NCBI RefSeq assembly: GCF_010726245.1
Contig: NZ_AP022561.1
Coordinates: 2,108,001-2,172,000, forward strand
DNA length: 64,000 nt
Source: Mycolicibacterium aichiense
Lineage (GTDB): Bacteria; Actinomycetota; Actinomycetes; Mycobacteriales; Mycobacteriaceae
Direction of reading: 5' to 3'
A program made the position numbers and the translations under genes. Positions within the stretch are counted from its first letter, which is position 1. The number at the start of each line of letters is the position of its first letter. Under the pieces are notes generated by a model. The model ran no database searches, was not told the DNA's origin, and saw only the letters and a list, made by a program, of their open reading frames with translations. This document shows, in pieces, positions 1 to 64,000 of the stretch.

Positions 1-1913
1 CTGACCGCACCGCCGTCGAGCTGGCCGTGCAGCCGGGTCGCCGGCTGGTTGGCGATCAGGTGAAGCGGAAAGCGTTGGGCGCGTTCGCCACCCAGCCATT
101 CGACGGGTTCATACCAGCGGGGGTGACCGGCGCAGTCCGGATACTCGAAGCCCGCGATATCGTCGGAGAAGATCTCGATCTTGCCGCTCGGGGTGGCCAA
201 TGCGTGCCCCTGCGGATCGGCGCGGAAATCGGCCAGCAGAGTCAGTCCGGTCTCCACCGGGAGCCGCAGCACCCCGTCGGCCCAGAACTGATCGAAGTCG
301 GGGACCGCGAAATCGATTTCGGCCGACCACTTTTCGTACAGGTGCTGCAACCACTGGCGGGCGGTGCGGCCCGAAGTGAACTGCTCGCCGAAGCCCAGCC
401 GCTCGGCGAGCGCGGCGAAGGTGGTGTAGTCGTCGCGGGACTGGGCGTAGGGCGGCGCCAGCGCGGGCATCGCCACCAGCAGGGGGTCGTTTCGCGACCC
501 GGAGTAGTCGTCACGTTCGAACGCGGTGGTGGACGGCACGACGATATCGGCGTGCCGGGCCATCGGCGTCCAGTACGGCTCGTGCACCACCACGGTGTCG
601 ACGCGACCCAGCGCGCGACGCAGCCGGGGCAGGTTCTGGTGATGGTGAAACGGATTGCCGCCGGCCCAGTACACGCATCTGATGTCGGGGTAGGTCAGGG
701 TGCGGCCGTTGTAGGTGAACGTCTCACCGGGGTGCAGCAGCATGTCGCTGACCGCCGCGACCGGGATGAACGTGCGGACCGGGTTGAGCCCCTGTGGCAG
801 CGACGGCAGTCGGTGCCGCAGCGGCGGCAAACCGGGTTCGTTCATCGAGCCGTACCCGTGGCCGAATCCGCCTCCGGGAAGGCCGATCTGGCCGAGCATT
901 GCCGCCAGCGTCAGCCCCATCCACGGCGCCTGCTCGCCGTGCCGGACGCGTTGCAGCGACCAACTGACGGTGACGATCGTGCGTCGGCTGGCCATCCGGG
1001 TGGCCAGCTCGGTGAGCACCGCGGCGTCGATGCCGCAGATCTGGGCCGCCCACTGCGGCGATTTCGGCACACCGTCGTCGGCGCCGAGAAGATACCGCTC
1101 GAACCGGTCGTAGCCGGTGCAGTAGGTGTCGAGGAAGTGCCGGTCGGCGAGGTTCGCGGTGGCCAGCACGTAGGCAAGGGCCAGCATGATCGCCACGTCG
1201 GTACCGGGGACGGCGGGCAGCCACTCGCACTCGCCGTCGACGTCGCTGCGCAGCGGGCTGATCGAGACGATCTGGCCGCCGTTGGCCCGGAACCGGTGCA
1301 GCGCATCGCGGGCCGGGTGGTCCGTCGTGCCGCCGTGGTTGATCCCGGTGTTCTTCAGATTCACCCCGCCGAAGCAGACCATCAGCTCCGTGTGCTCGAC
1401 GATGACGTTCCATTCGGTGGACCGCTTGAACAGGTCGTCGTGAGTACCGACCACCCGCGGCATGATCACGCCGGTGGCGCCCAGGCTGTAGGAGTGCCGC
1501 GAAAACGTATATCCGCCAAGTAGTTTCAGGAATCGGTGCACCTGGCTCTGGGCGTGGTGGAACCGGCCCGCGCTGGCCCAACCGTACGACCCGCCGTAGA
1601 TGGCCTGGTTGCCGTAGGTGTCGACCACCCGGCGCAGTTCGCCGGCGAGAAGCTCGGTCAGTTCATCCCAGTCCACGGCGACGAACTCGTCGGCGCCGCG
1701 GGCGCTGCTGGGCCCGGGCCCGTCGCGCAGCCAGCCGCGGCGGATCGCGGGTGTGGCGATGCGCGAGGAATGTCGTAGCGATCCGGGCAGGTTGCCGAGC
1801 AGGGGCGACGGGTCGGCGTCGCCGGGAAATGGAGTGACCGAGATGATGTCGCCGTCGGCGACCTCGGCGCGAAACGCTCCCCAGTGGGCGAGGCTGCTGC
1901 GGGCGTCGGGCAC
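1..1913 (-). CDS. bisC: Molybdopterin oxidoreductase, BisC/TorA type (3' part cut by window edge)
   Basis: About 637 codons are present and the C-terminus lies beyond base 1. The GTG start at 1913 opens VPDARSSLAHWGAF. The N-terminal third carries the motifs SYGWASAGRFHHAQ and SRHSYSLGATG, typical of the DMSO reductase / TMAO / biotin sulfoxide reductase branch of molybdenum enzymes. The last visible residues, HLIANQPATRLHGQLDGG, match the molybdopterin-dinucleotide-binding region near the end of the family. Enzymes of this group reduce S- or N-oxides with a bis-MGD cofactor. I see no twin-arginine signal at the start, which favours a cytoplasmic BisC-like enzyme over a periplasmic TorA. Substrate is inferred from family only. 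Confidence 0.85.
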   Translation of the reverse strand, partial: MPDARSSLAHWGAFRAEVADGDIISVTPFPGDADPSPLLGNLPGSLRHSSRIATPAIRRGWLRDGPGPSSARGADEFVAVDWDELTELLAGELRRVVDTYGNQAIYGGSYGWASAGRFHHAQSQVHRFLKLLGGYTFSRHSYSLGATGVIMPRVVGTHDDLFKRSTEWNVIVEHTELMVCFGGVNLKNTGINHGGTTDHPARDALHRFRANGGQIVSISPLRSDVDGECEWLPAVPGTDVAIMLALAYVLATANLADRHFLDTYCTGYDRFERYLLGADDGVPKSPQWAAQICGIDAAVLTELATRMASRRTIVTVSWSLQRVRHGEQAPWMGLTLAAMLGQIGLPGGGFGHGYGSMNEPGLPPLRHRLPSLPQGLNPVRTFIPVAAVSDMLLHPGETFTYNGRTLTYPDIRCVYWAGGNPFHHHQNLPRLRRALGRVDTVVVHEPYWTPMARHADIVVPSTTAFERDDYSGSRNDPLLVAMPALAPPYAQSRDDYTTFAALAERLGFGEQFTSGRTARQWLQHLYEKWSAEIDFAVPDFDQFWADGVLRLPVETGLTLLADFRADPQGHALATPSGKIEIFSDDIAGFEYPDCAGHPRWYEPVEWLGGERAQRFPLHLIANQPATRLHGQLDGGAV

Positions 1914-1990
1914 CCCGCGAGTCTAGGCCGCGGCGCTTCCACCAGTGACTTTGGCGAATCCGGCGGATGCCGCGCAGGCCCACCGTGATG

Positions 1991-2008
1991 ACCAACCATC
2001 CGGTTGGT
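1991..2008. promoter_or_regulatory. Perfect 7-bp inverted repeat, TetR-type operator candidate
   Basis: ACCAACC-ATCC-GGTTGGT lies 43 bases before the acyl-CoA dehydrogenase start and about 80 bases from the divergent bisC start. Short perfect palindromes of this type are usual operators of TetR-family repressors that control fatty-acid genes. The repressor is not encoded in the window, so its identity is unknown. Confidence 0.5.
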
Positions 2009-2050
2009 TATCCTCGTCTGCAAACCCACAGCAACGTCCGGAGGGAAGTC

Positions 2051-3223
2051 ATGGCTGTCGAGAAGAACGCAACCGTCAAGTACGAGCGGACCTTGTTCGA
2101 GCCCGAGCACGAACTGTTCCGCGAGGCCTACCGGTCGTTCCTCGAGCGGCATGTCGCGCCGTTCCACGACCAGTGGGAGAAGGACAAGATCGTCGATCGC
2201 GGCGTCTGGCTGGAGGCCGGCAAGCAGGGCTTCCTCGGAATGGCAGTGCCGGAGGAGTTCGGCGGCGGCGGCAACGCGGACTTCCGCTACAACGTCATCC
2301 TGACCGAAGAGACCGCGGCGGCCCGCTACAGCGGGCTCGGGTTCGGCCTGCACAACGATGTCGTCGCCCCGTATCTGCTGGAGTTGACCACCGAGGAGCA
2401 GAAGCAGCGCTGGCTGCCCAAGTTCTGCAGCGGCGAGTACATCACCGCGATCGCGATGACCGAGCCCGGCACCGGTAGCGACCTGCAGGGCATCAAGACC
2501 CGCGCGGTCAAGCAAGGTGATCACTACGTGCTCAACGGCTCGAAGACGTTCATCACCAACGGCATCAACTCCGATCTGGTGATCGTGGTCGCCCAGACCG
2601 ACCCCGAGAAGGGCGCCCTGGGCTTCTCGCTGCTGGTCGTCGAGCGCGGGATGGAGGGCTTCGAGCGTGGCCGCCACCTGGACAAGATCGGCCTGGACGC
2701 GCAGGACACGGCCGAACTGTCCTTCACCGACGTCAAGGTCCCGGTCGAGAACCTGCTCGGTGAAGAGGGCCAGGGCTTCATCTACTTGATGCAGAACCTG
2801 CCGCAGGAGCGCCTGAACATCGCGGTGATGGCCGCTGCTGCCATGGAAAGCGTCCTCGAGCAGACCCTGCAGTACACCAAGGAGCGCAAGGCGTTCGGCA
2901 AGCCGATCGGTAGCCAGCAGAACAGCCGCTTCCTGCTGGCCGAGTTGGCCACCGAAGCGACCGCCATCCGCATCATGGTCGACGAGTTCATCCGGCTGCA
3001 CCTCGACGGCAAGCTGAGCGCCGAGCAGGCCTCGATGGCCAAGTGGTACGCGGCCGAGAAGCAGGTTCATCTCGTCGACCGCTGCCTGCAGTTGCACGGT
3101 GGTTACGGCTACATGCGCGAATATCCGGTGGCCAAGGCCTACCTGGATGCGCGTGTGCAGACGATCTACGGCGGTACCACCGAGATCATGAAAGAGATCA
3201 TCGGCCGCAGCCTGGGCGTCTGA
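2051..3223 (+). CDS. fadE20: Acyl-CoA dehydrogenase (FadE20-like)
   Basis: A 390-residue flavoprotein for the alpha,beta-dehydrogenation of acyl-CoA. The ATG at 2051 follows a good GGAGGGA ribosome site; the reading frame is open further upstream, but that part has no family similarity. Visible family motifs are AMTEPGTGSD and LNGSKTFITNG in the middle domain, ERKAFGKPIG, and LHGGYGYMREYPVAKAY near the end. At the usual YEGT catalytic position it has YGGT. This is the pattern of long-chain and isovaleryl-CoA dehydrogenases, which take the base from an earlier helix; here the Glu in QERLNIA is a good candidate. The symbol rests on remembered synteny with the M. tuberculosis lexA region. Confidence 0.88.
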   Translation: MAVEKNATVKYERTLFEPEHELFREAYRSFLERHVAPFHDQWEKDKIVDRGVWLEAGKQGFLGMAVPEEFGGGGNADFRYNVILTEETAAARYSGLGFGLHNDVVAPYLLELTTEEQKQRWLPKFCSGEYITAIAMTEPGTGSDLQGIKTRAVKQGDHYVLNGSKTFITNGINSDLVIVVAQTDPEKGALGFSLLVVERGMEGFERGRHLDKIGLDAQDTAELSFTDVKVPVENLLGEEGQGFIYLMQNLPQERLNIAVMAAAAMESVLEQTLQYTKERKAFGKPIGSQQNSRFLLAELATEATAIRIMVDEFIRLHLDGKLSAEQASMAKWYAAEKQVHLVDRCLQLHGGYGYMREYPVAKAYLDARVQTIYGGTTEIMKEIIGRSLGV

Positions 3224-3237
3224 CCCCGCAAGCGGGG
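3224..3237 (+). terminator. Short GC hairpin directly after the stop codon
   Basis: CCCCGCAAGCGGGG begins at the base after the acyl-CoA dehydrogenase TGA (five-base-pair stem, CAAG loop). There is no T tract, as is common for mycobacterial terminators. Confidence 0.45.
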
Positions 3238-3444
3238 CTGAACTGCGGGTTTGGTACCCCGTCACTCGGCTGCCGAAGCGGCGGGCGCTTGTCATGCGCC
3301 CCGGCTTGTCCTGGGGATTTCGGGTGTTTTCCCCCGTCAACGCGTCGGTTATCTCGTAGAAACGCCGCGTGTCGTGAGGTGCTGAAGCACAGTTGACGCG
3401 GAGGATGAGGGGAAGCATCTTGACCGACACTGCGGGGAGAGTGC

Positions 3445-5574
3445 ATGACCAGGCTTGGAAGTCGTCTCAGTAGAGGCGTCGGGCGGATGGCGCTCGTCGT
3501 CTTGGCGACGGCTGCGGCCGCGCTGCTGTGGGCGCCCGGGGCGATCGCTAGCCCCGAAACGGACGCGAGCGACGCCATCAATCAGGCGTGGGAGACCGCA
3601 GGCGGCGATGGTTCTCCGGTGGGCACCAAGGACGGCGATGTCTATGCCGTCGGCGACGGATTCGCCCAGAACTTCAGCGGCGGCAAGATCTTCTTCACCC
3701 CGGCCACCGGGGCCCACCTGCTCTTCGGGGCGGTCCTGGACAAGTACCAGGCGCTCGGCGGGGCGGCCGACAGCGATCTCGGATTCCCCACCATCGACGC
3801 GGTCGCGGGTCTGGTGGGGCCGGACAGCCAGGTCAGCACGTTCAGCGCTAGCGACAAGCCGGCGATCTTCTGGACCCCCGCCACCGGCGCATGGGTGGTA
3901 CGCGGCGCGATCAACGCGGCGTGGGACAAGCTCGGCGGCTCGGCCGGCACGATGGGCGTCCCCACCGAGGACGAGACCTTCAACGGCACGGTGATCAGCC
4001 AGAAGTTCACCGGCGGCGAGATCTCCTACGACACGGCCGCGAAGACGTTCACCACCGTCCCGCCCGAGCTCGCAGGCAACCTGGCCGGTGTCGAGGTGCC
4101 CAGCGACCCGACGACGGCGATCAACCAGGCCTGGCGTGCGGCCGGGGGCCTTGCGGGACCGCTCGGGGCCCGCCAAGGGGACCAGCAGGTCATCGGCACT
4201 GACGGCGCCGCTCAGGACTACGCGGGCGGCAAGATCTTCTACTCGCCGGCCACCGGCGCGCACGCGGTGACGGGCGCGATCCTGGCCAAGTACGAGGCCC
4301 AGGGCGGCCCGACCGGCGACCTGGGCCTGCCGACCGGAACCGAAGCCGACGGCGGCGCGCCCAACAGCCGGGTCAGCGCCTTCAGCGCGGCCGACAAACC
4401 GGTGATTTTCTGGACGCCCGACAACGGTGCGATCGTGGTGCGCGGCGCGATCAACGCCGCCTGGACCAAGCTGGGCGGGGCCACCGGCAAGCTGGGTGTG
4501 CCGACCGGTGAGCAGAGCGTCAACGGCGACACCGTGACGCAGAAGTTCAGCGGCGGCGAGATCTCCTGGAACAAGGCCAGCAACACGTTCACGACCAAAC
4601 CGCCGGAGCTCGCCGGTTCACTGTCCGGTGTTCAGGTTCCGGCCGCCGGGCCGCAAGCCGGCCCGGCGGGAACAAAGTCCGGCAGCGGTTTCACCTTCCA
4701 CTGGTGGTGGCTGCTGATCATCGTCCCGGTCCTGTTGCTGCTCGCCGTGATCGGTCTGGGTGTGCTCTGGCTGCAGCGCCGCCGCAGCGGCGCCGACGAG
4801 ATCGACGACGACTTCGAGGACTCGGACTACGACGACGACGATCACTGGCCCAGTGAGGTCGCCGGCGAGGCCGACGCCGCGGCCGCCTCGCGCTTCTCGA
4901 CCTATCCCGACGGCGCTGTGCCGGTGGTGGCCGCTGCGCCGGGCTTCGGCTGGGCGCCCGAGGAAGACGACAAGTCGCAGCCCGGGCCTGAGGACGTGTT
5001 CGACGGCGATCAGGACTCCATCGACACCACACCGACCCGCATTCCAGCGGAGGCTGCCGAAACCGGCGGGTATGAGGCCGAGGACGCCGACGAGGTACCC
5101 GCGGAGCTCGAGTACGCCGAAGTCGAGGAGATCGACCACGACGAATCGAGCGATTCGGGCCGCCATGCGGCGGTGAATCTCGGCGAGTCGCAATCGATGT
5201 GGCGACTCGACATGGGGGAGATCGGTACGCCGCGACGCCGCCGCGCCGCCGAACCCGAGGCGGCGCCGGAGCCCGAGCCGGTGCCGGACGAAATCCTCGA
5301 GTCCGACGTCGTCGACATCGAGGAAGAAGACTCCACGCAGCCGGCGGAAGTCCTGCAGTCCGATGTGCATTCCGAGGCCGCAGCCAATCGCCCGGCGATC
5401 CACCTTCCGCTCTCGGACCCCTATCAGGCGCCCGAAGGCTATGTGGTCAAGGCCAATACGCATTCAGGGCTGTACTACACCCCGGATTCGGCGCTCTACG
5501 ACCACACCGTGCCCGAAGTGTGGTTCGCCAGTGAGGAACTCGCGCAGGCGAACGGATTCCACAAGGCGGAGTGA
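3445..5574 (+). CDS. Secreted/membrane-anchored LGFP-repeat protein with acidic tail
   Basis: 709 residues. An N-terminal signal sequence (hydrophobic ALVVLATAAAALLWAPG, cleavage near AIAS) is followed by LGFP-type repeats to about residue 395. The repeat hallmarks LGFPT, MGVPT, LGLPT and LGVPT are visible, each followed by FSGGKI- or FTGGEI-like strands. LGFP repeats occur in actinobacterial cell-wall proteins. A transmembrane helix (about 418-441, WWLLIIVPVLLLLAVIGLGV) leads into a long Asp/Glu-rich cytoplasmic region. The last 45 residues (YVVKANTHSGLYYTPDS, EVWFASEELAQANGF) look like the actinobacterial sunset-type domain. It converges on lexA, as the probable orthologue Rv2721c does. Role unknown; a wall-to-cytoplasm link is inference. 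Confidence 0.85.
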   Translation: MTRLGSRLSRGVGRMALVVLATAAAALLWAPGAIASPETDASDAINQAWETAGGDGSPVGTKDGDVYAVGDGFAQNFSGGKIFFTPATGAHLLFGAVLDKYQALGGAADSDLGFPTIDAVAGLVGPDSQVSTFSASDKPAIFWTPATGAWVVRGAINAAWDKLGGSAGTMGVPTEDETFNGTVISQKFTGGEISYDTAAKTFTTVPPELAGNLAGVEVPSDPTTAINQAWRAAGGLAGPLGARQGDQQVIGTDGAAQDYAGGKIFYSPATGAHAVTGAILAKYEAQGGPTGDLGLPTGTEADGGAPNSRVSAFSAADKPVIFWTPDNGAIVVRGAINAAWTKLGGATGKLGVPTGEQSVNGDTVTQKFSGGEISWNKASNTFTTKPPELAGSLSGVQVPAAGPQAGPAGTKSGSGFTFHWWWLLIIVPVLLLLAVIGLGVLWLQRRRSGADEIDDDFEDSDYDDDDHWPSEVAGEADAAAASRFSTYPDGAVPVVAAAPGFGWAPEEDDKSQPGPEDVFDGDQDSIDTTPTRIPAEAAETGGYEAEDADEVPAELEYAEVEEIDHDESSDSGRHAAVNLGESQSMWRLDMGEIGTPRRRRAAEPEAAPEPEPVPDEILESDVVDIEEEDSTQPAEVLQSDVHSEAAANRPAIHLPLSDPYQAPEGYVVKANTHSGLYYTPDSALYDHTVPEVWFASEELAQANGFHKAE

Positions 5575-5592
5575 GGCTTTCGCCCCCGTCCG

Positions 5593-6252
5593 CTAGACCT
5601 TGCGGAGAACGGTCACGACCTTGCCGAGGATCGCGGCGTCGTTACCGGGAATGGGGTCGAACGCCGGGTTGTGCGGCATCAGCCAGACCTGGCCGCTGGT
5701 GCGCTTGAACGTCTTGACCGTGGCCTCGCCGTCGATCATCGCAGCGACGATGTCGCCGTTGTCGGCCACGTTCTGCTGACGGACCACGACCCAGTCGCCG
5801 TCGCAGATCGCCGCGTCGATCATGGATTCACCGACGACCTTGAGCAGGAACAGCGACCCGTCGCCGACCAGCTCGCGGGGGAGCGGGAACACGTCCTCGA
5901 CAGCTTCCTCGGCGAGGATCGGGCCGCCAGCGGCGATGCGTCCGAGCACCGGCACGAAAGTCGGCTCGGGCAGCGCGTCCGAACCGGCGACCTCGGTGCG
6001 CACCGGGCTCACGGAATCGTCGGCTCCCCGCACGTCCACTGCACGCGGCCGGTTGGCATCGCGGCGCAGATAGCCCTTGCGCTCCAGTGTGCGTAGCTGG
6101 TGGGCGACCGAAGAGGTCGATGTGAGCCCGACTGCGTCGCCGATCTCACGGATGCTGGGGGGATAGCCGCGGCTGGTGACTGAGGCGCGGATCACGTCGA
6201 GGATGGTTCGCTGCCGCTCGGTCAGCCCGGATGTCTCACTGCGCTCGCTCAT
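5593..6252 (-). CDS. lexA: LexA SOS repressor
   Basis: 219 residues starting at the ATG at 6252 ([18 protein letters not shown]). The N-terminal winged helix contains [17 protein letters not shown]. The peptidase domain carries the Ala-Gly cleavage site in GRIAAGGPI, the nucleophile Ser in [11 protein letters not shown] and the general-base Lys in [10 protein letters not shown], so self-cleavage should be intact. LexA represses DNA-damage genes until RecA triggers its autoproteolysis. The gene is divergent from chiZ, and the 213-bp gap holds SOS boxes, so autoregulation and shared control are expected. A longer open frame upstream runs through the SOS boxes and is not used. Confidence 0.97.
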
Positions 6253-6284
6253 GAGGCCGAATCTAGCCGGGCCGGCGGCAAAAT

Positions 6285-6300
6285 TCAAACATTTGTTCGA
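6285..6300. promoter_or_regulatory. SOS box near lexA
   Basis: TCAAACATTTGTTCGA matches the mycobacterial LexA operator TCGAAC-N4-GTTCGA at 11 of 12 positions. It lies 33 bases before the lexA start codon, positioned for autorepression. Confidence 0.8.
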
Positions 6301-6395
6301 CCGTGTCGCGATTCCGCCGGGTCGGCAGTCGGCGGGGCAGAACTTGTCGGTGGTCGGATTTATTCTTCGAACACGCTCGCTCACATGTTCGGTTT

Positions 6396-6411
6396 TCGAA
6401 CGCATGATCGA
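6396..6411. promoter_or_regulatory. SOS box near chiZ
   Basis: TCGAACGCATGATCGA has a perfect left half and one mismatch in the right half of TCGAAC-N4-GTTCGA. It lies 55 bases before the chiZ start. Confidence 0.75.
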
Positions 6412-6418
6412 GTATATT

Positions 6419-6434
6419 TCGAACACAAGAGCGA
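6419..6434. promoter_or_regulatory. Degenerate third SOS box
   Basis: TCGAACACAAGAGCGA has a perfect left half but only four of six matches in the right half. It is 7 bases from the previous box, so it may bind LexA weakly or cooperatively. Confidence 0.4.
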
Positions 6435-6465
6435 ACCGGGGCGGCCCTGAAGGAAGGACACGGAC

Positions 6466-6948
6466 GTGACAGTCATCGATGATCGACAGGTTTACATCTC
6501 GGCACCGGTGTACCGGCGGGCGGCCGGGGCGCCGGTTGCCCCTGCTCGGCGCCGCCCGGCCGGCGCTCGCGCCCGCGGGCCGCACCCGGCACGGCCGGCG
6601 ATCACGCCGATGCAGTATCGCGGCACGGGTATTGCGTTCTCCCGGGCGCAGCACGCACGCCGGCCGGTCAGCACCGCGGTCACGATCGCGCTGGCCGGGG
6701 TGGCCGCGCTGATCACGCTGTGGCTCGGCATGGTCGGCCACTTCAGCGCCACCCCGGCTGCCACCGAGCAGATGCCGGACCAGCTCGCCGTCGTCCAGGT
6801 CCAGGCCGGGGAGACGCTGCAGCAACTGGCCGGACGGGTCGCGCCGGATGCACCCGCCGGACAGGTGGTGCAGCGCATCCGCGATTTGAACAAGCTCGAG
6901 TCGGCGTCGCTGGACGCCGGGCAGACGCTGATCGCGCCGATCGGCTGA
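6466..6948 (+). CDS. chiZ: LysM cell-wall protein, ChiZ-like (SOS-induced division inhibitor)
   Basis: 160 residues from a GTG preceded by AAGGAAGGA. The N-terminal half is basic and Pro/Arg-rich. A single transmembrane helix follows (about 68-87, [20 protein letters not shown]), then an extracytoplasmic LysM domain ([17 protein letters not shown], ending [11 protein letters not shown]). The M. tuberculosis counterpart Rv2719c (ChiZ) is reported as a LexA-controlled cell-wall hydrolase that slows division after DNA damage. The SOS boxes upstream and the divergent lexA fit that role. I see no separate catalytic domain besides the LysM part. Confidence 0.88.
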
Positions 6949-7037
6949 CGACCGTGCTGGCCGCAGCCGCTCCCGCGGACGGCGCGGGTAGGCTCTCAGT
7001 GGTTCGGCGTATCGGGCCACTGAGCGAAGGAGCGGTC

Positions 7038-7502
7038 ATGCACTGTCCGTTCTGCCGCAACCCGGACTCCCGCGTTGTCGATTCCCGCGAGACCGATGAG
7101 GGCCAGGCAATCCGGCGTCGCCGCTCCTGTCCGGAGTGCGGCCGGAGGTTCACCACTGTGGAGACCGCGGTGCTGGCGGTCGTGAAGCGCAGCGGCGTCA
7201 CCGAGCCGTTCAGCCGGGAAAAGGTCGTCAGCGGTGTTCGCCGCGCCTGCCAGGGCCGCGACGTCGATGACGACGCACTGAATCTGCTCGCCCAGCAAGT
7301 GGAGGACACGGTGCGTGCCGCCGGCTCGCCCGAGATCCCCAGCCACGAGGTCGGACTCGCCATTCTTGGACCGCTTCGTGAACTCGACGAGGTCGCCTAT
7401 TTGCGATTCGCGTCGGTGTACCGCTCGTTCAGCTCGGCTGAGGACTTCGAGCGCGAGATCGAGGCGCTGCGCGCCCACCGCTCCGTCGGCACGTCCGGCT
7501 GA
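7038..7502 (+). CDS. nrdR: Transcriptional repressor NrdR
   Basis: 154 residues, the usual NrdR length. The zinc ribbon is formed by MHCPFC near the start and CPECGRRF around residue 31. The ATP-cone domain follows ([16 protein letters not shown] to [11 protein letters not shown]). NrdR senses ATP/dATP and represses ribonucleotide reductase genes. No ribonucleotide reductase gene lies in the window, so it acts in trans. The ATG at 7038 starts exactly at the conserved MHCPFC; a longer open frame upstream lacks similarity. Confidence 0.96.
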
Positions 7503-7508
7503 GGCAGG

Positions 7509-8195
7509 TCAATCCAGCTGTCGCACACCGTCGCTGACCACTCGGCCGGCGATCAGCACCCACCCCTGCGCGTCCCACGTCGTGAAGATCTGCGATCCCT
7601 TGCCCTGGGTGATGGTCAGGTCGCGGCTCAGGTAGTCGGTCAGCCGCGCCGCCGCCGATCCGGTGGCCTCGTCTTCCGGCACGCCGAGGTCTTCAACGAA
7701 CATCCGCGACCGGACATGCCCGCCGTCGCGATCCGTCCACGCCCATAGGTAGTGCTCCGCGTCGTCGGAGTAGTCGTCCGGATCGGCGGCCAGCAGCTCG
7801 TCCGGCGAGTCCAGATCGTGGATGGCGAACTCCGGCGACCACTCCGCCCGGACCCGGATCACCGTGCGGTCGTCGTCGTAGCTGACCCCGACGATGCCGG
7901 CGGGAACCTGCAGGGTGTGAATCGGCGTACCGCGATCCCGCAGCCACCAGGCCGCGCCCACGGTGGGATGCCCGGCGAACGGCAATTCGGTGGCCGGAGT
8001 GAAGATACGGGCGTGTGCGGTGGTTGCCCCGTCGCTCGGCAGATCTATGAATATTGTTTCGCTGTAACCTAACTCGGTCGCAATGCGCTGGCGATCACCG
8101 GCGGGTACGGTCGCCGCGTCCACCACGCCCAGCGGATTGCCGAAGTTGCCACCTTCATCGGTGAATACCCGCAACACAGTTACGTCGACGGTCAT
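7509..8195 (-). CDS. PhzF family epimerase/isomerase-like protein
   Basis: 228 residues with the PhzF/DAP-epimerase-like fold signature: [19 protein letters not shown] at the N-terminus, a [14 protein letters not shown] loop and a [15 protein letters not shown] segment near the end. The conserved catalytic acid of the family is the Glu after GYS ([10 protein letters not shown]). Members isomerise small metabolites and the substrate here is unknown. The ATG at 8195 is chosen over the GTG one codon earlier because it gives the recalled length of the Rv2716 homologue. The gene converges on nrdR with 6 bases between. Confidence 0.85.
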
Positions 8196-8218
8196 CACTC
8201 GACTCTACGACGCTGAAG

Positions 8219-9265
8219 TCAGGTGGCACTGCGCTCGTCGGCGCCGAGAGCGTCGAGCACTGCCACCCGGGTGTCCAGTGACCCGGTGACCAAACGTTCG
8301 GAGAGGCCGGTGCGGAGGAGTTCGCGTAGAGCGTCCTGGTCGTATTCGGCAGGGGCGGTCCCGTCGATGAACTTCTCGACGACCTCCACGAAACGATCGG
8401 GATCGTCATGGAACGGGAAGTGGCCGGAACGGCCGAAGATCTCCAGCTGGGAGCCTGGCATGGCAGAGTGCGCCATCCGGGCGTGGCTGACCGGGATGAC
8501 CGCGTCCAAGTCACCCCAAATGAGTTGCACCGGAACGGATTCGGTCAGATAACATCGATCCAGCATGGTGACCACCTGGCCGCGCCAGTCCACCACCGAG
8601 CGCAGCGTGCGGGTGAACGCCGACGACGCTGTGGGCTCGGGCAGATCGGCCAGGATGCGCAGCGCGTCCGGGAGGTCGCGACCCAAACCGGTGGAGCCGA
8701 AGACGCTGCCCAGCGCACGGCCGGCGAGCTGCAACGCAGGCAGCACCATCGGCAGGCGCAGCAGCGCGAGCGCCTCCCCGCCCAGCGGCAGCGAGGCAGC
8801 CCGCAGCGCGATGTTGACCTCTTTGGTCACCCCGCCTGCGCTGACCAGGATCAGCCGCTCCACCAATTGCGGGAATTGGTAAGCGAATTGCATCGCCACG
8901 CCGCCGCCGAGCGAATGCCCCACCACGGTCACCTTGTCGAGGTCGAGCACGCTCAGCAGATCGCGCATGCCGTTGGCGTAGGCCGCCACCGAATAGTCGG
9001 CTCGTGGTTTGTCGGACTGTCCATGCCCCAGCAGGTCCGGGGCGATGACGGTGAACCGCTGGGCGAGCTTGCTGTGCACCGGATGCCACGTCGTGGAGTT
9101 GTCACCGATCCCATGGATCAGCAGAAGCGCCGGACCCGATCCGGCCACCCGGAAGGCCCGCCGGTAGCCGTGAATGGTCCGGAAGTGCAGAGTGGGCGTC
9201 ACATCTCGCACCGGCTGCAGATTGGGCTTCCGCTGAGACTTCTGCTGTGTTTTCTGCTGAGTCAC
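8219..9265 (-). CDS. Alpha/beta hydrolase
   Basis: 348 residues from a GTG start. The oxyanion region LLLIHGIGDNSTTW, the nucleophile elbow VVGHSLGGGVAMQ, an acid in IWGDLDAVIP and the His in RSGHFPFHDDPD form a complete Ser-Asp-His triad. The N-terminal 25 residues are Gln/Lys-rich and low in complexity. It resembles the Rv2715-type epoxide-hydrolase or esterase-like enzymes; the substrate cannot be told. A C-terminal 40-residue tail (TGLSERLVTGSLDTRVAVL) goes beyond the core fold. It may be cotranscribed with the PAC2 gene 32 bases upstream. Confidence 0.85.
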   Translation of the reverse strand: MTQQKTQQKSQRKPNLQPVRDVTPTLHFRTIHGYRRAFRVAGSGPALLLIHGIGDNSTTWHPVHSKLAQRFTVIAPDLLGHGQSDKPRADYSVAAYANGMRDLLSVLDLDKVTVVGHSLGGGVAMQFAYQFPQLVERLILVSAGGVTKEVNIALRAASLPLGGEALALLRLPMVLPALQLAGRALGSVFGSTGLGRDLPDALRILADLPEPTASSAFTRTLRSVVDWRGQVVTMLDRCYLTESVPVQLIWGDLDAVIPVSHARMAHSAMPGSQLEIFGRSGHFPFHDDPDRFVEVVEKFIDGTAPAEYDQDALRELLRTGLSERLVTGSLDTRVAVLDALGADERSAT

Positions 9266-9297
9266 TGGCCAACCCTGTCATCGGTGCGGTGGACTCG

Positions 9298-10272
9298 CTA
9301 GGTCTCGCCGTTGTCGTTGAAACCGTCTTTGAAGTCCTCGGCGTGCTGGGCGAGGAATTTCTCGAACTCCGCGCCCAATTCGTCGCCGCTGGGGAGTTCT
9401 TCGTCGCGTGCCAGCAGCGACCGGTTCTCTTGAGCGGCAACGAAAGCATCGTACTGTCGCTCCAGCGCGGTCACCACTTGAGCGACCTCCGGCGAGGCTT
9501 CGACCTGCTCGTCGATCTTGGTGCGGATGGCCGCGCCGGCATCGGTGAGCCCCCGCAACGGCACCTGCAGCGAAGTCAGCTTGGCGACCTGCTCGAGCAG
9601 CGCCTCGGCGGCGGGCGGAAAATCCGTCTGGGCCAGGTAATGGGGCACATGCACGGTGAAGCCGATGACCTCGTGGCCGTGCTGGGCCATCCGGTACTCC
9701 AACAGGTTGGACACGCTGCCGGGGACCTGCACCTCGCCGACCCACGGGGTGAACTCGGTGATCAGCTCGCGGTTGTTCGAGTGCGCGGTCATCGTCACCG
9801 GACGGGTGTGCGGCACGGCCATCGGGATGGTGCCCAGCCCGATGATCTGGCGCACCCCGAGCTGCTCGGCCAGCAGCCGCACAGCGGTGACGAACCGTTC
9901 CCACTTCAGGTCGGGCTCCAGCCCGGCGAGCAGCAGGAACGGTGTGCCGAGGCTGTCGCGCAGGGCGTACAGATTCAGCGCAGGATCTTCGTAGTCGGTG
10001 AAGTGGTCGGTCTTGAACGTCATCAGCGGGCGGCGGGAGCGGTAATCCAGCAGTTCGTCGATCGCGAACGAGGCCACCAGCTCCGTGTCCAGCTTGGCTC
10101 TGAGGTGGTCGGCAGCCAGACGGATGGCGCGGCCGGCGTCGGAGAAGCCTTCGAGGGCGTGGATCATCACCGGGCCACGCCCGTCGGGTGCGGACAGTTG
10201 CGGCGCCGGAAACTCCAGTTCGTACATCCCGGTCTGCTCGGGTTGGTAGGCCTGTCCCTGCTCGTCAGTCAT
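9298..10272 (-). CDS. PAC2-family protein
   Basis: 324 residues, the length recalled for Rv2714. The start ATG at 10272 follows GAGGAGGCGG, whereas the longer frame has no ribosome site. The core contains ALEGFSDAGRAIRLAADHL and IIGLGTIPMAVPHTRP, typical of the PAC2 fold related to proteasome-assembly chaperones. The acidic C-terminus (EKFLAQHAEDFKDGF) is predicted helical. Function is unknown; a link to the mycobacterial proteasome is speculative. Confidence 0.85.
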   Translation of the reverse strand: MTDEQGQAYQPEQTGMYELEFPAPQLSAPDGRGPVMIHALEGFSDAGRAIRLAADHLRAKLDTELVASFAIDELLDYRSRRPLMTFKTDHFTDYEDPALNLYALRDSLGTPFLLLAGLEPDLKWERFVTAVRLLAEQLGVRQIIGLGTIPMAVPHTRPVTMTAHSNNRELITEFTPWVGEVQVPGSVSNLLEYRMAQHGHEVIGFTVHVPHYLAQTDFPPAAEALLEQVAKLTSLQVPLRGLTDAGAAIRTKIDEQVEASPEVAQVVTALERQYDAFVAAQENRSLLARDEELPSGDELGAEFEKFLAQHAEDFKDGFNDNGET

Positions 10273-10459
10273 CGTCTCCGCCTCCTCGCGGTGCCCGGGC
10301 ACGTCGTCGTCCCCTTGTACCGTGACAACCAGTGTCTCTCAGAATCGGGTGAGCGCTGACCATAGCGCCTGTGTTGGACAACGCCGGTGATGTGCCCGTC
10401 GTTCCCAGGGCCGGCCGTTCAGCCGGGTCGAAAGCGTGCAGATCGGGCATGATCGAGCC

Positions 10460-11245
10460 ATGCGGATGGTCGCGTCGGCCCTGAACGTGGTGGTGGCCAC
10501 TGTTCTGGTGTCCGGGTGCCATTCCACCGCGGAGCCGCGGGCCAAGGCCGCCGAGGAGCCCATTCCAGCGGCGGTACCAACCGCCAATGCCCAGCCGGTG
10601 GCGGCCCGGCCCGCCGTGGGAGCGCTGTTCCTCGGCGCCACGGACACCCACACCTGCACCGCCTCGGTGGTTCATTCGGCAGGCCAGGATCTGATCCTGA
10701 CCGCCGCGCACTGCCTGGCGGCGGGCCTGCCCGCCACATTCGTTCCCGGATTCAACGAGAGCGCCGCTCCCGGTGACATCTGGACCGTTGACACCGTCTA
10801 CCTCGATCCCCGCTGGCTGAGCATCCAGGACCCGAAAGCGGACTATGCGTTCGCGCGGGTCAGCCGCGCTGCCGGCGGCACCGTCGAATCCGTTGCGGGT
10901 CGGGCGCTGACCCTCGGTGCGGCACCCGCGCAGTCCGCTCCGGTGACGGTGATCGGGTACCCGATGGGCGACGGCGGACCCCCGCTGGGCTGCGACACGG
11001 TCGCCCGCATCGAGGACGGCTATCCCGCGTTGCGCTGCAACGGCCTGGTCGACGGCACCAGCGGCGGCCCGTGGATCGCCGGCGCGACGGTGGTCGGCGT
11101 GATCGGCGGTCGCAACGGCGGCGGCTGCCAGGACGACATCTCGTACTCGGCGCCGTTCGACGGCGCGACGGCAGCGCTGCTGGCGCGCGCCGAAGCGGGG
11201 GGACCGGGCGACGACGCGCCGGCGTCCTTCGACAGCGAGTGCTGA
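10460..11245 (+). CDS. Lipoprotein trypsin-like serine protease
   Basis: 261 residues from the ATG at 10460 (MRMVASALNVVV). A signal peptide with lipobox LVSGC suggests attachment to the outer face of the membrane. The chymotrypsin-fold triad is visible: His in LTAAHCLAAG, Asp in KADYAFARV and Ser in DGTSGGPWI. The frame is also open from 10436, but that adds eight residues before the signal peptide. Cysteines before and after the nucleophile (PLGCDTV, LRCNG) may form a disulfide. The gene sits alone between PAC2 and sthA and converges on sthA with four bases between stops. I do not recognise a closer named homologue. Confidence 0.8.
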   Translation: MRMVASALNVVVATVLVSGCHSTAEPRAKAAEEPIPAAVPTANAQPVAARPAVGALFLGATDTHTCTASVVHSAGQDLILTAAHCLAAGLPATFVPGFNESAAPGDIWTVDTVYLDPRWLSIQDPKADYAFARVSRAAGGTVESVAGRALTLGAAPAQSAPVTVIGYPMGDGGPPLGCDTVARIEDGYPALRCNGLVDGTSGGPWIAGATVVGVIGGRNGGGCQDDISYSAPFDGATAALLARAEAGGPGDDAPASFDSEC

Positions 11246-11249
11246 GCGC

Positions 11250-12662
11250 CTAGCGGCGGAACTGGTTCAGCGCGCGCAGCTTGTTCATCACGTCGAGCGC
11301 GGCCACCTTGTAGGCCTCTGAGAACGTCGGATAGTTGAAGACGGCGTCGACCAGGTACTCGATGGTGCCGCCGCAGCCCATGACGGCCTGGCCGATGTGC
11401 ACCAATTCTGTTGCCGCGGTGCCGAAGATGTGGACGCCGAGAACCCTCAGGTCTTCGGTCGACACCAGCAGTTTGAGCATGCCGTAGGAGTCGCCGGCGA
11501 TCTGGCCGCGGGCCAGTTCGCGGTAGCGGGACACCCCGACCTCGTACGGGACCGCCGCCTTGGTGAGGTCCACTTCGGTGGCGCCGACGTAGGACACCTC
11601 GGGGATCGAGTAGATGCCGATCGGCTGCAGCACGGTCATGCCCGCGGTGGGCTCGCCGAACGCGTGGTAGGCCGCCAGCCGGCCCTGTTCCATGGAGGTG
11701 GCTGCCAGGGCGGGGAAGCCGATCACATCGCCGACGGCGTAGATGTGATCGACCTTGGACTGAAATGTCTTCTCGTCGACGAAGATCCGGCCGCGGTTGT
11801 CGGCTTCCAGGCCGGCGTTGGCCAGGTCCAGGTGGTCGGTCTGGCCCTGCCGTCCGGCCGAGTACATGACGGTTTCGGCGGGGATCTGCTTGCCGCTGGC
11901 CAACGTCGTGACGGTGCCTGCCGAGCCGACGTCGACGGCGGTCACCTCCTCGCCGAACCGGAACGTCACCGCCAGGTCGCGCAGGTGGAAACGCAGGGCT
12001 TCGACGATCTCGGGGTCGCAGAAGTCGAGCATCGTGTCGCGTTTCTCGACGACGGTGACCTTGGTGCCCAGTGCGGCGAACATCGAGGCGTACTCGATGC
12101 CGATCACGCCGGCGCCCACCACCACCATCGAGCCCGGGATGGTCTTCAAGTCGAGGATGCCGTCGGAGTCCAGCACCCGGTTCTCGTCGAACTCGACGCC
12201 GGCAGGCCGTGCCGGCTTGGTGCCCGTGGCGATGATGATGTATCGGCCGCTGACGGTGATGTGCTCGGCGCGGGTGGGGTCCTCGACCTCGACGGTGTGC
12301 TCGTCGATGAACCGGCCATGCCCCACGTACAGCTCGATGCCGTTGCGCATCAACTGGTTTCGCACCACGTCGACCTCTTTGCGGATCACGTGTTCGGTGC
12401 GGGCCAGCAGGTCGGCGGGGGTGATCTTGTCCTTGACCCGGTAGCTGGCGCCATACAGTTCGCGCTGGCTCATACCGGTCAGGTAGAGCACGGCCTCGCG
12501 CAGCGTCTTCGACGGGATCGTGCCGGTCTGAACGCAGACACCGCCGAGCATCTGGCCGCGTTCGATGACGGCCACCGACTTGCCCAGCTTGGCTGCCGCG
12601 ATGGCCGCTTTCTGACCGCCGGGCCCCGAGCCGATGACGACGAGGTCGTATTCCACACTCAT
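11250..12662 (-). CDS. sthA: Soluble pyridine nucleotide transhydrogenase
   Basis: 470 residues of the flavoprotein disulfide reductase family. The FAD-binding [17 protein letters not shown] opens the protein, and the NAD(P) Rossmann motif [16 protein letters not shown] follows near residue 180. In the redox-active region it has [14 protein letters not shown]: one Cys of the usual CxxxxC pair is missing. That is the pattern of SthA transhydrogenases, in contrast to lipoamide dehydrogenase. The enzyme balances NADPH and NADH in the cytoplasm. The C-terminal dimer domain ([18 protein letters not shown]) is complete. Confidence 0.94.
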
Positions 12663-12838
12663 GAGGACAAGGTGTACGCCGGTTTACCGAATCTCGCATG
12701 CCGACCGTGTCAATACGACATGAACAATCGTGGCTCGGCTTCTCGGCGTCCATCCCCAGTTCCGACTTCATCCCCAGCCGCGTGCTCGTCGCCGTCCGGC
12801 GGGCTGGTTTGGTCGGCGCAGGTTGCGACTGTCGGGCC

Positions 12839-13897
12839 ATGACCACACACGAACCTGACTATCGCTTCACCCGTCCCGGCGCGCTGATCGCCGCGCTGCC
12901 CGCTGTTCTCGGCTTCGTCCCGGAGAAGTCACTGGTGCTGGTGTCCCTGGAGGACCGGGAAATGGGAGCCGTCATGCGCGTCGACCTGTCCAAGGCGATG
13001 GACGGAGACTTGACTCACCTGGCAGATGTCGCGGCCGCATCAGGCGCGGACACCGTGGTGGCCGTGATCGTCGACGCCGACGGCGCCGCGTGCCCGATGT
13101 GCAACCAGGACTACCGCGATATGTGTGACGAGCTGAACGCGGCGCTATCCGCCCACGACATGACCGTCTACGCCACGCACGTCGTCGACCGGATCGAGGC
13201 CGGCGGGCGGTGGCACTGTGTCGACGGGTGCGGCGCGTTCGGCGCGGTGGAGGATCCGATGGCCTCCCCGCTCGCAGCGGCCGCGGTGCTCGAGGGGCGA
13301 CGGCTGTATCCACGCCGGTCCGATCTGCAGGCGGTGGTGGCGGTTGCCGATGCCGGCCGCGCTGCGTCGCTGGTGCCGGCGATCGCCGCTCACGCGCAGG
13401 CGCGCGAGGCCGACTGGCGCGCCGATCCGGACGGGTGCGGTCGTCGCGATGTCGAGGCGGCCATGGCCATCGCCGCCAGGGTGAGTGACGGTACGGAACT
13501 CGAGGACGCCGAGCTTGCGATGCTCGCGTGCGCGCTCACCGATGTCGCGGTCCGCGACACGCTGTACGCGCTGGCGGTCGGCGCCGAGGCCGGCGACGCG
13601 GAGGCACTGTGGACGGTGCTGGCGCGGACTCTTCCGGATCCATGGCGAACCGAAGCGCTTGTGCTGCTGTCCTTTTCGGCCTACGCGCGTGGCGACGGGC
13701 CGCTGGCCGGGCTGTCGCTGGAGGCGGCGCTGCGCAGCGATCCCGAGCACCGGATGGCGAGCATGCTCGACAGGGCGCTGCAGTCCGGCATGCGGCCCGA
13801 GCAGATCCGCGAGCTGGCCGGCACCGGGTACCGGCTGGCCAAACGGCTGGGGGTGCGGCTTCCGCCGCGGCGAACGTTCGGCCGCCGTGCGGTGTGA
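12839..13897 (+). CDS. DUF4192 domain protein
   Basis: 352 residues. The N-terminus (YRFTRPGALIAALPAVLGF, PEKSLVLVSL) and the C-terminal segment LVLLSFSAYARGDGPLAGL are typical of DUF4192 proteins, common in actinobacteria and of unknown function. A four-Cys cluster (CPMCNQDYRDMC plus HCVDGC about 40 residues later) could bind a metal. The ATG at 12839 is preferred to the longer open frame because similarity begins there; no strong ribosome site is visible. In remembered synteny it is Rv2712c, between sthA and ideR. Confidence 0.82.
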   Translation: MTTHEPDYRFTRPGALIAALPAVLGFVPEKSLVLVSLEDREMGAVMRVDLSKAMDGDLTHLADVAAASGADTVVAVIVDADGAACPMCNQDYRDMCDELNAALSAHDMTVYATHVVDRIEAGGRWHCVDGCGAFGAVEDPMASPLAAAAVLEGRRLYPRRSDLQAVVAVADAGRAASLVPAIAAHAQAREADWRADPDGCGRRDVEAAMAIAARVSDGTELEDAELAMLACALTDVAVRDTLYALAVGAEAGDAEALWTVLARTLPDPWRTEALVLLSFSAYARGDGPLAGLSLEAALRSDPEHRMASMLDRALQSGMRPEQIRELAGTGYRLAKRLGVRLPPRRTFGRRAV

Positions 13898-13904
13898 GCC
13901 GGAC

Positions 13905-14594
13905 TCAGACCTTCTCGACCTTGACCGCGTGGGCCATCTCGTGGGGCAGGTGCACGTTCTCGTGGCCACCGATCAGGATCGTCACACCGCCGTGCGGGCC
14001 GTTCTCCACCTGCACGCGGGCATTGGGTACGACACCGGCCCCCTTGAGCTGCCCGATCAGCTCGACGTCACCCTGGACATGCTCGGAGAGCTGGCGGACC
14101 ACCACGGCGACGGGGGAGCCTGCCGGCAGTTCGGTCAGGCGCACCAGGTTGGCGTCCTCGAACTTGCTCATGTCCAGGCCCAGCAGCGACAGGCCGGGGA
14201 TCGGATTGCCGAACGGGGACACCGTCGGGTCATCGAGAACTTGCACCAGCCGGCGCTCGACGTCCTCGCTCATCACGTGTTCCCAGCGGCAGGCCTCGGC
14301 GTGCACCTCTTCCCACGGCAACCCGATCACGTCCACCAGGAGGCGCTCGGCGAGGCGGTGCTTGCGCATCACCGAGATGGCCAATTCACGTCCCTTCTCG
14401 GTCAGTTCAAGGTGCCGGTCGCCTGCCACATGCAGCAGGCCGTCACGTTCCATGCGGGCCACGGTCTGGCTGACCGTCGGGCCACTCTGCTCGAGCCGCT
14501 CGGCAATGCGTGCGCGCAGGGGGATCACGCCCTCCTCTTCGAGGTCGTAGATCGTACGCAGATACATCTCAGTGGTATCGACCAGATCGTTCAT
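13905..14594 (-). CDS. ideR: Iron-dependent repressor IdeR
   Basis: 229 residues of the DtxR family. The winged helix-turn-helix contains ARIAERLEQSGPTVSQTV. Metal ligands are visible: Met10 (DTTEM), His and Glu in RKHRLAERLL, and His, Cys, Glu and His in HAEACRWEHV. The C-terminal SH3-like domain (GPHGGVTILIGGHENVHL) is present. With Fe(II) it represses siderophore genes and activates iron storage. The start at 14594 follows AAGGG by 8 bases; a GTG three codons upstream is possible. TAGACT (14624 to 14619, minus strand) is a candidate -10 box. No IdeR box was found in its own leader. Confidence 0.96.
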   Translation of the reverse strand: MNDLVDTTEMYLRTIYDLEEEGVIPLRARIAERLEQSGPTVSQTVARMERDGLLHVAGDRHLELTEKGRELAISVMRKHRLAERLLVDVIGLPWEEVHAEACRWEHVMSEDVERRLVQVLDDPTVSPFGNPIPGLSLLGLDMSKFEDANLVRLTELPAGSPVAVVVRQLSEHVQGDVELIGQLKGAGVVPNARVQVENGPHGGVTILIGGHENVHLPHEMAHAVKVEKV

Positions 14595-14669
14595 TAAGGA
14601 CACCCTTCGTCTGCCCCGAGTCTACTTGGCTAGCTGCGTAAATGGACGTGCAACACCTTCGCCCACAGC

Positions 14670-14702
14670 AGTGTGCCCGCCGGCTTCGCCGACGGGCACA
14701 CT
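14670..14702 (-). terminator. Stem-loop downstream of sigB
   Basis: AGTGTGCCCG and CGGGCACACT form a perfect 10-bp outer stem with an inner CGGC/GCCG helix. The hairpin starts 17 bases after the sigB stop codon. It has no T tract but is well placed to end sigB transcription before ideR. Confidence 0.7.
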
Positions 14703-14718
14703 GGAGGGGGTTGCTTGA

Positions 14719-15678
14719 TCAGCTGGCGTACGACCGCAGGCGGTCGGCCCGGTCGCCGTTGCGCAGCTTCGACATGACCTCACGCTCGATCTGGCGGACC
14801 CGTTCGCGGGACAGGCCGAACAGCTTGCCGATCTGGTCGAGGGTGCGGGGCTGGCCGTCGTCGAGGCCGAACCGCAGCCGGATAACCTGCTGTTCGCGCT
14901 CGTCCAGGGTGGCCAGCACGTGGCGGATGTCGGTGTGCAGCAATTCGGCAATCACCGCGTTCTCGGCGGACATGGCCTCGGAGTCCTCGATGAAGTCGCC
15001 GAGCGGGGCCTCTTCGTCGCTGCCGACCGGCATGTCGAGGCTCACCGGGTCGCGGCTGTGCTCGAGCAGATCGTTGATCTTTTCGACCGGGATACCCGAC
15101 TCCTCGGCCAGCTCCTCGTCGCTGGCTTCCCGGCCCAGGCTCTGGTGCATTTCGCGCTTGATCCGGGCGAGCTTGTTCACCTGCTCCACGAGGTGGACGG
15201 GCAGCCGGATGGTGCGGCTCTGGTCGGCCATGCCGCGGGTGATTGCCTGACGGATCCACCACGTGGCATACGTCGAGAACTTGAAACCCTTGGTGTAGTC
15301 GAACTTCTCCATCGCGCGGATCAGACCCAGGTTGCCTTCCTGGATGAGGTCCAGCAGCGGCATGCCGCGACCGGTGTAGCGCTTGGCCAGCGACACCACC
15401 AGGCGCAGATTGGCCTCGAGCAGGTGGCTGCGGGCAGCCTGCCCGTCGCGCACGATGATGGCGAGATCACGCTTACGGTTCTCGCTGAGTCTCTTCTTGG
15501 TCTCCAGCAGGTGCTGGGCGAACAGCCCCGCCTCGATCCGCTTGGCCAGCTCCACCTCGTCCTCAGCAGTGAGTAGGGCGGTTTTGCCGATGCCGTTCAG
15601 ATAGACGCGCACCAGGTCGGCGGCTGGACTCTGGGCGTCCAGATCGCTATCAAATCGGCTGGTGGTGGCATTTGCCAT
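14719..15678 (-). CDS. sigB: RNA polymerase sigma factor SigB
   Basis: 319 residues from the ATG at 15678, which follows AGGAGGCCACC. Group 2 sigma70: region 1.2 ([17 protein letters not shown]), region 2 ([35 protein letters not shown]), region 3 ([16 protein letters not shown]) and region 4 ([19 protein letters not shown]). It lacks the long basic/acidic N-terminus of SigA encoded at 21.8-23.3 kb. SigB drives general-stress and stationary-phase genes. It is followed by a hairpin and then ideR on the same strand, as in other mycobacteria. An ECF-type promoter lies upstream. Confidence 0.96.
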
Positions 15679-15715
15679 GGTGGCCTCCTGATCGGCTGCA
15701 ACTGTCACAGCGTTT

Positions 15716-15742
15716 AACGTGCGATCCGAGCAAAGAGTTCCC
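15716..15742 (-). promoter_or_regulatory. ECF-type (SigE/SigH-like) promoter of sigB
   Basis: On the minus strand GGGAAC (15742 to 15737) and CGTT (15719 to 15716) are separated by 17 bases. This fits the GGAAC / CGTT pattern of mycobacterial SigE/SigH promoters. In M. tuberculosis sigB is known to be transcribed by SigE and SigH. The -10 box lies 37 bases before the ATG. Confidence 0.7.
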
Positions 15743-15825
15743 GCAAGGGCGTCGGTTCACACCCTCTGACGTGCGGGAATAGTGAGGAGCCCTGAGAATG
15801 TCCTGAGAAACGCCCGCGACGGCGG

Positions 15826-16221
15826 TCAGTGGGAACCGCGGTCGCGACCACCGGCCGCATGCGGTTGCGCAGCCGAGATGCCGGCATCGAGTGCGCGATG
15901 CTCGGCCCGCGGGAACAGCGGGGTCCGCTGCGGGCTGTCGTTGAAGCGGCGGGGCTCCTCCGCGCGCCGGGGCGGGCGGTCATTGGCGATCAGGACGGCC
16001 ATCCACGGCAGCGGCAATGACACCGCGATGATCGCCAGTGAGATCAGGCCGTTGTGCCACAACCCATATGCGGCGGCCGCCAGGATCAGCGCCGGAATCC
16101 GAAAAGACATGATCGCCAGGTACTTCCGCACGCGCTGACGGTGCTGCTCTTCGTACGGCGTCGCCGCGGCGGTGATGAGCACGGGCCGACCTTCGTCGTC
16201 GAATCCCAGCTCACGCTTCAT
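15826..16221 (-). CDS. DUF3099 membrane protein
   Basis: 131 residues from the ATG at 16221 (MKRELGFDDEGRPVLIT). Two adjacent transmembrane helices (about 36-55 PALILAAAAYGLWHNG and 58-78 SLAIIAVSLPLPWMAVLIA) are followed by a polar cytoplasmic tail rich in Arg and Pro. This is the DUF3099 pattern found beside sigB in mycobacteria (Rv2709 by remembered synteny). Function unknown. Confidence 0.75.
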   Translation of the reverse strand: MKRELGFDDEGRPVLITAAATPYEEQHRQRVRKYLAIMSFRIPALILAAAAYGLWHNGLISLAIIAVSLPLPWMAVLIANDRPPRRAEEPRRFNDSPQRTPLFPRAEHRALDAGISAAQPHAAGGRDRGSH

Positions 16222-16298
16222 AGCTCTACTGTTCCACAATTTGTGATCGATATGCATGCCGGTTTCTTACGGCTGTCTTACCGGGCACAATGTCTCCT

Positions 16299-16538
16299 AT
16301 GCAGACCCAGACGATCGAGCGCACCGACGCCGACGAACGCGTCGACGACGGGACCGACGACGATGCCCCCAAGGTCTTCCATTACGTCAAGAAGGACAAG
16401 ATCGCCGAGAGTGCTGTGATGGGCACTCACGTCGTCGCGCTCTGCGGCGAGGTGTTCCCGGTGACCCGCGCGGCCAAGCCCGGCTCGCCGGTCTGCCCGG
16501 ACTGCAAGCGGGTCTACGAGAACCTCAAGAAGGGCTGA
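16299..16538 (+). CDS. Small DUF3039 Cys-containing protein
   Basis: 79 residues from MQTQTIERTD; a second ATG three codons earlier (16290) is possible. The conserved core is FHYVKKDKIAESAVMGTHVV, then ALCGEVFPVTR and SPVCPDCKRVYENL. The three Cys with the preceding His suggest a zinc-ribbon-like site. DUF3039 is a near-universal actinobacterial protein of unknown role. Its last 14 bases overlap the end of the convergent BrkB-type gene. Confidence 0.85.
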   Translation: MQTQTIERTDADERVDDGTDDDAPKVFHYVKKDKIAESAVMGTHVVALCGEVFPVTRAAKPGSPVCPDCKRVYENLKKG

Positions 16539-17535
16539 CCGGGGCGGCTTCGGCCGCGCGGCCGGGCGCAGGCTGTGGGTCTTCGTCGTCGGCGGCGTCG
16601 TCAATATCGCCGTTGTCGCCCATCGACTTGGCCTTGCGCCGCAACCACGTTCGTATCTGCTCGGCGTGGGGTGTGGGAGCGGGGAACTCCTCTTCGATGG
16701 CGGCGTTGAGTTCGGCGCCGATCATGATGGCGAAGCCGAGGAAGAACGCGAACAGCAGGAACGCGATCGGGGTCGCCAGGGCGCCATATGTGTAGCCGGT
16801 GCTGGTGATCCAGGTGAGATAGAACCGCAGGCCCATCGCCGCGACCACGAACACCGCGGCCGCCAGGATCGCCCCCCACAGCAGGCGGTGGGTGGGCAAC
16901 GGCTTGGGCAGCGACACCCGGTAGAGGATCGTCACCGCCAGCACCAGGGTCACCGCCAACGCGGGGTAGTAGCCGTAATGCAGAACGTTGTCCCAGCTGT
17001 CGGGAAGATACGACGAGATCTTTCGGGGTCCGAGTGCCACGAATGGCGCGCTGGCGATGACGAACACCAGCATCACCACGTAGAGCCCGAGCGCGAAGAA
17101 CCGTTGCCGAACCGGATGTCGCAGCGGTGTCTGGTCGTGGGCTTCCACCACGGAGTCGACGAACGCCGAGATGGCTGACGAGCCGGCCCACAGGCTGATG
17201 ACGAAACCGAACGACACCACTTCACCGCGCGCGCCCGCCACGATGTCGCGGACTGTCGGCTGGATGATCTCGTTGACCACATTTTTCGAGAAGAAGCTGT
17301 TCGCAAAGTTGATCAGCTGGTTCTCGATGGTCGGCAGGGTGTCCGGCCCGAACATCGGCGCGATATACGCCAGGCTCCCGAGCATGCCGAGCAGCAGCGG
17401 AGGCAGTGACAGCACCGACCAGAAACCCGCCTGGGCGGACTCCGCGAAAATCGAGTCGTCCCAGCTTTTGGACAACGTGCGCTTCGAGATCCGCCATACG
17501 TGGTGACGAGACGGCTTGGCCGATTGGTCAGTCAT
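16525..17535 (-). CDS. YihY/BrkB-family membrane protein
   Basis: 336 residues. About six transmembrane segments are visible, including AGFWSVLSLPPLLLGMLGSL near residue 36, VSFGFVISLWAGSSAISAF, LYVVMLVFVIASAPFVAL, and the last at PIAFLLFAFFLGFAIMIG followed by AELNAAIEEE, the family hallmark. The N-terminus is basic and the C-terminal 45 residues are acidic and cytoplasmic. YihY/BrkB proteins were once thought to be RNase BN but are inner-membrane proteins of uncertain, possibly transport, function. It corresponds to Rv2707 in remembered synteny. Confidence 0.85.
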   Translation of the reverse strand: MTDQSAKPSRHHVWRISKRTLSKSWDDSIFAESAQAGFWSVLSLPPLLLGMLGSLAYIAPMFGPDTLPTIENQLINFANSFFSKNVVNEIIQPTVRDIVAGARGEVVSFGFVISLWAGSSAISAFVDSVVEAHDQTPLRHPVRQRFFALGLYVVMLVFVIASAPFVALGPRKISSYLPDSWDNVLHYGYYPALAVTLVLAVTILYRVSLPKPLPTHRLLWGAILAAAVFVVAAMGLRFYLTWITSTGYTYGALATPIAFLLFAFFLGFAIMIGAELNAAIEEEFPAPTPHAEQIRTWLRRKAKSMGDNGDIDDAADDEDPQPAPGRAAEAAPVSPS

Positions 17536-17595
17536 GACCAGTCCAGCATTCCTGACGACAGCGATCCTGCCCAGCGACGCGGCCGTGAGTTGCGG

Positions 17596-17787
17596 TTACG
17601 CCTCCGACGGACTGACTTCGATCACCGCGGCCAGCTCGACCAACTTGGCCTGGTGCTCGTTGGCGTGGTGCTGGCAGAACAGGAGTTCGGCACCGGAAGG
17701 AAGCTTGGCGCGCACCCGAGCCGCTGCACCACAGCGGTCGCAGCGATCAGCCTTGGTCAATTCAGGACTGGTCAGGGTCGCGTTCAT
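17596..17787 (-). CDS. Small zinc-finger-like protein (DUF7455 type)
   Basis: 63 residues from the ATG at 17787, preceded by GGAGGAGCCC; the longer frame from 17838 lacks a ribosome site. The sequence holds CDRCGAAARVRA followed by ELLFCQHHANEH, giving a C-x2-C ... C-x-H-H/H ligand set for one zinc ion. Such proteins are conserved in actinobacteria near sigA/sigB. No function is established. Confidence 0.8.
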   Translation of the reverse strand: MNATLTSPELTKADRCDRCGAAARVRAKLPSGAELLFCQHHANEHQAKLVELAAVIEVSPSEA

Positions 17788-17946
17788 GGGCTCCTCCGTA
17801 AGGTGCTCAGCGCTTCGGTGACTGGTCGCCACCGTCACGTATCTCTACTGTCTCAGACGTTTTGTGTTCCGGCCTTGTTCCCCGGGGGTTTAACGCTGTG
17901 TCGTGTCTCACGCCTTCTCGTGTTGCAGGTGGTGCAGTGTGGTCGT

Positions 17947-18312
17947 ATGTACCCGAATCCGGAATTCTTACTCCACCTGTGCGGACAGCGAGACTGGGAA
18001 ACCGCGCAGGCCGGTGGCGAACTTTGCCCCTCGTCGCTGAGCGAAGTCGGATTCATCCACCTGTCGACGCCGGAACAGGTGCACCTGCCGGCCAACCGGT
18101 TGTACTCCGGCCGAACCGATTTGGTACTGCTCCACATCGACCCTCAACAGCTGCTGGCGCCGCTGCGTTGGGAACACGGTGTTCCAACGGATCCCGAGTC
18201 GATGCGGTTCCCGCATCTGTACGGCCGATTGCCCACCACGGCCGTGATGAAAGTCACGGCGTATCAACCGGGGCCGGACGGCCGGTTTCAGCCGCTCGAG
18301 TCGCCGACGTAG
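17947..18312 (+). CDS. DUF952 family protein
   Basis: 121 residues from the ATG at 17947. Signature segments are GFIHLSTPEQV, LVLLHIDP and RFPHLYGRLP, the conserved core of DUF952, a small glutathione-S-transferase-like or cupin-neighbouring family of unknown function. The 3' end overlaps the convergent RidA gene by 25 bases. Confidence 0.8.
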   Translation: MYPNPEFLLHLCGQRDWETAQAGGELCPSSLSEVGFIHLSTPEQVHLPANRLYSGRTDLVLLHIDPQQLLAPLRWEHGVPTDPESMRFPHLYGRLPTTAVMKVTAYQPGPDGRFQPLESPT

Positions 18313-18665
18313 GCGTCGGCCTCGATCTCCACCAGTAGCCCGGGTTCGATCAGCGCGGAAACCTCGACCATGGTGGCGGCCGGGCGGATCGCGCCGAAGA
18401 ACTCCGCGTGCACCTCGCCGACCGCACGCCAGCTGGAGATGTCGGTGACGTAGATCCGGGTGCGGACCACGTCGGACAACGAGGCGCCGAGATCGTCCAG
18501 GGCTGCTGCTATGCGCTGCAACGCATTTCGAGTCTGAGCGACGACGTCGTCACCTGCGCCGGTGGTGCCGGAGACCGCGACGTGCGGGCCGATACGACCC
18601 GCCCGGGAGTAGCCGACTTCGGACTCGTAGACCGACTCCGAGGACAGATTGACCCTGCTGAACAC
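18288..18665 (-). CDS. RidA/YjgF-family protein
   Basis: 125 residues from a GTG at 18665. The family motifs are YSRAGRIGPHVAVSGTTG, VVRTRIYVTDISSW and RPAATMVEVSALIEPGLLVEIEA split over the C-terminal half. The Arg in IRPAATMVEV is the substrate-carboxylate-binding Arg of true RidA enamine deaminases. It probably clears reactive imines/enamines; exact substrate unknown. Rv2704 in remembered synteny. Confidence 0.85.
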   Translation of the reverse strand: MFSRVNLSSESVYESEVGYSRAGRIGPHVAVSGTTGAGDDVVAQTRNALQRIAAALDDLGASLSDVVRTRIYVTDISSWRAVGEVHAEFFGAIRPAATMVEVSALIEPGLLVEIEADAYVGDSSG

Positions 18666-18727
18666 CGCGCCAGGGTAAGCAGGTGCGACCTGCTCGCGCA
18701 GCTGAATTACGGGTGGCCGAACGGGAT

Positions 18728-20212
18728 TCAGCCTGCGCCGCCCGTGCCGCCCCCGCCGCCGGAGCCGCCCTTGCCGCCGACGCCACCGGATTGAGCTTGG
18801 CCCGCAGTCCCGCTACCGCCGGTGCTTCCTGGATTGGCTCCATTGGCGCCCGGGCCGCCCTTGCCTCCGGAGCCGCCCGATCCACCGGCACCGCCGGTGT
18901 TGGTCTGTCCGTTCTCGGCGTTGCCGCCGAAACCGCCGGTGCCGCCGGTGCCCCCGCGGCCGCCCGACTTCACGGTTCCCAGACCGCCGGCACCACCTGC
19001 GCCGCCGCTCCCACCGGCGCCGGCGTTGTTGGTCTGTCCGAAGTCGAAGTTGACGCCGCCGAAGCCACCGGTGCCGCCGCTGCCACCGGCTCCGCCGGTC
19101 GCTCCGGTGCCGCCCTGGCCGCCGGTGCCGCCTGCGCCACCGGCCCCGCCGTCGAAGCCGTTACCGCCCGGACCGCCGGTTCCTCCGTAGCCGCCGGTGC
19201 CGCCGGTGCCACCGATCTGGGAGCCGGTGCCGCCCTGGCCGCCGTTACCTCCCAGGCCGCCGTTGCCTTCGGATGCCAGGCCGCCCGCGCCACCGGTGCC
19301 GCCGCTGCCGCCGGCGACACCGGTTCCGCCCTGCCCACCGTTGCCGCCGTCGCCGCCGGTCTGACCGAGGCCGCCGACGCCGCCGGCACCACCCTGGCCG
19401 CCGAGTTGGCCACCATTTCCGCCGTTGCCGCCCTGGCCGCCGACGCCGGCGAATTGGGTCGTGAACGAGCCGCCGCCGGCGCCGCCGGTCCCGCCGGCGC
19501 CGCCGTTGCCGGTTGAACCGTTGAGACCGAAGAGGCCGAAGAAACCCCCTCGTCCGCCGGCTCCGCCATCCCCGCCGTTGCCACCCTGGCCGCCGTTGCC
19601 GCCCAGCGTCGGGGCGGAGGCGCCGTTTCCGCCATTCCCTCCGACGCCGCCGACCCCGCCGGCGCCGCCGCGACCGAAGAAGAACCCGCCGGCCCCGCCG
19701 CTGCCACCGTTCGCGCCGTTCCCGCCGTCGTCGCCGGGAAGCGTGCCCGCGGTACCGGTGACACCGGCTCCACCGTTGCCGCCACGGCCGAAGAAGAACC
19801 CGCCGGCACCGCCGCTGCCGCCGTCGAGTCCGTTACCGCCGTTGCCGAAGAGCAGTCCGGCGTTGCCGCCGTTGCAGGCGCTGCCGATGCAACCGGGCTG
19901 GGCGTCGGCGCCATTGCCGATGAAGATGCCGACGATGGGGATGTCCCGCACCGTTATGTCGCTGACGGCGGCGGCCAGGACGGTGGGGGTCACCGGCGTC
20001 GCGCGGGCTTCCGCGATACCGACCGAGGCGCATTCGGTGCTCGTCATCAGGCACTGTAGGCCACTGGGCGAGGGCGGCTCAGCGGGTGCTGCTGAGGCCG
20101 AGCCTGCGGTTGCCACCAGCAGACCCGCACCGGCGAATGCCGTCCCGAAGGTGAGCGACAGCGTCGCCGTGGGACCTGTCAAGAAAAGGCGGCGAGCACT
20201 GTACGAAGACAC
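18728..20212 (-). CDS. Secreted PGRS-like glycine-rich protein without PE domain
   Basis: 494 residues from a GTG at 20212 preceded by GAAGGG. The N-terminus is a signal-type segment ([29 protein letters not shown]), not the 90-110-residue PE domain of PE_PGRS proteins. A short unique region to about residue 117 holds two cysteines ([12 protein letters not shown]), possibly a disulfide. The rest is GGxGG repeats with NGGNGG, AGGTGG and [10 protein letters not shown] units, ending at GGTGGAG. Composition is like the PGRS domains of slow growers. The N-terminal signal suggests Sec export. Role unknown; surface or cell-wall protein is an inference. Confidence 0.8.
18731..19861 (-). repeat. Degenerate Gly-rich (PGRS-like) coding repeats
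   Basis: About 1.1 kb encoding tandem Gly-Gly-X triplets. In DNA it reads as repeated GCCGCCGGT/CCACCG units on the plus strand. This low-complexity tract creates long antisense Pro/Ala-rich open frames and can mis-assemble. Confidence 0.85.
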
Positions 20213-20349
20213 GGCAACCCTTCGGCCTGGGAGCTCCGGGCGAGCTGATCAGGCCGATCATGACATGGCGGCCGCCGCCTGGGTCGATATTTTGTGACGA
20301 CAAGGTCAATAAGCGTTGCGTCCGATCGAGGCCGGGCGTCGGGGCCTAC

Positions 20350-21780
20350 TCAGCCGCTGCCATAGAGGCGCAGCGATCGCGCGGCGGCGGTGGCAACGTC
20401 AGCGCGCAGTGACGTGATCGGTGAGCTACCGCGGGTATGGACCGCGTTGGACAACAGCACCACGTAGGTGTCGGACTGTGGGTCCAGCCATAGGGACGTG
20501 CCGGTGAAGCCGGTGTGGCCGAAGCTGCCGACGGGGAACACCGTGCCGCGGGTGCTGGACTGGCCGGTGTCGATGTCCCAGCCGAGGCCGCGAAGGTTCG
20601 CACCCGGGATCGCCGGATACCGTGCGGGACCGCCCGGCTTCTGACCCCGCGCGGCGTTGGCCGCGTCGAGTTGGCCCGCGGTATGGCCCGGCTGCTGCGG
20701 GGAGGTCATCAACTCGAGAGTCGACTGCTTCAGCGGAAAAGTGCTTGGCCTGCCGGCAAGCCGGTCGAGAAGCGCCTGGGCGAAGACGCTGACATCGGCG
20801 GCGGTGGAGAACACCCCGGCATGTCCGGCCACCCCGCCCATTCGTCGCGCCGTCGTATCGTGCACGGTGCCGCGCAACAGGTGGCCGAAATCCGGGTTGC
20901 GGTTCGGCTCGCCGGGGTTGTCCTCATCCCATGCTGTCGGTGCGATACGGGGGAGCAGGTTCGTATTCCATTGGCCTGCACTGCATTCAGTTGACTCGGT
21001 GGGTGACCACCGGACTGCGGCACCCGTGATGGTGTGGTGGCCGCAGACTTTCGCCAGCGGCAGATAGCGGGTGTCGGTCATGCCCAGCGGGGCGAACACG
21101 TGCTGCTGAACGTAGTCGTCCTCGGGCTCACCGGTGATTCGCTCGATCAGTGCGCCGAGCAGGATGAAGTTGATGTCGGAGTAGCGAAACCCTTCTCCGG
21201 GAAGCGATTCCAATGGTGTGGTCAGCGCACGACGGAAGCCTTCGGCCCGGTCTGGGGAGTCCAGCCCCCACGGGTCCTTGAGTTCGACGTCACCGGTTTC
21301 ACCCGAGGTGTGGGTGAGCAGCATCCGCACCGTCACTTCGGCGCGCTTGGGGTCGTTGCCGGTGTTGAAGGCGGGCAGGTATTTCTGGATCGGGTCGTCG
21401 AATGCCACCCGGCCCTGTTCGTAGAGCTGCATCACGGCGGTCGCGGTGGCAAGCGGTTTCGTCAGTGACGCGAGGTCGAAGATGGTGTCCTCGGTCATTG
21501 GTTCCGCGGGCGCTGGCGTCCCGTCAAGACCCCGTTCGCCGGCCAGCTTGCGCACCCCGTAGGCCCTGCGGAAGACGACCGTGCCGTCATGCCCGACCAC
21601 GACCACAGCACCGGGCAGGCGGTTCGCCGCGACGGCCTCGGTCATGATCGTCGACACCGCGGGAATGTCGGGTGTCGGCGGCCCGACCGGCGTCGCGGGT
21701 GCGTACGTGGGAACCGCCGCCCGGGTCAGCGTGGCGTGTGGCGCGGGACCGTGGGAGCACGCCGTCAGTGTCAGCAGCAC
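20350..21780 (-). CDS. Beta-lactamase/D-alanyl-peptidase-like serine hydrolase lipoprotein
   Basis: 476 residues from a GTG at 21780. Class C beta-lactamase/esterase fold: SxxK in DLASLTKPL (nucleophile Ser and Lys), a tyrosine motif YSDIN and a C-terminal HTG box in GHTGFTGTSL. The domain also has MLLTHTSGE and GGVAGHAGVFSTA. The N-terminus (MLLTLTACSHG) has a lipobox LTAC but almost no n-region; in-frame codons up to a CTG at 21825 would add a basic stretch (LRRGRFQ). The sigA stop codon lies in the same frame just before. Probable periplasmic hydrolase acting on peptides or wall esters; substrate unknown. Confidence 0.85.
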   Translation of the reverse strand: MLLTLTACSHGPAPHATLTRAAVPTYAPATPVGPPTPDIPAVSTIMTEAVAANRLPGAVVVVGHDGTVVFRRAYGVRKLAGERGLDGTPAPAEPMTEDTIFDLASLTKPLATATAVMQLYEQGRVAFDDPIQKYLPAFNTGNDPKRAEVTVRMLLTHTSGETGDVELKDPWGLDSPDRAEGFRRALTTPLESLPGEGFRYSDINFILLGALIERITGEPEDDYVQQHVFAPLGMTDTRYLPLAKVCGHHTITGAAVRWSPTESTECSAGQWNTNLLPRIAPTAWDEDNPGEPNRNPDFGHLLRGTVHDTTARRMGGVAGHAGVFSTAADVSVFAQALLDRLAGRPSTFPLKQSTLELMTSPQQPGHTAGQLDAANAARGQKPGGPARYPAIPGANLRGLGWDIDTGQSSTRGTVFPVGSFGHTGFTGTSLWLDPQSDTYVVLLSNAVHTRGSSPITSLRADVATAAARSLRLYGSG

Positions 21781-21840
21781 ACACCCGGCAACGCGAGCTG
21801 CCGACTGAAAGCGGCCGCGGCGCAGGGGAATTGGTTCGGC

Positions 21841-23334
21841 CTAGTCGAGGTAGTCGCGCAGCACCTGAGAACGGCTCGGGTGCCGCAGCTTGCTCATGGT
21901 CTTCGACTCGATCTGGCGGATCCGCTCACGGGTGACCCCGTACACCTGCCCGATCTCGTCGAGGGTGCGCGGCTGGCCGTCGGTGAGGCCGAACCGCAGC
22001 CGCACCACGCCGGCTTCGCGCTCGGACAGCGTCTCGAGCACCGACTGCAGCTGATCCTGCAGGAGGGTGAAGGAGACGGCGTCGACGGCCACCACAGCTT
22101 CGCTGTCCTCGATGAAGTCGCCGAGCTGGCTGTCGCCCTCGTCGCCGATGGTCTGGTCCAGCGAGATCGGTTCACGCGCGTACTGCTGGATCTCCAGCAC
22201 CTTCTCCGGCGTGATGTCCATTTCCTTGGCCAGCTCCTCGGGCGTGGGCTCGCGGCCCAGGTCCTGAAGCAGTTCGCGCTGGATACGGCCGAGCTTGTTG
22301 ATGACCTCGACCATGTGTACCGGGATACGGATGGTGCGGGCCTGGTCGGCCATCGCGCGGGTGATCGCCTGGCGGATCCACCACGTCGCGTAGGTGGAGA
22401 ACTTGTAACCCTTGGTGTAGTCGAACTTCTCCACCGCGCGGATCAGGCCCAGGTTGCCTTCCTGGATGAGATCCAGGAAGGCCATGCCACGACCGGTGTA
22501 GCGCTTGGCCAGCGACACCACCAGACGCAGGTTGGCCTCGAGCAGGTGGTTCTTCGCGCGGTCACCATCGCGGCAGATCCACTGCATGTCGCGGCGCTGC
22601 TGGACCGGGAGCTTCTCGCCCTTGTCGGTCTTCTCCGCCATCAGCTGAGTCGCGTAAAGACCGGCCTCGATCCGCTTGGCGAGCTCGACCTCCTCCTCGG
22701 CGTTGAGCAGCGCGACCTTGCCGATCTGCTTGAGGTAGGCGCGAACCGAGTCGGCCGACGCGGTCAGCTCGGCGTCCTTGCGGGCCTGCCGCAGCGCCTC
22801 GGACTCCTCTTCGTCCCACACGAAGTCGCCGGAGGCCTTGTCCTTCTCCGACGGCTCGGCGATGTCTTCGTCGTCCCCGGACTCGCTCTCGGCGGCCGGT
22901 GCGCCCGCAGCCGGAGCGGCTTCCTCGTCGGCCGCGTCGTCGGAATCCTCGGCGACGTCTTCGAGGTCCTCGAGTTCGATGTCGTCTTCGGCTACGTCGA
23001 GTTCGGGATCGACATCGAGGTCGCCGTCGAGTTCGTCATCGGCGCCGGCCTCGGCGTCGGTGTCGGCCGGGGCGGCATCCTTCTTGGCCCGGCCTCGGGT
23101 GGCGGGCGCCTTCTTCGCGGCGGCCTTGGTGGCGCGCGCCTTGGTCGGGGTGACCGCTCCGTCGACGATCTCGGAATCGCCGGCTTCGGCTCCGGCGGCG
23201 CGGGGAGCGGCCTTGGCGGCACGCTTGGCCGGCGCGGAACCGTTGGCCCTGGCTGCCGGTTTCTTCGCGGGAGTCTTGGTGGCGGTGCGCTTCACCGGCT
23301 CATCGGTTGCCGGGCTTGCCTTCGTCGCTGCCAC
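21841..23334 (-). CDS. sigA: Primary RNA polymerase sigma factor SigA
   Basis: 497 residues from the GTG at 23334 ([13 protein letters not shown]), preceded by AAAGGGTGTAC. The long N-terminus has an Ala/Lys/Pro-rich stretch to about residue 85 and then an Asp/Glu-rich stretch to about 175, usual for actinobacterial SigA. Regions 1.2 to 4 follow: [57 protein letters not shown] and [20 protein letters not shown]. It is the housekeeping sigma factor. The downstream hydrolase gene starts 60 bases after its stop and may be cotranscribed. Confidence 0.97.
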
Positions 23335-23509
23335 GTACACCCTTTCGGTCGTGCTGGCTCTCGGCGGGCGTGGGCGCGCCACCGAAAGCGTCGGCTATGA
23401 GGACTATTGGCGTGGATCTCGTGGTGGATTCTCGCCGCTATCCGGTAGGCGGCCGCCATCGACCATTGTAACGACAGTGTGGGCTGCTACCGCGCCGAGC
23501 GACGAAAAA

Positions 23510-24292
23510 TCAGCGTGTGACGTCGGCCTGAGCCGCCATCGCGGCCCCGACGATGCCCGCCTCGTTCTGCAACTCCGCGGCGACGACCGGGGTGCGGTTC
23601 TTCAGCAGCGGGATCCATTTGTCGGCCTTGCGGCTGATGCCACCGCCGGCGATGAACAGGTCGGGCCAGAGTGCATTCTCAATGCTGACCAGCACTTTCG
23701 TGACTTCCTGGCTCCACCGCTCATAGCTCCAGTCCTTGCGCTCCTTCACCGAGGACGCTGCACGGTGCTCGGCTTCCTTGCCGTCGACCTCGAGGTGCCC
23801 GAACTCAGTGTTGGGCAGCAGCTGACCGCCGTGAATCACCGCGGATCCGATGCCGGTCCCGAAGGTCAGCAGGATCACCACACCGTCCCGATTGCGTCCG
23901 GCGCCGTGGTGCTGCTCGGCGATGCCCGCGGCGTCGGCGTCGTTGAGCACGACCACGTGCTGGCCGCCGAGGGCCGAGCCGATCACCTCGGCGGCGTTGG
24001 TCCCGATCCAGCCCTTGTCGACGTTGGCGGCGGTCTGCACGACGCCGTTGACGACGACACCCGGGTAGGTGACACCCAGCGGGCCGGTCCAGTCGAAGTG
24101 CCGGACCACCTCGGCGACGGTCGCGGCCACCGCCTCGGGGGTGGACGGCTGCGGGGTGAGCAACTTATAGCGGTCGCCGATCAGTTTGCCGGTGTCGAGA
24201 TCGACGATCCCACCCTTGACCCCGCTGCCACCGACGTCGACGCCGAAGCCGCGGTTCTGTCCGGGCGTGGTGGGGGATTCGGTCTCGGGCAT
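23510..24292 (-). CDS. ppgK: Polyphosphate glucokinase
   Basis: 260 residues from the ATG at 24292, after GAGGAGCAGCCC. ROK-type kinase: phosphate-binding GVDVGGSGVKGGIVD at the N-terminus, LNDADAAGIAEQH with the catalytic Asp, and LTFGTGIGSAVI as second phosphate loop. The sugar region EFGHLEVDGKEAE lacks the CxCGxxGC zinc motif of other ROK kinases, as PpgK does. It phosphorylates glucose using polyphosphate or ATP. It is divergent from suhB with 101 bases between. Confidence 0.93.
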   Translation of the reverse strand: MPETESPTTPGQNRGFGVDVGGSGVKGGIVDLDTGKLIGDRYKLLTPQPSTPEAVAATVAEVVRHFDWTGPLGVTYPGVVVNGVVQTAANVDKGWIGTNAAEVIGSALGGQHVVVLNDADAAGIAEQHHGAGRNRDGVVILLTFGTGIGSAVIHGGQLLPNTEFGHLEVDGKEAEHRAASSVKERKDWSYERWSQEVTKVLVSIENALWPDLFIAGGGISRKADKWIPLLKNRTPVVAAELQNEAGIVGAAMAAQADVTR

Positions 24293-24393
24293 GGGCTGCT
24301 CCTCGGCGACGCGGGCGGTCTGCGCGATGCACACACTAGTGGCTGCGCGGCCCTTTGTGTTCGGTGTCGGGAGGTCTGTGCTGCGATGGTCGG

Positions 24394-25242
24394 GTGAGCG
24401 ACAACGGGGGACAAGAGCTACGGGCACTGGCCGAGCAGCTGGCCGCGGAGGCGGCCGCGTTCGTCCGCCGCAGGCGCGCGGAAGTCTTCGACGACGAGCA
24501 CGGCTCGATCGGCACCGATGCAGTTCAGACGAAAAGCACACCGACCGACCCGGTGACCGTCGTCGACACCGAAACCGAACTGCTACTGCGTGATCGGCTC
24601 GGCGCGCTGCGTCCCGGCGACGTGATTCTCGGTGAGGAGGGCGGCGGCCCGGCTGCCGCCCCGGACGGTGCGGTCTGCTGGGTGCTCGACCCGATCGACG
24701 GCACCGTGAACTTCATGTACGGCATTCCGGCGTACGGGATCTCGATCGCCGCCCAGATCGACGGCGTGTCGGTGGCAGGCGCGGTGGCCGACGTGGCCGG
24801 TGGAGAGGTGTACTCGGCGGCCGTCGGTCACGGTGCCCACGTGTCCCGCGGCGGGCAACGACGGGAGCTGCGGGCCAGCGCCGTGACGGAACTGTCGATG
24901 GCGTTGGTGGGCACCGGTTTCGGCTATGCCCCGCAGCGTCGCGCCGAGCAGTCCGCGTTGTTGGCGCAGTTGCTGCCGCGGGTGCGTGACGTCCGCCGGA
25001 TCGGTTCGGCCTCGCTGGATCTGTGCATGGTCGCCGCGGGCCGCCTCGACGCCCATTACGAGCACGGCCTGCACGTGTGGGATTGGGCGGCCGGCGCGCT
25101 GATCGCCGCCGAGGGGGGTGCGGTGGTGGCGTTGCCGCGGCTCGACGAGGACGGCGCGCTGCTGGTGGCGGCGGCACCGGGGATCGCGGCCGCGCTCACC
25201 GACACCCTTGCGGGTTTTGGGGGATTGCGGCCGCTGGCCTGA
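24394..25242 (+). CDS. suhB: Inositol monophosphatase SuhB
   Basis: 282 residues from a GTG at 24394. The metal-dependent phosphatase motifs are LGEEGGG (metal Glu), WVLDPIDGTVNFMYG (metal Asp pair) and HVWDWAAGALIAAEGG near the end. Inositol made here feeds phosphatidylinositol and mycothiol synthesis in mycobacteria. The stop codon abuts that of the convergent cei gene with no base between. Confidence 0.93.
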   Translation: MSDNGGQELRALAEQLAAEAAAFVRRRRAEVFDDEHGSIGTDAVQTKSTPTDPVTVVDTETELLLRDRLGALRPGDVILGEEGGGPAAAPDGAVCWVLDPIDGTVNFMYGIPAYGISIAAQIDGVSVAGAVADVAGGEVYSAAVGHGAHVSRGGQRRELRASAVTELSMALVGTGFGYAPQRRAEQSALLAQLLPRVRDVRRIGSASLDLCMVAAGRLDAHYEHGLHVWDWAAGALIAAEGGAVVALPRLDEDGALLVAAAPGIAAALTDTLAGFGGLRPLA

Positions 25243-25893
25243 TCAGCAGGTGCCGTTGTGGATCTTGGTCAGCAACGTCGAATCGGCCGGCTCGGTCGCG
25301 TCCGGACGCAGGCCGGCCAGGACGGCGTCGATGTCGTCGCTGTGCGCCAGCGTGGTGAAGTCGGTGCCGATGGCCAGGTCCACCGAATCGTCCTTGCGAT
25401 CGTCCTGGAACAGCTCGACGCAGGGTGCCACCAGCCAGACCGCGGCCGCGCCGGCCCGGCCGGCGGTGCCGAAGCGGATCTGGCCCTGGCAGGTCAATCG
25501 GGTCGTGGTGTAGATCGGGTCGTTGGCCGCGGTGGGCTGGGCGAAGCCGAGATCGCGCAGCGCTCCGGCGACCTCGCCGGCCTGCCCGCCCTGGCCGCTG
25601 GCGTTGAGCACCCGGATCTTGGTGTCGACCAACTTGGCCGGTGCGACGTCGATCATCGATGAGTGCGACACCTGCTGGCCGAGGGTGGGGGCACCCGGAT
25701 CGGCGGCCGGAGGCGGTGGGTTGCAGGCCGCGGCCTCGCGCACGTCGACGGGGCGGGTCAGCACGAAGCCCCACACGATCGCGGTGATCACGAACATCAC
25801 GCCCAGGGCGATGAGTCCGGGCAGGTAGTTGCGTCGACGGAACGGGCGACCGTGCTTGTCGAAGGCCGTGCCCTCCGTGATTTGAGCGACCAC
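25243..25893 (-). CDS. cei: Cell envelope integrity protein Cei (LytR_C domain)
   Basis: 216 residues from a GTG at 25893. A cytoplasmic N-terminus (KHGRPFRRRNYLPG) leads into one transmembrane helix (GLIALGVMFVITAIVWGFVL). The extracytoplasmic part has the LytR C-terminal fold (KIRVLNASGQGGQAGEVAGAL) and four Cys (CNPPPP, LTCQG, APCVEL, NGTC) likely paired as disulfides. The M. tuberculosis counterpart Rv2700 is needed for envelope integrity and virulence. No LCP catalytic domain is present. Confidence 0.9.
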   Translation of the reverse strand: MVAQITEGTAFDKHGRPFRRRNYLPGLIALGVMFVITAIVWGFVLTRPVDVREAAACNPPPPAADPGAPTLGQQVSHSSMIDVAPAKLVDTKIRVLNASGQGGQAGEVAGALRDLGFAQPTAANDPIYTTTRLTCQGQIRFGTAGRAGAAAVWLVAPCVELFQDDRKDDSVDLAIGTDFTTLAHSDDIDAVLAGLRPDATEPADSTLLTKIHNGTC

Positions 25894-25957
25894 GGATGCA
25901 CTCTAGAGGCACCGGGTGGATCCCGGCCCAACACGCCCATCGATCATAATGAATACA

Positions 25958-25973
25958 TGTGACGTAAATCACA
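25958..25973. promoter_or_regulatory. Perfect CRP-type palindrome
   Basis: TGTGACGTAAATCACA matches the mycobacterial CRP (Rv3676) consensus TGTGA-N6-TCACA with both halves perfect. It lies 91 bases upstream of the DUF4193 gene and 65 bases upstream of cei. CATAAT at 25945-25950 is a possible -10 box. Direction of regulation cannot be decided from sequence. Confidence 0.7.
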
Positions 25974-26063
25974 GACGACGTAAGGCGGATCTGGGCACGA
26001 ATCGTTTGGCGGATCCGTTCCACGCTGATACAAAGCCATGCTGAGGTTACGAGGGGACAAAAG

Positions 26064-26366
26064 ATGGCTACCGACTACGACGCCCCGAGGCGCACCGAGA
26101 CCGACGAGGTGTCCGAGGATTCGCTGGAGGAACTCAAGGCGCGCCGCAACGAGGCGCAGTCGGCCGTAGTAGACGTCGACGAGACGGATTCCGCGGAGAA
26201 TTTCGAGCTGCCCGGGGCGGATCTGTCGGGTGAGGAGCTGTCGGTACGCGTGGTTCCGAAGCAGGCAGACGAGTTCACCTGCTCCAGTTGCTTTCTGGTG
26301 CATCACCGCAGCCGGCTGGCCAGCGACAAGAACGGCGTGATGATCTGCACGGACTGCGCGGCGTAG
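26064..26366 (+). CDS. DUF4193 zinc-ribbon protein
   Basis: 100 residues; ATG after GAGGGGACAAAAG. The N-terminal two thirds are acidic (TDEVSEDSLEELKARR, VDVDETDSAENFELPG). The C-terminus holds two CxxC pairs (TCSSCFLVHH, ICTDCAA), a zinc ribbon. DUF4193 is conserved in actinobacteria beside dut and cei, with unknown function. The perfect CRP site upstream suggests cAMP control (Rv2699c in synteny). Confidence 0.87.
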   Translation: MATDYDAPRRTETDEVSEDSLEELKARRNEAQSAVVDVDETDSAENFELPGADLSGEELSVRVVPKQADEFTCSSCFLVHHRSRLASDKNGVMICTDCAA

Positions 26367-26418
26367 TCAGCCGTCCCGCGACGATGCTGCCGAGGGGCGA
26401 GGCGGAGGAGCGGGACAA

Positions 26419-26895
26419 TCAGCTACGCAGTGCTGAAAGCACCCGGTCCGGGTGGCGGGCACTGACCAGCCAATAGGGCGTCGGATCGTCCGGATCGTCG
26501 AGAACCACCAAAACCAGGGGGCCGACCCAGCCTCGATGTAGCACAAACGCTGCCGGATCGAGCTGACGGCCGAGCGCGGCCGACTTCGCCGTCCGGGGGA
26601 TCTCGGCCGACCGGGACACCACCGACGTCGGCAGATGCGCCTGACCTGCCCACAATTCGACGTCATCGCCGCCGGTCACCACCCGGACCTCGGTGCGGCT
26701 CATCCACAGCAGCACGCCTACCGCGACTGCACCGAGCACCACATAGGGCAGCCAGACCGGCAGCGTGCGCACACCCATGGTGACTTCTTTGGCGATCAGT
26801 GCCGCCAACGCCAGACCGAGCGGCCACCACCACCACGGCACCCAGAGCCGCTCGCGGTACCGCACGGTTTGCGAGGTCACACGCGAACCAGACAC
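26419..26895 (-). CDS. DUF3093 membrane protein
   Basis: 158 residues if started at the GTG at 26895; a GTG five codons later (26880, [15 protein letters not shown]) is an alternative. The earlier GTG is preferred because TACCCT lies exactly 7 bases upstream, the arrangement of a leaderless start. Two transmembrane helices ([18 protein letters not shown] and [17 protein letters not shown]) precede a soluble C-terminal domain ([15 protein letters not shown]). DUF3093 family, function unknown; Rv2698 by synteny. Longer frames upstream overlap dut and are rejected. Confidence 0.82.
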
Positions 26896-26902
26896 GCGGC
26901 CA

Positions 26903-26912
26903 AGGGTAGTCT
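26903..26912. promoter_or_regulatory. Overlapping divergent -10 boxes for dut and DUF3093 gene
   Basis: The ten bases AGGGTAGTCT contain TAGTCT on the plus strand (26907-26912, 8 bases before the dut GTG) and TACCCT on the minus strand (26908 to 26903, 7 bases before the DUF3093 GTG). Both fit TANNNT with leaderless spacing. The two start codons are only 25 bases apart, so no room exists for ribosome sites. Confidence 0.6.
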
Positions 26913-26920
26913 TTCCCTTC

Positions 26921-27385
26921 GTGCCGACTCCTCTCGCGGTGGTTCGCCTCGACCGCGATCTCCCAATGCCCAGCCGCGCCCACGACGGCGACGCGGGTGT
27001 GGATTTGTTCAGCGCGCAAGACATCGACCTGGCTCCCGGTGAGCGTGCACTGGTCGCCACCGGTATCGCCGTGGCGATTCCGCACGGCATGGTCGGACTG
27101 GTCCACCCGCGCTCGGGTTTGGCTGCGCGCGTTGGCCTTTCGATCGTCAACAGCCCCGGCACGATCGACGCCGGTTATCGTGGCGAAGTCAAGATTTCGT
27201 TGATCAACCTCGACCCCGCCACGCCGATCGAGATCCGGCGCGGCGACCGCATCGCCCAATTGCTGGTACAGCGGGTCGAACTTCCAGAGCTGGTCGAGGT
27301 GGCCTCGTTCGACGAGGCCGGACTGGCTGACACCACCCGTGGCGAAGGCGGCCACGGATCCTCCGGCGGACATGCGAGTTTGTGA
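26921..27385 (+). CDS. dut: dUTPase
   Basis: 154 residues, the length of M. tuberculosis Dut. All five trimeric-dUTPase motifs are present: [53 protein letters not shown] and the C-terminal phosphate-lid [15 protein letters not shown]. It hydrolyses dUTP to dUMP and keeps uracil out of DNA. The GTG at 26921 has no ribosome site but a -10 box 8 bases before it, so a leaderless mRNA is likely. The stop overlaps the next start as TGATG. Confidence 0.95.
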
Positions 27386-28173
27386 TGGCATTCGGCAGAC
27401 GAAAGAACGAAGCAGACACCGGCGCGGACGCGGCGGCGGAGGAGGCCCCGGCGGTCCAGGACCTCGCTGCCGACGACATCGACGACGCCGATGAGGGTTA
27501 CGACGGTGGCCCGTTCGACATCGAGGACTTCGACAACCCGGCCGACGCCGCCGAAGCCCGCCTGGACCTAGGTTCGGTGCTGGTGCCGATGCCGCCCGCC
27601 GGCCAGATCCAGGTCGAGCTGAACGAGGCGGGCGTGCCCAGCGCAGTCTGGGTGGTCACTCCGCACGGGCGATTCACGATCGCCGCCTACGCGGCGCCGA
27701 AGTCGCCCGGGCTGTGGCGTGAGGTGGCCGGTGAGCTGGCCGACTCGTTGCGCAAGGACAACGCACAGGTCTCCATCGAGGACGGCCCCTGGGGCCGTGA
27801 GGTGGTCGGCACCGGCGCCGGCGTGGTGCGCTTCATCGGCGTCGACGGCTACCGCTGGATGATCCGATGTGTGGTCAACGGCGCTCCCGAAGCCATGGCC
27901 AACCTGGTTGCCGAGGCGCGAGAAGCGTTGAGCGACACGGTAGTTCGCCGCGGTGACACCCCGCTTCCGGTCCGTACCCCGCTGCAGGTCCAGCTGCCCG
28001 AACCGATGCTCGAGCAGCTGCGTGAGGCCGCCGCCCAGCAGGCTCAGATGGCGGCCGCGCAGCAGGCGATGATTCAGCAGCAGCAGCAAGGCCAGGCGCA
28101 GCCGCCGACCGAACGGCGCAGTGCATCCGGCTCTGCCATGCAGCAGCTGCGCAGCTCCAGCACCGGCGGCTGA
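27385..28173 (+). CDS. DUF3710 protein
   Basis: 262 residues from [13 protein letters not shown]; the ATG shares its first base with the dut stop (TGATG), so translation is coupled. The N-terminus is acidic; the core (GPFDIEDFD, GVPSAVWVVTPHGRFTIAAY, LWREVAGELADSL, YRWMIRCVVNG) defines DUF3710. The C-terminus is Gln/Ala-rich (AAQQAQMAAAQQAMIQQQQQ), probably coiled or disordered. Function unknown. The stop abuts the stop of the convergent hydrolase. Confidence 0.87.
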   Translation: MAFGRRKNEADTGADAAAEEAPAVQDLAADDIDDADEGYDGGPFDIEDFDNPADAAEARLDLGSVLVPMPPAGQIQVELNEAGVPSAVWVVTPHGRFTIAAYAAPKSPGLWREVAGELADSLRKDNAQVSIEDGPWGREVVGTGAGVVRFIGVDGYRWMIRCVVNGAPEAMANLVAEAREALSDTVVRRGDTPLPVRTPLQVQLPEPMLEQLREAAAQQAQMAAAQQAMIQQQQQGQAQPPTERRSASGSAMQQLRSSSTGG

Positions 28174-28878
28174 TCAGCCCTCGGCGTCGGTCAACGCTGC
28201 CAGGCACGCCGAACCCAGAACGTCCGGCTTCGGCCCGAAGTCGTCGAGGCTGACCGTCCGCAGTGCCGCCCGCGGCGCCGCCGCCACCCACTCCAGCGCC
28301 ACCTCCAGCGGATGGATCGGGTCGTCGGTCGCCCCCACCACGCCCATCGGCACACTCAGTCGTCCCAGCTCGGTGATGCTCGGCGCGACATAGCTCGCTG
28401 CGTCCTCCATCGCGTCGGGCAGGTCCGGCCACTGAGCCAGCCAGCTCCGGGCCAGCTCATCGGCCAGCCAGGCGGGGCTTGAGGCGCGCATCTGGGTGGT
28501 GGTGGCGACCAGACCGTCGGTGCGCAGCTGATGCGCGGTGTAGCGGGCTGACAGCGCGGCCGGAGCGGACTGGGCCGCGCCGGTCCAGGCGGGCAGCGCG
28601 GCCAGCACCCCGACCACGTGCTGCGGGTTGGTCAGGGCCCAGGCCAGCGTCACCGCCGCGCCGATGGACACCCCGCCGACGATGATCGGGCCGTTGCGGG
28701 CGGCGTCGTCGAGCGCCTCGAGGTAGCCGGCGATCAGCCGGGCGGGCTGCGGAGCAGGCGTGGCGACCACCGCACCGACACCGTGCAGGGGACCGGCGAA
28801 CGCCCGGTAGACGTAGTCGTCATCGCTTCCCGTACCGGGCAGCAGCACCGCTGTGACACCGCGAAAGGTGATCGTCAT
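28174..28878 (-). CDS. Small alpha/beta hydrolase
   Basis: 234 residues. Elements seen are AVLLPGTGSDDDYVY (oxyanion strand), IIVGGVSIGAAVTLAWAL (nucleophile Ser in GVSIG), and GATDDPIHPLEVA, which places an Asp and a His. It lacks a signal peptide. Likely a cytoplasmic esterase or thioesterase-like enzyme; substrate unknown. Rv2695 by remembered synteny. Confidence 0.82.
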   Translation of the reverse strand: MTITFRGVTAVLLPGTGSDDDYVYRAFAGPLHGVGAVVATPAPQPARLIAGYLEALDDAARNGPIIVGGVSIGAAVTLAWALTNPQHVVGVLAALPAWTGAAQSAPAALSARYTAHQLRTDGLVATTTQMRASSPAWLADELARSWLAQWPDLPDAMEDAASYVAPSITELGRLSVPMGVVGATDDPIHPLEVALEWVAAAPRAALRTVSLDDFGPKPDVLGSACLAALTDAEG

Positions 28879-29000
28879 CTCATGATCGTGCCCTGCGACG
28901 TATGAGCAACGACCGCCGTGGGTATGCCACGTGGCATCGCGGCACCAAGAGGTCTACCGTTGCGTTGGCATTGTGATCCGCTGGAGTATCAGGAGAGGCC

Positions 29001-29372
29001 ATGGCTACGGCCGAAAGTTTCGTCCGACGTCTCACTCGTCGATTGACGGAAGACCCTGAGCAGCGCGACGTCGAAGAACTCACCGATGAAGCCGTCGGCA
29101 CCGGCGCCCAGCGAGCAATTGATTGCCAGCGCGGCCAGGAAGTGACAATGGTCGGCACCTTGCGCAGTGTCGAGACCAACGCCAAGGGCTGCGCGGGCGG
29201 CGTGCGCGCCGAACTCTTCGACGGCACCGACACCGTCACGCTGGTCTGGCTGGGACAGCGCCGGATCGCCGGTATCGAGTCGGGCCGCGCCCTGCGGGTG
29301 CGGGGCCGGCTGGGGACCCTCGAGAACGGCACCAAGGCCATCTACAACCCGCACTACGAGATCCAGACTTGA
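29001..29372 (+). CDS. OB-fold nucleic-acid-binding protein
   Basis: 123 residues; ATG after CAGGAGAGGCC. The C-terminal 75 residues form an OB-fold anti-codon-like domain (VTMVGTLRSVETNAKGC, AELFDGTDTVTLVWLGQRRI, LRVRGRLGTLENG). It may bind single-stranded nucleic acid; no partner is known. The stop overlaps the next gene as TTGA, implying translational coupling with the DUF3159 protein. Confidence 0.82.
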   Translation: MATAESFVRRLTRRLTEDPEQRDVEELTDEAVGTGAQRAIDCQRGQEVTMVGTLRSVETNAKGCAGGVRAELFDGTDTVTLVWLGQRRIAGIESGRALRVRGRLGTLENGTKAIYNPHYEIQT

Positions 29373-30088
29373 GCCGTCCCGTCGAAGACAGCGATCGCAG
29401 TCAGGACGCGGCGGACGACACCCCGGCGGTGACCCCCGAGGAGAAGACCCCCGCGCAGGCTCTGCTGGCCCAGATGGGCGGCATCAGCGGCCTGGTCTAT
29501 TCAGCACTGCCGGTGGTGGTCCTGGTCCCGGTGAACACCGCCTTCGGCCTGGTGCCGGCGATCAGTGCCGCGCTCGGCGTCGCCGCCCTGATCCTGGTGT
29601 GGCGGCTCTACCGCCGCGATTCGGTGCAGCCCGCCATCTCAGGGTTCATCGGTGTCGGCATCAGTGCGCTGATCGCCTGGTTCGTGGGCGCATCGAAGGG
29701 CTACTTCCTGCTGGGTATCTGGACGTCGCTGATCTGGGCGGCCGTGTTCGCGCTCTCGGTCGTCATTCGCAGGCCGATCGTGGGATACGCGTGGAGCTGG
29801 ATCAGCAACAAGGACCGTGCGTGGCGCGGAAACCGGCGCGCGGTGTTCGCCTTCGACGTCGCGACGCTGACCTGGGTCCTGGTGTTCGCCTCCCGGTTCG
29901 CGGTGCAGCGCCACCTGTACGACGCCGATCAGACCGGCTGGCTCGGGGTGGCCCGGATCGCGATGGGCTGGCCGCTGACGGCGGTGGCCGCGTTGGTGAC
30001 CTACCTGGCGATCCGTGCCGCGCAGCGCGCCATCCACGCCGCCCACGCACGCAGCCACGACGGCGACGTCGCGCCCGCCGAAGACTGA
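29369..30088 (+). CDS. DUF3159 membrane protein
   Basis: 239 residues if the TTG at 29369 is the start (overlapping the preceding stop as TTGA). The frame stays open further upstream, but that lies inside the OB-fold gene. A hydrophilic N-terminus (about 25 residues) precedes roughly six transmembrane helices, among them GLVYSALPVVVLVPVNTAFG, VAALILVWRLYRRDSVQP, FIGVGISALIAWFVGASKGY and LLGIWTSLIWAAVFALSVVI. The DUF3159 family is actinobacterial with unknown function. The MFS gene follows after two bases, suggesting an operon of three. Confidence 0.82.
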   Translation: MSRPVEDSDRSQDAADDTPAVTPEEKTPAQALLAQMGGISGLVYSALPVVVLVPVNTAFGLVPAISAALGVAALILVWRLYRRDSVQPAISGFIGVGISALIAWFVGASKGYFLLGIWTSLIWAAVFALSVVIRRPIVGYAWSWISNKDRAWRGNRRAVFAFDVATLTWVLVFASRFAVQRHLYDADQTGWLGVARIAMGWPLTAVAALVTYLAIRAAQRAIHAAHARSHDGDVAPAED

Positions 30089-30090
30089 CT

Positions 30091-31512
30091 GTGGTTGCGC
30101 GCGACGACCGTCTGCTCGTCGCCGTCGCGGTACTTGCGTCCTTCGTCGCGTTTCTCGACGGTTCGGTGGTGAACCTGGCCCTGCCCGCCATCAGCGCCGA
30201 ACTCGGCGGCGGACTCGTCATCCAGCAATGGGTCGTCGACGGATACCTGCTGACGCTGGGTGCGCTGATTCTGCTTGCCGGCGCGATCTCCGACACGTTC
30301 GGGCGGTTGACGGTGCTGCGTGCCGGGCTGGTGGTGTTCGGCGTCGCCTCGCTGCTGTGCGCGGCCGCACCCAGCGGACTGGTGCTGGTCATCGGCCGTT
30401 GCGTCCAGGGACTGGGTGCAGCCTTCCTGGTCCCGAGCTCACTGGCCATGATCAATGCCCGGTTCAGCGGCGCCGAACAGTCCCGCGCGATCGGCGTGTG
30501 GACGGCCTGGACCGGCACCGCGTTCGTCGTCGGACCGCTGCTGGGCGGTGTGCTCGTCGAAACCCTCGGCTGGCGGTGGGTGTTCGCCGTCAACGTGATC
30601 CCACTCGCGGTCACGCTGACCCTCGCGGGCAAGCTGACCGATCAGGCACCCCGGACGGCTGCGCATATCGATGCTGTCGGCGCGGTCCTCACTGCGGTCG
30701 GTTTGAGCGCGACGGTCTTCGCGATGATCGAGCAGCAGCGGCTGGGCTGGCACGATCCGGCTATCGTCACCGCGTTGATCGTCGGGCCCACGAGCCTGAT
30801 CGCGTTCGGCTGGTGGGAACGCCGCGCGCGTCACCCGATGCTGCCGCCCGCGGTCTTCTCGGCCCGCAACTTCACGGTCGGCAATCTGGCCACCGTGTTC
30901 CTCTATGCCGGTATCTCGCTGGGCCAGCTGCTGGTGGCGTTGTTCTTGCAGGAGGTCGGGGGACTCTCGCCCGCGCAAGCCGGCCTGGCGACACTGCCGG
31001 TGCCCGTCCTGTCGTTCGTGTTGGCGGCTCGGTTCGGTGAGCTCGCGGGCCGCTATGGCCCGCGCCGCTTCATGGCGGCCGGACCGCTGATCGCCGCGGC
31101 AGGATTCGGATGGATGGCGCTCGGCGCAGGCGACGTGTGGCTGCAGACGCTTCCGGGCATGGCGTTGTTCGGGGTGGGGCTCTCGGTTGCCGTGTCTCCG
31201 CTGACCGCTGCGGTCCTGGCCGCCGTCCCGACGGCGCACAGTGGCATCGGCTCGGCGATCAACAACGCTGTCGCCCGGGTGGCGGGATTGATCGCGATCG
31301 CATTCACCGCGGTCATCGTCGGGGGCGCAATGACTTTCGACGGTTTCCGCCACGGCGTGGTGGCCGCCGCGGTGCTACTGGTGATCGCGGGCATCGTTTC
31401 GGCGGCGGGTATCCGCGACGACGTGCCTGCTCTGTCCGCCGAGTCGTCGGCCGCCGCCGCGGCGTGCCACGACCGGGACGGGCCGCCCCCGGCGCCGGTG
31501 TACCGGGACTAG
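30091..31512 (+). CDS. MFS drug-efflux-type transporter (DHA2/EmrB-like)
   Basis: 473 residues from a GTG at 30091. The start of helix 1 carries the DHA2 hallmark ASFVAFLDGSVVNLALPAI, followed by QQWVVDGYLLTLGALILLAG, GRLTVLRAGLVVFG (motif A) and TGTAFVVGPLLGGVLVE (motif C, antiporter signature). About 14 hydrophobic segments can be counted. It likely exports drugs or metabolites using the proton gradient. The stop TAG overlaps that of the convergent ceoC through one CTAG. I do not recall an MFS gene at this place in M. tuberculosis, so it may be a local insertion or loss difference. Confidence 0.85.
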   Translation: MVARDDRLLVAVAVLASFVAFLDGSVVNLALPAISAELGGGLVIQQWVVDGYLLTLGALILLAGAISDTFGRLTVLRAGLVVFGVASLLCAAAPSGLVLVIGRCVQGLGAAFLVPSSLAMINARFSGAEQSRAIGVWTAWTGTAFVVGPLLGGVLVETLGWRWVFAVNVIPLAVTLTLAGKLTDQAPRTAAHIDAVGAVLTAVGLSATVFAMIEQQRLGWHDPAIVTALIVGPTSLIAFGWWERRARHPMLPPAVFSARNFTVGNLATVFLYAGISLGQLLVALFLQEVGGLSPAQAGLATLPVPVLSFVLAARFGELAGRYGPRRFMAAGPLIAAAGFGWMALGAGDVWLQTLPGMALFGVGLSVAVSPLTAAVLAAVPTAHSGIGSAINNAVARVAGLIAIAFTAVIVGGAMTFDGFRHGVVAAAVLLVIAGIVSAAGIRDDVPALSAESSAAAAACHDRDGPPPAPVYRD

Positions 31513-32192
31513 CCGGTCGAGGCCGACAGCACGGTGTTGCGCAGTTCGTCTTCCACTTCCGGGGCCGCCACGAACAGCAGCTCGTCGCCGCCCTCCAGCG
31601 GCTCGTCGGCCTCCGGCACGATCACCCGTGGTCCGCGCAGGATCGTCACCAGCGTGGCGTCCCGCGGCAGGACCAGCTTGCGAACCGGCCGTCCGCCCCA
31701 CGGGGTGTCGTCGGGCAGGGTGATCTCGACGAGGTTGGCGTGGCCCTGGCGGAACTGCATGAGCCGCACCAGGTCGCCGACCGCGACGGCCTCCTCCACC
31801 AGCGAGGCCAGCATCCGCGGAGTGGACACCGCAACGTCGACGCCCCACGAGTTGTCGAAGAGCCACTCGTTGCGCGGATCGTTGACCCGGGCCACCACGC
31901 GGGAGACCGCGAATTCCGTCTTGGCCAGCAGGGACAGCACCACGTTCGCCTTGTCGTCACCGGTGGCGGCGACGACGACGTCGAACTCCTGCAGGTGCAC
32001 CGACTCCAGCAGGCTGATCTCGCAGGCGTCGCCGAGGCGCCAATGTGCGGCCGGGATGGCGTCGACGTCGAGATGTTCGGCATTGCGCTCGATGAGCGTC
32101 ACGTCGTGCTCGCTCTCGAGCAGTTCGCGGGCGATCGACCGGCCGACGGCGCCTGCCCCGGCGATCGCCACTTTGAGCCGTTTGTCGCCCAT
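31509..32192 (-). CDS. ceoC: TrkA-family potassium-uptake regulatory protein CeoC
   Basis: 227 residues. RCK/TrkA-N Rossmann start VAIAGAGAVGRSIARELLES, NAD site with LIERNAEHLDVD, then a TrkA-C domain (ANLVEITLPDDTPWGGRPVR, VPEADEPLEGGDELLFVA). It is the second gene of a TrkA pair: its ATG overlaps the ceoB stop (TGATG). The two subunits are expected to form a cytoplasmic gating ring for K+ transport. The nearest transporter is the divergent APC permease, which makes that permease a candidate partner. Confidence 0.88.
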   Translation of the reverse strand: MGDKRLKVAIAGAGAVGRSIARELLESEHDVTLIERNAEHLDVDAIPAAHWRLGDACEISLLESVHLQEFDVVVAATGDDKANVVLSLLAKTEFAVSRVVARVNDPRNEWLFDNSWGVDVAVSTPRMLASLVEEAVAVGDLVRLMQFRQGHANLVEITLPDDTPWGGRPVRKLVLPRDATLVTILRGPRVIVPEADEPLEGGDELLFVAAPEVEDELRNTVLSASTG

Positions 32193-32869
32193 CAGTGCCC
32201 CTCTCCGACGTCAGGGCCGGGTGGCAGCGCGGCGATGGCCAGCGCTTCGGCGGCGCGCCCGGACACCGCCGCGATGTACACCTGGTCGCCGGCCTGCAGC
32301 ACGGTCTTGGGCTCGGGCAGGATGCCGGTGCCGAACCGGACCACGAACGCGACGCGCGCGCCGGTCGCCTCCTCCAGCGAGGTCAGCCGGTGACCCACCC
32401 AGCCCTCGTGCAGCGCCACTTCGGCGACGGCCATCGTGCCGGTGGGATCGCGCCATTTGGTGGTCTCGGTGTCGCGCACCAGCGCACCCAGCAGCCGGTC
32501 GGTGGTCCACGGCACGGTGGCGACCGTCGGGATGCCGAGGCGTTCGTAGACCGCGGCGCGTTTGGCGTCGTAGATGCGCGCGACCACGCGCTGCACGCCG
32601 AACGTCTCGCGGGCGACGCGCGCGGAGATGATGTTGGAGTTGTCGCCCGAGGACACCGCGGCGAATGCATCGGCGTTCTGGATTCCCGAGCGCAGCAGGA
32701 CCTCTCGGTCGAAGCCCATGCCCAGCACCCGCTCGCCGGAGAAGTCGGGGGACAGCCGGTGGAAGGCCGTCGGGTCCCGATCGATGATCGCCACCTCGTG
32801 GCCTATCCGGGACAGCGCGTCGGCCAGCGACGCGCCGACGCGGCCGCATCCCATCACCACTACCCGCAC
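32192..32869 (-). CDS. ceoB: TrkA-family potassium-uptake regulatory protein CeoB
   Basis: 225 residues from the GTG at 32869 (VRVVVMGCGRVGASLADAL), after GAGAGGACACC. The TrkA-N nucleotide site GCGRVGASL and acidic IIDRDPTAFHRL, then SSGDNSNIISARVARE, are typical. The TrkA-C domain ends with LQAGDQVYIAAVSGRAAE. Together with CeoC it should sense NAD(H) or nucleotides to control K+ uptake. A longer frame upstream has no support. Confidence 0.88.
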   Translation of the reverse strand: MRVVVMGCGRVGASLADALSRIGHEVAIIDRDPTAFHRLSPDFSGERVLGMGFDREVLLRSGIQNADAFAAVSSGDNSNIISARVARETFGVQRVVARIYDAKRAAVYERLGIPTVATVPWTTDRLLGALVRDTETTKWRDPTGTMAVAEVALHEGWVGHRLTSLEEATGARVAFVVRFGTGILPEPKTVLQAGDQVYIAAVSGRAAEALAIAALPPGPDVGEGH

Positions 32870-32942
32870 CTGGTGTCCTCTCGACTTTGCCGTGCGCCGA
32901 CCCGACCGTATGGGGAACGCTACAGCCAAATCGGTGAAGGCT

Positions 32943-32948
32943 TACTCT
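32943..32948 (+). promoter_or_regulatory. -10 box of a leaderless APC-transporter mRNA
   Basis: TACTCT fits TANNNT and ends 8 bases before the GTG at 32957. No ribosome site precedes that GTG, so transcription probably starts at or next to the start codon. Confidence 0.5.
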
Positions 32949-32956
32949 TGGCACTC

Positions 32957-34951
32957 GTGTCTAAGCTTTCGACCGCCGCACGTCGGCTGGTCCTGGGGCA
33001 GCCGTTCCGCAGCGACAAGCTGAGTCACACGCTGCTGCCCAAGCGCATCGCCCTACCGGTGTTCGCCTCCGACGCCATGTCATCGGTGGCCTACGCTCCC
33101 GAGGAAATCTTCCTGGTGCTCTCGGTGGCGGGCCTGTCGGCCTACACCATGGCGCCGTGGATCGGGCTGGCTGTCGCGCTCGTGATGCTCGTGGTGGTCG
33201 CCTCCTACCGCCAGAACGTGCACGCCTACCCGTCCGGCGGGGGCGACTACGAGGTGGTGACCACCAACCTCGGGCCGACCGCGGGTCTGACGGTCGCCAG
33301 CGCCCTGCTGGTCGACTATGTGCTGACCGTCGCGGTGTCGATGGCCTCGGCGATGTCGAACATCGGCTCGGCAATACCGTTCGTCGACACCCACAAGGTG
33401 TGGTTCGCGGTGGCGGCCATCGTGCTGCTCGCGTCGATCAACCTGCGCGGGATTCGGGAATCGGGCACCGCATTCGCGATTCCCACCTACGCGTTCATGT
33501 TCGGCATGTACATCATGCTCGGCTGGGGCCTGTTCCAGATCTACGTACTCGACATCCCGCTGCGCGCCGAGTCGGCCGGCTTCGAGGTGCACAACGAGCA
33601 CGGCAAGGTGCTCGGCTTCGCCCTGGTCTTCCTGGTTGCGCGGGCATTCTCGTCCGGGTGCGCGGCGCTGACCGGTGTCGAGGCGATCAGCAACGGTGTG
33701 CCCGCATTCCGGAAGCCCAAGTCCCGCAACGCGGCGACAACGTTGGCGATGCTCGGCCTGATCGCCATCTCGCTGTTCATGGGCATCATCCTGCTCGCCA
33801 AGGCGACCGGGGTGAAGGTGGCCGACGATCCCGCGAGCCAGCTGGTGGGTGCGCCGCAGAACTACCAGCAGAAGACGTTGGTGGCGCAGCTGGCCGACGC
33901 GGTGTTCCACGACTTCCCGATCGGCCTGTTCCTGATCACCGGTGTCACCGCCCTGATCCTCGTCTTGGCGGCCAACACCGCCTTCAACGGTTTCCCGGTG
34001 CTGGGTTCGATCCTGGCTCAGGACCGCTACCTGCCGCGGCAGTTGCACACTCGCGGTGACCGGCTGGCGTTCTCGAACGGCATCGTGTTCCTGGCGTTGG
34101 CCGCGATCGCCTTCGTGGTGGCCTTCCGGGCCGAGGTGACCGCGCTCATCCAGCTCTACATCGTCGGCGTTTTCGTGTCGTTCACGCTCAGCCAGATCGG
34201 TATGGTCCGGCACTGGACGCGCCACTTGCGCACCGAGACAGATCCGCGCGCCCGCCGGCACATGATGCGCTCGCGGGTCATCAACACGATCGGCTTCCTC
34301 GCCACCGGCGCGGTGCTGATCGTGGTGCTGGTCACCAAGTTCGTCGCTGGGGCCTGGATCGCAATCCTCGCCATGTCAAGCCTTTTCATTCTGATGAAGG
34401 CGATCCACAAGCATTACGACACCGTCGCCCGCGAGCTGGCCGAGCAGGAAGCCGAGCAGGGTGACGTGGTGCTGCCCAGCCGCAACCACGCCGTCGTGCT
34501 GGTATCCAAACTGCACATGCCGACATTGCGTGCGCTGTCCTATGCGCGGGCCACCCGGCCCGATGTGCTCGAGGCCATCACCGTCAACGTCGACGACTCC
34601 GAAACCCGCCAGCTGGTCCACAAGTGGGAAGACAGCGACATCACCGTCCCGCTGAAAGTCGTTGCCTCCCCGTACCGGGAGGTCACCCGTCCGGTACTCG
34701 ACTACGTCAAGCGGATCAGCAAGGAAGCGCCGCGCACGGTGGTGACGGTGTTCATCCCGGAGTATGTGGTCGGCCACTGGTGGGAGCAGGTGCTGCACAA
34801 TCAAAGCGCACTGCGGCTCAAGGGCAGGCTGCTGTTCATGCCGAACGTGATGGTGACTTCTGTTCCATGGCAACTCAATTCGTCGGAGCGTGTGCACGAG
34901 TTGCAGTCGCAGAACGCTCCGGGCGACGTACGACGGGGCTTTTTGGAGTGA
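32957..34951 (+). CDS. APC-superfamily amino acid/cation transporter
   Basis: 664 residues from the GTG at 32957 (VSKLSTAARRLVLG). The N-terminus (LPKRIALPVFASDAMSSVAY, YAPEEIFLVLSVAGLSAY) and AYPSGGGDYEVVTTNLG belong to the KUP-like/APC DUF family. About 12 transmembrane helices reach residue ~480, followed by a 180-residue cytoplasmic domain (HAVVLVSKLHMPTLRALSYA, RTVVTVFIPEYVVGHWWEQ). It is divergent from ceoBC, which encode TrkA-type regulators, so K+ or another cation is a reasonable substrate guess. An RNA methyltransferase gene follows after 7 bases. Confidence 0.85.
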   Translation: MSKLSTAARRLVLGQPFRSDKLSHTLLPKRIALPVFASDAMSSVAYAPEEIFLVLSVAGLSAYTMAPWIGLAVALVMLVVVASYRQNVHAYPSGGGDYEVVTTNLGPTAGLTVASALLVDYVLTVAVSMASAMSNIGSAIPFVDTHKVWFAVAAIVLLASINLRGIRESGTAFAIPTYAFMFGMYIMLGWGLFQIYVLDIPLRAESAGFEVHNEHGKVLGFALVFLVARAFSSGCAALTGVEAISNGVPAFRKPKSRNAATTLAMLGLIAISLFMGIILLAKATGVKVADDPASQLVGAPQNYQQKTLVAQLADAVFHDFPIGLFLITGVTALILVLAANTAFNGFPVLGSILAQDRYLPRQLHTRGDRLAFSNGIVFLALAAIAFVVAFRAEVTALIQLYIVGVFVSFTLSQIGMVRHWTRHLRTETDPRARRHMMRSRVINTIGFLATGAVLIVVLVTKFVAGAWIAILAMSSLFILMKAIHKHYDTVARELAEQEAEQGDVVLPSRNHAVVLVSKLHMPTLRALSYARATRPDVLEAITVNVDDSETRQLVHKWEDSDITVPLKVVASPYREVTRPVLDYVKRISKEAPRTVVTVFIPEYVVGHWWEQVLHNQSALRLKGRLLFMPNVMVTSVPWQLNSSERVHELQSQNAPGDVRRGFLE

Positions 34952-34958
34952 ATCGATA

Positions 34959-36155
34959 GTGAGCCAGGGGGACACGGTCGAGCTGGAACTGACCACCGGC
35001 GCGGCCGCCAACGGGGGTAGCTGCGTGGCGCGCCACGACGGCCGGGTGGTGTTCGTCCGGTACGCGCTGCCCGGGGAAGTGGTACGGGCCCGGGTGACCG
35101 GCGACCGCGGATCCTATTGGCACGCAGAGGCAATCGAGATCATCCAGCCGTCACCGGATCGGGTGGAGTCACACTGCCGGATCGCCGGTGTCGGCGGGGC
35201 GGGCTGCTGCGATCTGGCGTTCGCGACGCCGGAGGCGGCCCGGGTGCTCAAGGGGCAGGTGGTGGCCAATCAGCTGGCCCGGCTCGGTGATTTTCACTGG
35301 GACGGGGTGGCCGAACCGCTCGGCGACGGCGCGGCCCGTGGCTGGCGCACCCGCGTGCGACTGGACACCACCGCTGCGGGCCGGGTGGGGTTCCACCGCT
35401 ATCACAGTTCGGAACTCGTCACCGATCTGGACTGCGCGCAGCTGCCACCCGGGATGCTCGACGGGCTTGCGGATGCGGCGTGGGCGCCAGGGGCGCATGT
35501 GCACGTGGCCGTCGACGACGACGGTGACCGGCACGTCGTGCAGTCCGGGCCTCGGTCGGGCCGCAAGGTCTCGACCCGGGTCGTCGAGGGCAATTACGAA
35601 GCGGTGCAACGGGTCGGCGATCGGATCTGGCGGATACCGGTGACGGCGTTCTGGCAGGCGCACCGCGATGCCGCCCGGGTGTACAGCGGTCTGATCGGCC
35701 AGTGGGCACAGCTGGACACCGGGATGACGGCGTGGGATCTGTACGGCGGCTCGGGCGTTTTCGCGGCGGCGCTCGCCGACGGGGTCGGCGACACCGGCCA
35801 GGTGATCACCGTCGACACCTCGCGCGGATCGTCGCGGGCGGCGCACGCGGCGCTGGCCGACCTCACGTGCGTATCGGTGGTGACCGATTCGGTCCGGCGA
35901 GCGCTGAGCGCACAGCCACGCCGCGCCGACGTCGCGGTGCTGGATCCGCCGAGGGCCGGTGCCGGCCGGGAGGTCATCGACCAGCTGGCGACCGCGGAAG
36001 TCCCGCGCGTGATCCATATCGGTTGTGAGGCAGCATCATTCGCCCGAGACATCGGGCTCTATCGCAAGCAGGGTTACACGGTCGAGGAATTGCGGGTGTT
36101 CGACTCGTTCCCGCTCACCCATCACGTGGAGTGCGTCGCGATTCTCACCCGCTGA
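34959..36155 (+). CDS. TrmA/RumA-type RNA (uracil-5-)methyltransferase
   Basis: 398 residues from a GTG at 34959. An N-terminal TRAM domain ([34 protein letters not shown]) binds [20 protein letters not shown]ys cluster may hold an Fe-S centre as in RumA. The methyltransferase has [16 protein letters not shown] (AdoMet motif I), [13 protein letters not shown] (motif IV) and [12 protein letters not shown], whose Cys is the probable catalytic nucleophile. Likely modifies rRNA or tRNA uridines. It may be cotranslated with the APC transporter. Rv2689c by remembered synteny. Confidence 0.88.
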
Positions 36156-36180
36156 CGCCTGGCGGCTAGAGTGCTGCACA

Positions 36181-36243
36181 GGTGTGCCGGGAAGTCTGGT
36201 CGGCGTTAGCTTTTCCTTGCCCGTCGATGTCTTTAGGAGACTG
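36181..36243 (+). ncRNA. Conserved antiporter leader element (candidate riboswitch) before nhaA
   Basis: The 24 bases 36181-36204, with core GCCGGGAAGTCTGGTCGGC, are identical to bases 62622-62645 before the other Na+/H+ antiporter gene in this window. GCCG and CGGC can close a small stem. AGTCT inside the core (36193-36197) can pair with AGACT at 36238-36242, which overlaps the AGGAGA ribosome site. This suggests a switch between two structures that governs translation of nhaA. The identity and pairing are seen in sequence; the regulatory role is inferred. The arrangement resembles known antiporter riboswitches such as nhaA-I, but I cannot confirm that consensus. Confidence 0.55.
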
Positions 36244-37566
36244 GTGGCCGACCGCAAGCCGTATCTCGCCCGCGCGCTGTTCGCACGGGGATCGTGGTCG
36301 GAGACCTCGCGCATCAGCTCGATCCTGCGCAAGGAGACCGTCGGCGGTGCGCTGCTGCTGGTGGCTGCGGCGATCGCCCTGATCTGGGCGAACTCACCCT
36401 GGTCGGAGGCTTACCACCGGCTCGGGCAGGTCCACGTCGGGACCGACCGGCTGGGCCTGCACCTGGATCTGACGCTGGGCGGCTGGGCGGCCGACGGGTT
36501 GTTGGCCGTTTTCTTCTTCATCGTCGGGCTCGAACTCAAACGCGAATTCGTCGCAGGCGATCTGCGCGACCCCGGTCGCGCCGCGCTGCCGATCGCCGCC
36601 GCGGTCGGCGGCATGGTGGTACCGGCAGTGATCTTCGTCTCCTTCACCTTCGGCCAAGGGGACGGTGCGGCGCGGGGCTGGGCCATCCCGACGGCGACCG
36701 ACATCGCGTTCGCGGTGGCTGTGCTGGCCGTCCTCTCCACGCATCTGCCGGCCGCACTGCGCACATTCCTGCTCACCCTGGCCGTCGTCGACGACCTGCT
36801 GGCGATCACGGTGATCGCGGCGTTCTACACCGACAAGATCAATCTGACCGCGCTGCTGATCGCACTGATCCCACTGGCGCTGTTCACGGTGCTGGTGCAG
36901 CGCCGGATCCGGTCCTGGTGGCTGCTGGTCCCGCTTGCCGCGCTGACCTGGGCCTTCGTTCACGAGTCCGGCGTGCATGCGACGGTCGCGGGGGTGCTGC
37001 TGGGTTTCGCGGTGCCGGTCATGCGCAGCGCGGCGGCCGGCGGTCCGGAGGCCGGCCCCGGGCTGGCCGAGCACTTCGAGCACCGGCTGCGGCCGGTGTC
37101 GGCGGGTTTCGCGGTCCCGGTCTTCGCGTTCTTCGCCGCCGGGGTGACCTTCGGCGGCTATGACGGTTTGATAACGGCGTTGTCCGATCCGATCGCGATG
37201 GGCATCGTCGCCGGGCTGGTGGTGGGTAAGACGATCGGGGTGTTCGGCACCACCTGGGTACTCGCCGCGGTGACCCGCGCCCGGCTCGACTCGGCTTTGC
37301 GCTGGGTCGACGTCTTCGGCATGTCGATGCTGGCCGGTATCGGGTTCACGGTGTCCCTGCTGATCGGCGAATTGGCCTACGATCCGGGTTCCGAACGCCA
37401 GGATGTCGTCAAGGTCGCTGTGCTGGCAGGAAGTTTGCTGGCCGCCCTTCTCGCGTCGGTGGTGCTGCGGCTGCGCAACCGGCATTACCGGCTGGTGTGG
37501 GAGCTGGAGAACCGCGACCTCGACCACGATGGTGTCCCCGACATCTACGAGTCTGGACAGGACTGA
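36244..37566 (+). CDS. nhaA: Na+/H+ antiporter NhaA
   Basis: 440 residues from the GTG at 36244, after AGGAGA. Twelve-helix NhaA fold with [31 protein letters not shown] and the ion-binding aspartate pair in [21 protein letters not shown]-like segment reads [18 protein letters not shown]. It exchanges cytoplasmic Na+ or Li+ for external H+. The last 18 residues form a hydrophilic tail [18 protein letters not shown] with a D-x-D-x-D-G calcium-binding-like loop, unusual for NhaA. The preceding leader carries the conserved element. No NhaA gene at this spot is recalled for M. tuberculosis. Confidence 0.93.
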
Positions 37567-37594
37567 TCTCTACGACGGTGCGTAGACTGGCCAG

Positions 37595-39511
37595 ATGCTT
37601 GAACAGGTTCGCGGCCCCGCAGATCTGCAACACCTGTCCCAGGCGCAGCTGACCGAACTGGCTGCCGAAATTCGCCAGTTCTTGATCCACAAGGTCGCTG
37701 CCACGGGCGGCCACCTCGGCCCCAATCTCGGTGTTGTGGAGTTGACCCTCGCGCTGCACCGGGTCTTCGACTCTCCGCACGATCCGATCCTCTTCGACAC
37801 CGGCCATCAGGCCTACGTGCACAAGATGCTCACCGGCCGGGCCGCCGACTTCGACACGCTGCGCAAGAAGGATGGCCTCTCGGGTTATCCCGCACGGGCC
37901 GAAAGCGAGCACGACTGGGTGGAATCCAGCCATGCCTCGGCCGCCCTGTCCTACGCCGACGGTTTGGCGAAAGCCTTCGAACTGACCGGACATCGCAACC
38001 GGCATGTGGTGGCGGTGGTGGGCGACGGCGCGCTGACCGGCGGCATGTGCTGGGAAGCCCTGAACAACATTGCCGCGGCCAAGCGGCCGGTGATCATCGT
38101 CGTCAACGACAACGGGCGGTCCTACGCGCCGACCATCGGCGGGCTGGCCGACCATCTGGCCGGGCTGCGGCTGCAGCCGGGCTATGAGCGCGTGCTGGAA
38201 CGCGGCCGGGTCGCCGTGCGCGGGATGCCCATCATCGGTGAAGCCTGTTACCAGGCCATGCACAGCGTGAAGGCCGGCATCAAGGACGCGCTGTCACCGC
38301 AGGTGCTGTTCACCGACCTCGGCCTGAAGTACGTCGGCCCGATCGACGGCCACGACGAGCATGCGGTGGAGACCGCGCTGCGGCACGCCAGGGGGTTCAA
38401 GGCTCCGGTGATCGTGCACGTGGTCACCCGCAAGGGCATGGGCTACGCGCCTGCCGAGAACGACGAGGCCGAGCAGATGCACTCGTGCGGCGTCATCGAT
38501 CCCGACACCGGGCTGGCCACCAAGTCTGCCGCACCCGGCTGGACGTCGGTCTTCTCCGATGCGCTGATCACCTATGCCGCCAAGCGGCGCGACATCGTGG
38601 CGATCACCGCGGCGATGCCCGGCCCGACCGGACTGTCGGCGTTCGGTGAGCGCTTCCCGGACCGGCTGTTCGACGTCGGCATCGCCGAGCAGCACGCGAT
38701 GACGTCGGCGGCCGGGCTGGCGATGGGCGGCCTGCATCCGGTGGTGGCGATCTATTCGACGTTCCTCAATCGCGCGTTCGATCAGATGATGATGGACGTC
38801 GCGCTGCACAAGCTGCCCGTCACGATCGTGCTGGACCGCGCCGGCATCACCGGCAACGACGGCGCCAGCCACAACGGCATGTGGGATCTGTCGATCCTGG
38901 GTATCGTCCCGGGGATGCGGGTGGCCGCGCCGCGCGACGGAGCCCGCCTACGGGAAGAACTCGGCGAAGCACTCGAGGTCGACGATGGTCCAACCGCCAT
39001 CCGATTCCCCAAAGGTGAAGTGGGCGAAGACATTCCGGCGCTCGAGCGGGTTTCCGGCATGGACCTGCTGGCCCGCCCGGCCGACGGCCTGAGTCAGGAC
39101 GTCCTACTCGTGGCGGTGGGTTCGTTCGCGCCGATGGCGCTGAAAGTCGCACAGCGACTGCGCAATCAGGGGATCGGTGTGACGGTGGTCGACCCGCGTT
39201 GGGTCCTTCCGGTGCCCGACGGAATTGCGCCGCTTGCCACCTCGCACAAACTGGTGGTGACGATGGAGGACAGCGGCGTACACGGTGGCGTCGGCTCCAC
39301 CGTCTCGGCTGCCCTGCGCGCCGCAGGCATCGACGTGCCGTGCCGGGATCTCGGTGTGCCGCAACAGTTCATCGACCACGCCGGCCGCGGTGAGGTGCTC
39401 GAGGAGATCGGCCTGACCGAGCAGAACATCGCCCGTCAGGTCACCGGCTGGGTTGCAGCACTCGGAACGCTCGACGACACGGTCAGCGATTCCGCCGAAA
39501 AGACGAACTGA
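37595..39511 (+). CDS. dxs: 1-deoxy-D-xylulose-5-phosphate synthase
   Basis: 638 residues. Thiamine-diphosphate enzyme of the MEP pathway joining pyruvate and glyceraldehyde 3-phosphate. Motifs: [13 protein letters not shown] and [37 protein letters not shown] (TPP/Mg site GDG...NN), [34 protein letters not shown] with the catalytic Glu, and [16 protein letters not shown]-terminal transketolase domain is complete ([18 protein letters not shown]). It feeds isoprenoid synthesis (menaquinone, polyprenyl phosphate). One base separates its stop from that of the convergent RNase D gene. Confidence 0.96.
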
Positions 39512-39512
39512 C

Positions 39513-40793
39513 TCACGCCTTTTCGGCGGCAGCAGAGCTCAGGGCATCGGCGAGCACCGGGACCACGAGCGAGCGCTGCCACTGCCTGGCTCCGCCCTCG
39601 CGCAGGACGGTATCGACCGCCCCGCTGACGTCGCCGGTGTCCTGCCAATCCCAGCACAGCCTGCGGACGAGTTCCGGCGACACCAGATTCTCGGTGGGAA
39701 CCCGCACCCGTTCGGACAACTCGGACAGGCGCGCCCTGGCGGCGTCGAGCCGGGCGGCGGCCTCCGGTTTGCGTTTGGCCCAGCGCACCGCCGGCGGCGG
39801 CCCGTTCTGCGGTTCGGCGCTGTCCGGCGGATCGGGGTTGGTGCGCGCAGACTCCAGCGCGGCCAACCAGACGTGGGCGCTGCGGCGCTGTTTGTGCCCG
39901 CCGAAGATGGGCAGCTTGGTCAGCTCCTCGACGGTCTTGGGGTCGGCGACGGCCGCGGCGATGATCGCCGAGTCCGGCAGGATCCGCCCCGGGGCGATGT
40001 CGCGGCGGCGGGCGATCTGATCGCGCACCGTCCACAATTCGCGCACCGCGGCCAGGGCTTGGCGGTTGCGGACTTTGTGCAGTCCTGAGGTGCGCCGCCA
40101 GCGGTCACGTCGGGTCGGGGTGGCCTCAGAACGGCGAAGGTGCTCGAATTCTTCTGCGGCCCAATGGGATTTGTCTTGCTCGGTGAGCACGTCGTCGATC
40201 GCGTCGCGCAAGGCGATCAGTACTTCGACGTCCAGCGCGGCGTAATTCAGCCATTCGTCGGGCAGCGGACGTTTGGACCAGTCCGCCGCGCCGTGCCCTT
40301 TGGCCAGCCCCAGTCCGAGCAGGCGTTGCACCATCGCCGCCAGATTGACCCGCTCGAACCCGGCCAGCCGGCCGGCGAGTTCGGTGTCGTAGAGCGCGGG
40401 CGGGTGCATGCCCACCTCGGCAAGGCAGGGCAGGTCCTGATCGGCGGCGTGCAGGATCCACTCGTCGTCGGCCAGGACCTCGGCCACCGGCCGCAGCACG
40501 TCGATCGGACTGCTGCCATGGTTGACCGGGTCGATCAGGACGGTGCCTGCGCCGGTGCGGCGAATCTGGATCAGATAGGCGCGGTTGGAATACCGGAAGC
40601 CCGATGCGCGCTCGGCGTCGACGGCGAACGGCCCGCTGCCCTTCGCCAGCTGGTCGGCTGCCCGGGCGATCTCGTCGGCGCTGACCGACAGGGGTGGCAC
40701 GCCCTCGGACGGGCGGAGCAGGGGAGTCGCCTCGGGGGCGTCCTCGGCTGCGGCATCGGGCGCCGTGATCGCGGCGTCATCGTCTGGTGTCAT
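39513..40793 (-). CDS. RNase D-like 3'-5' exonuclease with HRDC domain
   Basis: 426 residues. DEDD nuclease: FAVDAERASGFRYSNRAY (DxE), a middle Asp in HAADQDLPCLAEVG, and YAALDVEVLIALRDA (Tyr-x3-Asp, DEDDy type). A C-terminal HRDC domain (LAAVRELWTVRDQIARRR, APGRILPDSAIIAAA) should help bind RNA ends. The N-terminal 35 residues are Ala/Asp-rich and disordered. It probably trims tRNA or other stable RNA 3' ends. Rv2681 by synteny. The upstream DUF3000 gene is separated by one base, so they are likely cotranscribed. Confidence 0.9.
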   Translation of the reverse strand: MTPDDDAAITAPDAAAEDAPEATPLLRPSEGVPPLSVSADEIARAADQLAKGSGPFAVDAERASGFRYSNRAYLIQIRRTGAGTVLIDPVNHGSSPIDVLRPVAEVLADDEWILHAADQDLPCLAEVGMHPPALYDTELAGRLAGFERVNLAAMVQRLLGLGLAKGHGAADWSKRPLPDEWLNYAALDVEVLIALRDAIDDVLTEQDKSHWAAEEFEHLRRSEATPTRRDRWRRTSGLHKVRNRQALAAVRELWTVRDQIARRRDIAPGRILPDSAIIAAAVADPKTVEELTKLPIFGGHKQRRSAHVWLAALESARTNPDPPDSAEPQNGPPPAVRWAKRKPEAAARLDAARARLSELSERVRVPTENLVSPELVRRLCWDWQDTGDVSGAVDTVLREGGARQWQRSLVVPVLADALSSAAAEKA

Positions 40794-40794
40794 G

Positions 40795-41376
40795 TCAGGC
40801 GCGGGAGCGGGAACCCAGGTCCGTCACCCCGACCGGTGGCAGACCGGCGGCGTGTTCGAGGACCTCGCAGAATGCCTGGACGTGTGTGTCGAGGGCCATC
40901 GTGGTGGCCGTCCACGATGCGCGCATCTCGAGTTGGTGGGCGCGGGGCGGACCGGAGATGTCGCCGTAGCGCACCGAGGTGGTGGCCGTGACGGTGCCGC
41001 CGAGAGCGGTGACGTGTTCGGAGCGGCTTTCCAGGGCGTCGACGAGCCAACTCCACGCCACCTCGGGCAGCAGCGGGTCGACAGCCTCGCTGGAGTCCAG
41101 ATCGGCCTGGATGTAGGCGACGAGGCGCATCGTGCCGTCCCATGCTTCCGACCCTTCGGGATCGTGCAGCAGGATCAGCCGGCCGAATGCATCGCCGTCG
41201 GAGGTTTCCGGGACGATCTCGGTGTCGGGGTGCTTGACCTCGGCGCCCAGCGCATAGCTGTACGGCGCGAGACGTTGAGGTGGACGGATCGGACCGAGTT
41301 CGATCTCCGCCCGCACCTGGGCGGTGTTCATCGCCGCCACCGCCTCGCGGAAAAGCGCGGGTTCCGCAGTGGTCAC
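40795..41376 (-). CDS. DUF3000 protein
   Basis: 193 residues from a GTG at 41376. DUF3000 core: RPPQRLAPYSYALGAEV, FGRLILLHDPEGSEAWDGT, MRLVAYIQADLDSSEAVDPL and EMRASWTATTMALDTHVQAF. The family is actinobacterial with unknown function and sits next to the RNase D gene (Rv2680-Rv2681 pair in remembered synteny). No metal or catalytic motif is evident. Confidence 0.85.
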   Translation of the reverse strand: MTTAEPALFREAVAAMNTAQVRAEIELGPIRPPQRLAPYSYALGAEVKHPDTEIVPETSDGDAFGRLILLHDPEGSEAWDGTMRLVAYIQADLDSSEAVDPLLPEVAWSWLVDALESRSEHVTALGGTVTATTSVRYGDISGPPRAHQLEMRASWTATTMALDTHVQAFCEVLEHAAGLPPVGVTDLGSRSRA

Positions 41377-41434
41377 GTCGATTGACGCTAGCCCTATCGT
41401 CGAGGTGGAGGGGGCAGGCGCGCCGATTTGGTGC

Positions 41435-41504
41435 GACTCCGGCGGGCAGGAGCGGAGCGACCCGGGGTGGACTCCGGCGGGCAGGAGCGGAGCGACCCGG
41501 GGTG
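41435..41504. repeat. Two perfect 35-bp tandem repeats
   Basis: Copies at 41435-41469 and 41470-41504 are identical; each opens GACTCCGGCGGGCAGG and closes with GCGACCCGGGGTG. They fill the space between the DUF3000 gene and hemE and code for nothing evident. This type of GC-rich unit is reminiscent of dispersed mycobacterial intergenic repeats. Confidence 0.85.
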
Positions 41505-41524
41505 AGCTCCCGCGGTTGAGGGCT

Positions 41525-41549
41525 CATGGGCCGGGCTGACCGGCCCGTG
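41525..41549 (+). promoter_or_regulatory. Strong hairpin in the hemE leader
   Basis: CATGGGCCGG and CCGGCCCGTG pair over 10 bp (one T-G wobble) around a GCTGA loop. The hairpin ends 14 bases before the hemE ATG. It could act as an attenuator, a terminator for upstream read-through or an mRNA stabiliser. Confidence 0.5.
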
Positions 41550-41563
41550 GCAGCATTGACGCG

Positions 41564-42613
41564 ATGAGTACCCGTCGCCAGCTGCCCGAGGCGCCCTATC
41601 TGGCCGCCGCCACTGGCCGCAAGCCCAGCCGGACCCCGGTGTGGTTCATGCGCCAGGCCGGCCGGTCGCTGCCCGAGTACCGCGAACTGCGGGCCAAGAA
41701 CACGATGATGCAGGCCTGCTTCGACCCGGCACTGATCAGCGAGATCACCCTGCAGCCGGTGCGTAGGCACGGGGTGGACGCGGCGATCCTGTTCTCCGAC
41801 ATCGTGGTCCCGATGCGCGCCGCGGGCATCGGCCTGGACATCGTGCCCGACGTCGGCCCGGTGATCGACAACCCGGTGCGGACCGCCGCCGATGTCGCCG
41901 CGCTGAAAGGTCTTGAGCTGCAGCGGGTCAGCGCGGTCTCGGACGCGGTCGGTCTGCTGGTCGGCGAGCTCGGTGAGGTGCCGCTGATCGGTTTCGCGGG
42001 CGCCCCGTTCACGCTGGCGTCCTATCTGGTCGAGGGCGGGCCCAGCAAGCTGCACGAACGGACCAAGGCGATGATGTTCGCCGACCCCTCGACATGGCAT
42101 GCGCTGATGGGGTTGTTGACCGATCTGACGATCGCCTTCCTGAAGGTGCAGCTCGACGCCGGCGTCGACGCCATCCAGGTGTTCGATTCGTGGGCTGGCA
42201 CGCTATCGCTGGCCGACTACCGCACCCATGTGTTGCCGCACAGTTCACGGGTGTTCGCCGCTCTGGCCGACTACCGGGTGCCGATGACGCACTTCGGCGT
42301 GGGCACCGCGGAACTGCTGGGCGCCATGGGTGAGGCCGGCGCGACGGTCGTCGGCGTCGACTGGCGTACCTCGCTGGCTGACGCCGCGTTGCGGGTGGGC
42401 CCGAAACTGGCGCTGCAGGGCAATCTGGATCCGGTCGTGCTGCTCGCCGGCTGGCCGGTCGTCGAGCAGGCGGCGCGGGCGGTGGTCGACGACGGCAGGC
42501 TGGCGGTCGACGCGGGCGCGGCGGGGCACATCTTCAATCTGGGGCACGGCGTACTGCCCGCCACCGATCCGGCAATTCTGACAGATCTGGTCGCACTGGT
42601 GCACTCGTTGTGA
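41564..42613 (+). CDS. hemE: Uroporphyrinogen decarboxylase
   Basis: 349 residues. Decarboxylates uroporphyrinogen III to coproporphyrinogen III. Signature [19 protein letters not shown] near the N-terminus contains the substrate-binding Arg residues; [15 protein letters not shown] has the catalytic Asp. [17 protein letters not shown] and [12 protein letters not shown] are conserved. The stop overlaps the hemY GTG as GTGA, so the heme genes form one operon. An enoyl-CoA hydratase (echA15) that I recall next to hemE in M. tuberculosis is not present. Confidence 0.96.
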
Positions 42614-43959
42614 GGTATTGCGTTGTCGGGGGCGGCATTTCAGGTTTGGTCGCGGCTTATCGGCTACGCACGCTGGCCGGCGCCGACGCCGACATCACAG
42701 TGTTCGACCCGGCTGACCGCCTCGGTGGCATCCTGCGCACCGAACGGATCGCGGGCCAGCCCATGGATATCGGCGCCGAGGCGTACGTGGTGCGCCGCCC
42801 CGAGGTACCGGCCCTGCTGGCCGAGCTTGGCCTGGCCGGTCGCCAGATCAGCACCACCGGGGTGCGTCCCACCATTTACAGCCAGGGTCGCCTGCATCCG
42901 CTGCCCGCCGACACCGTCAACGGCATCCCGACGTCGGCCGCGTCGGTGACCGGTCTGGTCGACGATGCGACGATCGCGCAGATGGCCGCCGAGCCCAGCC
43001 GGCCCATGCCCTGGCGGCCGGGCTCGGACCCGGCGGTCGGCGCCGTCGTCGCCGACCGGTTCGGCGCCCAGGTCGTCGCCCGCTCGGTCGATCCCATGTT
43101 GTCCGGCGTTTACGCCGGTTCGGCCGCCACCATCGGCATCCGTTCCGCGGTTCCCACGGTGGCGGCCGCATTGGACGCCGGCGCCACCAGCCTCACCGAC
43201 GCCGGCCGCCGCGCATTGCCGGGCAGCACGCAGGGCCCGGTGTTCGGCGCCATCGACGGCGGTTACCAGGTGCTGCTCGATGCGCTGGTGGCACACAGCC
43301 GGCTGCAGTGGGTGCAGACCTCGATACAGCACATCGGACGCGACGGGACGGGCTGGAGCCTGCGCGACGACGACGGCAGGCAGTGGGGTGCCGACGGGGT
43401 GATCGTCGCGGTGCCCGCCGCCCGGCTCGCGCCGCTGATGGCCGACATCGCCCCCACCGCAGGCGCAGCGGCAGCCCGGATTCCGGTTGCCTCCGCGGCG
43501 GTGCTGGCGCTGGCCGTTCCGGGCGGGACACCACTGCCCGCCCAGTCCGGTGTCCTGGTCGCCACCGGAGAACGCTTGCATACCAAGGCAATCACGTTGT
43601 CCACCCGCAAGTGGGGATCGCGCGGCAATGCCGAGTTGTTGCGGTTGTCGTTCGGGCGCTTTGGTGACGACCTGGCGCGCGCGACGTCGGACGCCGAACT
43701 TCAGAACTGGGCGCTGGCCGATGTGTTGACGGTGTTCGGGATCGCGGTCGACCCGGTTGACGTCCGGGTGCACCGTTGGCTGGATGCGATGCCGCAGTAT
43801 TCGCCGGGCCATCGCGAGCTGGCCGCCGAGCTGCGCGCCGAGCTGCCGCCCACCTTGGCGCTTGCGGGTAACTATCTCGACGGCATCGGGGTGCCTGCGT
43901 GCGTGGGCGTGGCGGGCCGTGCGGCCGAGGCTGTGGTGGCCGCCACCATCCGCCGATAG
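42610..43959 (+). CDS. hemY: Coproporphyrinogen III / protoporphyrinogen oxidase (HemY/CgoX type)
   Basis: 449 residues from a GTG overlapping the hemE stop. FAD-binding start [17 protein letters not shown], then [14 protein letters not shown]; the C-terminal FAD contact is in [17 protein letters not shown]. In actinobacteria this oxygen-dependent flavoenzyme oxidises coproporphyrinogen III to coproporphyrin III in the coproporphyrin-dependent heme pathway, consistent with the chdC gene that follows. Membrane association is possible, but no transmembrane helix is seen. Confidence 0.93.
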
Positions 43960-43988
43960 GCGAACCGCCGCGTGGCACGATGGGTGCC

Positions 43989-44693
43989 ATGGCCAAACTG
44001 GACTTCGACGAGCTCAACGCCACGATCCGTTACGTCATGTTCTCGACCTTCGCGGCAGAACCGGGGGAGCTGGGCTTCGACGAAGAGACCCGCGCCGCCG
44101 TCGTCGACGAGACGGCGACGTTCCTCAAACAGCAGGAGGACAACGGCGTCGTGGTGCGCGGCATCTACGACGTGGCGGGTCTGCGCGCCGACGCCGACTT
44201 CATGTTCTGGACGCACGCCGAGCGGATCGAGTCCCTGCAGGCGACCTACAACGACTTCCGCCGCACCACCACCCTGGGCCGGGCCGTCACCCCGGTGTGG
44301 AGTGCCGTCGCCCTGCACCGGCCTGCGGAGTTCAACAAGAGTCACATCCCCGCCTTCCTGGCGGGCGAGGAGCCGGGCAATTACGTCTGTGTCTACCCGT
44401 TCGTGCGTTCGCTGGACTGGTATCTGCTGCCTGACGAGGACCGCCGCAAGATGCTCGCCGACCACGGCATGGCCGCCCGCAGTTACAAAGACGTGCGCGC
44501 CAACACCGTCCCTGCTTTCGCGCTCGGTGACTACGAGTGGATTCTGGCGTTCGAAGCGCCTGAGCTGTACCGGATTGTCGACCTGATGCGCGACTTGCGC
44601 GCCACCGAAGCCCGTCGGCACGTGCGCGAGGAAGTCCCGTTCTTCACCGGTCCGCGGATCGGCGTGGAGCAATTGGTCGCCAAACTGCCCTAG
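43989..44693 (+). CDS. chdC: Coproheme decarboxylase ChdC (HemQ)
   Basis: 234 residues from the ATG at 43989 ([19 protein letters not shown]); an ATG three codons earlier is possible. It is a chlorite-dismutase-fold enzyme that decarboxylates coproheme to heme b with peroxide. Conserved segments: [55 protein letters not shown] (Tyr-rich catalytic region) and [19 protein letters not shown] with the probable proximal His or neighbouring ligands. Its place after hemY completes a three-gene coproporphyrin-pathway cluster; hemH is elsewhere. Confidence 0.93.
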
Positions 44694-44709
44694 CAAACCA
44701 GCCCGCGTA

Positions 44710-44728
44710 CTGCCCGCTCAGGGGGCAG
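44710..44728 (+). terminator. Hairpin after the heme operon
   Basis: CTGCCC pairs with GGGCAG around a seven-base loop, 16 bases after the chdC stop and 24 bases before the next gene. No T tract follows. Confidence 0.5.
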
Positions 44729-44751
44729 GAGTTCGCTACGATTGCCTGACC

Positions 44752-47196
44752 GTGAGTTCTGCACGGCCGACACGATCGGGGGCCCGGGTGACAGGGCTGA
44801 GGGCTAAGCAGACGATCGCTTTGGTCGTCGGCGGCGTGGCATGTGTCATTGCCCTGGCCCTCACTGACTGGCTGAGCGGCTCTGGAGTGTCGCTCGTTTC
44901 GCTCGCCGACAACCTGATGACCTCGATGGCCGCCGTGGCGACGGTGGCCGCCGCCGTCACCGCACGGACCGGCAGCGGTCGGGTGCGAATCGCCTGGGCC
45001 GTCATGGCAATAGGACTGGGCTCGTTCACGGTCGGCGCTCTTCTGTGGTTCGTATACCGGCTGACCGAATTCGAGCACCCGTACCCGTCGGTGGCCGACG
45101 CCGCATACCTCGTGTTGCCGATTGCCGTCGGGATCGCCTTGATTGTGCTGTCCACCGGGTTCAGTAGGACCTCGCGGACGAGGTTGGTGCTCGACGCGCT
45201 TGTCGTCGCCTGGTCGTTCACCATTGTCGGCTGGATCGCCGTGCTCAGCGAGATCTGGAAGTCTGCTCCCGGTGATCGCCTCAGAGTGGCGGTCTCGGCC
45301 GGTTACCCCGTGTTGGACGCTGCCGTGCTCACCATCGGTGTTCTGGTGGTGGCGCGTGCGCACGGTGTTCAGCGCCGGACCCTGGCGCTGCTGACGGCGG
45401 CGATGGCGGCCATTGCGATGTCCGACGGTGTGTTTGTCTACCTCACCGCGACCCGGCAGCCGACCGACACCGCGCTGCTGTATCCCGGTTGGCTGATCGG
45501 ACTGGCGCTGTTCATCGGGGCGGCCGTGACCGGTCGCGGTTTCACTCACCGGGAAGTTATTGCCGCACAACCTGTTTCGTGGACTTCGCTGTGGTTGCCC
45601 TTCGTGCCGGTGTTGCTGGCCAGCGCGGCGGTCTTCACGCAGTCGCCGGCGGATTTGGCGGTCGGGCCGATACCGCTGATCGGGTTCCTGCTCTTGCTCG
45701 CATTCAGTGCGCGCCAGCTTCTGGTGATGAGCGAGAATCGGAGCTTGCTGGCGACGGTCGCCGACCAGGCCCTGCGTGACCCGCTCACCGGCGTAGGCAA
45801 CCGCATCGTGTTCCGGGATCGGCTGAGTCACGCGATGCAGATGCGGCAACGCGACGGACTCTCGGTCGGCGTTCTCGTCATGGACCTCGACGATTTCAAG
45901 GTTGTGAACGACACCTTGGGCCACCCGGTCGGCGACGAATTGCTCAGCCTGGTCGCCGAGCGGATCGTGGGCAGCGTCCGGGCCGGCGACACGGTGGCGC
46001 GCCTCGGCGGCGATGAGTTCGCGGTCTTGATCGAGGGCCGGGTGGACCATTCGCAGCTGGTCGCCCATCGGGTGGTCGAGGCGTTCGACGAGCCCTTCAT
46101 CGTCGACGGTCAGGATTTGCTGATCCGGCCGAGCATCGGTCTGGCGGTCGCCGAGCAGGGCGACCCCGACTTGTTGGCCGAAGACCTGCTCAAACGGGCT
46201 GACATCGCGATGTACTCGGCCAAGCGCTCCCGGGCCGGCGGTGTGCACCTGTTCAACGCGGAGATGCTGCTGAGTGAGACGCCTGACAATGACCTGTTCG
46301 CGAGCGGGCCCATGCCGGCATCCCGCAGCGGCGCGAGCACGGTGCGGCTGTTGGGGGAGTTGCGGCAGGCCATCGATCAGTTCGAGCTGACGTTGGTCTA
46401 TCAGCCGAAGTTCGACCTGAAGACCGCCTCGATCGTGGGGGTTGAGGCGTTGGTGCGCTGGCCGCACCCCAAGCGCGGCCTGCTGTCGCCCGACGAGTTT
46501 CTTCCGTTGGTTCGCCGCTACGGGCTGATGGGGTCGATCACCGACCTGGTGATCAACCAGGCCCTCGATGACGTGGTGCGCTGGCGAAAGGACCGCCTCG
46601 AGGTTCCCATCGCGGTGAACATGTTCGCGCCGTCGATGGCCGATCTGCGCTTGCCGGGCAAGTTCGCCAAGGCACTGGCCGAGCGCAACCTCAGTCCGTC
46701 GCAGTTGACCGTCGAGATCACCGAGGACCTCTTCCTCGACCACATGGAGCGCACCAAGACGGTGTTGAACCAGTTGCAGGAGTTCGGGATTCGGATAGCC
46801 ATCGACGATTTCGGCAGTGGCTATTCGGCGCTGTCGTACATGCGCGATCTCACTGTCGACGAAGTCAAGCTCGACCGGCACTTCATTGCGCCGATCCCAG
46901 CCGACCAACGGGCCTCCGCCGTGGTCCGGGCGGTGCTCAACCTGGCCAACGAACTCGGCCTGACCACCGTCGCGGAGGGGATCGAGACCGCGGCCACCGC
47001 CGACTGGCTGCGGGAGCACGGCTGCCACATCGGGCAGGGCTACTACTTCAGCCCGCCGCTGACTGCGGACAAGCTGCGCGACATCCTGAAGAGATGCGAT
47101 CGTGACTCCACCTGCCGGGCCACGGGTTGCTCACTGCGCTACGGCTCTTGCCACTGGTCGGAGTCCGATGTGACCCACATCGAGCTGATGCGGTAG
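44752..47196 (+). CDS. Membrane-anchored GGDEF-EAL protein 1 (c-di-GMP turnover)
   Basis: 814 residues from a GTG at 44752; TACGAT lies 9 bases upstream, so a leaderless mRNA is possible. The first ~330 residues form several transmembrane helices (IALVVGGVACVIALALTDWL, IAWAVMAIGLGSFTVGALLW) with the conserved PSVADAAYLVLPIAVG segment. The GGDEF motif is intact at about residue 419 (VARLGGDEF), and RAGD five residues before it is an inhibitory I-site. The EAL motif is intact at about 565 (EALVRWPH), with EITEDLF, IDDFGSGYSAL and VKLDR ligands. Both synthase and phosphodiesterase activity look possible. First of three tandem paralogues. Confidence 0.9.
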   Translation: MSSARPTRSGARVTGLRAKQTIALVVGGVACVIALALTDWLSGSGVSLVSLADNLMTSMAAVATVAAAVTARTGSGRVRIAWAVMAIGLGSFTVGALLWFVYRLTEFEHPYPSVADAAYLVLPIAVGIALIVLSTGFSRTSRTRLVLDALVVAWSFTIVGWIAVLSEIWKSAPGDRLRVAVSAGYPVLDAAVLTIGVLVVARAHGVQRRTLALLTAAMAAIAMSDGVFVYLTATRQPTDTALLYPGWLIGLALFIGAAVTGRGFTHREVIAAQPVSWTSLWLPFVPVLLASAAVFTQSPADLAVGPIPLIGFLLLLAFSARQLLVMSENRSLLATVADQALRDPLTGVGNRIVFRDRLSHAMQMRQRDGLSVGVLVMDLDDFKVVNDTLGHPVGDELLSLVAERIVGSVRAGDTVARLGGDEFAVLIEGRVDHSQLVAHRVVEAFDEPFIVDGQDLLIRPSIGLAVAEQGDPDLLAEDLLKRADIAMYSAKRSRAGGVHLFNAEMLLSETPDNDLFASGPMPASRSGASTVRLLGELRQAIDQFELTLVYQPKFDLKTASIVGVEALVRWPHPKRGLLSPDEFLPLVRRYGLMGSITDLVINQALDDVVRWRKDRLEVPIAVNMFAPSMADLRLPGKFAKALAERNLSPSQLTVEITEDLFLDHMERTKTVLNQLQEFGIRIAIDDFGSGYSALSYMRDLTVDEVKLDRHFIAPIPADQRASAVVRAVLNLANELGLTTVAEGIETAATADWLREHGCHIGQGYYFSPPLTADKLRDILKRCDRDSTCRATGCSLRYGSCHWSESDVTHIELMR

Positions 47197-47253
47197 GTAT
47201 GCTGGCGCCGGCCGTCAATATTGTTTCGGCGGCCGACGGGGGAGGGTGCCACG

Positions 47254-49581
47254 ATGCCCAGGACTTCTCGTGCCGCGGTCGGGGCCGTTGTCGTCTTCGC
47301 CGTGTTCATCTCCGTCATCCTGAGCGGCCGGCTGCACGGTTCGACATTGACCGTCGTCGACGATTTCGCGCTTCTCGCCCTCGCGACACCTGCCGTCGTG
47401 TTCTCGGCCCTGGCGGCGCGGTCACTGTGGGGGCGCCGGCGGTTGGCGTGGCTGTCGATGACCATCGGCTTGCTGGGATGGACTGTGGGCGAGGCGATCT
47501 GGACCTTCTACGAGGTCCATCTGCATCGGCCGCCATTCCCGTCGGTCGCCGATGTGGCGTTCCTGGTGATGCCAGTGGGTGCCTGTGCCGCGTTGCTGCT
47601 GCTTCCCGCCGAGCACACCAGCCAGTCCCGGGCGCGGCTGTTCCTCGACGGTGTGATCATGGCCGGCTCGCTGTTCCTGGTGAGTTGGGTGACGATCCTG
47701 CACCCGCTCTATCAGTCCTACCCGTCGGATCAGCTCGGCTTCGTCATCTCGCTGGCATATCCGTTGTCCGACATCATCATCCTCACGGTGGCCGGCGTGG
47801 CGCTGGTCCGATCGAGCGGCCAGCATCGCTTGTCATTGACCCTGCTGACTGCGGGACTGGCCTGTTTCGCTTTGGCGGACAGCGCTTTTGCGTATCTGTC
47901 GGCCACGGGTTCCTACAGTTCTGGCAGCGTCATCGACATCGGCTGGGCGGCAGGCCTGTTGTTCATCACCGTGGCAGCGTCCGCAGCCCACGATGGTAAA
48001 CGTAAGCGGCGCAACTCGTTCGCCCTGCCGGGCTGGGCATCGGTGTGGCTGCCGTACACGCCCTTGCTGGTGGCCGGGGTCGTGGCCGCCGCCCAGCCGG
48101 TCCCGGATCTGAAGTCTCGCCCGGTGCTGATCGTGGCAAGCATTCTGGTGGTGACGGTGCTGGGCCGTCAGTTCCTCGCGGTGAAAGAGAATCGCCTGCT
48201 GGTGGCCACGGTCGCCGACCAGGCGCTGCACGACCCGCTCACTGGGCTGGCCAACCGCGCGTTGTTCAGTGACCGGCTCAGCCACGCGATGCACCTCCAT
48301 GAGCGGGAAGGTATGTCGCTCGCCGTCCTGGCGGTGGACCTCAACGAGTTCAAGCTCGTCAACGACCACCTCGGCCATCTGGTGGGTGACGACCTGCTGG
48401 TGGGTGTCGCCCAGCGGCTGCGTCGCTGCGTCCGGCCGGGTGACACGGTGGCCCGGCTGGGAGGTGACGAGTTCTCGATCCTCGTCGAGGGGGGTAACGA
48501 TGTGGCCGAGCTGGTCGGCAACCGGGTCGTCGAGGCCTTCGAGGAGCCGTTCGTCCTCAGCGACCACGAGCTGTTGATGCGCCCGAGTGTCGGGCTCGCC
48601 CTTGCCGAGCCGGACGAGCCGCACCTGACGGCCGAGGAATTGATGCGACGGGCCGACGCCGCGATGTACTCCGCCAAGCGGTCACGGGCTCGCGTGGTGC
48701 AGGTGTACCACCCCGATATCGCCGCGCTGGACGAGGCGGCTGACAGACGACTGTTCGGGGCGTTCGAACCCCGCTTCGATGCCGGCGGCGCGGCCGCGAT
48801 CGAGCTATTGGGAAAACTCCGACAGGCCATCGACAAATCTGAACTCACGTTGGTCTACCAGGCGAAGGTTGACCTGCGCACCGCTGAGAACGTCGGGGCC
48901 GAGGCGTTGATACGTTGGCCGCAACCGGACGGGACCGTGCTGGCGCCGGAGGAATTCCTGCCGCTGGTCCGCAGGCACGGTCTGATGGGGCAGTTCACCC
49001 AACTGGTCATCGGCAAGGCTCTCGACGATGCACTGGCTTGGCGTCGTGCCGGGCTCGATTTGCCGATCGCGGTCAACTTGTTCGCTCCCTCAGTGGCCAA
49101 TATCGCTCTGCCTGCGACCATCACCGAGGCCCTGGCCGAGCGTGGCCTGCCCCCGACCGCGCTGACGGTCGAGATTACCGAGGAACTCTTCCTGGACAGC
49201 ACCGAGCGCACCCGTGCGGTGCTGCAGGAGTTGCGGCGCAATGGAATTCGGATCGCGATCGACGACTTCGGCAGCGGCTACTCGGCACTGTCCTATCTGC
49301 GAGACCTGCCTATCGACGAGGTGAAGTTGGATCGCAGTTTCATCGCACCGATTCTGGTCGATGCCCGGGCCGCAGCCGTGGTGCGCGCCGTGGTCGACCT
49401 CGCGCACGTGCTCGACCTGACCGTCGTGGTGGAAGGGGTCGAGGACGTCGAGACGGCGGCGCTGGTACAAGAATTGGGATGCGATGTCGGGCAAGGCTTC
49501 TTCTACGGTGTTCCGGTGGCACCGGATGAGTTACTCGAGGCCGCCGTGCGGAAGTTGCGTGCGATTGGTCCGACGCACTGA
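47254..49581 (+). CDS. Membrane-anchored GGDEF-EAL protein 2
   Basis: 775 residues from the ATG at 47254, preceded by GGGGGAGGG; an open TTG frame from 47221 is less likely. The N-terminal membrane part (AVGAVVVFAVFISVILSG, PSVADVAFLVMPVGACAALLLL) resembles protein 1. GGDEF intact at about 403 (VARLGGDEF) with I-site RPGD. EAL intact at about 550 (AEALIRWPQ), with EITEELF, IDDFGSGYSAL and VKLDR. The output partner is unknown; no PilZ gene is in the window. It is separated from protein 1 by 57 bases. Confidence 0.9.
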   Translation: MPRTSRAAVGAVVVFAVFISVILSGRLHGSTLTVVDDFALLALATPAVVFSALAARSLWGRRRLAWLSMTIGLLGWTVGEAIWTFYEVHLHRPPFPSVADVAFLVMPVGACAALLLLPAEHTSQSRARLFLDGVIMAGSLFLVSWVTILHPLYQSYPSDQLGFVISLAYPLSDIIILTVAGVALVRSSGQHRLSLTLLTAGLACFALADSAFAYLSATGSYSSGSVIDIGWAAGLLFITVAASAAHDGKRKRRNSFALPGWASVWLPYTPLLVAGVVAAAQPVPDLKSRPVLIVASILVVTVLGRQFLAVKENRLLVATVADQALHDPLTGLANRALFSDRLSHAMHLHEREGMSLAVLAVDLNEFKLVNDHLGHLVGDDLLVGVAQRLRRCVRPGDTVARLGGDEFSILVEGGNDVAELVGNRVVEAFEEPFVLSDHELLMRPSVGLALAEPDEPHLTAEELMRRADAAMYSAKRSRARVVQVYHPDIAALDEAADRRLFGAFEPRFDAGGAAAIELLGKLRQAIDKSELTLVYQAKVDLRTAENVGAEALIRWPQPDGTVLAPEEFLPLVRRHGLMGQFTQLVIGKALDDALAWRRAGLDLPIAVNLFAPSVANIALPATITEALAERGLPPTALTVEITEELFLDSTERTRAVLQELRRNGIRIAIDDFGSGYSALSYLRDLPIDEVKLDRSFIAPILVDARAAAVVRAVVDLAHVLDLTVVVEGVEDVETAALVQELGCDVGQGFFYGVPVAPDELLEAAVRKLRAIGPTH

Positions 49582-49674
49582 CGGTTAATCGCGATTCTGT
49601 CGTTAGTTTGCCATAGAAATTTGCTACGGTGATGCCCGGATTCGTCCGATTCTTCGCGACGTCTGGGGGTCTGG

Positions 49675-51999
49675 GTGCAGGGCATCGTCAAGCCGCCCCT
49701 TGTCCCGATCCTTGGCGCAGGCGCCGTGGCCATCGTCGCATTGGGGCTCTGGCAATTTCCGAGCGCTCCGGCCGTCAGCGCCCTGAAGCTGCTGCTGGCG
49801 TTCACCGCCATGGTGGCTACTGCCGCGGCGGTCCGAACTGCGACCACGACGGCCGGGCATGTTCGTGCGGCATGGCTGGCATTGGCGGTCGGTCTCGGCG
49901 CGTTTGCCCTCGGAATGAGCATGCGAGCCTGGATGGCGTTGTCCGGTCGCAACACCGGATTCTTCCCGGCAGCAGACATGGTGCGGGTCGTGCTCCCCGT
50001 GGGAGCGTGTGCTGCTCTGCTGCTGTTGCCGACGACCGGTGTGAGCACGATGTCGCGTCTGCGGTTTCTCCTCGACGGTGTCGTGGTCGCCAGTTCGCTC
50101 GTCCTGATGGTGTGGGCGGGGGCACTCGACGATATCCACCGCGCTCGCATCGCGGGGTCCATGCCGATCACCACGACGATGGCATATCCGATGCTGGACG
50201 CGGTGACCATGACGGTCGCCTTGTTGGTCTACCTCGCCGCCCAACCCGATCAGCGCCCGACGGTGGGCTTGGTTGCGCTGGCCAGCCTCGTGCTGGCCGT
50301 GACCAATGACGTCATCGTGTATCTCTTTGCCGCGCAGAAGAGTTCACCCATTCCCGCGGTTATGGTCGGCTGGCTCGCCGCCTTGGTGGTGTATATCGCT
50401 GCAGCTGTTTCGGGGCGGGCGCGTACCTACAGCCACGCCGCGAAGGCCAGGCAACCGGCGCGCGCCGCGGTGTTCCTGCCGTTCGTCCCGGTGGCCGCGG
50501 CCGCGGTCGTGATGATGTTCACCGAGGTCTCGAACGCCGTACTGCGGGGCCCGCTGATGGTCGCCGGTGGCCTGCTGATCGCGGCCTTCCTGGCCAGACA
50601 ACTGATCGTGGTGGGCGAGAACCGGCGGCTATTCGCTGCGATCGCCCGGCAGGCGCTGCGGGATCCGCTGACCGGTCTGGCCAACCGGGCGGTGTTCCAC
50701 GACCGGGTCTCGCTCGCGATGCAGTTGCGCCAGCGCGACGGGGTGTCGGTCGCGGTGATGGCTCTCGATATCGACGAATTCAAGATGATCAATGACACGT
50801 TCGGCCATCGCGCCGGCGACGAACTACTCAACCTGGTGGGCTTGCGAATCCTCACCGTTGTCCGGACCGGCGACACGGTGGCTCGCGTCGGCGGCGACGA
50901 GTTCGCCGTCCTCATCCAGGGCCGCGACGACCATTCGCACGTCATCGCCCACCGGGTCGCAGAATCGTTCGACGTGCCGTATGCGGTGGACGGCCACGAG
51001 CTGATGGTCCGGGCCAGCGTCGGCCTGGCAGTGGCCGACAGCGACGATCCCGACGTCAGTGCCGAGGAACTGTTGAAGCGCTCGGACATCGCGCTGGACG
51101 CCGCCAAGACATCTCGCGTCGCGGGAGTGCACACCTTCACCGCTGAGATGGAAGCCGACTTCTTCGCCACCGGCGTTGTGGCGTCTGCACCGCAGAATGG
51201 TGCCACCGGCGGGCGTGGGTCGGCGGTCCGGCTGCTCGGCGAGCTCCGGCGCGCGATCGACCAGGGGCAGCTCACTCTGGTCTATCAGCCCAAGCTCGAT
51301 CTCCGTACGTGTGACATCGTCGCGGCCGAGGCGTTGGTGCGCTGGCCACATCCCGAGCGCGGGGTGCTCAGTCCTGACGAGTTCATGCCGCTGGTGCGTC
51401 GGCACGGGTTGATGGGGGCCGTCACCGATCATGTGGTGAGGCGAGCCCTTGACGACGCTCGGATCTGGTACGACGCGGGATTTGCCATTTCGGTCGCGGT
51501 GAACGTGTCCGCACCGTCGCTGGGTACCAGCCGGCTGGCCACAACCGTGTCAGATGCCTTGCGGGAGCGTGGACTTCCGGCGTCGGCGCTGATCGTGGAG
51601 ATCACCGAGGACGTGGTGCTCGAAGGGTTGGAGCAGGCCTCACGCGTCTTGCGCGATCTGCGATCCAAGGGGGTCAAGATCGCCGTGGACGACTTCGGGA
51701 GTGGCTACTCGGCTCTGTCGTATCTCCGCGATCTGCCCATCGATCACGTCAAACTGGATCGTCGCTTCGTCGCGCCGATCACGTCGGATCCCCGTGCGGC
51801 AGCGGTCGTTCGGGCGGTGGTCAACCTCGCCCACGAACTGGGGTTGGCCACCGTCGCCGAAGGGATCGAGGACGTCGAAACGCTGGAGCAGTTGCGCGAC
51901 TACGGGTGCGACGTAGGGCAGGGCTACTACTTCAGTCCGCCGGTGGCCTTCGAGCGGCTGCTCGCGATGCTCGCTAATCCTCCGTGGGCACCAGCGTGA
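49675..51999 (+). CDS. Membrane-anchored GGDEF-EAL protein 3
   Basis: 774 residues from a GTG at 49675. Membrane region (AVAIVALGLWQFPSAPAVSA, FPAADMVRVVLPVGACAALL) more diverged than in the first two. GGDEF intact at about 406 (VARVGGDEF) with I-site RTGD; EAL intact at about 552 (AEALVRWPH) with EITEDVV, VDDFGSGYSAL and VKLDR. The 92-bp gap before it is AT-richer than its surroundings and has TACGGT (49624-49629) as a possible -10 box, so it may have its own promoter. The 3' end overlaps the convergent msrB by 26 bases. Confidence 0.9.
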   Translation: MQGIVKPPLVPILGAGAVAIVALGLWQFPSAPAVSALKLLLAFTAMVATAAAVRTATTTAGHVRAAWLALAVGLGAFALGMSMRAWMALSGRNTGFFPAADMVRVVLPVGACAALLLLPTTGVSTMSRLRFLLDGVVVASSLVLMVWAGALDDIHRARIAGSMPITTTMAYPMLDAVTMTVALLVYLAAQPDQRPTVGLVALASLVLAVTNDVIVYLFAAQKSSPIPAVMVGWLAALVVYIAAAVSGRARTYSHAAKARQPARAAVFLPFVPVAAAAVVMMFTEVSNAVLRGPLMVAGGLLIAAFLARQLIVVGENRRLFAAIARQALRDPLTGLANRAVFHDRVSLAMQLRQRDGVSVAVMALDIDEFKMINDTFGHRAGDELLNLVGLRILTVVRTGDTVARVGGDEFAVLIQGRDDHSHVIAHRVAESFDVPYAVDGHELMVRASVGLAVADSDDPDVSAEELLKRSDIALDAAKTSRVAGVHTFTAEMEADFFATGVVASAPQNGATGGRGSAVRLLGELRRAIDQGQLTLVYQPKLDLRTCDIVAAEALVRWPHPERGVLSPDEFMPLVRRHGLMGAVTDHVVRRALDDARIWYDAGFAISVAVNVSAPSLGTSRLATTVSDALRERGLPASALIVEITEDVVLEGLEQASRVLRDLRSKGVKIAVDDFGSGYSALSYLRDLPIDHVKLDRRFVAPITSDPRAAAVVRAVVNLAHELGLATVAEGIEDVETLEQLRDYGCDVGQGYYFSPPVAFERLLAMLANPPWAPA

Positions 52000-52393
52000 G
52001 TGAAATCGAATTGATGCAGTAGCGCTGGTCGGTCGGGGTGGGGTAGCCCTCACCGGTGAATACGTGACCGAGATGGCTGTGGCAGTTCGCGCACAGGACT
52101 TCCACCCGGTGCATACCGAGAGTGTCGTCCGGACGCAGGATGACCGCTTCGGAGTGCGACGGGTCGAAGAACGACGGCCAGCCGCAGTGCGACTCGAATT
52201 TCTCGGTGCTGCGGAACAATTCGGCGCCGCACGCACGGCAGGCGTAGATGCCTTCAGTCTTGGTGTCGGTGTACTCGCCGGTGAACGGACGCTCGGTGCC
52301 GGCCTCACGCAGGACCGCGTATTCGGCCGGGTTGAGCCGCTTGCGCCATTCGTCGTCGGTCAGTTCGAGCTTGGGGGCTGGGATCGAACTCAT
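51974..52393 (-). CDS. msrB: Peptide-methionine (R)-S-oxide reductase MsrB
   Basis: 139 residues. Zinc-binding pairs YACRACGAELF and VLCANCHSHLGHVF, catalytic Cys in RYCINSISL, and the substrate loop ESHCGWPSFFDP. It reduces methionine-R-sulfoxide in oxidised proteins, using thioredoxin. Last gene of a four-gene leftward run (ribD-like, hydrolase-like, aftC, msrB) with 4 bases to aftC. Confidence 0.96.
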   Translation of the reverse strand: MSSIPAPKLELTDDEWRKRLNPAEYAVLREAGTERPFTGEYTDTKTEGIYACRACGAELFRSTEKFESHCGWPSFFDPSHSEAVILRPDDTLGMHRVEVLCANCHSHLGHVFTGEGYPTPTDQRYCINSISLTLVPTED

Positions 52394-52397
52394 GGGT

Positions 52398-53693
52398 TCA
52401 CGTTACCGCGACGTCGCGCCGGGGTTCGCGCATCCACGGTGGATCGATCCCGTCGGCCAGCCGGTCGGAGGCTTTGGCGTCGGCGTAGCGGAAGTACAGC
52501 ACGCAGAAGACCACGACCAGCATCAGCGACCAGCCGTAGGTGATCTTCATGTACTCCAGGAAGCGTCCGGTGGTCGGCCAGCGCCACATCAGCCAGCGGT
52601 CCATTGTCAGGAACCCGTAGGTGGCCAGCCAGGCCGGCCAGTTGCGCACCACCGAATTAGGCAGCACGACGGTCATCAGGAACGGGAACAGCATCATCGA
52701 GTAGTAGCCCTGGGCCAGCGACAGCACCAGCCACGAGGCGATCAGCAGCACCCCCGACGAGGTGAGCATCCAGAACAGCGGGTCGCGGTGTTTGTAGTAG
52801 CGGTGCAGCAGCCACAGGCTGGCCACGGCCAGCGCCAGGAAGATCACCCGCAGCGCCACGATCAGCCACATCGGCAGGCCGTAGTACACGCCGTTGCCCA
52901 GCACCGAGGAATTGAAGTAATCCCGGGTGGAGAAGATGTAGGGCAGGGTGCGCCGGACGAAGTTCATCGGGTCGGCGACCAGCGGCCAGGCCGCCACGTT
53001 GAAGACCACCGGCACGATGATCGCGGCGGCGATCGTGCGCCACTGCTTGTTCAGCAGCGGCAGCAGCAGCAACACTCCGAGCACCGGTTTGACCACCAGC
53101 GACAGGCCGATCACCACACCCGCCAACCACTGGTGACTGACCTTGCCGTCGAGAAGCCAGCGGAAGAACAGCACCTCGCACAGCAGGATGCAGCCGTTGA
53201 TGTTGGTGAACACCAACGTGTTGGTCACCGACTCGGTGCAGAACATCGCCAGCAGCAGCGCAGGCAGCGCCACCGAGCTGAGCGGGAACCTGAACAGCCG
53301 CACCAGCAGGCATGCGGCGATGATCATCGCCGCGGTGTTGAAGAAGACGAACCAGTTGTGCGAGGCGAAGACCGGCAGGTAGCCGAACGGAGCCATCAGC
53401 AGGGTGCCGCCGGGCGGGTAGAGGTAGTGCGGGTCGACGTAGTCGAAGTGCTCGTTGTAGATGTCGAAGCCGCGCCGGAAATTCGACACCGCCCGATACA
53501 CCGGGCCGAAGTCGTCGGTGATGTACCCGTTGGACGACAGCACATAACTGCGGTGAATGATCGACATGATCGCGATCGGCCACAGCACCGAACGCAGGAC
53601 CGCTGCTGTGGTGGGTGGGCTGGTCCGGGGGCGGAATGCGGCCAGCAGGCCGGATCGCGATGAGTCAGCTAGCGCCACGGTCGCACCGTACAC
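52398..53693 (-). CDS. aftC: Arabinofuranosyltransferase AftC
   Basis: 431 residues from a GTG at 53693. Polyprenyl-phosphate-dependent GT-C enzyme with about ten transmembrane helices. GYITDDFGPVYRAVSNF carries the catalytic DD motif of the GT-C fold; FDYVDPHYLYPPGGTLLMAP and TNTLVFTNINGCILL are highly conserved with the M. tuberculosis enzyme as recalled. It adds alpha-1,3 branches to arabinan in arabinogalactan and lipoarabinomannan on the outer face of the membrane. A later GTG (53678) is a possible alternative start. 20 bases from the preceding lipoprotein gene. Confidence 0.92.
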   Translation of the reverse strand: MYGATVALADSSRSGLLAAFRPRTSPPTTAAVLRSVLWPIAIMSIIHRSYVLSSNGYITDDFGPVYRAVSNFRRGFDIYNEHFDYVDPHYLYPPGGTLLMAPFGYLPVFASHNWFVFFNTAAMIIAACLLVRLFRFPLSSVALPALLLAMFCTESVTNTLVFTNINGCILLCEVLFFRWLLDGKVSHQWLAGVVIGLSLVVKPVLGVLLLLPLLNKQWRTIAAAIIVPVVFNVAAWPLVADPMNFVRRTLPYIFSTRDYFNSSVLGNGVYYGLPMWLIVALRVIFLALAVASLWLLHRYYKHRDPLFWMLTSSGVLLIASWLVLSLAQGYYSMMLFPFLMTVVLPNSVVRNWPAWLATYGFLTMDRWLMWRWPTTGRFLEYMKITYGWSLMLVVVFCVLYFRYADAKASDRLADGIDPPWMREPRRDVAVT

Positions 53694-53713
53694 CGGCCGG
53701 GCGGGTCAGATGC

Positions 53714-55288
53714 TCAGGCGGGGCAGTAGGTGTCGGTGGGCGGCATGTTCCCGCTGTCCAGATAGCTCATCATGGGCGGCAGCGCGCAGGCGGTGTAGAT
53801 GCTGGCGCCGTGCCCGATGCCCTGCCACATCACCCGCCTGCTGGCCGCGCCGGCGTTGATGATCGTGGCCGCCGACGCGGGCACACCCTGGTTGCCTGCG
53901 ATCGGGTCGTTCTGCACGCCCAGCAGCAGCACGTTGACCTTCAGGTCCTTGGGTTCCTTGGGCGCGGCGCCGCTGGGCCAGTTGAGACACTTCACCAGGC
54001 TGAGCGCGCCGACCGCACCGAATTGCGGGTAGAGCTTGCCCCACTGGACGAGCAGTTCACGCACCCGGTCGGGGGTCGGACGGTTCAGGGCGTCGCTGCA
54101 GGAGTTGATGAACTGGCCGTCGCTGTCGCGCATCGCCTCGGCCTGGTTGATCAGGCTGTTCAGCTGGTTGTCGTCGCCGCCGCGGGCGGCGGCCAGAACG
54201 TTGGCCAGGCTCACGGTGCTGCCGATGCGGTCGCCACTGGGATAGCCCAGCGCGGTGATGATCGCGTTGGCCAGCACCGCCACCGAGACCCCGCCGGGAC
54301 CGCGGCCGGCCCGGGCGGCCGCCAGCAACGAGTCGACGGCGCCCTTCGGGTCGGGCCCGAGCGCACAGTTGACCGCAACACATTGCTGGGCGAACGCATC
54401 GAGGGCGGCCTGCTGGCCTTTGACCTGCTCCTCGGCCGCGGCTTCGGCGTTGACGCCGGGCGGCACGGGGGAGTCGAGCACCAGCCGGGCCACCTTGTCG
54501 GGATGGGAACCCGCGTAGGCCAGCGCGACCTGCGCGCCGTTGCCGACACCGATGAGGGCCAGCGCCGGCACGTCCCAGGTGCTGCGCAGCCGTTCGAGAT
54601 CTTCGGCGGCACGGGCATTGTCGTAGGCGGAGTCGCCGGGCGCGATGGTGTCGGTGCAGCTCGTCGTCGCGGTCATGGTGATCGCGCCGAGGTTGGCCAC
54701 CGGGTCGTCGCCCGACTCGAACTGGGCCTGGTCCCGCATCTCTTGGCGATCGAACGAGTCGCGGCAGTCCACCGGGCTGGACATGCCGATTCCGCGGCGG
54801 TCCACCGAGACGATGGGGTGGCTTTTGAGGACGTCGGCGCCCGACCGGGACAACCACACCGGCAGCTGCATCGACGACGGGATGTCGGTGCCGGTGGTGA
54901 ACACCAGCGGTCCGGCGTCGGGGGGCGTTTGCACCGATCGGGCGCGTACGACGCCGATGCTCACGGTGCCGGTGGCTCCGGCGATCGGGTCGAGGTCGGC
55001 GTCATAGCTGGCGCACTCGAGGATCACGCCGGGCGCGGGCGGTGTCCCGGCGTCACCGAAGACCTTCGATGTGCAGTCTTTCCAGCCGAGCTCGTTCTTG
55101 GGCGCTGCGATCGCCGGTGGTCCGCCCGCCGGATTGGTGGTGGTCGGGCCCGACGGGTTGTGCGCCTTGTCACTTGCGAACTGCGGGTTGGCGGCCAGCC
55201 ACGGGGCACATCCGGTGAGCAGAACTGTCAGCGCCGCGGTGCCGAGGCTGACTATGGCCTGGGGGGCCCAGACCCGACGATCGCGCAT
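53714..55288 (-). CDS. Alpha/beta-hydrolase-like lipoprotein lacking the nucleophile serine
   Basis: 524 residues from MRDRRVWAPQAIVS; two alternative start codons lie within three codons upstream. Signal peptide ends in the lipobox LLTGC. The fold matches tripeptidyl-aminopeptidase-like exported proteases: SVDRRGIGMSSPVDC (strand 4 region), RLVLDSPVPPG and the C-terminal TAP-like part LLGVQNDPIAG with GIGHGASI giving Asp and His. At the nucleophile elbow the sequence is GVGNGAQVALAYAG: Asn replaces the Ser of GxSxG. The DNA reads AAC there. So it may bind ligands rather than cleave them. Corresponds to Rv2672. Confidence 0.85.
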   Translation of the reverse strand: MRDRRVWAPQAIVSLGTAALTVLLTGCAPWLAANPQFASDKAHNPSGPTTTNPAGGPPAIAAPKNELGWKDCTSKVFGDAGTPPAPGVILECASYDADLDPIAGATGTVSIGVVRARSVQTPPDAGPLVFTTGTDIPSSMQLPVWLSRSGADVLKSHPIVSVDRRGIGMSSPVDCRDSFDRQEMRDQAQFESGDDPVANLGAITMTATTSCTDTIAPGDSAYDNARAAEDLERLRSTWDVPALALIGVGNGAQVALAYAGSHPDKVARLVLDSPVPPGVNAEAAAEEQVKGQQAALDAFAQQCVAVNCALGPDPKGAVDSLLAAARAGRGPGGVSVAVLANAIITALGYPSGDRIGSTVSLANVLAAARGGDDNQLNSLINQAEAMRDSDGQFINSCSDALNRPTPDRVRELLVQWGKLYPQFGAVGALSLVKCLNWPSGAAPKEPKDLKVNVLLLGVQNDPIAGNQGVPASAATIINAGAASRRVMWQGIGHGASIYTACALPPMMSYLDSGNMPPTDTYCPA

Positions 55289-55324
55289 GCCCACCACCCT
55301 AGCGACACCGCCGGTGCGAACAGC

Positions 55325-56119
55325 TCAGCCGACGCGCGTATAGCGCGCGTACAGATAGCCCTCGGCGTCGGCCATCAGGTGCGTGCGGTGCATCGAGGTC
55401 AGCACCTGACCGGAGCCGCCCACGATTCGCGGTGCCTCGCCGCCGACCAGCATCGGGGCGGTGGTCAGGCACAGCTCGTCCAGCAGGCCGTGGTCGATGA
55501 ACGTCCCCAGCAGCGTGGGCCCGCCTTCGCAGAGCACCCGTCGCAATCCGCGCTCGGCCAGCGCGGCAAGCGCGACGGCCGGGTCCACCTCGGCCGGGTC
55601 GTCGCCCGAGCAGGCGATCACCTCGGCCGCGCCGCCCAGTCGGGTACCGGTGTCCGCCGCGGCCTCGGCACAGGTGAGCACCAGCGGTGTCACCTCGGTG
55701 CGGGTCAGCACCGGCCAGTCGCTGTCGACTCGGCCGGAGCGGGTGACCAGCGCGATCGGTGGGACTTCGTCCTGCCCGCGGAGCTGCCGGGTACCGCGCT
55801 GCGCGACGGTCATCTGCGCACCGGAGTAGCCCTCCCCGTGCGCGGTGCCCGCACCGACGACGATGACGTCGGCCAGTTCGCGCAGTACCCGGAACAGCTG
55901 CCGGTCACCGGAGCCGCCGAGCCCGCCCGAGGTGCCGTCGGTGGAGGCGCCGCCGTCGAGACTCGCGATCATGTTGCCCCGGACCACGCAGCGTTCCGCG
56001 ACGGCAGGGTAGGCGTAGAGCTCGTAGAGCCGGTCATCGTCGACGACGTCTGCCGCGCTGCCCTCACCCAGCAGTGTGAAGTACGTCCCATCCGCGTCGC
56101 TCGAGCTCGGGTCGGCCAT
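55325..56119 (-). CDS. RibD C-terminal-domain reductase (DHFR-like)
   Basis: 264 residues. RibD_C/bacterial DHFR-like domain: RCVVRGNMIASLDGGAS at the N-terminal strand, DVIVVGAGTAHGEGY, and RRVLCEGGPTLLGTFID with LCLTTAPMLVGGEAPRI near the end. It lacks the deaminase half of bifunctional RibD. The M. tuberculosis homologue Rv2671 is reported to have dihydrofolate reductase activity and can bypass antifolates; the natural role may be in folate or riboflavin metabolism. First gene of the leftward operon, divergent from zapE. Confidence 0.88.
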   Translation of the reverse strand: MADPSSSDADGTYFTLLGEGSAADVVDDDRLYELYAYPAVAERCVVRGNMIASLDGGASTDGTSGGLGGSGDRQLFRVLRELADVIVVGAGTAHGEGYSGAQMTVAQRGTRQLRGQDEVPPIALVTRSGRVDSDWPVLTRTEVTPLVLTCAEAAADTGTRLGGAAEVIACSGDDPAEVDPAVALAALAERGLRRVLCEGGPTLLGTFIDHGLLDELCLTTAPMLVGGEAPRIVGGSGQVLTSMHRTHLMADAEGYLYARYTRVG

Positions 56120-56141
56120 GCCGTTGATTGCAGCACGTAGC

Positions 56142-56147
56142 TAGGGT
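56142..56147 (+). promoter_or_regulatory. -10 box of a leaderless zapE mRNA
   Basis: TAGGGT fits TANNNT and ends 7 bases before the ATG at 56155; no ribosome site is present. Confidence 0.5.
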
Positions 56148-56154
56148 TCGTGTC

Positions 56155-57171
56155 ATGGACCGCCTCGCTGACCGGCATCCGACGGTGTCCCCGGAGCGGC
56201 TCGTCGCCCAACTCGTCCCGCCGCCCACGTTCGCGGGCGTCAGCTTCGCTACCTATCGGCCCGACCCCGACGAGCCCACCCAGGCCGCGGCTGTCGGCGC
56301 CTGCCAGGCGTTCTGCGAGGAGGCCGCCCGTCGGCGGGCCGGGAAGAAGAAGCTGTTCGGTAAGCGGGACACCGTGCCCGGTACCGGTATCTATCTCGAC
56401 GGCGGCTTCGGCGTGGGCAAGACCCACCTGCTGGCGTCGTCCTACCGACAGCTGCCCGACTCGGCCGAACATCCCAAGGCGTTCGCCACTTTCGGGGAGT
56501 TGACCCAACTTGCCGGGGTGTTCGGGTTCGTCGAGTGCATCGATCTGCTCGCCGACTACGTGGTGGTCTGCATCGATGAGTTCGAACTCGACGACCCGGG
56601 TAACACCACGCTGATCTCGCGGCTGCTGTCCGCGCTCGTGGAGCGCGGCGTCTCGATCGCCGCGACGTCGAACACGCTGCCCGAGCAACTGGGCGAGGGG
56701 CGCTTCGCCGCCCAGGACTTTCTGCGCGAAATCAATACGCTGGCAAGCATTTTCACCACAGTGCGGATCGAAGGCCCGGACTACCGGCACCGTGGCCTGC
56801 CGCCGGCGCCGGAACCGCTCACCGACGAGGCGGTGGCGGCCAGGGCGGCCGCGCAGCCCGGCGCCACCCTGGACGATTTCGATGCGCTGTGCGCGCATCT
56901 GGCGACCATGCATCCGTCGCGCTATCTCACCCTCATCGAGGGGGTGGCGTGCGTGTACATCACCGGCGTACACCCGATCGACGATCAGAATGTGGCGTTG
57001 CGGCTGGTCGCCCTTACCGACCGGCTCTATGACGCGGGCATTCCGGTGGTGGCCTCCGGCGCCAAACTCGACACCATCTTCTCCGAGGACATGCTGGCGG
57101 GCGGTTACCGCAAGAAGTATTTGCGCGCGACGTCACGACTGCTGGCGCTGACGAGCCCGGGCGGGCTGTAA
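56155..57171 (+). CDS. zapE: AFG1/ZapE-type ATPase
   Basis: 338 residues from MDRLADRHPTVSPERL. Walker A is GGFGVGKTHLL, Walker B is VVCIDEFELDD, sensor 1 is AATSNTLPEQL. ZapE/AFG1 proteins are P-loop ATPases; the E. coli member acts at the Z-ring and mitochondrial ones in protein quality control. The function in actinobacteria is unproven. Upstream frame is open, but the ATG at 56155 has a leaderless -10 box. Rv2670c by synteny. Convergent with the STAS gene with 7 bases between. Confidence 0.88.
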   Translation: MDRLADRHPTVSPERLVAQLVPPPTFAGVSFATYRPDPDEPTQAAAVGACQAFCEEAARRRAGKKKLFGKRDTVPGTGIYLDGGFGVGKTHLLASSYRQLPDSAEHPKAFATFGELTQLAGVFGFVECIDLLADYVVVCIDEFELDDPGNTTLISRLLSALVERGVSIAATSNTLPEQLGEGRFAAQDFLREINTLASIFTTVRIEGPDYRHRGLPPAPEPLTDEAVAARAAAQPGATLDDFDALCAHLATMHPSRYLTLIEGVACVYITGVHPIDDQNVALRLVALTDRLYDAGIPVVASGAKLDTIFSEDMLAGGYRKKYLRATSRLLALTSPGGL

Positions 57172-57178
57172 GCCGGCG

Positions 57179-57490
57179 TCAGTCGGCTGATTCGGTTGCG
57201 GGCCGGATCTTGGTGAGTTCACCGAGTCCGCTCACCGTCAACACTCGCATCAGCACCGGATTGGCGACGATCTCCAGCGATTCGGCATGGGGGACAAGGG
57301 CATTGATGGCGGCACTGTCCAGGTAGTCCACCGCGCTCAGGTCGACGTTGAGGGCGCTGCCGCCGTTGACCGCCGCATTGAGCGCCTCGGCGAAGTCGGC
57401 CACGTTGCTGGCGTCGATCTCGCCGGCCGCCCGCAGCACGTTCCGGCCGTCGGCGGCCCGTTCGACTGTAACGGTCAGCGGGGTGCTCAT
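57179..57490 (-). CDS. STAS-domain anti-sigma factor antagonist
   Basis: 103 residues. A single STAS domain: VLRAAGEIDASNVADFAEAL, then LNVDLSAVDYLDSAAINAL, where the Ser in YLDSAA is the site phosphorylated by RsbW-type kinases in such proteins. It overlaps the upstream kinase/phosphatase gene by four bases (ATGA), so the two are translated together. It is the likely substrate of both the C-terminal RsbW-like kinase and the PP2C phosphatase of its neighbour. The controlled anti-sigma or sigma factor is not in the window. Confidence 0.9.
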   Translation of the reverse strand: MSTPLTVTVERAADGRNVLRAAGEIDASNVADFAEALNAAVNGGSALNVDLSAVDYLDSAAINALVPHAESLEIVANPVLMRVLTVSGLGELTKIRPATESAD

Positions 57491-60400
57491 CGGCGGATCC
57501 TCGTCGACAGGCGGACGACGGTGCCGGTGGCGTCGGGGAGGATCGAGACATCCTCCATCAACGCTTCCATGATCTGGATGCCACGGCCGCGGTGTGTGTA
57601 TCCGGTCTCCTTCGGTTTCCAGGAGCCGGCGTCGGTGATGGTCAGGCGCAGAAGATCGACTTCGGACGTGGCCTGCAAGGTGATAGTGCCGCCTTCGCCG
57701 TGGCGGTATCCGTGCTCGATGGCGTTTGTGACAGCCTCGCCTGCGGCGACGAGCACATCCTGCGCCTGGTCGTGGTCGATGCCGGCCGAGGTCAACCAGT
57801 CGCGCAGTGCAGCGCGGGCCGGCGCCAGGTGCAGCGGGTCGGCGGGGATCGTCACTTCCAGTGGTTTCGGGTGTCGGTAGATCAGCAAGGCGACGTCATC
57901 CTGGTATCCGCCTGGTGGTGCCAGGCTCGTCATTATCTGGTCGGCCAAGGGGTCGAGGTCGAGGGCGCTGTCGCCACGAATGACGTTGGTGGCCTGCTCT
58001 ATTCCGTCGTCGAGTGAGCGGCGTCTTCGCTCGACGAGGCCGTCGGTGTACAGCACCAGGGTGGCTTGAGGTGGCACGATTGTCTGTGTCTGGGGGCGCT
58101 CCCGGTCCGGCCGGATACCCAGGGCGATGGAGTGACCGCCCTCGAGCAGGATCGTGGAGCCGTCCGGGCATACCAGGATCGGCGGCGGGTGGCCGGCGCT
58201 GGAGTACACCAACTCGCCGGTGGCGGGATTCAGGATCGCACAGAAGGCGGTGGTGGACTGCGCGCCGGGCAGCCGGGCGGCGAAGCGGTCCAACCCCGCC
58301 AGCGCCGCTGCGGGGCTTGACTTTTCGAGCAGCAGCGCGCGACAGGCACTGCGAAGCTGTCCCATGACCGTCGCCGCCGCCAGATCGTGTCCCACGCAGT
58401 CGCCGACGACCAGCGCGATCCGGCCGTCGTCGAGCGCGATCACGTCATACCAGTCGCCACCCACCTGCAACGGATGGGATGCAGGCTGGTAGCGCACCGC
58501 GAACCCGGCGGGCAGATCGTCTGGACCCAGGATCGAATGTTGCAGTGCCAGTGCGGTTTCCCGCTGTTGATCGAGCTGATGGACGCGCTGCAATCCCTGG
58601 CCGAGGCGGCCGCTGAGAACGGTCAGCAACGTCATGTCTTCGGCGGTGAAGGGCCGTTCGGCCGGGAGCTCGAGCCAGATGACGAGCGTGCCACGGGGAT
58701 GTTGCAGCGCGATGGCCACCGAGCCGGCGATGCTGGTGTCCGGCGTGAGCAGATTTCCGCTGCTGCCGAGTTCGGTGATGTGCTCCCGCACGTCCGGCGA
58801 CAGAGCGGCCCACTGTGCCTCGTCGGCGTCGCCGGCGAAATCGGGATACTCCGATCCCGGTCCGGTCGCGCCGCCACCCGGGAAGATCGCCGCCAGGACC
58901 CGGCGGGCCGACCACTGCCCACGCACCTGCTCCAGTGCGCCGTGCAGCGCATCGTCGACGGCATCAGCCTGTGCGAGTTGCTGATTCAGCGTGGCAAGGG
59001 CGGTCTGACGTTGGACGCTGTAATGCTCGGCAGTGACATCTCGGAATGTACCGACCATGACGCTGCGGCCCGTCGCCGGGTCTTGAGCATGCGCGATGTT
59101 GGCGGTGATCCACACGCGGTGCCCGTCACGGTGATTCACCGGGACGGTGTAGCTGCCGTGCGGTTGATCGGGGAGGGTGGCGAACGCGTCGACGATCTGC
59201 GCGTTGGCCTCGGGCTGGGTTTCGGCGTCCGGCCACCAGGGGTGAACCGGGTCGTACGGCAGGTCTTCCGGGCCGTAGCCGAGGATGTCGGCGAACGCCT
59301 TGTTCATCTCGATGACGGTGCCGACTTCGTCGCAGACGAAGAATGCCTCCTGCAGCGACTCGACCAGCGCTGTCCGCCATCGCAGGTGGTGGCTGCGAAG
59401 CCTGGCCAGCTCGATGTTCGCCCGCACCCGGGCCAAAAGCTCCGCGGCGACGAACGGCTTCACCAGATAGTCGTCGGCCCCGGCCTGCAGGCCCTCGATC
59501 GAGGCCTCCTGGCCGGCCCGCGCCGACAACAGCAGAACGGGCACCGCCACGGTGTGCGGATCGTTGCGCAGGGCGGCAACCAGGGCCAGCCCGTCCAGGC
59601 GGGGCATCATCACGTCGCTGACCACAAGGTCTGGGCGGTCGGCTCGAATGCGGCTCAAGGCCTGCTGGCCGTCGGCGACCTCGTCGACCTCATACCCCGC
59701 GCCGCGCAACAGCCGGACCAGGTACTCGCGCATGTCGGCGTTGTCGTCGGCTACCAGAACACGGCTCGGAGAACCGACGGCAGACGGTGGGTTCGGCACG
59801 GCGGCCAGGTCGCCGCTGCCGCTGTCGGGCAGCCAGCGCAACGCCTCCTGCACGTACGGTTCGGCGATGTTCGACGACCGGCTGGTGCCGGCCGGGCTGA
59901 GCGCCTCGGCGGGGAGGTGGCCCGCTCCGATCGGTAGTCGGATGGTGAACGTGGTCCCCACGTCTTCGACGCTGTCGGCGGTGATGGTGCCGCCATGCAA
60001 GCCGACGAGTTCTTTCACCAGGGCCAGGCCGATGCCGCTGCCCTCGGTGGAGCGGGCGCGGGCGCTGTCGATCCGGTGGAACCGCTCGAACAGCCGCGGC
60101 ATCTCGGCGGCAGATACTCCGATGCCGGTGTCGGCCACGGTCACCACGGCTTCGTCGCCGTCCTGGGTGACCCGGACCGTGATCGATCCGGCGAAGGTGT
60201 ACTTCAAGGCATTGGACAGCAGGTTGAGGATGACCTTTTCCCACATGTCGCGATCCAGATACACCGCCTCGCCGAGCGGCGGGCAGTCGACGATCAGCTG
60301 GAGGTCGGCGCGATCGATGGCCGAACGGAACACACTGGCCAGCTCGGCGGTGACCTGGGCCAGATCGACCGGTTCGTAGTGGGCCTGCACCCGGTTGGCC

Positions 60401-61611
60401 TCGATGCGGGAGAAATCCAGCAGTGTGTTGACCAGCTTGGCCAGCCGCAACCCGTTGCGCTGGATCACGTCGAGTTCCTGATGGGCACGTTCATCGAGGC
60501 CCGCGTTGGCGCGCAACTCACTCACGGGGCCCAGGATGAGGGTGATCGGGGTGCGGAACTCGTGGCTGATATTGGAGAAGAACGTCGTCTTGGCGCGGTC
60601 CAACTCGGCCAGCTCATCGGCCCGCCGCTGTTGCTCGCTGTAGCTGCGGGCGCTGGAGACACCGGTCGCGATGTGCCCGGCCACCAGATCGATGAACCCG
60701 CGGTACTCGTCGTCAAGGGGCCGGTAGCGGTTCAGGGCTGCGACCAGAAAGCCGGACGGCGCACCGCCCTGCGTCAACAGGGGAGTCACCAGTGCATGGG
60801 CTGGGGGCTTGGGCCATTCACCGGCGGGCAGGTCGGTGAACGGGGGCCGGTTCAGCTCGACCAACACCGATTCGCCGCGGGCGGTCTGGTCGACCGGCCA
60901 GATCGACGAATCGTCCTTGGGCAATGCCGCCGGCGCCGCCGGATGTCCGGCGGCGATTCCGGTGACTCCGGCGAGCCGGGCGGTCCCGTCCTCGTCGAAC
61001 AGATAAGTCACAGTGAACGGCAGATCGAGGGGATTGCGTTCGAGCTGACGGGCCGCGAAGGCCAGCATCTCCGACTCGGTGCGCACCACCGATGGGTCCG
61101 ATCCGAGGTGACGCAGCGTGGCCATCCGCCGTTCACCGATCACCCGGTCGGTGTCCTCGCTGACCACGCACAACATCCCGACGACTTGTCCCGCGTCGTC
61201 GCGCAGGGGGCTGTAGGAGAACGTGTGGTAGGTCTCTTCCGGATAGCCCGACCGCTCGAGGAAGAGCCGAAGCGCCTCATCCCAGGTGGCTTCGCCGGTC
61301 GTCAGCACCCGATCGATGCGTGGCCAGACGTCATCCCAGATTTCGGCCCAGACCTCACTGGCCGGCCGGCCGAGCGCCCACGGGTACTTGCGGCCGAGGG
61401 TGTCGCGCCGGTAGGCGTCGTTGCAGAAGAACGTCAGTTCCGGGCCCCATGCCATCCACATGGAGAAGCGGGAGGACAACACGATGCTGACGGCGGTCCG
61501 CAGGCTCTGTGGCCAATGTGCAGACGGTCCTAGTGGCGTCGACGCCCAGTCGACTGCTGCCAGATCATGACCGACACGATCGTCGGGGCCGGAAGCTGAT
61601 CCAACGTCCAC
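57487..61611 (-). CDS. Hybrid histidine kinase-REC-PAS-PP2C-RsbW regulatory protein
   Basis: 1374 residues from a GTG at 61611 after GAAAGGACG; a TTG one codon earlier is possible. Order: PAS (about 40-160), GAF (180-325), HisKA with His near 350 (SNISHEFRTPITL), HATPase (LNLLSNALKYT, DTGIGVSAAE, GSGIGLALVKE), REC with phospho-Asp near 666 (LVVSDVMMPRLDG), second PAS (750-860), GAF-like region (870-1010), SpoIIE/PP2C phosphatase (GGDWYDVIAL, VVGDCVGHDLAAA, LYTDGLVERR) and C-terminal RsbW-like ATPase (AAGEAVTNAIEHGY, DAGSWKP, HRGRGIQIMEAL). It joins two-component and partner-switching signalling in one chain. M. tuberculosis Rv1364c has a related PAS-PP2C-RsbW-STAS layout but no kinase part. 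Confidence 0.9.
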   Translation of the reverse strand: MDVGSASGPDDRVGHDLAAVDWASTPLGPSAHWPQSLRTAVSIVLSSRFSMWMAWGPELTFFCNDAYRRDTLGRKYPWALGRPASEVWAEIWDDVWPRIDRVLTTGEATWDEALRLFLERSGYPEETYHTFSYSPLRDDAGQVVGMLCVVSEDTDRVIGERRMATLRHLGSDPSVVRTESEMLAFAARQLERNPLDLPFTVTYLFDEDGTARLAGVTGIAAGHPAAPAALPKDDSSIWPVDQTARGESVLVELNRPPFTDLPAGEWPKPPAHALVTPLLTQGGAPSGFLVAALNRYRPLDDEYRGFIDLVAGHIATGVSSARSYSEQQRRADELAELDRAKTTFFSNISHEFRTPITLILGPVSELRANAGLDERAHQELDVIQRNGLRLAKLVNTLLDFSRIEANRVQAHYEPVDLAQVTAELASVFRSAIDRADLQLIVDCPPLGEAVYLDRDMWEKVILNLLSNALKYTFAGSITVRVTQDGDEAVVTVADTGIGVSAAEMPRLFERFHRIDSARARSTEGSGIGLALVKELVGLHGGTITADSVEDVGTTFTIRLPIGAGHLPAEALSPAGTSRSSNIAEPYVQEALRWLPDSGSGDLAAVPNPPSAVGSPSRVLVADDNADMREYLVRLLRGAGYEVDEVADGQQALSRIRADRPDLVVSDVMMPRLDGLALVAALRNDPHTVAVPVLLLSARAGQEASIEGLQAGADDYLVKPFVAAELLARVRANIELARLRSHHLRWRTALVESLQEAFFVCDEVGTVIEMNKAFADILGYGPEDLPYDPVHPWWPDAETQPEANAQIVDAFATLPDQPHGSYTVPVNHRDGHRVWITANIAHAQDPATGRSVMVGTFRDVTAEHYSVQRQTALATLNQQLAQADAVDDALHGALEQVRGQWSARRVLAAIFPGGGATGPGSEYPDFAGDADEAQWAALSPDVREHITELGSSGNLLTPDTSIAGSVAIALQHPRGTLVIWLELPAERPFTAEDMTLLTVLSGRLGQGLQRVHQLDQQRETALALQHSILGPDDLPAGFAVRYQPASHPLQVGGDWYDVIALDDGRIALVVGDCVGHDLAAATVMGQLRSACRALLLEKSSPAAALAGLDRFAARLPGAQSTTAFCAILNPATGELVYSSAGHPPPILVCPDGSTILLEGGHSIALGIRPDRERPQTQTIVPPQATLVLYTDGLVERRRRSLDDGIEQATNVIRGDSALDLDPLADQIMTSLAPPGGYQDDVALLIYRHPKPLEVTIPADPLHLAPARAALRDWLTSAGIDHDQAQDVLVAAGEAVTNAIEHGYRHGEGGTITLQATSEVDLLRLTITDAGSWKPKETGYTHRGRGIQIMEALMEDVSILPDATGTVVRLSTRIRR

Positions 61612-61723
61612 CAAACGTCCTTTCGGCTAGATCCGCCCCTGGTGTGATCAGCCAACGGGTTCACCTTACGTCCCCGTTGTTAAACCAGCGGGATAGTCGA
61701 ACAAGCCACTCCGTGGCGCGAGA

Positions 61724-62281
61724 TTACAACGGGCGCACCATCACGTAGTCCTGTTCGGTGTGCGTCCCCATCGGGAATGTCTTGGTGCCCGCGACGACGA
61801 ACCCGCGCTTGGCATAGAACCGTTGCGCGCGGGTGTTTCTCTGGTTCACACCCAGCCAGAGGCATCGGGCTCCGGCGTCGCCCGCGCGATTCACCGCGGC
61901 GCCCATGAGCGCTGCAGCTACTCCCGACCCGTGGCTGTCGGCCAGCACATAGAGCTTGGACAATTCGACTGCCGGCCGCGCAATGACGGCCCGTGCGACG
62001 TCGGGGTCGGTGCCGACCCCGTCGATCAGCATGGCGTAGCCGACCATTCGGCCGCCGTCGCGGGCGACGAGTACGGTGCGCGACGGGTCCGCCAGGTAGT
62101 CGACGAACCGCCCGCGCGACAGGTGGGTGGCGATGAAGGCTGTGACGTCATCGGGTGGCGAGGTGGGCGGGCACGCGAGCGGGAAGGTGGCCGCCGCCAG
62201 ATCGGCGAGCTCGACCGCGTCGGCCTCGACGGCGTCGGTTATCTCGGGCGCGGCAAAACCGTTGGGAGAGTTCAGGTTCAC
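61724..62281 (-). CDS. GNAT-family N-acetyltransferase
   Basis: 185 residues from the GTG at 62281, which overlaps the stop of the small upstream gene as GTGA; a GTG at 62290 is an alternative. GNAT features: SRTVLVARDGGRMVGYAML (strand 4), ELSKLYVLADSHGSGVAAAL with the acetyl-CoA pyrophosphate loop (usually Q/RxxGxG/A, here DSHGSGVA) and LWLGVNQRNTRAQRFYAKRGF. The acceptor is unknown. Much longer frames upstream run antisense through other genes and are rejected. Rv2669 by synteny. Confidence 0.85.
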   Translation of the reverse strand: MNLNSPNGFAAPEITDAVEADAVELADLAAATFPLACPPTSPPDDVTAFIATHLSRGRFVDYLADPSRTVLVARDGGRMVGYAMLIDGVGTDPDVARAVIARPAVELSKLYVLADSHGSGVAAALMGAAVNRAGDAGARCLWLGVNQRNTRAQRFYAKRGFVVAGTKTFPMGTHTEQDYVMVRPL

Positions 62282-62490
62282 GGGTTCCACTGCGTGAGGC
62301 GCTCGTCGGTGTGCGGGTTGATCAGGACCACCCGGCCGGCCACGGTCACGCCGGCGACGATGCCGGTGGCCTGAAGCCGCAGCGTGGCGCCAAGGTGTCC
62401 GGTCGGGGCGTCCACCGACGACGCCGGGGCGGTGCTGCTCACCGCCGGGAGGGGCGGTGAAGCCGGCGCCACAGACAGTAGAGAACCCAC
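62278..62490 (-). CDS. Small hypothetical protein coupled to the GNAT gene
   Basis: 70 residues from a GTG at 62490 that follows a strong ribosome site (AGGAGGAG, 7 bases upstream). The sequence is Ala/Pro/Ser-rich at first (SVAPASPPLPAVSS) and then beta-like (ATLRLQATGIVAGVTVAGRV). The stop overlaps the GNAT start. I do not recognise a family. It could be a coupling leader peptide or a truncated remnant of the exported protein I recall beside Rv2669. The strong ribosome site favours real translation. Confidence 0.5.
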   Translation of the reverse strand: MGSLLSVAPASPPLPAVSSTAPASSVDAPTGHLGATLRLQATGIVAGVTVAGRVVLINPHTDERLTQWNP

Positions 62491-62621
62491 GAAACTCCTC
62501 CTCACCCCCAGGAATGGTGGCACACGGGCAGTGGTGCTGTCGGGGAACGCGGTTTGCCGGTTGGTGCCGGTGGTACACCCAAGGTTGCCTGCCACCCGCC
62601 TTTACGGCATCTTTACGCGAA

Positions 62622-62696
62622 GGTGTGCCGGGAAGTCTGGTCGGCAGTCGCGCCCGAATGGGCGGTCGACTCGAGCGAAGATGCGGAGACTCAGGC
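62622..62696 (+). ncRNA. Conserved antiporter leader element (candidate riboswitch) before the CPA1 antiporter gene
   Basis: Bases 62622-62645 are identical to 36181-36204 in front of nhaA (core GCCGGGAAGTCTGGTCGGC). AGTCT at 62634-62638 can pair with AGACT at 62687-62691, next to the GGAG ribosome site, as in the nhaA leader. A separate CGCCCGAATGGGCG hairpin (62651-62664) lies between. The rest of the two leaders differs. Presence of the same element before two unrelated antiporter families argues for a shared ion-responsive control; mechanism is inferred. Confidence 0.55.
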
Positions 62697-63929
62697 GTGG
62701 CGCTTGTCCTGGCATTCGGTGTGGTGCTGCTGATCAGTGTCTCGCTGTCCGGTGTGGCGGCCAGGACCGTGCTGTCCACCGCGTTGATGTTCCTGGTGGC
62801 GGGAGCGTTGATCGGCCCGGGCGGATTTGACATCGTCGAGCTGGGCCCCGGGCATGGCATGGTTGCCGCACTGGCGGACATCGCCTTGTTCACCGTCCTG
62901 TTCACCGACGGTCAGCGCGCCAATATGCGTGCGCTGCGCGAGAATTGGCGGCTGTCCGGGCGAGCTCTCGGGCTGGGGATGCCGTTGACGATGGTGGGAA
63001 TCGCGGTTCCGGCACACTTTCTGGCCGGGCTGGACTGGCCCACCGCGTTTCTGCTTGGCGCGATTCTGTCGCCGACCGATCCGGTGTTCGCCGCCGCATT
63101 GGTCGGCCGGTCGGACATCCCGCTGCGATTGCGGCGGTTGCTCAACGTGGAGTCGGGTCTCAACGACGGGCTGGCGCTGCCGTTCGTGCTGATCTTCCTC
63201 GCCACTGCCAAACACGAGAGCTCGCACTGGACCGAGGTTCTCGAGGAGCTCGCACTGGGCCTGGTGCTCGGCTTCGGTATCGCCGCGCTGGTGGCGCTGG
63301 CCTGGCGCAGCAAGATCCTCACTGCCGAACCGCGATTGCAGCCGCTGGGACCGGTCGCCATCGCGGTCGTCGTCTACGCCGGCTGCCACTTGACCCACGC
63401 CAATCCCTATTTGGCCGCTTTCGCGGCAGGGTCGACTCTGGCGACGCTGGACCCGGTGACTGCCGAACGTTTTGAACCCTTTGGCGATCTGTTGGCCGAG
63501 CTCACGAAGTTCGCGGCGCTTTTGGTATTCGGAGCGCTGATCACGCCGGACAGGCTGTCGCACCTGGGTTGGCAGGGCTGGCTGCTGGCGGTGGTGGCAA
63601 TTGTGGTGATTCGCCCGGTGTCACTGCTGGTTTCGCTGCTGCGCACGAAGATGCCGCGGCGCGAACGGCTCACGGCGGCCTGGTTCGGCCCCAAAGGGTT
63701 CGCGTCGGTGGTGTACGGGCTGCTCGCTCTGCAGTCGGGCATACCCGACAACCAGCTGGTCTTCGACCTCGTCGCGGTGACAATCGCGCTGTCGATCGTG
63801 CTGCATTCCTCCACCGACGTACCGGTGGCCAAGTTGCTCCGCGTCGAGCCGCCCGACAATCTGCCGGCCGGCCGGCCTGAGCCCGGTGAACCCGCGGCTG
63901 CCGATCGCAGAGCGCCGGAGTCCGCGTGA
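62697..63929 (+). CDS. CPA1-family Na+/H+ antiporter (NhaP-like)
   Basis: 410 residues from the GTG at 62697, after GCGGAG; the frame is open from 62457, but that part covers the leader. Twelve or thirteen transmembrane helices. Family marks: FLVAGALIGPGGFD, LFTDGQRANMRAL, AILSPTDPVFAAALVG and RLLNVESGLNDGLALPFV, with the TDP and ND ion-site residues of CPA1 antiporters. TAAWFGPKGFASVVYGLLAL is also typical. The C-terminal tail is short and Pro/Ala-rich. It should exchange Na+ or K+ for H+. No counterpart at this position is recalled in M. tuberculosis. Confidence 0.92.
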   Translation: MALVLAFGVVLLISVSLSGVAARTVLSTALMFLVAGALIGPGGFDIVELGPGHGMVAALADIALFTVLFTDGQRANMRALRENWRLSGRALGLGMPLTMVGIAVPAHFLAGLDWPTAFLLGAILSPTDPVFAAALVGRSDIPLRLRRLLNVESGLNDGLALPFVLIFLATAKHESSHWTEVLEELALGLVLGFGIAALVALAWRSKILTAEPRLQPLGPVAIAVVVYAGCHLTHANPYLAAFAAGSTLATLDPVTAERFEPFGDLLAELTKFAALLVFGALITPDRLSHLGWQGWLLAVVAIVVIRPVSLLVSLLRTKMPRRERLTAAWFGPKGFASVVYGLLALQSGIPDNQLVFDLVAVTIALSIVLHSSTDVPVAKLLRVEPPDNLPAGRPEPGEPAAADRRAPESA

Positions 63930-63968
63930 CTGACCAACGGCCGGCGACGAACAACGTACGGTTCGTTT

Positions 63969-64000
63969 GTGCGCGCACACCAGATCGCCGAACAGTTCCC
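63969..64000 (+). CDS. Start of a further gene (truncated by window end), possibly CBS-domain protein
   Basis: A GTG at 63969 opens VRAHQIAEQF before the window ends. TACGGT at 63957-63962, six bases before the GTG, suggests a leaderless start. The wording of the first residues resembles CBS-domain proteins found next to antiporters in mycobacteria, but ten residues are too few to be sure. Confidence 0.35.
   Translation, partial: MRAHQIAEQF

Follow-up and report, generated by a model that had tools for sequence, protein, structure and literature searches.

Why should two unrelated Na+/H+ antiporter genes of Mycolicibacterium aichiense begin with the same short sequence? To our knowledge, little is known about Na+ and pH sensing and about antiporter induction in Actinobacteria. 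White et al. (PMC9337991) note that selective Na+ sensing coupled to gene regulation had been demonstrated for only one bacterial protein. The comparative analysis reported here makes it almost certain that the shared sequence is a genuine regulatory RNA. On comparative grounds we would put at about 0.6 the probability that it is a compact 24-nt cis-regulatory RNA that precedes ion transporter genes and works as an orphan, riboswitch-like sensor.

A shared element in the Mycolicibacterium aichiense window

The window, a stretch of 64,000 nt, contains AGGTGTGCCGGGAAGTCTGGTCGGC twice on the + strand, at 36180-36204 and 62621-62645. A preliminary description had pointed to an identical 24-nt leader element before two antiporter genes without sequence similarity. 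Both observations were borne out, and the identity extends by one further A to 25 nt. The gene after the first copy is nhaA (PF06965, E 1.2e-133), and the gene after the second encodes a CPA1 antiporter (PF00999, E 7.6e-45) unrelated to NhaA. No further copies with up to three mismatches were found elsewhere in the window, and 0.00 copies were expected by chance (100 dinucleotide shuffles). Across the genome (5.93 Mb), a single 3-mismatch match was detected in addition to the two exact copies, and it was absent from matches to model R1 at E up to 1; the third-best model match in the genome scored 24.5 bits versus 43.1. Features of both leaders are listed in Table 1.

Table 1. Features of the two antiporter leaders, in window coordinates
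Feature	Position	Strand	Basis
-10 box TAGAGT, nhaA promoter	36167..36172	+	Sequence; first T 14 nt upstream of G1
RNA element, nhaA copy, GGUGUGCCGGGAAGUCUGGUCGGC	36181..36204	+	Repeat, covariation, 43.1 bits with model R1, -10 spacing
P1 5′ strand GCCG, nhaA copy	36186..36189	+	Pairs with 36201-36204; covariation
Conserved 11-nt loop GGAAGNCKGGU, nhaA copy	36190..36200	+	Alignment of copies
P1 3′ strand CGGC, nhaA copy	36201..36204	+	Covariation
Shine-Dalgarno AGGAG of nhaA	36235..36239	+	Sequence
nhaA, Na+/H+ antiporter, PF06965, GTG start	36244..37566	+	Profile match
Candidate anti-P1 arm GCCGACCG	36247..36254	+	nhaA codons 2-4; complements element positions 17-24
RNA element, CPA1 copy	62622..62645	+	Repeat, model match
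P1 5′ strand, CPA1 copy	62627..62630	+	Pairs with 62642-62645; covariation
P1 3′ strand, CPA1 copy	62642..62645	+	Covariation
Candidate anti-P1 arm GTCGACT, CPA1 leader	62665..62671	+	Complements element positions 18-24
Shine-Dalgarno GGAG of CPA1 gene	62685..62688	+	Sequence
CPA1 (NhaP-type) cation/proton antiporter, PF00999, GTG start	62697..63929	+	Profile match

Occurrence in Actinomycetota and Chloroflexota

A scan of genome contigs with the inner 21-mer of the element identified at least 120 stretches. Among the matches listed, all were from Actinomycetota except two from Chloroflexota, one in Ktedonobacteraceae (L045) and one in Thermogemmatispora (L102). Positions 1-2 were not part of the query, yet GG occupied them in every one of the 121 copies for which sufficient upstream sequence was available (119 listed 21-mer matches and the two copies of this genome). 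A copy with up to three mismatches was present in 111 of 396 Actinomycetota genomes, some of which must be chance matches because a reversed control pattern also matched in approximately 10 of the Actinomycetota genomes. In addition, matches to model R1 with E values of 0.002 or less were obtained in 13 of 201 Chloroflexota genomes, at 16 loci in total. The element is therefore not restricted to mycobacteria, as had been supposed, and occurs in Actinomycetota and some Chloroflexota. Among plasmid nhaA leaders, that of Streptomyces goshikiensis (NZ_CP108058.1) also matched model R1, with a score of 43.1 bits; no element was found by R1 in a Rhodococcus one, and viral contigs contained no exact match to the degenerate 24-mer.

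The pooled set, which includes L045 and L102 and leaves out Chloroflexota loci L250-L273, comprised 266 copies with 46 distinct 24-mers. The consensus is GGNGNGCCGGGAAGNCKGGUCGGC, the conservation of which is inflated because copies were gathered by closeness to it (exact 21-mer or at most 3-4 mismatches); where mismatches were permitted, they fell mostly at positions 3, 5, 15 and 17. Collapsing copies whose leaders were more than 75% identical over 60 nt and dropping truncated ones gave 249 leaders, four of which had no usable ORF.

Several genomes had many copies, with nine matches in G123 and seven in G327, two of the latter being identical 3-mismatch hits of doubtful reality. Such genomes could hold a whole salt regulon. 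Pairs of elements placed back to back on opposite strands, approximately 100 nt apart, were observed at L161/L162 and L179/L181.

A covarying stem at the predicted transcript start

The element can be drawn as a 4-bp stem, P1 (positions 6-9 with 21-24), which closes the loop GGAAGNCKGGU and is preceded by the flank GGNG. Across the 46 distinct sequences, 98.9% of P1 cells were paired. Covariation, on which the preliminary description had made its proposal depend, was found in this stem: seven double-change cells were present in three of the four pairs (six if the doubtful row L236 is left out), a number equalled by none of 500 shuffles, and slid controls fell away. Four rows (L155, L174, L215 and L236) had no promoter box by eye and are possibly chance matches; they were retained in alignment A1, and two of them, L155 and L174, were the rows in which a P1 pair was broken. 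Further compensated variants were seen in L293, L294, L313 and L272 (A-U at 6/24). The U-A pair at 6/24 of L166, L170 and L182, which supplies three of the seven cells, and of L313 was confined to a single genus and a single gene family. It may represent one event, which counts against our preferred explanation.

Other structures were also considered. An alternative register (6-10 with 16-20) was 94.8% paired, had no double changes and was no better than shuffles; this register, and not P1, was formed in the predicted free folds of the CPA1 leader and L265. Pattern searches in which P1 was left free yielded fully paired matches in 5 of 100 and 10 of 85 cases, versus 3.3 +/- 1.8 and 6.6 +/- 2.3 by permutation. 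These matches are mostly chance and alone are no proof of the stem. Directly after the element, few strong stems were found by eye and no consensus emerged, so a conserved hairpin P2 was left out of the model. An upstream ORF reading through the element is unlikely: there was no conserved start codon, and variable positions 3, 5, 15 and 17 had no 3-nt period.

Of 247 copies, 175 had a TANNNT box whose first T lay 12-15 nt before G1, the distance being 13 nt in 114. Because the -10 box is fixed relative to G1, the element is predicted to form the 5′ end of the mRNA in most cases, with the start at or near G1. The preliminary description had named a transcription start mapped downstream of the element in both genes as evidence against its proposal; the start predicted here is usually at the 5′ end of the element. 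The nhaA copy follows the spacing rule with its TAGAGT box, and its transcript probably starts at 36181 or within 1-2 nt. The CPA1 copy does not follow the rule; its lack of a clear -10 box counts against our preferred explanation. It is a member of a small subset preceded by TTTACGGCATCTTTAC, which takes the place of the usual box at 62601-62616. Close versions of TTTACGGCATCTTTAC were observed upstream of copies in L011, L082, L098 (two), L107 and L176, and possibly correspond to another promoter type. In some Streptomyces nhaA copies, the start is apparently further upstream. The nhaA leaders of L017, L107 and L190 have an ACGCGTC-rich sequence directly before GG, which could form an extra 5′ hairpin, and TANNNT-like boxes further upstream.

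Ion transporter genes downstream

The first downstream gene encoded an ion transporter in 184 of the 245 copies with a usable downstream ORF, an enrichment that the preliminary description had expected. NhaA was by far the most frequent class (131), followed by CPA1 (22), Mrp (15), CitMHS/NhaD-like (7), Na+/Ca2+ exchanger (4), P-type ATPase (2), and one each of SulP (an anion transporter family), TrkH and membrane pyrophosphatase; these classes are BLAST clusters named by Pfam on representatives, and one TrkH gene is counted twice, as L206 and L207. Such a gene was present within approximately 2 kb in 14 more copies; for example, CitMHS came after a CBS-domain gene in seven of nine cases. The other 47 first genes included 10 DrrA/NatA-like ABC ATPases, four APC-like permeases and a mixture of 33; these 33, with a weak link or none to ion transport, count against our preferred explanation. 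Chloroflexota downstream genes, which were named by eye from sequence, were not all antiporters; for example, L251 contains the gene of L045, PP2C. Overall, the element is a conserved, structured leader RNA before functionally related genes, as is expected of a riboswitch, and the earlier suggestion of an antiporter-linked leader RNA is supported by both P1 covariation and gene content.

A DNA operator could in principle account for some of these features. The arms of P1 are an inverted repeat at the predicted transcription start, and the GCCG-N11-CGGC dyad at +6 to +24, with its compensated changes, could be read as the symmetric half-sites of a transcription factor. However, conservation extends to the loop and the GGNG flank, which are asymmetric, 198 of 245 copies have a transporter gene on the downstream, sense side (the side that was counted), and neither the arms near the Shine-Dalgarno (SD) sequence nor the terminator-like hairpins built from the element, both described below, would be expected of an operator. 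We regard this explanation as highly improbable.

Two predicted, mutually exclusive folds

It had been suggested that AGTCT in the element pairs with AGACT next to the ribosome site. The words are indeed present (36193-36197 opposite 36238-36242, and 62634-62638 opposite 62687-62691), and the nhaA leader is predicted to form this pairing in its minimum-energy structure. However, the pairing is absent from the structure predicted for the CPA1 leader and is not conserved among leaders: AGACT was found in the first 45 nt of only 4 of 249 leaders, and AGAC in 32 versus 48 expected. This pairing was therefore rejected as a general mechanism.

The more general idea of pairing with the ribosome-site region did find support, through a different strand. 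Words complementing GGUCGG were enriched in the 45 nt after the element relative to 60 dinucleotide shuffles (CGACC in 80 of 249 leaders versus 38 shuffled; CCGACC in 39 versus 15). Duplex energy of positions 17-24 with the following 45 nt was better than in dinucleotide shuffles (t -8.2, 248 leaders), with t -2.1 in a coding-region control window. Pairing of segments 1-8 and 9-16 was slightly better than in shuffles (t -3.0 and -2.2), and that of segments 4-11, 6-13 and 12-19 was worse (t +4.1 to +5.3). Analyses involving the SD drew on those of the 249 leaders in which an SD was recognised and the spacing was suitable (153 and 155 leaders). A strong arm overlapped the SD or ended within 6 nt upstream of it in 62 of 155 leaders, versus 26.0 +/- 4.2 in 40 shuffles (maximum 35); strong arms anywhere numbered 116 versus 94.2 +/- 4.6 shuffled. 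Predicted downstream pairing of positions 17-24 was 0.763 versus 0.609. Because these downstream pairs use the 3′ strand of P1, P1 and the SD-side fold are mutually exclusive. In the window itself, the nhaA anti-P1 arm sits within the coding region, which counts against our preferred explanation, and the CPA1 arm GTCGACT is paired in another hairpin in the predicted fold.

Simple sequestration and release of the SD by folding was unsupported on average. In 153 leaders, mean predicted SD accessibility did not rise when P1 was enforced (0.398 versus 0.452 free), and in this change shuffled spacers did slightly better (t -2.0); a gain of more than 0.3 was seen in 7% of leaders versus 2% shuffled. 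The free fold was predicted to lie approximately 10 kcal/mol below the P1-enforced, loop-open state, suggesting that P1 needs outside stabilisation.

A different competing fold was predicted in Chloroflexota, where 12 leaders of the 16 loci were folded (L262-L264 and L272, with very short leaders, were left out). In 10 of the 12 (L250-L253, L266-L270 and L273), the 5′ half of the element formed a terminator-like hairpin of approximately 10-11 pairs with sequence just downstream, the 3′ side being rich in U; L268 provides an example (GGAGUGCCGGG...CCCGGCACUCC-UCUUUUCUUU), and in L252, L253 and L273 the U run was partly inside the hairpin. In L271 the hairpin was built from the loop strand (AGACUGGU/ACCAGUCU) and followed by U-rich sequence, and the fold of L265 contained no terminator-like hairpin. 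Several of these genomes are apparently close kin, so the number of independent events is smaller than the number of leaders. P1 and the terminator-like hairpins are mutually exclusive, so stabilisation of P1 should permit transcription; these predicted hairpins suggest the sign of the switch and are our best clue to it. In three Chloroflexota genomes (L262-L264), only 12-21 nt separate the element from the start of the longest ORF downstream, giving the shortest leaders of the set. With regard to the coupling of alternative folds to gene expression that riboswitches show, the terminator-like hairpins and the SD-proximal arms agree with it, and the modelled SD accessibility does not.

These competing folds bear on a further possibility, that of a constitutive 5′-end element which senses nothing and contributes to mRNA stability, promoter escape or translation enhancement. 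Its usual place at the predicted 5′ end, its initial GG and the independence of predicted SD access from P1 would fit such a role, which is nevertheless very unlikely given the strong bias toward ion transporter genes, the conservation of the loop and the competing terminator-like and SD-proximal pairings.

Comparison with described riboswitches

Antiporter genes of other bacteria are preceded by several riboswitch families, to which the preliminary description had looked for a match. The Na+-I riboswitch (DUF1646 motif) is presumably Rfam family RF03071, named Sodium. An Rfam scan of the window detected no family at its cut-off, and no ion riboswitch was listed at either copy at E up to 10. 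The best sub-threshold match, sR38 snoRNA at the CPA1 copy (17.1 bits, cut-off 50, E 0.048), was taken as chance. The nhaA-I, Sodium and nhaA-II models had no match over the whole genome either. Among 14 control genomes RF03071 found Lactococcus lactis. A model match to nhaA-I (RF03057) together with its two stems, GGGUGC..GCAGGU..UGGUCGGGCCGCCA, was not found; in a control of eight plasmid nhaA loci, nhaA-I was detected in Methylobacterium and Roseomonas (two of six proteobacterial loci). For nhaA-II (RF03038), the lack of a match is a weaker test, no positive control having been matched. The nhaA-I motif was present in 2 of 246 Actinomycetota genomes, as compared with 111 of 396 for the element. 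At one of the loci surveyed, on an Agrobacterium plasmid, a fluoride riboswitch was observed between nhaA and a chloride-channel-family gene (L333:1993-2069).

The Na+-I riboswitch is described as a leader RNA before Na+ transport genes that turns expression on when Na+ rises (PMC9337991), Li+-I (nhaA-I) as occurring mostly before nhaA, with the authors speculating that most members control ribosome access, and Li+-II (nhaA-II) as located before nhaA (PMC9646797). Like Na+-I, the element is a leader RNA of Na+ transport genes; however, Na+-I has a 55-position model with two extended stems, whereas the element has 24 nt, one short stem and a range of Actinomycetota and Chloroflexota. The Li+-I consensus, a GGGUGC-stem-GCAGGU followed by a second hairpin UGGUCGGGCCGCCA, is unlike the element, and Li+-II, which has the nhaA position in common with it, has an 84-position model. 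Two orphan leader motifs are also described in PMC11109978: dauA, found in Streptomyces before a STAS gene as a three-stem junction enclosing the SD, and nqrA-II, found in Pasteurellaceae before a Na+ pump gene with four stems. By these descriptions, both differ from the element in architecture and range.

A divergent member of Na+-I, Li+-I or Li+-II would explain the overlapping gene sets, and the nhaA-I consensus has the 7-mer UGGUCGG and a 5′ GGUG in common with the element. However, a shared word of at least 7 nt arose in approximately 10-13% of shuffles, and the link through this 7-mer was rejected; none of the three models matches; and a single 4-bp hairpin in 24 nt contrasts with models of 55 to 84 positions. 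Membership in one of these three families is most improbable. No description of the element was found in openly licensed PMC papers, whether by sequence or by the topic of antiporter, Na+, Li+ or pH riboswitches. Set against this literature, the element is apparently an undescribed RNA class.

Discussion

Sequence comparison supports the element itself, its stem P1, its place behind the -10 box, its association with ion transporter genes and the existence of competing pairings. Among the mechanisms considered, we favour a direct cation riboswitch, which we regard as probable. Its most likely signal, judged from gene content, would be Na+, since the element is found with Na+ exporter genes and with a few genes for K+ uptake.

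In the mechanism we propose, the leader would alternate between two folds. In the first, P1 (positions 6-9 with 21-24) forms. In the second, the GGUCGGC strand of actinobacterial leaders would pair with a downstream arm, which in many cases adjoins the SD or overlaps it; in most of the folded Chloroflexota leaders, the 5′ half GGNGNGCCGGG would instead combine with a CCCGGC-rich sequence into a terminator-like hairpin. P1 and the loop may be stabilised by Na+ or by a signal coupled to it, for example pH or Li+, and stabilised P1 would block the competing fold and turn the antiporter on, the sign in Actinobacteria being a proposal.

The choice between the two folds could also be made by a salt- or pH-responsive RNA-binding protein for which the hairpin is the site. 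Hairpins bound by proteins typically combine a short stem with a conserved loop, as the element does; it is also very small for an aptamer, its stem is weak, and many different genes are served by one loop. Such a protein would have to be shared by Actinomycetota and Chloroflexota because the loop is common to both, a consideration that argues weakly against this explanation, and we consider it unlikely overall.

A more specific version of the cation riboswitch is tentative, and we rate it slightly below even odds: a 24-nt 5′-terminal Na+ aptamer that would be among the smallest riboswitch aptamers, represent a structurally unrelated class of alkali-cation sensor, and serve as a general salt-response switch of Actinobacteria and Chloroflexota on translational and terminator platforms. 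If true, its targets would include the genes for NhaA, NhaP, Mrp, NhaD-like proteins and the Na+/Ca2+ exchanger and, in a few cases, those for SulP and K+ uptake. Should our preferred explanation hold, the sensor would be named, and a salt regulon outlined in Streptomyces, mycobacteria, Microbacteriaceae and others. Structural studies of Na+/K+ discrimination by RNA would also gain a very short model. Because the element resembles a tiny ion-responsive switch, it could reveal how these bacteria sense salt.
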